Below, piece after piece: positions 1 to 25,407 of a stretch of 25,407 nucleotides of DNA. Positions within the stretch are counted from its first letter, which is position 1, and the number at the start of each line of letters is the position of its first letter. The notes below the pieces were generated by a model. It saw nothing but the letters and a program-made list of their open reading frames with translations, did no database searches and was not told the origin of the DNA. The DNA is from a virus: the IMG/VR virus record IMGVR_UViG_3300002518_004857, positions 1 to 25,407 of that record; one strand, written 5' to 3'. The position numbers were made by a program, and so were the translations under genes.

Positions 1-114
1 ACACGCAGGTTTCTAGCCGTCCAGAGGAAGACACACAGGTTTCTAGCCGTCCAGAGGAAGACACGCAGGTTTCTAGCCGTCCAGAGGAAGATACACAGGT
101 TTCTAGTCGTCCAG
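1..114 (+). repeat. 30-base in-frame tandem repeat, at least four copies
   Basis: The units start at 3, 33, 63 and 93 and encode TQVSSRPEED three times, followed by a diverging fourth copy. Bases 1-2 fit the end of another unit, so the array probably continues to the left of the window. Copies differ at only a few bases, so the expansion looks recent. Confidence 0.9.
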
Positions 115-3100
115 GATCCGAAAGTCCCTTTGAAAGGGATCCTTGGGGCGATGACGAAGAGACGTCAACAGATACTCCAAGCCCCACAGAAAGAATACCT
201 GCTCCAGAAACGGAAGCATCGTCTCCATCGATGAAAGAAGAAGAACCTTCTTATCAGACGGAAGCAAGAAACTTGGAGGATATAAAAGAAATATTACAAG
301 CGGCAGAGCAACCGTCTTCTTATGGTGAAGAATCTTTAGACTCTAAAGATTGGAACGAGAATGAAACAAGACAGTTTAGAGGATTCTACAATCCAGGTGC
401 ATCTGCAGAGAAACTTTCAGATGAGGATATAAAGGAAAATCTTCTCCCCGCAGAGAAGCCAGAGACTGAAGATGTTCTCTCTGACGAGTCTCACGAGTCA
501 ATAACTTCTCTGGCGAATAGCATCTCAGAGGCGTTGGGAGACGCCCCAGAGCATAAAGATCTAGTGGAGCAACTTGAAGAAGTCCAATCCATGCCAACAG
601 ACTCCCCAGAGGCTAAGGAGTCAAGATGGAAGCAATGGCAAGACACCAAATTTGCTATAAAAGATGCCTTGGGTCTTGATTCGGGAGAAGAGGATACTGA
701 AGGATCTGATGAAGACACCTCCGAAGGTGCTATTGAAGAAGATGTTTTTGAAGACGAAAAACTGATAGGTAATGAAGCAAGCGACAACAATGGCAACGAA
801 TCTAAACTTAGAGGAAAAGCTTCAAGAGTTCCTAGAAGAAAAGGAGCAGAAACAAAGTCATATGAAGATGTTGAGATAGATTCACCAGAACGACATATAG
901 GTAATGATGAAGATAGGTCTATTCAAAGGGATATGAACCTGGAGAAATTTAAGTTTCTAAAGGAAGGGTTACGTCATTCGGATGGAAGTCCTATTGCAAC
1001 AGATCATTTTCCAAGAGATATAAGAGATGGTCTTTCTGATTTAGAGGATCGTGCGAACGAATGGTCTGAATCAGAAGAAGCTCCTAGCCCCGAAGAACTA
1101 GAGAAATATCATTCGGATATGGGGCAACTTCGAACAAAGCTTCGTAAATTCAAAAGCACATTAAGAAGAAATCCCGAAACATATAAACGTGGACATAATG
1201 CTCAACAAAATGAAGTAGGTGAAGAATCGTCTACTAAGGACCAGTTAGATCAAAAAGAGGACAACAAAGACACAGGAAAGCAAGAGTTTGCTTTCAAGGA
1301 TCTGTCCCAAACTATAGAGGATATTAAAAAACATGAAGCGCCCACACCAGGGCTCTCGCATGAAGCGTCCACACCAGGGCTCTCGGACGATCATCCTGTT
1401 ATGCAAGAATTGTCGGCGGCAAATGAACAACACTTGGTAGATAGTGCTATCGAGCATGTGAAGAATATTCGCGAAAAGGAACATACGACACACCTATTGC
1501 AGCAGCTTCTTCCGAACACAGCACCGGCTTCTTTTAGAGAGGAATTGGAAAAGCACGGTCAAATTCTACAAAACTATATGCAGAGCCCGATATTCTCTGT
1601 CTTAACTGGAGAGAGTTTAGGGGGAAGTGCAGACTTAGGTAGCGAGCCTGAAGAAACTCGATACATGAGCAGAGGAGAAAAGTTCAAGCATCACCTCTCA
1701 CGATTAGAAAATTTACGAGCCGAGCATGATCCGGCCTTTAGACAAACAGAAGATCGAATCTTTGATCATCTCTCTGGCGTTGGTGATGAAGAGCACCGTT
1801 CTCAACTAGAAGAAATATTCAAACAACTAGGAGAAGGTCCTGGAGTAGGGGGCGATGACGATTTTGTTCTAGATGGGCATCTAGAGCAAAATCGCTCTCG
1901 TTTGAGTGAATATCGTGAACAAAGTCGTTCTCGACGAGAGAGAGATGACGAGTTCTTATCTTCGAGAGAGGAGAGAGAGGGGACTGCGGAGTTTGATAAA
2001 GACACGCAGGAAACCCAGAGCGAGGATACTGATGAAGGTGTTCAAGTTGACTCTGCGAAGAGTGAGCCTAGAGCAGAGTCTTCGGATATAGATACAGAAG
2101 ATTATCAAGAAGATGATCAACAAGAAGATGATTATCAAGAAGATGATCAACAAGAAGATGATTATCAAGAAGATGATCAACAAGAAGATGATTATCAAGA
2201 AGATGACCATCAAGAAGAAGACTATCAAGAAGAAGACTATCAAGAAGAAGACTATCAAGAAGATGATGCTTCTCCGAGCCAACCCATAGAAAGCACAGAA
2301 AGCAATGCTCCGGGAACGAAGGGTGCCCTTCAAATTCAACCCCAGGCAAAACAAGCAAAGAAAAAGAAAAACAATAGTGCAACGCTTAATAGAGCCAGAA
2401 AGTTCCTCCGACATAGCCAAAAGCTAAAAGGGTATATGGACGAGTTTAGAGAGCAATCAGAAGACTCACCATGGCTACGTAGATTGTCTGATAGACTTTT
2501 TCATGGTTCTACAATGAAAGCTTTTGATCAAGCTTACAACCAAGAGCACGCAGAAGCCCTGTCCCATCTATTGGGACAAGATATAGGTCCAGATCAAGAG
2601 GAAGAAGTTGTGCGTTTGGGTAGGTCGCTTTTTAGTCCATTGATAAGTGCATTTGGTGAAGATGCTCTACACGGTGACTACCCATCAAATATACGAAAGC
2701 TCTTGAAAGAATCTTCAAGAAGAGAGTCTCGTAAAAGGATGAAAGAAGCAAAGGCTTCGGGAGAAGGTGGTTTATTTGATGATGCAACCGCCTTTATATC
2801 GGATGCATCTGAGTTAATAACTGGGAACAGATCTTATCGAAGCCAAAGAACAGGAGAAAAACTGAATCAAGAGAACCAGACTCCCGACTCTAACCAGACT
2901 CCCGATTCAAATCTTTTTGATGAGAACGCGGGAGAGGCTCCCAAAGAAAAAACGCCACCATCTTTCCGCGTTGTAAACGACCATTCTCATCCGATACAAA
3001 ATGCATTGGCAGGAATGGGAGAGAATCCAGAAATTTTCGAGACTGCTCAAGGAACTCATAGTGAGGCGTTTGATCTTTTAGATAAGAATAAATCGATTTT

Positions 3101-4775
3101 TAGAGATCATGGTAAAAGATTACAAAGGACATTGGGACAAGACGCATATAGATCTGCATACGGAACAATGGTTCGAAATCTAGAGTCTCGTCTAAAGGGT
3201 TTGCACAAGGAAGGTTCTTCGGGACATCGTCTGCAAGAATATTTGGATGATAATTACGATATGGGTGATTGGCATCCAAAAGGAATTGCGCAAGATTTTG
3301 TGCGACAGGCACAACAGTTTGGACGTGATATAGATCCACAATACAAGGCAGCTTCTCATCATCAGAGCGAACTACAACAACGTTTCCCGGAATTATTTAC
3401 TGGTGAAGAATTGCCAGATCTTCCAGAATTGCCCGAAGAACAAGCAGAGGATGCAGGAATGAGAAACGAAGATGTTTCCGGAGAAGAAGGAACTGCTCCG
3501 TCTCAAAAGAAGAAGCAGAGCTGGGGTGAGAGAGTCTTGGGCTTGGCTGATCGAACTGAGGATGAAGAGTACACAGAAACTGCAATAGAAGATGGAAAAA
3601 GAGTCGAAAAAGAAAAGAAACAAAAAAAGAAACAAAAAAAGAAACAAAAAAAGAAGCAGAGCTGGGGTGAGAGAGCCTTAGGCTTGACTGATCGAACTGA
3701 GGATGAAGAGTATACAGAAACTGCAATAGAAGATGGAGAAAGAGTCGAACGGGAGAAAAAGGAGCAAGAGGAGAAGAAGAAGCAGGACATAGAGACTATG
3801 CGCAGACAGGATAACAAAGCTGTCACTCAAGAGGAAACACAAGAAGAACTATCACAAACCAAGGCAAGGCATGGTGTAAAGAAAGTACTAAGACATCTAG
3901 GAAAAGGAAGTTGGAAGGCAGAAGATCTTCTTCGAGAGCCTGATACTATGCCATTTGCATGGCACACAATTCTTGGAAAGATCGACGATCCAGAAGAAAA
4001 ACGGCAAAAATTGGGCAAGCTGATTCAGGATGCTCAAATTGAACACAATATGTTGCCCCCAGACCAAGCGGCCAGTCTCGAGGAGTTACGTAAACAAGAA
4101 ACTCAGAGAGTGAAAGAAGTTCCCAGTACTCAAGAAGAAGTTTCCGACTCTCAAGCAGAAATGCCCGATTTTGCAAACTGGCTAGGCGGGGACATGGTGG
4201 ATGATTTGGCAGAGTATGGTGTGAATATATCTGGCAATGAAGAAAATCTTGAAGAAGATGATATTTCTAACAAAAGTGTTTCCATAGATAATGATGATAA
4301 AGATCCAGATTCTGTGTTGGGCGCTAAAGGTCCTCTCGTGATAACACCGATGGAGAAGGCTATGGGAGATCCTATGCCTGGAGGCCAAGAGGTTGGTGAG
4401 CAGGGTGATATTGGTCATTATCGACAAATGGGAGGCCAGCCTGTCTTTATAGAAGGACCAGCCCCTGCAGAGCCAGAGCCTCCGCAACCATCGCCTATGC
4501 AGCAAGAAACGCCGGAAGAAGGTGTGGGTGTTTGGCAGTTTACTCGAGGAGACGAGTATTATCAGCCGGGGAGTCCTGATGACCATGGGATATCAGATCC
4601 TGGACCAGAACAAGAAGTGGTAGATTTTATTTCAAACTCCGGAGAAGAGTCGAACGGTTGGGGAGATGGTGGAATGGATGGATTTCTAAAATCCATTGGT
4701 GTTTCTTTTGAGCAAGAAAATGTTTCAATAGAAAAGTCTACTGGTCCTCTTTGTTTTGTTCCGATACATAAATAA
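1..4775 (+). CDS. Giant acidic low-complexity protein, 5' end outside the window
   Basis: The frame is open from the first base and ends at a TAA at 4773-4775, giving at least 1590 residues. The ATG at 231 is internal, because codons 3-230 read straight into it. The protein is rich in Glu, Asp, Gln, Ser and Lys and looks mostly disordered. Tandem repeats occur at 3-114, 1333-1386, 2100-2264, 2876-2908, 3603-3657 and a 141-base duplication at about 3510-3770. Between them are five short stretches that look helical and folded, coded at about 1390-1620, 1680-1830, 2390-2690, 2980-3360 and 3860-4100. No signal peptide, membrane segment or enzyme motif is visible. I do not recognise the family. 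Its place ahead of the portal region suggests a virion-related, scaffold-like or linker protein, but that is only inference. A perfect copy of the module's regulatory palindrome lies in its coding sequence at 331-351. Confidence 0.85.
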   Translation, partial: TQVSSRPEEDTQVSSRPEEDTQVSSRPEEDTQVSSRPGSESPFERDPWGDDEETSTDTPSPTERIPAPETEASSPSMKEEEPSYQTEARNLEDIKEILQAAEQPSSYGEESLDSKDWNENETRQFRGFYNPGASAEKLSDEDIKENLLPAEKPETEDVLSDESHESITSLANSISEALGDAPEHKDLVEQLEEVQSMPTDSPEAKESRWKQWQDTKFAIKDALGLDSGEEDTEGSDEDTSEGAIEEDVFEDEKLIGNEASDNNGNESKLRGKASRVPRRKGAETKSYEDVEIDSPERHIGNDEDRSIQRDMNLEKFKFLKEGLRHSDGSPIATDHFPRDIRDGLSDLEDRANEWSESEEAPSPEELEKYHSDMGQLRTKLRKFKSTLRRNPETYKRGHNAQQNEVGEESSTKDQLDQKEDNKDTGKQEFAFKDLSQTIEDIKKHEAPTPGLSHEASTPGLSDDHPVMQELSAANEQHLVDSAIEHVKNIREKEHTTHLLQQLLPNTAPASFREELEKHGQILQNYMQSPIFSVLTGESLGGSADLGSEPEETRYMSRGEKFKHHLSRLENLRAEHDPAFRQTEDRIFDHLSGVGDEEHRSQLEEIFKQLGEGPGVGGDDDFVLDGHLEQNRSRLSEYREQSRSRRERDDEFLSSREEREGTAEFDKDTQETQSEDTDEGVQVDSAKSEPRAESSDIDTEDYQEDDQQEDDYQEDDQQEDDYQEDDQQEDDYQEDDHQEEDYQEEDYQEEDYQEDDASPSQPIESTESNAPGTKGALQIQPQAKQAKKKKNNSATLNRARKFLRHSQKLKGYMDEFREQSEDSPWLRRLSDRLFHGSTMKAFDQAYNQEHAEALSHLLGQDIGPDQEEEVVRLGRSLFSPLISAFGEDALHGDYPSNIRKLLKESSRRESRKRMKEAKASGEGGLFDDATAFISDASELITGNRSYRSQRTGEKLNQENQTPDSNQTPDSNLFDENAGEAPKEKTPPSFRVVNDHSHPIQNALAGMGENPEIFETAQGTHSEAFDLLDKNKSIFRDHGKRLQRTLGQDAYRSAYGTMVRNLESRLKGLHKEGSSGHRLQEYLDDNYDMGDWHPKGIAQDFVRQAQQFGRDIDPQYKAASHHQSELQQRFPELFTGEELPDLPELPEEQAEDAGMRNEDVSGEEGTAPSQKKKQSWGERVLGLADRTEDEEYTETAIEDGKRVEKEKKQKKKQKKKQKKKQSWGERALGLTDRTEDEEYTETAIEDGERVEREKKEQEEKKKQDIETMRRQDNKAVTQEETQEELSQTKARHGVKKVLRHLGKGSWKAEDLLREPDTMPFAWHTILGKIDDPEEKRQKLGKLIQDAQIEHNMLPPDQAASLEELRKQETQRVKEVPSTQEEVSDSQAEMPDFANWLGGDMVDDLAEYGVNISGNEENLEEDDISNKSVSIDNDDKDPDSVLGAKGPLVITPMEKAMGDPMPGGQEVGEQGDIGHYRQMGGQPVFIEGPAPAEPEPPQPSPMQQETPEEGVGVWQFTRGDEYYQPGSPDDHGISDPGPEQEVVDFISNSGEESNGWGDGGMDGFLKSIGVSFEQENVSIEKSTGPLCFVPIHK
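331..351. repeat. Perfect copy of the 21-base palindrome inside a coding region
   Basis: Arm AATCTTTAGA, central C, arm TCTAAAGATT. It is identical to the intergenic copies except that the central base is C, which means opposite orientation. It is read in frame as ESLDSKD within the giant acidic protein. No gene start follows it nearby. Confidence 0.85.
2100..2264 (+). repeat. Acidic tandem repeat DYQEDDQQED
   Basis: Three 30-base units from 2100 are followed by a variant unit and then by 15-base half-units encoding DYQEE. The stretch is a strongly negative, Gln-rich linker in the giant acidic protein. Long open frames on the minus strand here are mirror images of the repeat. Confidence 0.9.
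3510..3770 (+). repeat. Two copies of a 47-residue unit with a Lys/Gln linker
   Basis: A segment starting KKQSWGER is present from about 3510 and again from about 3651, a 141-base period. Both copies continue through DRTEDEEYTETAIEDG. Between them, repeats of a 12-base unit encode a KKQK-type basic linker at about 3603-3657. The two copies are nearly identical at the DNA level, so the duplication looks recent. Confidence 0.85.
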
Positions 4776-4791
4776 ATAGTTTTGCACAAAG

Positions 4792-4809
4792 AGAATAAGC
4801 CGTTATTCT
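4792..4809 (+). terminator. Stem-loop after the giant acidic gene (weak terminator candidate)
   Basis: AGAATAA (4792-4798) pairs with TTATTCT (4803-4809) around the loop GCCG. It lies 17 bases after the stop codon. No T-run follows, so it may be an RNA 3'-end or processing structure rather than an intrinsic terminator. ATTCTG at 4805-4810 could alternatively pair with CAGAAT at 4824-4829. Confidence 0.3.
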
Positions 4810-4826
4810 GTCATCTGTAAAAACAG

Positions 4827-4847
4827 AATCTTTAGAGTCTAAAGATT
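4827..4847. promoter_or_regulatory. Palindromic box upstream of the 503-residue gene
   Basis: A perfect copy: arm AATCTTTAGA, central G, arm TCTAAAGATT. It ends 22 bases before the ATG at 4870. With so little room, any start of transcription must lie inside or upstream of the box, or the box itself lies in the 5' leader. Confidence 0.7.
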
Positions 4848-4869
4848 TCCTCAAAGAGGTGGCAGGATA

Positions 4870-6381
4870 ATGGCCCTTACAGATCTGCAAGTATATATAG
4901 AACCACCCCCGATAGACACAGGTTCGACCTTGCCTTTTGATGGAGTGCATGAGTTCTGTCGAAATGAAGATGGTCGCGAGACACTAACAGTCAATATTAT
5001 ACCTACTCCAAATGACGCAACAAATGTTGGGGAAGCTATAACGGTATCTCTTTGGAAGAAGCGTCGAGGAGATTTAGAGGAGATTGTGCAGTCCCGAAAA
5101 ACATTTACTTTTGCGGGTCAGGTGCCTAATGGTGGACAACAACTGACGTGGGATATTCGGGAGATTGTCTATTCTGCGACAAAGCCTTTTCCGATGCTGC
5201 GGAGGGGGAGTTATTTTATAAAGGTAACGCACGATACGTCTGTCTTAGAGAAGGGTTCCGAAACTTTTCGCGTTTGTTTGATGACAACGGAAGCCTTTGA
5301 GAGGAGGTGGTTGGAGGGAGCGACTAGGCAGAGCAATGATGATAGAATGTGTCGAACGCAGCCTTCGGCAATTGCAGGTGTGGTGGTTAGTGAGGTTTCG
5401 AAAAATCATCCAATGGGGATGCATCGTTTAAATCTCGTTTATGATGGTCAAACTCCTCCCATGCCTTCATTATCTTGGGGTGGGACAACTATCCCAATTG
5501 ATACAAGCTTACCGGGAGGACTTAATAAGGAGTACGTTCTATTAGCACAAGACCAGCAGAGCTTTATTACTGTTCGAGTGAATCCAAGGCTTGTGCCTGC
5601 AGTAGACGCCACAGAGAATCTCATTATTGACAAAAAGAAGTTCCAGAGAAAGACTTTGCGAGAGTGGATTGATGCAGAGTGTGACTGGATGGAGAAGGAA
5701 CTTCTCAAGACACCCATTGAACCTTCTTTGGTTGTTACGGATGATGATCTGACAACATTACAATCCAGTACCACAAGTGGCTCCCAACCTCTTCCAGCAA
5801 TACCCCAGAACTTCGACTATGACTTAAAGTCCAAGCCTATATCTTATTTCCCCGCGTCTGGGGCGCACTGGTTGCGCCTTCGCTTGCCCTATTGTCACCC
5901 TATCAAGTTCGACTATCTTATAGGCGCTGTGGGGGGGACACGGGTTATTGATATAAACTTGTCTTGGGTTCACTTTGATGCACACAATTTTGTGCAGATT
6001 ATGCCCTTTAATCACAGCACCGCGTTCTCTTATCTTGGTCTCATTCATATAGGGTCGTTGCGAGGATCTATTGAGATTCCTTCTTTCTGGAGACTTCGAT
6101 ACTGGGCTGGAATAGAAAGCAGGGAAACACCGACACCCATCTTGGATTGCATTGGAATGAGAGCCGCAGTAAAAGCATTGCCCGTCTTGGGGCAAGCTTT
6201 TCGTGGTGGTATTGCGGGTCAATCTTTTTCAAAGGGTGGTGTCTCGCAGTCAGTTACATTTACATCTTCGGCTAGTTATGGTGTGTATTCTGCGACGATT
6301 AAAGACTATAAAGAAAGACTTGAATTATTGGAGCACCAGTTGAAACGACACTACTATGGTATTTCTTTGAGTGTGGTATAG
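4870..6381 (+). CDS. Putative virion structural protein, family not recognised
   Basis: 503 residues. The start is supported by AGAGG at 4855-4859, ten bases before the ATG. The sequence reads as beta-rich domains over residues 1-220 and 310-470, with a helical charged stretch in between (KKKFQRKTLREWIDAECDW). There is a Gly/Ser-rich segment near the end and a short C-terminal coiled-coil-like helix (KERLELLEHQLKRH). No transmembrane helix or catalytic motif is visible. A palindromic box precedes it and a hairpin follows it, so it is probably a single-gene transcription unit. A structural role is inferred only from location and beta-rich composition. Confidence 0.8.
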   Translation: MALTDLQVYIEPPPIDTGSTLPFDGVHEFCRNEDGRETLTVNIIPTPNDATNVGEAITVSLWKKRRGDLEEIVQSRKTFTFAGQVPNGGQQLTWDIREIVYSATKPFPMLRRGSYFIKVTHDTSVLEKGSETFRVCLMTTEAFERRWLEGATRQSNDDRMCRTQPSAIAGVVVSEVSKNHPMGMHRLNLVYDGQTPPMPSLSWGGTTIPIDTSLPGGLNKEYVLLAQDQQSFITVRVNPRLVPAVDATENLIIDKKKFQRKTLREWIDAECDWMEKELLKTPIEPSLVVTDDDLTTLQSSTTSGSQPLPAIPQNFDYDLKSKPISYFPASGAHWLRLRLPYCHPIKFDYLIGAVGGTRVIDINLSWVHFDAHNFVQIMPFNHSTAFSYLGLIHIGSLRGSIEIPSFWRLRYWAGIESRETPTPILDCIGMRAAVKALPVLGQAFRGGIAGQSFSKGGVSQSVTFTSSASYGVYSATIKDYKERLELLEHQLKRHYYGISLSVV

Positions 6382-6388
6382 ATATTTT

Positions 6389-6420
6389 ATTGCAAAGAAA
6401 TATGTTTCTTTTTTTGCAAT
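6389..6420 (+). terminator. Imperfect hairpin with T-run after the 503-residue gene
   Basis: ATTGC (6389-6393) pairs with GCAAT (6416-6420), and AAAGAAA pairs with TTTCTTT across the loop TATG. Four extra Ts bulge on the 3' arm. It begins eight bases after the stop codon and precedes the next palindromic box by about 30 bases. It fits a weak intrinsic terminator or 3'-end structure. Confidence 0.45.
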
Positions 6421-6451
6421 ACCGTTTACACTTACACAGAAGCAAAGGAAA

Positions 6452-6472
6452 AATCTTTAGAGTCTAAAGATT
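6452..6472. promoter_or_regulatory. Palindromic box upstream of 6503
   Basis: A perfect 21-base copy with central G. It is flanked by an A-run on the left and TTTC on the right, as in the other intergenic copies. It ends 30 bases before the ATG at 6503. Confidence 0.7.
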
Positions 6473-6502
6473 TCATTAGAACTATCGAAGGAGATTATAG
6501 AA

Positions 6503-7051
6503 ATGCGACGATCTGAGCGTGACAGCATGACGATGAGTGTTCCAAGATCGATGGCGATTAGGCCGCCACGTCTGGAGAGTTTTGAAGAGGAACAGAAGAA
6601 AAAAGAGAACGCTCCCAACATAGATCCGAACGCGGCTCCAGATAGTCCTCCAGTGGATTCTCGGATAGCCCGTCAGATGCGAAGACAAAACAGAGAAATA
6701 CGCAGACAAAGGGCTCGTTTGGGAGACTTTGCTCTTCCTGAGAAGCAAGGCGAAGATAATCTTGTTTATTCATTTGGGAAGACACAGCCGGTGGGGAGGA
6801 TTGAGGTTGGAGATGATGGAGCGGTTTCGGTCGTTGAGAATGGAACTGCGAATCAGAGCCCCATCACAGAAGAAGACTTCGGTGCTGGGTTTGATAACCC
6901 AATGGTCGAAACAATTCCTGTAAGTCAAGAAATTCGGGTGGTTTCCGAAGATGGTAGTGCTTCGGATTCGGTCATTGTGGAGGCTTTGGATCTGGTGGCA
7001 GTGCCTGTATTGCCACAGGTTCCTGTTCCGGAGTCTGTTGATAGTGAGTAA
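6503..7051 (+). CDS. Hypothetical protein, mostly disordered
   Basis: 182 residues with a clear ribosome-binding site, AAGGAG at 6488-6493, nine bases before the ATG. The N-terminal 60 residues are charged and Pro-rich. Next comes an Arg/Gln-rich helix (RQMRRQNREIRRQRAR) and then a Val/Glu/Asp-rich acidic C-terminal half. No family is recognised. It shares a transcription unit with the SOD-domain gene 52 bases downstream, since no palindromic box separates them. A small virion accessory or assembly partner of that protein is possible, without direct evidence. Confidence 0.8.
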   Translation: MRRSERDSMTMSVPRSMAIRPPRLESFEEEQKKKENAPNIDPNAAPDSPPVDSRIARQMRRQNREIRRQRARLGDFALPEKQGEDNLVYSFGKTQPVGRIEVGDDGAVSVVENGTANQSPITEEDFGAGFDNPMVETIPVSQEIRVVSEDGSASDSVIVEALDLVAVPVLPQVPVPESVDSE

Positions 7052-7055
7052 TTAC

Positions 7056-7086
7056 TTCTCGAAAGAGAAATAAATTTCTATTTTTT
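7056..7086 (+). terminator. Small hairpin and T-rich tract between 6503 and the SOD-domain gene
   Basis: TTCTC (7056-7060) and GAGAA (7065-7069) pair around a GAAA tetraloop, followed by an A/T-rich stretch ending in a T-run (7080-7086). The stem is only five base pairs, so at most it would attenuate transcription into the next gene. Confidence 0.25.
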
Positions 7087-7103
7087 GTTAGAGGATGTGT
7101 CCA

Positions 7104-8603
7104 ATGAAACCCAATGGTGGAAACGAAGAGCAGCAAGAAGGTTTAGTGAATGCTCTCGGAGGAGAACCACCACCAGGATGGGGGATTCATCCTATTGAGG
7201 CGCACCTTTGGGATGCTCCAAGATATCGAATACATCCTCTAACAGAGAAGCTTGAAGCTTTGGGTGGAATTTTCCATCGCCTTTGGCCAGAGCATGTAGA
7301 GATTTTGCGTCAGATGAAGATGGATGGGTGGCCGCAAGATGACATAGCAGAAGTTGCCTATACTTTTCGGCAAAGACAAGACGAGGAATACGAAGCCCAC
7401 GAGGCTATTATTGAGGGAGCAAAGCAGCAAAGGCTCGCTCAACTAGAAGACGATGTGGCGGCATCGCACGGTATTGGTGTTGATCCTGAAGAAGAGATGA
7501 TGCAAGAGCAAATGATGGAAGAAGAAGAGATGGGGAAATCTTTCCAATTGCTTCGGAAGTCATCGGATAATTCTGAAATCTCTATGCCTGCCTTTCCTTA
7601 TGCCTATGATGCATTTGGTCCTGTGTTTAAGGAGAGCAGTCTACGACATCACTATGAAGTACTTCATAGAAAATATGTAGAGATGTTTGAGGAAACTCTC
7701 AAAGGAACTGCATGGGAGGGGCTTTCTCCTCTGTCTATTATGATATCTCTTTCTCAGATGCCACCGGGATTGGTAGATAAACTCATTCACTATTTGGGTG
7801 GAGATATTAATCATTCATTCCTTTGGGCTTCTATACAACCTCAAGAGAGAACTGAAGAAGAAGAGGAGAAAAACACATCTAGAGCATCTATCTCCGATCT
7901 TTTAAGAAATGCGATAAAAGATTTATTTGGTAGCATGGAGGAAATGATTGCTAGTGCTAAACGAGAAGCGAATCGTTTAGTGGGATCGGGATGGTTGTGG
8001 TTGGTATACCGTGGGGCCACGGATAGGTTGGCGATGTATACCTTGAGAAATCATGGCAATCCACAAATTATGTATGATGTGGGTCCAGACAACCCAAGTA
8101 TTCCTGGTGATATCCCTCTCATAGGAATAGATCTATGGGAGCACGCCTACCTCGCTGAGTATGGACCCGACAAAGAAGCATATGTGGAGGATTTTTTTCA
8201 AATAATAAATTGGGACGTCATTAACCAAAGGCTTTGGCAAGCAAAAGGATTTCCTGATTCGGATCTGCTAAAATCAAACACGGCAGAGGAACTTTTAGAA
8301 GAACCCGAAGAAGACAAGGATTTGTCCATGCAACCCCTCACAATCGTACACAAGTCGCAGTTACAAGAAGAGAAAGAAAAAGACGGAGAGAACGAATTTC
8401 CTCCTCTCGTATTCAAAATGGACAAGGGCATGGGACAGGGAGACGGAGGGGAACGCAGGCTTTCGCCGCAAGAAGCCGCGGTTGAAAGAGAGTTTGATTT
8501 TTCAAGAGAAGCAACGGGTGTTGCCAACGCCTCTCCCACCCCAAGCGATGACAGTCAACCGCTTCCATCCGAAACAAATCCTCCCATTTATCCTGCCCAA
8601 TAA
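7104..8603 (+). CDS. Virion-locus protein with a complete Fe/Mn superoxide dismutase-like domain
   Basis: 499 residues from the ATG at 7104. AGAGG at 7090-7094 lies nine bases upstream, whereas the in-frame ATG at 7095 touches it and is unlikely to be used. Residues about 162-378 read like an Fe/Mn superoxide dismutase: FPYAYDAFGP opens the domain, then RHH...HRKYV, NHSFLW, FGSMEEM, VGSGWLWLV, IDLWEHAY and NWD, in the family's order and spacing. The four metal ligands are present as His183, His237, Asp343 and His347, and Tyr191 matches the gateway tyrosine. Deviations are Leu for the second-shell histidine after the first ligand, and His317 where Mn enzymes usually have Gln. An acidic helical N-terminal extension and a disordered C-terminal tail of about 120 residues are not part of the enzyme family. 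Superoxide dismutation is inferred. A purely structural use of the fold is also possible. Confidence 0.85.
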   Translation: MKPNGGNEEQQEGLVNALGGEPPPGWGIHPIEAHLWDAPRYRIHPLTEKLEALGGIFHRLWPEHVEILRQMKMDGWPQDDIAEVAYTFRQRQDEEYEAHEAIIEGAKQQRLAQLEDDVAASHGIGVDPEEEMMQEQMMEEEEMGKSFQLLRKSSDNSEISMPAFPYAYDAFGPVFKESSLRHHYEVLHRKYVEMFEETLKGTAWEGLSPLSIMISLSQMPPGLVDKLIHYLGGDINHSFLWASIQPQERTEEEEEKNTSRASISDLLRNAIKDLFGSMEEMIASAKREANRLVGSGWLWLVYRGATDRLAMYTLRNHGNPQIMYDVGPDNPSIPGDIPLIGIDLWEHAYLAEYGPDKEAYVEDFFQIINWDVINQRLWQAKGFPDSDLLKSNTAEELLEEPEEDKDLSMQPLTIVHKSQLQEEKEKDGENEFPPLVFKMDKGMGQGDGGERRLSPQEAAVEREFDFSREATGVANASPTPSDDSQPLPSETNPPIYPAQ

Positions 8604-8664
8604 TTCTCTCTTCCCAAAACTTATTCTTTACAACACTGCTAAAAAAACAATAAAGTTTGTACAA

Positions 8665-8685
8665 AATCTTTAGAGTCTAAAGATT
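8665..8685. promoter_or_regulatory. Palindromic box upstream of the portal gene
   Basis: A perfect copy with central G, ending 49 bases before the portal ATG at 8735. Downstream, TTCAAA (8686-8691) and CATAAC (8708-8713) lie 16 bases apart and could be a weak sigma70-type promoter, but the match is modest. Confidence 0.7.
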
Positions 8686-8734
8686 TTCAAAGATGGTTTA
8701 TCTTCTACATAACCTATAGGCGAGTTTTTATATA

Positions 8735-11700
8735 ATGAGTATAAATAGTTGGTTGAAAAACAGAGCTATGGGTCAAGAAGATTCGATGTTGATGATGCAG
8801 GAGCAAACTGTATCTTCTTCACCGAATGCTTTTTTTCAAGATCATTATCATGGTGGAGTGCATGGAGCAAAAGGGAGTGAGGTAAAAAATAATGGAGTCC
8901 CTGTAGGAACAGGGAATGTTCTGGCTACTCACAATGCCGCAGAACAACAAAGCAGTATTATCACTCCATCAACCCAAATGTCTCCCAGTATGTATAGACA
9001 AGGCCCGGACGCATACAAGTCTCTTCCCAGTGGAATGGTTCCTGCGAGAGGGCCACGCACGCGATTCTTCGACCCTCTGACACTCATGTACTCTGCCGGA
9101 TATAGAGAACGTCGCTTCTCGGTGTCCTTTGACGCCCTACGCGCCATTGTGAAGCAGGTGCCTATCATCGCTTCCATTATCACGACACGAGTCAACCAAG
9201 TCGCAGCCTTCGCCCAACCCTATAGAGAAAACAAGCAGGTCGGATTTCAAATCCGATTCAAGGACGATGGACATCAACCATCTGATGAAGAAAAGGAACA
9301 GATTCGAAGACTCGAGCAAATGATTATGGCGTGTGGATTTGGACCCAACCCATACTCTCCCTACCCACGAGATGACTTTGAGACTTTTCTTAGAAAATTC
9401 ACCACAGACTCACTTACGCTAGATCAGGCATGCGCCGAAATCACTCCAGACACATATGGTCGCCCCTATGAGTTCAGAGCAGTAGACGCCGCAACAATTA
9501 GACTCGCAGCTACATTTGAAGGTTTCCGAGGAAGCGGTCCCAATAGACTACAGCGTGAACAATTTACAGACGGATTCCAAGAGCGGTGGAAGAAAGTGTA
9601 TGGAGAAGAGTTTGGAGGAATGACATCTGATCAGGTCTTTTCTATACAACTTCTTCATGGCCGCATCGAAAATATCTTTTCATACAATGATCTTGCATTC
9701 TGCGTGAGAAACCCCGAAACCAATATCTGGAACAATGGATACGGAACTAGCGAACTAGAGAAGGCACTAAACGCCGTACTGGGGATGCTTTGGGGCGAGA
9801 TTTATAACCGAGCCTTCTTCAAGCAGGGCTCAGCGCCGAAGGGATTGATCAACATTAAGGGCGACGAGATTTCCGAGGCCCAAATGGAAAGCTTTAGAAG
9901 AGCTTGGTATGCCATGATCGCAGGTGTGGAAAACTGCCTTCATGGAGATACTACAATTTGGACAAAAGAAGAAGGGATGGTTTCTCTTGAAAACTATATC
10001 GAAGGCACGGAAGAAAAAGAAGCGACAATCTGGACAGGAAAAGAATGGGCTTCGGGTTTGGTCTATCGTACAAAGGAACAAAAGCAACTTTGTCGTCTAA
10101 AGCTAGCGTGTGGATTAGAGATCAAATCATCACCAGATCATAAGTTTAGAGTTCTAGGTGGTGGAGATGGTCTTCCTGTTTGGAAACGACTCGAAGATCT
10201 TCAAGAAGGGGATTATGTTCTCGTAAACAAACAATCCCCACAAAACCCAGACAACATTCCACTTTGCAACGAAAAACAAGTCACACCCGGTCTCATGGAA
10301 GTCCTGGGATGGGCTGTTGGCGATGGGTACTTTAGTAATAGAGGAATGCTTTGTTTCTATCACCATGAAAAAGAAAGAGAGATACGAGAACGACATCTTT
10401 CCATACTCAAAGATTTTGATCCCGCAGCACGATTAAAAGATATCCATATCACTCCCGAAGAACAGGAGAAGATAAAAGAACGATATGGTTTCAAAAGTGT
10501 TGCGTCGGAGCGACTTCAAATTGTTTTAAATAACGTCAATTTTGCCAGATGGTTAAAAGAGGTCGGATTCCAGTTTTCCTCTGAAGGAAAAAACATCCCT
10601 TCGTTTGTGTATACCCTTCCCAATGAATTGAAATTTGCTTTTCTCCGAGGACTCTTCTCTGCCGATGGTCACATAGGAGATGGGCGTTTCGTCGCAATCA
10701 CGATCACAAATGATAGTTTGCGCCAGGAAGTGAAGTGGCTTCTTAGTTCAGTTGGAATTCGAACAAACCTGTCGGAAGGAAAGCAAAAAATTGTCATAAA
10801 TGGCCCTCTTCGGCATTACGAAGAGAAAGAGTCGATTCTTCGCATAAAAGACAAAGACTACTTTTATGAAAATATTGGATTCCTTCAAGATCATAAGCAG
10901 CCCGATGACTTAGTAAGCCCTAACGAGGCGAATAAACATAGCCGGGTTTCTCCGCGCACAATTTATTTCTTCGCCAGAAAAATACAAAAAAAGAATAAAG
11001 AGGCTAATTACGAATTACTAACCCTACGAGAAAGGCTGGACCTTAATGCAATAATTCGAGGCGATGATGGGTGTAGTCATCCTCGTATTCTTCGATTTCT
11101 TGAGAAAGTAAATATTACTCCACCCAACTGGCTTATTGAGTATCACTTCTCTCCTATCGCAGAGATTGAAACAACAAATGATTTCGTTGACATGTTTGAT
11201 GTTTCTATCAACACAGATTTACACGCTTTTGCCGCGAACGGGATTGTCATTTCAAACTCGTTCAGAACCCCTATATTGCAGGCGGAACAGATGGAATACA
11301 TCGACCTGCAGCATACGAATCGGGAGATGGAATTCCAGTCCTGGCTGGAGTATTTGATTCGTCAGGTTTGCGCGTCTTACTTGATTGATCCATCGGAGGT
11401 TGGTTTTGATTTAACAAGTGGTGGTGGGAGTGGTGGGGCACCTGTGTTTGAGAGTAAGCACGAGTGGAAAATAAAGCACTCTCGAGACAAAGGGCTTCGG
11501 CCTCTGCTTCGTTTTATATCGAAACAAATTACGAAGTACATAGTGGACCCATTGGATTCGAGGTTGTATTTCGATTTTGTTGGTTTGGATGAGTTGTCTG
11601 AGAGAGAGCGCGTGGAGCTTCTTAATATGAAGATGAGCGCGTTTATGACACTTAATGAAGGTCGTGCATCTGAGGGTCTTCCTCCTCGTCCGGATGGCAA

Positions 11701-11932
11701 TGTGATTTTGAACCCTGCTTGGATTCAGGCGAGAACCTTATTGGAAGAAGAGGGGCAGATGTTGCCCGATCCCAGTGAGGAGCAAATGGCGTATATGACT
11801 GCGGGTGAGAATGAAATTCCAGGGTATGGTCAAGCCAAGCCAGTTCCGCTTTATATGCAGACTAATCCGGATAGAAACAAAATTCCTCCTTTGGGTGGTG
11901 TGCCAGATCCAAACGATCCAAATCAAATGTGA
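8735..11932 (+). CDS. Phage portal protein interrupted by an intein
   Basis: The open frame is 1065 residues; removing the intein leaves about 624, a plausible portal size. The N-extein (1-400) has portal-like segments: FDALRAIVKQVPIIASIITTR, the LTLDQACAE helix, NPETNIWNNGYGTSELE, and FKQGSAPKGLINIKGD. It is cut within AGVEN. The C-extein resumes at Ser842 (SFRTPILQAEQMEYIDL) and continues with YLIDPSEVGF, FESKHEWKIKHSRDKGLRPL and a Pro-rich acidic tail. The portal forms the dodecameric ring at the capsid vertex through which DNA is packaged and to which the neck docks. Ribosome-binding site: weak AGGCGAG at 8718-8724. It heads the unit running to 16042. Confidence 0.9.
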   Translation: MSINSWLKNRAMGQEDSMLMMQEQTVSSSPNAFFQDHYHGGVHGAKGSEVKNNGVPVGTGNVLATHNAAEQQSSIITPSTQMSPSMYRQGPDAYKSLPSGMVPARGPRTRFFDPLTLMYSAGYRERRFSVSFDALRAIVKQVPIIASIITTRVNQVAAFAQPYRENKQVGFQIRFKDDGHQPSDEEKEQIRRLEQMIMACGFGPNPYSPYPRDDFETFLRKFTTDSLTLDQACAEITPDTYGRPYEFRAVDAATIRLAATFEGFRGSGPNRLQREQFTDGFQERWKKVYGEEFGGMTSDQVFSIQLLHGRIENIFSYNDLAFCVRNPETNIWNNGYGTSELEKALNAVLGMLWGEIYNRAFFKQGSAPKGLINIKGDEISEAQMESFRRAWYAMIAGVENCLHGDTTIWTKEEGMVSLENYIEGTEEKEATIWTGKEWASGLVYRTKEQKQLCRLKLACGLEIKSSPDHKFRVLGGGDGLPVWKRLEDLQEGDYVLVNKQSPQNPDNIPLCNEKQVTPGLMEVLGWAVGDGYFSNRGMLCFYHHEKEREIRERHLSILKDFDPAARLKDIHITPEEQEKIKERYGFKSVASERLQIVLNNVNFARWLKEVGFQFSSEGKNIPSFVYTLPNELKFAFLRGLFSADGHIGDGRFVAITITNDSLRQEVKWLLSSVGIRTNLSEGKQKIVINGPLRHYEEKESILRIKDKDYFYENIGFLQDHKQPDDLVSPNEANKHSRVSPRTIYFFARKIQKKNKEANYELLTLRERLDLNAIIRGDDGCSHPRILRFLEKVNITPPNWLIEYHFSPIAEIETTNDFVDMFDVSINTDLHAFAANGIVISNSFRTPILQAEQMEYIDLQHTNREMEFQSWLEYLIRQVCASYLIDPSEVGFDLTSGGGSGGAPVFESKHEWKIKHSRDKGLRPLLRFISKQITKYIVDPLDSRLYFDFVGLDELSERERVELLNMKMSAFMTLNEGRASEGLPPRPDGNVILNPAWIQARTLLEEEGQMLPDPSEEQMAYMTAGENEIPGYGQAKPVPLYMQTNPDRNKIPPLGGVPDPNDPNQM
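9935..11257 (+). mobile_element. Intein with LAGLIDADG homing endonuclease inside the portal gene
   Basis: 441 residues, Cys401 to Asn841 of the portal frame. Splicing blocks are visible: block A CLHGDTTIW; block B SSPDHKFRV with its His; and C-terminal blocks VDMFDVSINTDLHAFAANG and IVISN, followed by Ser842 as the +1 nucleophile. The penultimate residue is Ser rather than the usual His. Two endonuclease motifs are present, LGWAVGDGYF (Asp530) and FLRGLFSADG (Asp644), both with the acidic residue, so the endonuclease may still be active. A DNA-recognition region lies between and after them. Inteins excise themselves from the translated precursor and ligate the flanks; the endonuclease spreads the element into intein-free alleles. 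Confidence 0.93.
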
Positions 11933-11938
11933 AAAAAT

Positions 11939-12394
11939 ATGATTAAACGAAAGTCACGGGACCTCTATATATTGCCTAGTAAACCTTCGGATATTTGGTC
12001 ATCCTTAGAGAGTACTGAGGAGGTTATGGAGGAGGTGGGGTGTGTTGACTTTGTTCTCAAGGAAGAAGTTTACTTTCGAATTTACCCTCGAGAGAAGGCA
12101 CCGTATTGGAAGATGAATACGGATATACATCCGGGGACATTTGCAAACTTATTGATCCAAGCATTATTTCGCGACGAGAAATTAAAGACAACGAAGTTGA
12201 TAATCAACAGGTATGACAATAAGCCGATTATAAAAATAAGCCCCGAGGGGGTTTTTCCAAAGTTAGTGACACTTTCTTCGTTTGAAGAGAAAGTTTTCCA
12301 GTTTCTTTGGGAAAGATATTTTGCAACACAGAAGTTTGAGCTTCCCCCTGCTTTTCCTGGTGCGTCCAAATCTCTTTATGTGAAAGAAATCTAA
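11939..12394 (+). CDS. Hypothetical protein following the portal gene
   Basis: 151 residues, starting six bases after the portal stop codon with no clear Shine-Dalgarno sequence, so translation is probably coupled to the portal gene. The sequence is mixed alpha/beta and basic at the N terminus (MIKRKSRD), with a central segment KTTKLIINRYDNKPIIKISPEG that looks like beta strands. No catalytic motif or membrane helix is visible and the family is not recognised. A head or neck accessory role is inferred from position only. Confidence 0.75.
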   Translation: MIKRKSRDLYILPSKPSDIWSSLESTEEVMEEVGCVDFVLKEEVYFRIYPREKAPYWKMNTDIHPGTFANLLIQALFRDEKLKTTKLIINRYDNKPIIKISPEGVFPKLVTLSSFEEKVFQFLWERYFATQKFELPPAFPGASKSLYVKEI

Positions 12395-12476
12395 ATTGCT
12401 TGCTAATTGAAAAAAACAGTAGGTATTATGGGTTTGTTTCTCGGCATTGTTTTGAAAGAAATATAGTGAGACATCC

Positions 12477-13814
12477 ATGCTACCACCGCAACCGGAACAA
12501 AATTCGACTATTCAAACATCACAGGAAAGTGGAAGTAGTTCTACAACAGGACAAGGCAATCCCTTCTCTCCGGTAGGAGGATCGTTTGGAAAAGGCGAGG
12601 CTGCAGTAGGAGAAGTCCATCATTGGACTGATGGGGATTTCAAGAAAGTGGCTCCGGGCGAATGGGTGCCGGTGGATAATGAATCAGGTGGACAAGAAGA
12701 GGGAGCATTACAGATAAGGCCACAAGAAGGCGATGATAATAGCCAAATGGTGGCCCTGGGTGATACAGGGATGGATGGGTCTGAGTTGTCGGCATTAGGT
12801 AGTCAATATGATGAAGACGATGCTCTTCGGTTGTTTTCAGAGTACGAATCGAGCCGACTAAGTGCCGAGAGTATTGGAAGAGGTACACCATTTGCTTCAT
12901 CAATATTAGATGAAGGAGAAGATGAGAAACCCGTAGATCTATTAGTGCAAAACCCTTCTTTGATATCGAGTATGATTACTTCTTCTTTCTCAGAGGATTT
13001 GGGTAGTGAAAGGTTCCGCCAAATAATTCAAGAAAACTTATTATTGCATATTCCAAAAATGGGAAATATTGAAAAAAAGAATCATAAGAGTGCTTTAAAA
13101 ATACTGACATTGGCATTTTTAGAAACATTGGAACGAGATACAAAAGAGTTTGGGATAGCAGGAGAGCAGATTTCAATCTGGGCAGGTGAGAAAATACAAT
13201 CACTTCCAATTACACCGGCAGAAGTATCTTTAGGATCGGCTTATTTGGCTCAGTACACTTGGGCTTATATGCCATTTAGCACAATGACGCCCCCAAGCAG
13301 TTACAGTGCAGCATGGTATGCGGGGGTGGAGATACTGGGTAGAAAGCCAGGGAGTGATGAGGGTTATGAGCCATGGTTGGCAGGATCGTTTTGGATGACA
13401 GTCGTGGGGCCAACATTTTACAAATATTGTTTAAATGGGGGTATTTATCGAATTGCCCATGAGTCAATGGGTGACAGACTCAATATGAAAATGATTGAAT
13501 ATCTTCACAGTTTTTTATTGAAAGAGGTAGTACCCGATTTGAGTAGAGAGGATATGTTGGATCAAGGCATTTTTACTTTTAAATCTATTGATAATCCCTA
13601 CATACCCGACAAGTTAGAAGATGTTGGCAGTGAGAGTGCGTTCTTAAATAATTCTGCTCCATTTTTAGCACTGACATTGACATATGCTCTTCAGTATATG
13701 GTTGAAAATATGCTTTCTATGGATTTTGCTTGGGATTCTCAAGATCTTTATAAGTTTACAAATATGATGAAACAAAGACAAAATCAGAACAGTCTACAGA
13801 TAAAGAGCATTTAG
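12477..13814 (+). CDS. Hypothetical phage protein with a WxDG...PGxWVPV motif
   Basis: 445 residues. Residues 1-45 are low-complexity Ser/Gln/Gly. Residues 47-67 carry HHWTDGDFKKVAPGEWVPV, a small motif of a type I associate with phage virion proteins, without certainty about its role. An acidic linker follows. From about residue 150 to the end the protein is alpha-helical with many aromatic residues (YLAQYTWAYMPF, AGSFWMTVVGPTFYKYC). The ribosome-binding site is weak (GTGAG, 12466-12470). It also carries EGALQIRPQ, resembling KGALQIQPQ in the giant acidic protein. It lies where capsid or scaffold genes often follow a portal, but it does not look like an HK97-fold capsid protein. Confidence 0.75.
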   Translation: MLPPQPEQNSTIQTSQESGSSSTTGQGNPFSPVGGSFGKGEAAVGEVHHWTDGDFKKVAPGEWVPVDNESGGQEEGALQIRPQEGDDNSQMVALGDTGMDGSELSALGSQYDEDDALRLFSEYESSRLSAESIGRGTPFASSILDEGEDEKPVDLLVQNPSLISSMITSSFSEDLGSERFRQIIQENLLLHIPKMGNIEKKNHKSALKILTLAFLETLERDTKEFGIAGEQISIWAGEKIQSLPITPAEVSLGSAYLAQYTWAYMPFSTMTPPSSYSAAWYAGVEILGRKPGSDEGYEPWLAGSFWMTVVGPTFYKYCLNGGIYRIAHESMGDRLNMKMIEYLHSFLLKEVVPDLSREDMLDQGIFTFKSIDNPYIPDKLEDVGSESAFLNNSAPFLALTLTYALQYMVENMLSMDFAWDSQDLYKFTNMMKQRQNQNSLQIKSI

Positions 13815-13846
13815 CTTTATCTATATTGTTTTGAGGAAACTTCATA

Positions 13847-14662
13847 ATGACACATGTGATGGATACAGGTGGATTTGCTACTGATTTTGATTTCGAGGGA
13901 ATGGAGGGATTTCATGGTGCTAGAAGCACACCTTTTGTTCATGAGATCGGAGTGCCGTGTCCATGTATGATGTTGAGTCCAAAAGAAGGTGCGGTAGGAC
14001 ATTCAGATCCAACATGCGATAGGTGCAGTGGTTTTGGATATCTTTGGAGAGGGGCCGCTGAATTACGAGGAATTATATCAAATGTTTCCTTTAGAAAAGA
14101 CCTGCAAGATATTGGATGGGTTCAACAGGGTGACATGTTCTTATCCATGGGAACGCACCCAAGAGACATTAGTGATTTTGATCGTATTACAATAAGAATA
14201 CCAGTTCCTGTTCAGCCTATGGTTTTGGTTCGGGGGAAAAAGTCTACTTACTCTATTCGATACGACGATACACCTGACAATTCAGATGTTTTAGAGTGGG
14301 AGGCGGGGGAAGAAAAGGCTATTTGGGTAGAGGATGAGGACGGAGTTTATTATGAGCCTGCCTGCTATGTGCTAAAAGGACGATATATTGAATGGGTTGC
14401 GGGTCCAGCAGTGGGTAAAAAATACACAATTAAATACAAGGCGTACCCCGAATACATATGTTGGGCGACACCAACACAAAATTTTGATGGAATGAAATTA
14501 ATCGGACCATCTGCGCTAATGAGAAAGATAGCCTTGCAAGTAAATCCCAAGAAAAAACAAATTCGTCCACCTTGGCAAGATCGTGTAAGCAATGCGACAA
14601 GAGGCAACCATAGCAACAAGGATGCTTTCATGACGCTTCCTTCTGTAGAGCCGAGTAGATAA
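13847..14662 (+). CDS. Putative neck or head-closure protein with a Cys zinc-binding knuckle
   Basis: 271 residues; GAGGA at 13833-13837 supports the start. Near the N terminus, Cys38 and Cys40 (CPC) and Cys57 and Cys60 (CDRC), with His52 between, form a plausible zinc knuckle followed by SGFGY. The remainder is beta-rich, with patterns such as GDMFLSMG, FDRITIRIP, GRYIEWVAGPAVGKKYTIKYKAYPEY. This reads like the neck or connector-type beta-sandwich proteins of large myophages. Its place between portal and sheath fits a head-tail connector. The exact role (head completion or stopper) cannot be fixed from sequence. Confidence 0.7.
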   Translation: MTHVMDTGGFATDFDFEGMEGFHGARSTPFVHEIGVPCPCMMLSPKEGAVGHSDPTCDRCSGFGYLWRGAAELRGIISNVSFRKDLQDIGWVQQGDMFLSMGTHPRDISDFDRITIRIPVPVQPMVLVRGKKSTYSIRYDDTPDNSDVLEWEAGEEKAIWVEDEDGVYYEPACYVLKGRYIEWVAGPAVGKKYTIKYKAYPEYICWATPTQNFDGMKLIGPSALMRKIALQVNPKKKQIRPPWQDRVSNATRGNHSNKDAFMTLPSVEPSR

Positions 14663-14666
14663 GAAG

Positions 14667-15110
14667 ATGAGCAATGTTGTAAATCGAAATAATATGCTCT
14701 CTCGTGCTCTTCGCACGGCTTTGGAGAAATGGAATTTATTTCTTGATAATCTACCTGAAGCCTTAAGTGAAATAGAGGAACGAGAAGAGCAAGAGGACCT
14801 CGTCCAGGCAAATGAAACATTTGATGTTGATAATTTCTTTTTAGACCCTTCAGAAGGCATTTTGAACAACTTGACGGGTTTAACTTCTGGTCCTGATTCC
14901 CAAGAACAGCAGATCTCCGATCTAACGGGTTTGGGTACATTTGTCGATGATTCCTTCGACAACGAAGACCAAATAGATGATAACAGTCGACGCGAGGCTG
15001 AGGAACAAGCGAAAGAGGCTGTTCTTTTGACTCTTCGCAGATACGCCTATACCAAAAGTGGAAACTTTGGTTCTGGGAACATTCCTGAGATTGGTGGTGG
15101 AAAACTATGA
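14667..15110 (+). CDS. Hypothetical small acidic protein of the head-tail connector cluster
   Basis: 147 residues, starting four bases after the preceding stop codon and overlapping the next gene by ATGA, so it is translationally coupled on both sides. The N-terminal 45 residues form a likely helix (SRALRTALEKWNLFLDNLPEALSEIEE). The middle is acidic and disordered, and a C-terminal helix (EAEEQAKEAVLLTLRRYAYTK) ends in a Gly-rich tail. No family is recognised. Confidence 0.75.
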   Translation: MSNVVNRNNMLSRALRTALEKWNLFLDNLPEALSEIEEREEQEDLVQANETFDVDNFFLDPSEGILNNLTGLTSGPDSQEQQISDLTGLGTFVDDSFDNEDQIDDNSRREAEEQAKEAVLLTLRRYAYTKSGNFGSGNIPEIGGGKL

Positions 15111-16042
15111 GTATGCCCCAGTTTACAATTTTGCAATTTGTTGAATATGCGTGGATGTATTATGCGCAAAATCTAACGGTCATGCTCAATAATAAGCTTC
15201 GACAACTTCCTCCTGAACGTCAGGAAAGATACAAACGTATGATAGAGGGGGATGAAAACATTAGCGTTGTAATGGGGTGGCCTCAGAAAGCTCCGAGTCT
15301 ACCTTTTATTGTTGTTGAAGTGGATGGTGAGGATGAGTCTTCGGAAGCATCCCCTCTCAATGATATTGCGTCAGACAATCGACATATGCCCTACCCTTCG
15401 CCTGGGAACGATGATTATGACGATGCTTTTTATGATTTCTATGGAGTCACATATGTAAGTGAGGGGAATCCAGGACCAAACACAAAAGGTATGGGAGAGG
15501 CCGGAGACAAGGTTCGTCAATTTGCTCCGCGAGAAAAGAACTTGTGGCAGCAGCGCGAGTCGGGATCTATGGGTGATGAGCAGTTTGTTTCCTTTGAAGA
15601 CCCGCAACCCATTTGGGATATCGACAAGCAAAGGCTTTTGGGTCGTGCGGTGGGAGACACTCACACGATTACGATATCATTCATTACAGGAAACTATGAA
15701 AAAACTCTCATCTACCACTCTGTTCTAAAAAGTATCTTTCGCAGATTTCGAAATCTTTTGGAGCGAAACTCTGTACAAGACCTTCACTTGTCTTCTTCTG
15801 GTGTAAAGCCAAGAATGGTGACAATGCCAACAGGGAACATAACGGCGTATGAACAAAAAATGGTCTTAAATTTCCTCCACTTTGATGTTGATGTAGAAGT
15901 AGAGGCAACAATTGCTAAATTTATTTTTGATATGGATTTGGCGACGAGAAGACCAGATGGGACGATTGAAATCCACGATCTAAACTTTACTGCAGAAGCC
16001 CAGGCGCCTGCCCCTATCGATCCAGATACAACTGTGAAGTAG
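15107..16042 (+). CDS. Putative tail terminator or tail-completion protein
   Basis: 311 residues; the start overlaps the previous stop codon by four bases. A Gly-coding GGTGGTGG run at 15091-15098 is the likely ribosome-binding region. The N terminus (ILQFVEYAWMYYAQNLTVMLNNKLRQLP) is a long helix, followed by strands and a flexible acidic insert at about residues 75-150. The C-terminal half has DTHTITISFITGN, HSVLKSIFRRFRNLLE and VLNFLHFDVDVEVEA, a strand-helix-strand arrangement resembling tail-terminator folds. It lies immediately before the sheath gene, where many myophages encode the protein that caps the tail and joins it to the neck. The assignment is by position and fold impression. 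Confidence 0.6.
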   Translation: MSMPQFTILQFVEYAWMYYAQNLTVMLNNKLRQLPPERQERYKRMIEGDENISVVMGWPQKAPSLPFIVVEVDGEDESSEASPLNDIASDNRHMPYPSPGNDDYDDAFYDFYGVTYVSEGNPGPNTKGMGEAGDKVRQFAPREKNLWQQRESGSMGDEQFVSFEDPQPIWDIDKQRLLGRAVGDTHTITISFITGNYEKTLIYHSVLKSIFRRFRNLLERNSVQDLHLSSSGVKPRMVTMPTGNITAYEQKMVLNFLHFDVDVEVEATIAKFIFDMDLATRRPDGTIEIHDLNFTAEAQAPAPIDPDTTVK

Positions 16043-16113
16043 CATTATCTCTGTATTTTGATAAGATCGATTTTGTACATTTCTCTAAAGAGAGTTGCTT
16101 TTTTCTCAAAGAA

Positions 16114-16134
16114 AATCTTTAGAGTCTAAAGATT
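16114..16134. promoter_or_regulatory. Palindromic box upstream of the sheath gene
   Basis: A perfect copy with central G. A-run and T-run flanks nearly extend the symmetry further. It lies 199 bases before the sheath ATG, the longest leader of the set. Confidence 0.7.
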
Positions 16135-16170
16135 TTTCGACAACCCCCAAAACGCTGCAAATAAATTGGG

Positions 16171-16187
16171 AGAGAAGGAAAGTCTCT
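16171..16187 (+). promoter_or_regulatory. Candidate CsrA-binding hairpin in the sheath leader
   Basis: AGAGA (16171-16175) pairs with TCTCT (16183-16187), and the loop AGGAAAG shows GGA at 16177-16179. CsrA-family proteins prefer GGA in a hairpin loop. Further GGAs lie at 16169-16171, 16193-16195 and in the sheath ribosome-binding site at 16325-16327. The stem is only five base pairs, so this is suggestive. Confidence 0.35.
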
Positions 16188-16238
16188 ATGGGGGAGTGTA
16201 TTTTTTTATGTAAATTACTTTTATGCACAAGAATCTGA
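16188..16238 (+). CDS. Possible 16-residue leader peptide
   Basis: ATG at 16188, stop TGA at 16236-16238, encoding MGECIFLCKLLLCTRI. AAGGA at 16175-16179 lies eight bases upstream and is inside the GGA hairpin loop, so a protein covering the loop could block it. It could be a chance ORF; no homology can be argued at this length. Confidence 0.2.
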   Translation: MGECIFLCKLLLCTRI

Positions 16239-16333
16239 TAAATTGAAAGCGAAGTGGCTTTTGTGTAGTCTCACATCAACTATAAGAGTGCCCTCAGCTT
16301 TCGCGAAGAAGTTCTATAAGATAGGGAAATGCA

Positions 16334-19204
16334 ATGTCAGATCGAGTTCTGTTTCATAACAAAGTTATTCGACATCCCGGCGCGGAAGTCTACGTTGATT
16401 TATCTGGTATGGTGCAGCCGGGGGTTGATGAAACCCGAGTGGCGGGAGGAATAGCAGAAGCTCCTGGGGGGCAACCGGGTGTAACGCATGTCTTTGTTGA
16501 GTCAAAGACGGCGCATTCCGTGTTTGGTCAATCAGATGCATCGAATCTTGTCAAGATTCTCATGGATCCTTCAAAGGATACAAGAGTAGAAGGCGGTGCT
16601 GATGTTGTTTACATCTACAAACCGAACAGAACAACGCAGGCAGAATACTGGGTTGTTCGAGATCCTGAGCAATCGCAAGTAAAGGCTCTCACTTTTCCGA
16701 CAGTGCAAGTATCCGCTGCTTATGCGGCAAAGCGTGATGATACAACTGATCCGATTACACCAGCATTTGTAAACATCAGTACTCCCACATTCAGTTTCGC
16801 GACGGGAGAGCTAAATAATCTTGTTGCCGAGGTTTTGGGTGGGACGGGCAAAGGACAGCAGCGTTTTATTCAAGCCTCCACTGATCTCACAACAAATAGA
16901 GTGAAGCTGGAATTACGTGATGATCAAGATTGGGATGTACTGCCTGATAGCACTTCTACTATTCGTATTCTTACTCCTCAAGCGAAACTGACGGCTATTC
17001 CTTGGGGTACAGATGGAAATGACAACGAGATTGAGCACGGACGACAACCCCTTAGCCAAAGCTACGAGCTTCAGACAAAAAAATCGAAGCGCGTTCAGGT
17101 TGCCAAGACTCCTTATGGTGGATTGAGAAAGACACCATTCCATGTCAAATTTGACCCAACAGGTGGTGGCCCACTAGGAACATGGAATATCCCTGCAAAC
17201 TGGGTGATACCACAGGCTGTAGATAATGGTGCAGTAGAAGGAACAGCAACAGGGGTGGCCACCAATACATCCCTGGATGGTGGGAGTGGGATGACCACAG
17301 CGCCTGCCGCACTGATGCCCAACAGATGGCTCATTGTTACTGAAGTAAGTAGTCTTGTTCCCGCCCAAGCCCCGGTTCTGGGTAAGTGCTTTAAAATTCT
17401 CACCAACACGGCTACTACTATTTCTTTGATGCGTCCCGGACTTGGATTGCCATCGGGAACAGACCTCACCGGACTGAAGTGGAAGGTCTTTGCTATTACT
17501 GATGTCTATATGGAAATAGGCGGAACCGATGGCGCGGCCACATCGCTCAAGATTCAAAAACGAGATGGTGGTGGTGTTACCACAATTATTTCGCTAGATT
17601 TGACCTTATACCCCACGCTAGGGGATCTTGAGAAGAAACTTGATGGGATAGCCGGAATTTTCTCGACGATTGGCCATGGTGTGAGTTCCGGCTATCTCAC
17701 CAAAGATTTAGACTTTGGGATTTTATCCGACCATTATGGGCAAGATCGTCGCTCTGCCATAGATACAGCCGTTGTCATTGGCGACACCACACTGTCTTTG
17801 GAAGTTTCCGACGACTTCCCCACGACGGCTGGTGGAGAAACATATCTGATTCGTATTGAGCCGGGTGATGCTAATGAAGAGACTGTTCGTGTCACTGGTA
17901 ACGACACAGGCACAGACACTCTTACAGTGGATCCCCTGGTAAAAGCACACGCTATTGACAGTGTTGTTGAGTTTGTTCGTGGATCGCAGCTTATACAAGG
18001 GCCGGGAAACACCAGTCTTGGGTTCCCTGTTCGCGATAATCTGAAGTCTATGCTTGATCTTATCGCAAACTCAATAGGTCACTTCACTGCAGATCGGGCA
18101 GTTGGTCCTGGCTCTACAGGCACCACAGCCGTTTCTGCAGCCTGGAACACGATGATAGGCTCTGCGCAACCTGAAGACAATAAAGATTTGTTTCGGCGTT
18201 TCTCGGGTGGTGAAGTTGGAACATCCATCGTTCAAAAACCATCGGTAGCAACTCTTCCTGGGTATCCCATTTCTTGGGAACACGGCATGGATACTCTCTT
18301 GAAAAACAGAGATATTCGAGTTGAAGTTCTCGCAGCTTCGCAAGATAAGCCGAATTGGGCTACAGACGACATCTTTACTCTCCACAACCTATTCAAGACT
18401 CATCTCCTGGATTGTGAGGACAATAAGGGTGAACGCATTGGGTTTATGGGGATGGCATTGCCTCTTCGCGCAGGAACCTTTGCAAACAAGGTTTTCCCAA
18501 AAGGTCTTTTGGACATCGTGAGAGAAGCAAATGAACCGCGTTTAGCTTTGACAGGACAGCAGCTACGACGCAGCAACAGCGGTGGTGAAACCAAGCTCTT
18601 GGACGAATGGGCACTTGCCGCTGCCGCGGCAGGGACGATGATGGGTACTGACTTAGGTGAACCCATTACTCTCAAGTTTGTCAAAGGCAGTGAGCTTGTC
18701 CAGCGTTATGGCGATTGGGACCCACAAGAACCTCTGGATATAAAAGATGCGTTGGATGGTCGCCTTCTCTACGGCGAACCCCACGGAAAAGGGTGGAGGT
18801 TTGTCAGGGGATTCAGTACACATGTCCAAGATGCGAATCTTGCATTGACGGATTTGAATGTTTTTGAAATTCGAAACTATATCCGACGCCGCTATCGAAC
18901 CAAGATGGAAGATCGATTCGGTGGTGTTGGATCCGGAAATCAGCGCCCAGGTGTTCGATACGTGGCTCCGGGTGGCATCGCGTCTATACGTGAGTATATG
19001 GGCGATCTTTTGGATGAAGATCGCGAAAACGGAATCATCGTCGATTCTTTGGACGAGAACAATGAGTGGACTCATGCATGGTATGCTCTTAGCGTAAAGC
19101 AGACGGGAGATACTGTGTGGATCAAGGTTCTTGTCTTTCCAAAGACAGGGATTAACTACATCCTCATCGACTTTGATTTCCAGATTCCGAGATTGTCCGC
19201 ATAG
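16334..19204 (+). CDS. Contractile tail sheath protein, enlarged
   Basis: 956 residues, much longer than T4 gp18 (659). The start has AGGGA at 16323-16327, six bases upstream. The C-terminal 170 residues are typical of sheath proteins: GRLLYGEPHGKGWRFVRGF, DLNVFEIRNYIRRRYRTKM, WYALSVKQTGDTVWIKV and a closing FDFQIPRL strand. Sheath subunits polymerise around the tube and contract on infection. Two inserted beta modules resemble small repeats of phage fibres: residues about 125-212 (GTGKGQQRFIQAST...PDSTSTIRI) and about 478-550 (DTTLSLEVSDDFP...EETVRVTG...TLTVDP). They probably decorate the outside of the tail. A strong hairpin terminator follows the gene, so it forms its own transcription unit behind a palindromic box. 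Confidence 0.88.
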   Translation: MSDRVLFHNKVIRHPGAEVYVDLSGMVQPGVDETRVAGGIAEAPGGQPGVTHVFVESKTAHSVFGQSDASNLVKILMDPSKDTRVEGGADVVYIYKPNRTTQAEYWVVRDPEQSQVKALTFPTVQVSAAYAAKRDDTTDPITPAFVNISTPTFSFATGELNNLVAEVLGGTGKGQQRFIQASTDLTTNRVKLELRDDQDWDVLPDSTSTIRILTPQAKLTAIPWGTDGNDNEIEHGRQPLSQSYELQTKKSKRVQVAKTPYGGLRKTPFHVKFDPTGGGPLGTWNIPANWVIPQAVDNGAVEGTATGVATNTSLDGGSGMTTAPAALMPNRWLIVTEVSSLVPAQAPVLGKCFKILTNTATTISLMRPGLGLPSGTDLTGLKWKVFAITDVYMEIGGTDGAATSLKIQKRDGGGVTTIISLDLTLYPTLGDLEKKLDGIAGIFSTIGHGVSSGYLTKDLDFGILSDHYGQDRRSAIDTAVVIGDTTLSLEVSDDFPTTAGGETYLIRIEPGDANEETVRVTGNDTGTDTLTVDPLVKAHAIDSVVEFVRGSQLIQGPGNTSLGFPVRDNLKSMLDLIANSIGHFTADRAVGPGSTGTTAVSAAWNTMIGSAQPEDNKDLFRRFSGGEVGTSIVQKPSVATLPGYPISWEHGMDTLLKNRDIRVEVLAASQDKPNWATDDIFTLHNLFKTHLLDCEDNKGERIGFMGMALPLRAGTFANKVFPKGLLDIVREANEPRLALTGQQLRRSNSGGETKLLDEWALAAAAAGTMMGTDLGEPITLKFVKGSELVQRYGDWDPQEPLDIKDALDGRLLYGEPHGKGWRFVRGFSTHVQDANLALTDLNVFEIRNYIRRRYRTKMEDRFGGVGSGNQRPGVRYVAPGGIASIREYMGDLLDEDRENGIIVDSLDENNEWTHAWYALSVKQTGDTVWIKVLVFPKTGINYILIDFDFQIPRLSA

Positions 19205-19231
19205 CCAACAAAATATTAGAATCTGTTCGCA

Positions 19232-19279
19232 CAAAGCCCTTATTAAGTTTTTCTCCTTAGAACTTTAATAGGGGCTTTG
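19232..19279 (+). terminator. Strong hairpin terminator after the sheath gene
   Basis: The left arm begins CAAAGCCC at 19232 and the right arm ends GGGCTTTG at 19279. Pairing continues through TATTAA on the left and TTAATA on the right, giving about 18 base pairs with one bulge and one wobble. The loop is around 19250-19260. The tail is A/T-rich (CTTATTAAAGTTTATTTT). It begins 27 bases after the sheath stop codon. Confidence 0.75.
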
Positions 19280-19317
19280 CTTATTAAAGTTTATTTTCAT
19301 TGCAGGTGCGGAAAATA

Positions 19318-19338
19318 AAACTTTAGAGTCTAAAGATT
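19318..19338. promoter_or_regulatory. Palindromic box upstream of the 19488 gene (one mismatch)
   Basis: Central G; the third base of the left arm is A instead of T (19320), otherwise identical. It lies between the sheath terminator and a sigma70-like promoter candidate, 149 bases before the ATG at 19488. Confidence 0.65.
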
Positions 19339-19348
19339 TCGTTATTTC

Positions 19349-19377
19349 TTGACGGGATTCTTTTTTTCCCATAGCTT
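19349..19377 (+). promoter_or_regulatory. Sigma70-like promoter candidate
   Basis: TTGACG (19349-19354) and TAGCTT (19372-19377) are separated by 17 bases. The -35 is good (5 of 6) and the -10 is weak (3 of 6). It begins 10 bases after the palindromic box, so a protein on the box could help or block RNA polymerase here. Confidence 0.35.
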
Positions 19378-19389
19378 GAATGCATAATT

Positions 19390-19410
19390 GAAGATCTAGA
19401 AATGATCTTC
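19390..19410 (+). other. Perfect 7-base-pair stem-loop in the 19488 leader
   Basis: GAAGATC (19390-19396) pairs with GATCTTC (19404-19410) around the loop TAGAAAT. It may stabilise the leader of a highly expressed message. The rest of 19411-19487 shows only the ribosome-binding site. Confidence 0.4.
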
Positions 19411-19487
19411 GCGAGTTGGTCATTTTTGATCAAATCCGCCTGTTATTTTGATGCGGGCGATTGTTGCACGATATCAAGGAGTCTCTC

Positions 19488-20027
19488 ATGGCAAACACAC
19501 GTCTTGTCCCGCATGGTGGCGAACACAGCAGCTTTCTCGCAAATCTCCGCGATCACGGAGATGGTCCTGGCGGAACACCCGAAGTCGATGCTCGCTTCCT
19601 CGCGAGTATTATGGGAAAACATGAACAAAAGATTGAGTTCGAACTCGTCTGCGACCTAGTGGTAGGTGCGAACACGCACACGGATGTAACGAAAGTCTTG
19701 GACACATCCGCTTCTCCGAATGTGACCAAAGATCTCCGACACACCGATACGCTCGAAATCGACTGCGGCTTTGAACCCAAACTGGTTATCGTCTTTATCG
19801 AAAAAGATGCAACCACTAGCGAGATTTATATCAAAGCTTGGGGTATGGGTCTTGCGGCGATCAAAGACTTCTGCATCAAAGGCGTCCTTGGGGCCACTCC
19901 CACTTGGACTTTTGAAGATTCGTTGATTCGCCTCAACAATATCGCGGAGACCAACGCCAACTACATCACCATCCATCCTGGAGCCCTTGCCGACGACAAG
20001 CGACACAAAGTCCAAGTTTTCGGATAG
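19488..20027 (+). CDS. Probably abundant small virion protein, function unknown
   Basis: 179 residues starting MANTRLVPHGG. AAGGAG at 19476-19481 lies six bases before this ATG, so an upstream in-frame TTG (19461) is not needed. The fold looks beta-rich, with DTLEIDCGFEPKLVIVFIEKD, a pattern seen in some phage fibre or decoration proteins, and a helix-poor C terminus. Codons favour C and G at the third position: 35 of 60 bases at 19501-19560 are G/C, against 19 of 60 at 901-960. Together with the strong ribosome-binding site and its own box, promoter candidate and leader hairpin, this suggests very high expression. A second tube-like or decoration protein is possible; I do not recognise the family. 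Confidence 0.75.
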   Translation: MANTRLVPHGGEHSSFLANLRDHGDGPGGTPEVDARFLASIMGKHEQKIEFELVCDLVVGANTHTDVTKVLDTSASPNVTKDLRHTDTLEIDCGFEPKLVIVFIEKDATTSEIYIKAWGMGLAAIKDFCIKGVLGATPTWTFEDSLIRLNNIAETNANYITIHPGALADDKRHKVQVFG

Positions 20028-20056
20028 ATAACATCCTCCAGTGCCAAGGAAGGCAA

Positions 20057-20245
20057 ATGCTCACGTTGACAAGGAAGGTTGGAGAAAGAATCATTATCAA
20101 TGGAGATATTGTCATCGAAGTCAAAGCCATAACGAGAAAGACCGTGAGGCTTGGGGTTAAGGCCCCAAAGGATGTCAGTATCTACAGAGAAGAACTTCTC
20201 CAAAAGCAAGAAAGCACAACAGACCCAAACGACCCCTCCCAGTAG
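20057..20245 (+). CDS. csrA: CsrA/RsmA-family RNA-binding translational regulator
   Basis: 62 residues, the usual CsrA length. MLTLTRKVGERIIINGDIVIEV matches the family's N-terminal strands, including Leu4 and Arg6. RLGVKAPKDVSIYREEL matches the conserved C-terminal strand and helix with the RNA-binding Arg before EE. Nothing essential appears lost. AAGGAAGG at 20046-20053 is the ribosome-binding site. CsrA dimers bind GGA motifs in leader RNAs and usually repress translation or change mRNA stability. Here it sits between two structural genes with no box of its own, so it should be made with virion proteins late in infection. Targets could be phage leaders or host carbon-storage and motility messages. 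Confidence 0.93.
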   Translation: MLTLTRKVGERIIINGDIVIEVKAITRKTVRLGVKAPKDVSIYREELLQKQESTTDPNDPSQ

Positions 20246-20450
20246 GCTGCTTCTCTAGGGCACATCATCTCCCACGAATCCCTCTCGGTTGCGCCTCCCC
20301 CCAAAGAATGGGTTCCATGAGTCTCTCGCGACTCCCCATTCATCTCTAAACTATCCCCGACATCTCCACATACGTATTCATACCAATCCTTTTTTTGTAG
20401 GTCCTTATGGGTTGTTATGAATATGTTTTTTTCTTCAAGGAGAAAACAAG
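20246..20450 (+). other. 205-base C/T-rich non-coding spacer between csrA and the tube gene
   Basis: It carries no ORF of note. A structured element lies at 20306-20341: GAATGGG pairs with CCCATTC, and an inner GAGTC pairs with GACTC around TCTCGC, with a six-base bulge on the 5' side. A T-run at about 20390-20397 could end a transcript. The + strand has no GGA except in the tube ribosome-binding site, while the opposite strand reads GGA about ten times between 20237 and 20404. Confidence 0.5.
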
Positions 20451-20864
20451 ATGGCAGAAGTATTTGCAGGCGTTCGCAGTCGTTTCAAGATCAATGGTCA
20501 GAAGGTCGCCTATGCGGGTGGTGTTTCTGGTGAAGAAAGCGTCGACATGGAGCCTGTCGATGTTCTAGACTTTGTTGAGGTTCTCGAGTATGTCGAGGTG
20601 GGATATCGAACATCGCTCAACGCCAATGTGTTTCGTGTCCTCACGAAATCTCTGAAAAACCTCGGCATCTTCCCAATTCACACAAACATTCTGACAAATG
20701 GTGCTTTAACCGCTTCCGTCGAAGAATCTGCGACAGGAAGGACGGCTTATCACTTCATTGGTGTGAAAGCTACTACAAAGAACTTTGATATGGCGGCTCG
20801 AGGTATTGTTACCGAGAACGTCGCCTTTGTTGCAACTCGTTGCATTGACGAGTCCACAATTTAA
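20451..20864 (+). CDS. Tail tube protein
   Basis: 137 residues, a typical tail-tube length. AAGGAG about eight bases before the ATG supports the start. The sequence FKINGQKVAYAGGVSGEESVDMEPVDVLDFVEVLEYVEVGYR, followed by SLNANVFRVLTKSLKNLGIFP and ARGIVTENVAFVATRC, reads like the tube proteins of contractile-tailed phages. Hexamers stack inside the sheath and form the DNA conduit. Position supports the call: downstream of the sheath and directly upstream of the assembly-chaperone pair and tape measure. The family is recognised from memory of the pattern, not from a search. Confidence 0.75.
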   Translation: MAEVFAGVRSRFKINGQKVAYAGGVSGEESVDMEPVDVLDFVEVLEYVEVGYRTSLNANVFRVLTKSLKNLGIFPIHTNILTNGALTASVEESATGRTAYHFIGVKATTKNFDMAARGIVTENVAFVATRCIDESTI

Positions 20865-20908
20865 GAAGAAAGAGAAGATCTTTCTTTCGTCGATCAGGAG
20901 ATCCCAAA

Positions 20909-21685
20909 ATGAACCATGGCCAAAGTGGAAAACCCGGACAGTATCCTGGAGGGTATCCCCCTCAACAGGGACAATACCAACAACAACCATATCCTCCACA
21001 AGGGCAACAACCATATCCTCCACAAGGGCAACAACCATATCCTCCACAAGGGCAACAACCTCCTGGTGCATGGGGTGGGCATCCGCCCCAAAACACGCAA
21101 CCGTCTCCCTACGGACATCCCCAAACGGGGCTACCACCAGCCAACCCTCATCCCCTGGACCATTCAAAGCGAAGCATTGTTTCAAAGGTTCAATTAGAGC
21201 GGCAGTTTGAGCTTAATGTCACCATAGAAGGAATTCATTATGTGGGGTCTTTCACTGTGGTTCGCCCTAATGTCTTCACTCAACTGCTCATACAATCTCG
21301 CAAAGGCTCGATGCTGAATGGGTATTACTACGATCCAACTAATCCGGGGTGGGGAATTCCAGATGGTGTGGATGAGCTTGCGGACAGGATGTGCTTTCTT
21401 TTATACACCATCACGCAATGTCCCCCTTGGTATAACAACCAGATAATAGGAGGTAATGTCTACCATATGGAACTCATAGATTTAATCTACGAGAAAGCCG
21501 CCTTGGTAGACCCCTTTCGCGCAAGCATCCTTAATTCCAGAGAACCAGAGCATGGAGATGGCGGAAGCCATAGCGATCAGGAACATCACAGAGCCGAACC
21601 ATCTAACGCTCTTGAGGATTTGGTGGACGAAGAAATACCAACTTCCGATAACACACCCGTCATGGGGGATGAGCCAGCAGGCTGA
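20909..21685 (+). CDS. Tail assembly chaperone (G-like), with a PYPPQG-repeat N terminus
   Basis: 258 residues; AGGAG at 20896-20900 lies eight bases before the ATG. Residues 1-75 are Pro/Gln/Gly-rich and include three exact 24-base repeats (20981-21052, QQPYPPQG). Residues about 85-215 resemble phage assembly chaperones: ELNVTIEGIHYVGSFTVVRP, then NVFTQLLIQ, a helical DGVDELADRMCFLL, and CPPWY. The C terminus is acidic. Such proteins coat the tape measure while the tube is built and are absent from the finished virion. The gene overlaps a second frame ending at 22136, as in the lambda G/GT arrangement. The Pro-rich N-terminal tail is unusual for the family. Confidence 0.68.
   Translation: MNHGQSGKPGQYPGGYPPQQGQYQQQPYPPQGQQPYPPQGQQPYPPQGQQPPGAWGGHPPQNTQPSPYGHPQTGLPPANPHPLDHSKRSIVSKVQLERQFELNVTIEGIHYVGSFTVVRPNVFTQLLIQSRKGSMLNGYYYDPTNPGWGIPDGVDELADRMCFLLYTITQCPPWYNNQIIGGNVYHMELIDLIYEKAALVDPFRASILNSREPEHGDGGSHSDQEHHRAEPSNALEDLVDEEIPTSDNTPVMGDEPAG
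20981..21052 (+). repeat. Three exact 24-base repeats encoding QQPYPPQG
   Basis: Units start at 20981, 21005 and 21029 and look identical at the DNA level. They lie near the start of the chaperone gene, in frame. Confidence 0.9.
21662..21671 (+). other. Candidate +1 ribosomal frameshift site
   Basis: The chaperone frame reads ATG GGG GAT here. A glycine tRNA on GGG (21665-21667) can move one base forward to GGG (21666-21668) with full pairing, after which ATG AGC CAG of the downstream frame is read. The fusion would be 253 + 155 = 408 residues. A -2 shift gives the same frame but pairs poorly (TGG). Confidence 0.4.
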
Positions 21686-22136
21686 TTTGATAGTTGAGTA
21701 TTTAGAAGACCTCTATATGTTCGATGAAGAGTTGGCTCGTAAGGTACGGCTCCGACACCTTGGATACGAACTTTCGCTTACGGGAGATCCTCTCTTTGAC
21801 AAGTGGGAACGTCAGTTTGCTATGGGAATAGAGCCAGACTTGGATGAAGGTGAAGATGAGTCAACAAAAAGATTTGACGCCAGAGTTCGACACTTAGCTC
21901 AAAAACAATACGAAGAAACCGGAGAAGCCATCTATATTCCAAAAGCCCGAGATCGATATACGGGAGAAGCAGCAGAGCTTTATGAACTGGAAAGATCTCA
22001 TGGGAAATTAGAGGAAGACATGGACTTCAGAGACATGCCAGTGGATAGAGTTTCCGACAGGTATAATGCGGCTATAGGGAATATCCCCCCCGAGCAATTC
22101 GATGAGTTTATGAATTCAATCGGTGCTGTGAAATAG
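21669..22136 (+). CDS. Downstream tail assembly chaperone frame (T-like), likely expressed by frameshift
   Basis: 155 residues from the ATG at 21669 (MSQQADLIVEYLEDLYMFDEE), overlapping the upstream chaperone by 17 bases. The frame is open further up (to at least 21552), but that upstream reading is the shadow of the G-like gene. No Shine-Dalgarno lies at a usable distance from 21669, only a G-run touching the ATG. This favours frameshift or coupled re-initiation over independent starts. The protein is helical and charged (ELARKVRLRHLGYELS, FDKWERQFAMG). In tailed phages a minor G-T fusion recruits the tape measure; the tape measure lies two genes downstream. Confidence 0.65.
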   Translation: MSQQADLIVEYLEDLYMFDEELARKVRLRHLGYELSLTGDPLFDKWERQFAMGIEPDLDEGEDESTKRFDARVRHLAQKQYEETGEAIYIPKARDRYTGEAAELYELERSHGKLEEDMDFRDMPVDRVSDRYNAAIGNIPPEQFDEFMNSIGAVK

Positions 22137-22147
22137 GAGTAGACAAA

Positions 22148-22573
22148 ATGTCAGGATTGTTGCCAAACGCATCTCAAACAATTTTTCCACAGAGGGAAAG
22201 AGATGCCGAAACATCGCCACCGGATCAAAATGATTTCTATGTATACAGAGCGCTTTGTACATCTGTATATGATGGAGATACGGTCAAACTTGATATTTCA
22301 TTGGGGTTTGGTGTTTGGCTTCGAGATCAGACCGTGCGTTTGGCGGGTATTGATGCATGGGAACTTCGCGGCGAGGAAAGAGAGAAGGGACTTCTGGCAA
22401 AGGAGGCTTTACAAGACTTGATCGAAGGCAAGGAAGTCATTATCAGGTCTGAAAAAGATAAAGCGGGGAAATATGGGAGATATATCATCCATGTTTTCCT
22501 AGAAGATGGTGAAGGCTATAAGTACGTTAATTACTGGATGATCGGTCAAGGTCATGCAGTAGAATATGCTTAA
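22148..22573 (+). CDS. Thermonuclease (staphylococcal nuclease-like) enzyme
   Basis: 141 residues; AGGAG at 22135-22139 supports the start. After a 28-residue low-complexity N terminus the SNase fold is clear: YDGDTVKL with Asp42 and Asp44, VRLAGIDAWE with Arg64, Asp69 and Glu72, and KAGKYGRYI with Arg111. These match the family's calcium ligands and catalytic Arg and Glu; the usual Thr after the second Asp is Ala70. The end, GQGHAVEYA, also fits the family. No signal peptide is visible, so it acts in the infected cell or in the virion. It probably cuts DNA or RNA. Its place between chaperones and tape measure might reflect virion-carried DNA entry or simple cargo insertion. Confidence 0.9.
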   Translation: MSGLLPNASQTIFPQRERDAETSPPDQNDFYVYRALCTSVYDGDTVKLDISLGFGVWLRDQTVRLAGIDAWELRGEEREKGLLAKEALQDLIEGKEVIIRSEKDKAGKYGRYIIHVFLEDGEGYKYVNYWMIGQGHAVEYA

Positions 22574-22576
22574 ATA

Positions 22577-22597
22577 TATCTTTGGGGTCTAAAGAAT
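22577..22597. promoter_or_regulatory. Degenerate palindromic box (first of a pair)
   Basis: It matches the consensus at 17 of 21 positions: TCTTT, a changed core GGGG, then TCTAAAGA. It lies just after the nuclease stop codon and 37 bases before the better second copy. Confidence 0.4.
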
Positions 22598-22634
22598 TCA
22601 TTCTGGTTAGTCTTTCTTCCATATTTCCGGATTG

Positions 22635-22655
22635 AATCTTTAGACTCTAAAGTTT
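22635..22655. promoter_or_regulatory. Palindromic box upstream of the tape measure gene
   Basis: Central C, one mismatch in the right arm (T for A at 22653). It ends 21 bases before the ATG at 22677. Confidence 0.65.
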
Positions 22656-22676
22656 TTATTGATTCGAGGATTTGTT

Positions 22677-24770
22677 ATGGCTACGAAAGAAGGAATTGAA
22701 GTACCTCTTATATTGACGCTAGACGCAGCGTCGGAAAGGATGGCGAGACAAAGTTTTCTACGTTCTGCCAGGAGAACTGTGCAGACCACAATGAGCTACA
22801 TGGACCGTAGTGGTGGTAATTCTGGAGTTCTTGGTCAAGTGATGTTTCCTTCAAGGAAGGGAATGAAGCAAAATGTACGTCGTCAAGGCCAACAGGCGCA
22901 GCAGGGTCTGCGTGGTATGCAACAGACTGTTCAGGCCTTGGGAAAAGAGGCAAGAACTGCAGAACAACAATTCAATAGTTTGTTCAACAGTGTTGAAAAA
23001 GCCAGGAAAGCCGACGAGAAGCACGCTGCATCTAGACGGAGACATCAATCGGGTGGTGGTGGTGGTCGTGGTCCTGGTGTGGGTAAGGTTGGCATTGGTG
23101 GTCGGATGGCCCGAGGTGCTAAAACTGCGGGTGGATGGACTAGCCGGAATGCAATAAAAGCGGGTGTCTTTGGTGCGGGTAGTATTTTAGGATTTCTTGT
23201 TTCTGCTTTCCGAGAAGCGATAGGATCTTATGAGAAGCAAACCAGGGCAAGAATGGAAGGAAGCGCGGTTTTAGGCCCAAAAGCAAAGTATGCTCACGGA
23301 GCGGACTATGCATATAACTCTGCGGAAGCTGCGCAGATTCAAGCAAATGCGGCTAGACAGGGAATTACTGGAGGGAGAAGAGGAGGAAGAAATGCTCTAA
23401 AGCTAATGCGAGGATTGGGTCAAGAATCCTTAGCTTTTGGTGGAGGCATTATGTCTCGCCAGAACCTGAGAGGGGGTGCAGGTTCTGACGCCATGATGCG
23501 AACAATATCTGAATCCTTGGCTTTAGGAGTTGAGACCGGACTCGAACGCGCAAGGATCGGAGAGTTTCTCGCGGCGGCTAATCAACTATCTGAACAGCAG
23601 ATACGGATTACTCCTGGTAAAGATGGCTACAAGGGATTTGCCGAAGAGTTGGCGCGACTACAACTGGGAGGAATGAGGGGACGTTTTGCGGGTGGGGCTT
23701 TGGCTCAGGCGCATTCCGCTATCCAGGGAGCCACAGGAGTCCAACAAGCCTTTGCGATGAGGGCCTTTGGGTTTGGCAAGGGAGCCGGTCTCATTGACGT
23801 GTTGAAACGTCAGGAACAAGGGGCGGGTGGTGGCAACATGATGGCAATCATGGAGCAGCTTCGCAGTGAGTATGGGTCAAACAAGCAAGGAGGTTTGTCG
23901 GATGCGGGTAAGCTTGCATTCAAAGGGATGGGGATGGGTTCAATCCATATGGCAGAAGAGTTTAGCAAGGTTTATCTGCAGCAGAAGCAAGGAAAGCTTT
24001 CGCCTGAAGAAGCGAGACAAAAGATTCAAGACATAAAGGAGAAAGAAAAAGCAGAGAGCCGACCCAGGGCAGAAAGGGAAGCGTGGGCAGCGATGAAGAA
24101 GTTTGGAGGATTCCCAGCTATTTTGGCAAAACGTTTTGATCGAATGGCCAATCTTGGTTCTAATCAGCTGGATACATTGTTCTCGATTGATAGCATCCAG
24201 CAATCGATGCTTCACATGGTGGGACCAATGTTCGAAGATATAAAAACCCTCGTTCCTCTAATTAGAGATGGAATGAGAGCCATTGCAGGGCCTGTGCGAA
24301 CAGGCATACAGGCGATTTCTGGATCGGTGACAAAGCTTTTGCAAGGGATTGGTGCTTTTGCAAAAGCGTATAGTGGTTCTAGCAATATGTTCTCTGGTAT
24401 GAGCAATGGGTGGGGAGCGTTCCTTAATGTGTACAATGAGAAGTCCGGAACAGAAGTAGATATAAGCAGAGGACTTTCAAGAGGAGGGGCAATGGATATG
24501 CTTCAACGTTTTGGTCTGGAGAAATCGAAGAAAATGGTAACCGAAGCCTATAGTCAACTTCCTTACACTACTCAAAATACACATAAGATAGTAGCTAAGT
24601 ATGGCACTATAGGCAGTATGCCTATAGACAAAGGAAGTGCTACAGGTTTAGAAAAAATGCTTCGATTATTAACGAGCATATATAGAACTCTAAAAAAGAA
24701 TAAACAGGTCGATGTAAAGGTTTATGGAAAGGGTGTGGGTGTTGTGAGAAAGGGTGGTGCAGAAAAATAA
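22677..24770 (+). CDS. Tail tape measure protein
   Basis: 697 residues from the ATG at 22677; GAGGA at 22666-22670 lies six bases upstream, so an earlier in-frame TTG at 22659 is not the start. The N-terminal 130 residues are basic and helical with Gln-rich coiled coil (NVRRQGQQAQQGLRGMQQTV, ARTAEQQFNSLFNSVEKAR). A Gly-rich linker (GGGGGRGPGVG) and one hydrophobic stretch (AGVFGAGSILGFLVSAF) follow. The rest is Ala/Gly/Gln-rich helices with a charged coiled coil near residues 430-475. Tape measure proteins fill the tube, set its length and enter the host membrane on infection. At about 0.15 nm per residue, a tail of roughly 100 nm is inferred. Chaperone neighbours support the call. Confidence 0.85.
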   Translation: MATKEGIEVPLILTLDAASERMARQSFLRSARRTVQTTMSYMDRSGGNSGVLGQVMFPSRKGMKQNVRRQGQQAQQGLRGMQQTVQALGKEARTAEQQFNSLFNSVEKARKADEKHAASRRRHQSGGGGGRGPGVGKVGIGGRMARGAKTAGGWTSRNAIKAGVFGAGSILGFLVSAFREAIGSYEKQTRARMEGSAVLGPKAKYAHGADYAYNSAEAAQIQANAARQGITGGRRGGRNALKLMRGLGQESLAFGGGIMSRQNLRGGAGSDAMMRTISESLALGVETGLERARIGEFLAAANQLSEQQIRITPGKDGYKGFAEELARLQLGGMRGRFAGGALAQAHSAIQGATGVQQAFAMRAFGFGKGAGLIDVLKRQEQGAGGGNMMAIMEQLRSEYGSNKQGGLSDAGKLAFKGMGMGSIHMAEEFSKVYLQQKQGKLSPEEARQKIQDIKEKEKAESRPRAEREAWAAMKKFGGFPAILAKRFDRMANLGSNQLDTLFSIDSIQQSMLHMVGPMFEDIKTLVPLIRDGMRAIAGPVRTGIQAISGSVTKLLQGIGAFAKAYSGSSNMFSGMSNGWGAFLNVYNEKSGTEVDISRGLSRGGAMDMLQRFGLEKSKKMVTEAYSQLPYTTQNTHKIVAKYGTIGSMPIDKGSATGLEKMLRLLTSIYRTLKKNKQVDVKVYGKGVGVVRKGGAEK

Positions 24771-24772
24771 CG

Positions 24773-25407
24773 ATGGCAATCCAAAGCAGTCTCCAAAATG
24801 CAGTTTCACGTTATGTTTCTCAGATACATAACTATCATTCAACTTGTGATGTCTTTATAGCAACACATTCTGTACATCCTCGGTATCGTGGAAACTTGGG
24901 AACAGGGAGATATACGGTAGGATCTGCAGTTGTAAAATGTGGGACCGAAGATGGTTTTGGTTCTGGCAAAGCGCAGATAACTCTATTGCCAACTTTGCCA
25001 TGGTGGGAGATTTTCTTCGCAAATGATTGGATTTCTGTTTATTTCTCTACAGGAAACGATTCACCTATTGGGTTTGGTGTAGTAGGACAACCAAACTCAC
25101 CTGAAGATAATGATAGAGTTTTGTTTGGATTTATTGACTCTGTTCGCAAAACAGTAGTGGTGGATAAGGATTCTGGTGAAACGAGTGTTCGTTGTGAGAT
25201 TGCGTGTTCTGGTTTTATTAAAGCATTTCAAAGAAGCAGCGTTTATTATAACGAGATGCTGGGGCCTAAGACATTATTTGGTGCGATGATGCCGGGTTTG
25301 TCGACACTTACAAAGCACGTACCTCTATCTGGAACTCCGACGACACTGGCTCGAGCTATTGCTCTTACATATTTAGGATATGCGGGTCAGTTTGTAATGC
25401 CCGACAA
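24773..25407 (+). CDS. Baseplate or tail hub protein, 3' end outside the window
   Basis: The ATG at 24773 lies two bases after the tape-measure stop codon, and the frame stays open to the window edge (211 codons). The start is probably coupled; the nearest GGTGG is rather far upstream. The sequence is beta-rich: DVFIATHSVHPRYRGN, KAQITLLPTLPWWEIFFANDWISVYFST, RVLFGFIDSVRKTVVVDKDSGETSVRCEIACSGFIKAFQRSSVYYN. The order (ligand-domain strands, G[FV]ID-type turn, conserved C.GF..AF) resembles gp27/gpD-type baseplate hub proteins, usually encoded just after the tape measure. Those hubs form the trimer under the tube that carries the spike. The assignment is from pattern and position. Confidence 0.65.
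   Translation, partial: MAIQSSLQNAVSRYVSQIHNYHSTCDVFIATHSVHPRYRGNLGTGRYTVGSAVVKCGTEDGFGSGKAQITLLPTLPWWEIFFANDWISVYFSTGNDSPIGFGVVGQPNSPEDNDRVLFGFIDSVRKTVVVDKDSGETSVRCEIACSGFIKAFQRSSVYYNEMLGPKTLFGAMMPGLSTLTKHVPLSGTPTTLARAIALTYLGYAGQFVMPD

Follow-up and report, generated by a model that had tools for sequence, protein, structure and literature searches.

A complete Fe/Mn superoxide dismutase (SOD) domain lies inside a larger phage protein, encoded by a 502-aa gene that precedes the portal gene in a viral DNA stretch of 25,407 nucleotides (IMG/VR record IMGVR_UViG_3300002518_004857, positions 1 to 25,407; hereafter the window). The domain carries the complete set of metal ligands and has the predicted SOD fold, and nothing but a short gap separates its gene from the portal gene. 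Its position and the analogy with other phages suggest that the protein is packaged in the virion: it would be a metal-binding, probably active SOD, a late head-module protein that enters the prohead and is ejected with the DNA. We put the probability of this reading at about 0.52. The relevant features of the window are as follows.

7095 to 8603, plus strand: gene of the SOD-containing protein, 502 aa in the open reading frame list (499 aa from the alternative start at 7104)
7095 to 7574, plus strand: N-terminal acidic helical region, residues 1-160, from composition and AlphaFold (AF2) helices, without a homologue detectable by phmmer in the loci of portal relatives
7575 to 8258, plus strand: Fe/Mn SOD domain, residues 161-388, from Pfam, PDB sequence match, AF2, Foldseek and NCBIfam SOD models
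8259 to 8600, plus strand: acidic tail at the C-terminus, residues 389-502, mostly disordered by prediction (AF2 pLDDT 33-63 from residue 411 onward)
8735 to 11932, plus strand: portal protein gene, SPO1-like, with a LAGLIDADG intein inside (Pfam Phage_portal 3.5e-16, PHROG portal 7e-49)
13847 to 14662, plus strand: head and packaging (virion structural) protein gene (phrog_1004, 4e-14)
16334 to 19204, plus strand: tail sheath gene, anchor of the structural module (phrog_279 tail sheath, 1.7e-13)

The first-pass annotation, made from the sequence alone, had placed a full SOD domain at about residues 162-378, and the profile search bore this out. Sod_Fe_N (residues 163-247, 8.8e-9) is followed in family order by Sod_Fe_C (residues 270-379, 1.4e-24), and both exceed the Pfam gathering cut-offs. 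The top PDB sequence match is the MnSOD 1y67 (6e-26). The match to the NCBIfam SOD models (2e-25) scores far under their equivalog cut-offs, as expected because the window SOD is a diverged member of the family. Structure prediction recovered the fold on which the claim depended: pLDDT is mostly above 90 across the domain, being weaker around residues 250-260 and 321-340, and the predicted fold aligns with MnSOD structures in Foldseek (E 3e-14, TM-score to target 0.81-0.89). The metal ligands previously numbered 183, 237, 343 and 347 are the same residues as those given here as 186, 240, 346 and 350; the former are counted from the ATG at 7104, the latter from the ATG at 7095. An AGAGG element stands 9 nt from the ATG at 7104, a better spacing than for the ATG at 7095.

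The annotated extensions beyond the SOD family were likewise found. Both flanks are acidic, with net charges of -19 (residues 1-160) and -15 (389-502). The N-terminal part is helical in the AF2 model (residues 49-60, 65-76, 81-124 and 131-153), and the tail past about residue 410 is mostly of low confidence. The SOD itself carries an inserted acidic loop. No flank homologue was detected by phmmer in the loci of portal relatives, and the flanks showed no homology to other window proteins. The N-terminal region was considered as a homologue of the relatives' small pre-portal proteins; the similarity was not significant.

The portal gene, 37-41% identical in its product to SPO1-like Herelleviridae portals, starts about 130 nt 3' of the SOD gene, in agreement with the annotated position, and the structural module is collinear. 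The SOD gene recurs without a single nucleotide difference in a second contig (G001, 65.9 kb), which shares about 98.8% identity with the window where the two overlap. Several other features of the module were observed. The LAGLIDADG intein spans 441 aa (portal residues 401-841, window 9935-11257), the G001 portal contains an additional 223-aa mini-intein about 36 residues upstream of it, and substitutions between the two contigs crowd around the intein insertion sites. Upstream in the module, positions 3-4775 encode a very acidic, repeat-rich protein with QEDDYQEDD repeats (2601 aa in G001), and a thermonuclease-like gene with weak NCBIfam matches lies between tail genes at 22148-22573.

The place directly before the portal is plausibly a cargo slot, judging by analogy. 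In related phages, 63 genes in this position were examined. A PARP catalytic domain is encoded by five of them and an SLT transglycosylase domain by three; single genes encode a Zeta toxin, a Strawberry-notch-type helicase or a D12 methyltransferase, and most have no recognised domain. In T4, the ADP-ribosyltransferase Alt is packaged in the head and ejected (PMC9026906). In the P1 virion proteome, Ulx (ORF 9) and DarB (ORF 10), both head proteins, precede the portal (ORF 11) (PMC9024508). The cargo interpretation builds on these three observations: ADP-ribosyltransferase and SLT genes in the slot, packaging of T4 Alt, and DarB before the P1 portal. T4 Alt, the T4 internal proteins and P1 DarB resemble the window protein in that the gene lies beside head genes, darB even directly before the portal gene. 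They differ in having unrelated folds and in that their packaging is experimental, whereas that of the window protein is deduced. No other SOD was found near the portal among the loci of 80 portal relatives. In Lysinibacillus phage LysYB1 and its relatives, the protein encoded before the portal (L009:4225-6840, L061, L062, L067 and L075) carries the PARP-type domain at its C-terminus and is a candidate for Alt-like ejection.

Support for packaging is stronger from the SODs of other phages than from the window itself. A first set comprised 80 viral SOD sequences, and a scan with a broader pattern added at least 79 further SOD loci. The window fusion is not unique: the first 80 viral SODs are standalone-sized except for the G001 twin, but among the matches listed from the broader scan many SODs sit inside proteins of 361-911 aa. 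Some of these loci belong to T4-type phages, as a gp21-type protease and a gp23-type major capsid protein (MCP) are both present in 5 of the 14 records tested, which may be fragments. L282 has protease, scaffold and MCP genes (gp21-gp22-gp23 type) followed, after 84 nt, by the SOD gene, and L103 shows a similar arrangement. In L102 and L114, the SOD is placed between the protease and MCP genes. In one lineage of at least about 70 loci, the SOD adjoins a neck-like gene, which weakly matches a head-tail adaptor profile, and the tail sheath lies some 3.6-5.6 kb away from the SOD.

The large T4-type fusions (L260-L338) resemble the window protein in that their SOD is built into a longer polypeptide and their genes lie within or close to a set of structural genes. 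They differ in their canonical H30, Y174 and Q146 (E. coli MnSOD numbering), in a SOD that lies close to the N-terminus or follows a HEWxH-type region, in a C-terminal E..D..QxK pattern and in [LI]xE motifs flanking the SOD on both sides. Kinship of the window SOD with these fusions was considered and is unsupported, the window SOD being on a long branch. The N-terminal region of some of the fusions contains HEWxHxxQ (metallopeptidase-like). Their C-terminal part has an invariant E..D..D..QxK pattern and, judged by eye, is possibly a D-QxK nuclease; Foldseek named only SODs among the matches listed. The 501-aa UniProt entry A0A6J5L953, known here from a BFVD match, is possibly a fusion of this type.

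Targeting signals were sought in the same loci. An N-terminal targeting sequence, cleaved by gp21, takes the internal proteins of T4 into the head (PMC9026906), and the cleavage sites of Alt are ITE-6 and LTE-619 (PMC5694885). With [LI]xE as the T4 prohead-protease motif and a leader scored when the motif ends at residues 8-16, leaders were found in 32 of 64 distinct viral SODs versus 134 of 872 (15%) other genes of those loci. This count, taken over all loci, supersedes an earlier one of 17/18, which was circular as the loci had been picked for the leader. Of 32 distinct proteins from the fusion lineage and the SODs closest to it, 31 have [LI]xE at most 20 residues before the SOD (48/288 in within-domain control windows), and (L/I)xE triplets stand C-terminal to the SOD at two places in all 22 aligned members; these are related sequences, so the counts do not represent independent events. 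In L102, the SOD has a MIKLKxLLxE-like leader in common with six small genes upstream of it and with a further gene past the MCP, the pattern that a common targeting signal would produce. The six small proteins (87-210 aa, L102:2412-6293), encoded between the protease and MCP genes, are candidates for new internal head proteins.

In the window protein, no T4-type [LI]xE was found close before the start of the SOD; the motif belongs to the T4 protease and may not be that of this phage. The nearest upstream motif is IIE at residues 105-107, and LLE stands past the SOD at 400-402. The virion role first suggested for the protein has gained ground through its pre-portal position and the head-module SODs and leaders of other lineages, but a recognisable targeting signal is absent from the protein itself.

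Alternatively, the protein could be an ordinary auxiliary SOD acting in the host cytoplasm late in infection, with its pre-portal place due to chance gene gain and no protein in the particle. Standalone SODs do occur outside head modules, among metabolic and chaperone genes, in phages of the PA5oct group such as MIJ3 and in the cultured Vibrio phage 2.275.O, and a leader is altogether missing from many viral SODs. The SOD of the cultured Pseudomonas phage MIJ3 (L012:9755-10303), whose gene lies amid metabolic genes, has a T4-like N-terminal leader, MNDSIKKYISIAE, ending in IAE. The PA5oct/MIJ3 (sodB) and 2.275.O enzymes share with the window SOD the four ligands, Leu in place of H30 and a non-Tyr residue at 174. 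They differ from it in their length of 182-189 aa, the lack of long flanks and their setting among metabolic or other non-structural genes. The window SOD, by contrast, is not standalone: it is flanked by 160 and 114 residues and sits in a structural module, and placement in the head module recurs among other phages. We therefore consider a purely cytoplasmic role unlikely, while giving it more credence than the explanations discussed below.

The residues of the active site bear on whether the domain is still an enzyme.

7650 to 7652, plus strand: metal ligand His186 (E. coli MnSOD His26), from alignments
7662 to 7664, plus strand: Leu190 at the position of the gateway His30 of cellular SODs, paired with Leu353 at the Tyr174 position, from alignment
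7812 to 7814, plus strand: metal ligand His240 (His81), from alignments
8052 to 8054, plus strand: His320 at the position of the water-coordinating C-terminal Gln146, from alignment and PDB match
8130 to 8132, plus strand: metal ligand Asp346 (Asp167), with Gly344 as the XD-2 residue, from alignments
8142 to 8144, plus strand: metal ligand His350 (His171), from alignments

The first comparison aligned 60 distinct viral SODs with 86 cellular ones. All of them share the four ligands, W169 and E170, and almost all have W128; hence, the ligand set of the window SOD is not due to chance. Besides all four ligands, the window SOD retains W300, W348 and E349, together with 10 of 10 columns conserved at 97% or more in the other sequences. 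Of 170 well-filled columns, its residue agrees with the majority in only 60; its identity to other SODs is at best about 30%, and its branch in the tree is very long, at 2.38 changes per site. The second shell is altered (H30L, Y174L, R181K), which could lower activity. An aliphatic residue at 30 with a non-Tyr residue at 174 was found in 38 of the 60 viral and none of the 86 cellular SODs, a pairing that few independent changes underlie. It marks some phage SODs and not all, as both His30 and Tyr174 are kept in a later set of 78 phage SODs among the matches listed. A clade of the window SOD with the His30-lacking phage SODs was neither shown nor rejected (AU p = 0.31).

The HXXXHH motif of the cellular SodFM subfamilies (PMC10172142) is not present in the window SOD, which reads HYEVLH with Leu190 in place of the second His. 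The water-coordinating Gln of SodFM1/5 (C-terminal) or SodFM2 (N-terminal) is absent too, with His320 and Gly236 at these positions. SodFM3/4 combine a C-terminal His, which the window SOD has too, with a tetrameric helix architecture, and a His-bearing SodFM1 is also on record (PMC10172142). Judged by its ligands and predicted fold, the window SOD is a diverged member of the Fe/Mn SOD (SodFM) family outside any named cellular subfamily. It has in common with bacterial SodFM such as E. coli SodA and D. radiodurans MnSOD (1y67) both Pfam domains, the four ligands, the predicted fold and the W128, W169, E170 and Y34 positions. It differs in its identity of about 30%, His for Gln146, Leu for His30 and Tyr174 and Lys for Arg181, and the whole protein in the inserted acidic loop, the 160-aa and 114-aa extensions and the head-module location.

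This divergence raises the question of structural re-use, in which the fold would be part of a scaffold, a decoration protein or a protein associated with the portal and would catalyse little or nothing. The long branch, the second-shell changes, the fusion and the structural neighbourhood all fit such a role, and PAP9/FSD2 chains of chloroplast RNA polymerase complexes are among the PDB matches. SOD-fold subunits also occur in mitoribosomes. Against it, the four ligands and the ten most conserved columns survive, and no viral SOD in the comparison has lost a ligand, even among those with the same changes at H30 and Y174. Since all ligands and the neighbouring W and E residues outlast about 70% divergence, a purely structural, non-catalytic role becomes less likely, and we regard it as improbable. 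An assembly chimera joining a contaminating bacterial SOD gene to phage sequence is very improbable: bacterial SOD contigs do occur as contaminants in phage collections, but the same arrangement in G001, which differs elsewhere, counts strongly against it, the gene is a single open frame with non-cellular flanks, and no cellular SOD was found closer than about 32-33%.

Because SODs recur in head modules, packaging explains the gene better than any other single reading, whether a plain enzyme of the host cytoplasm or a structural fold that has lost its activity. The SOD, which forms the middle domain of a late head-module protein, would bind metal and probably be active. The acidic helical flanks would most likely bring the protein into the prohead, next to the portal, where it would stay inside the capsid and leave with the DNA. 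Superoxide dismutation would then be on hand in the host from the first moment of infection and, earlier, around the packaged DNA. A virion-packaged SOD has a precedent in chlorovirus PBCV-1, which packages an active Cu/Zn SOD linked to less superoxide after infection (PMC7019647). Like the window SOD, this enzyme (A245R) is virus-encoded, and it is reported as a late gene product packaged in the virion (PMC7019647); it differs in being a Cu/Zn enzyme of a eukaryotic virus with no fusion reported. The open-access library searched yielded no report of a phage SOD packaged in virions.

More broadly, and more tentatively, SOD may have been recruited repeatedly as capsid-packaged, ejected cargo in separate tailed-phage groups, as a general anti-superoxide strategy at DNA entry. 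The groups concerned would be the SPO1-like pre-portal fusion, the T4-type gp23-adjacent SODs, the protease/MCP cassette and the neck-adjacent polyproteins cut by the prohead protease. Phage SOD genes are usually taken as metabolic cargo. If packed and ejected, the SOD would act ahead of any phage gene expression. A superoxide burst at phage entry would then be a real hazard, or a host defence, and SOD would join the short list of virion-delivered enzyme activities.
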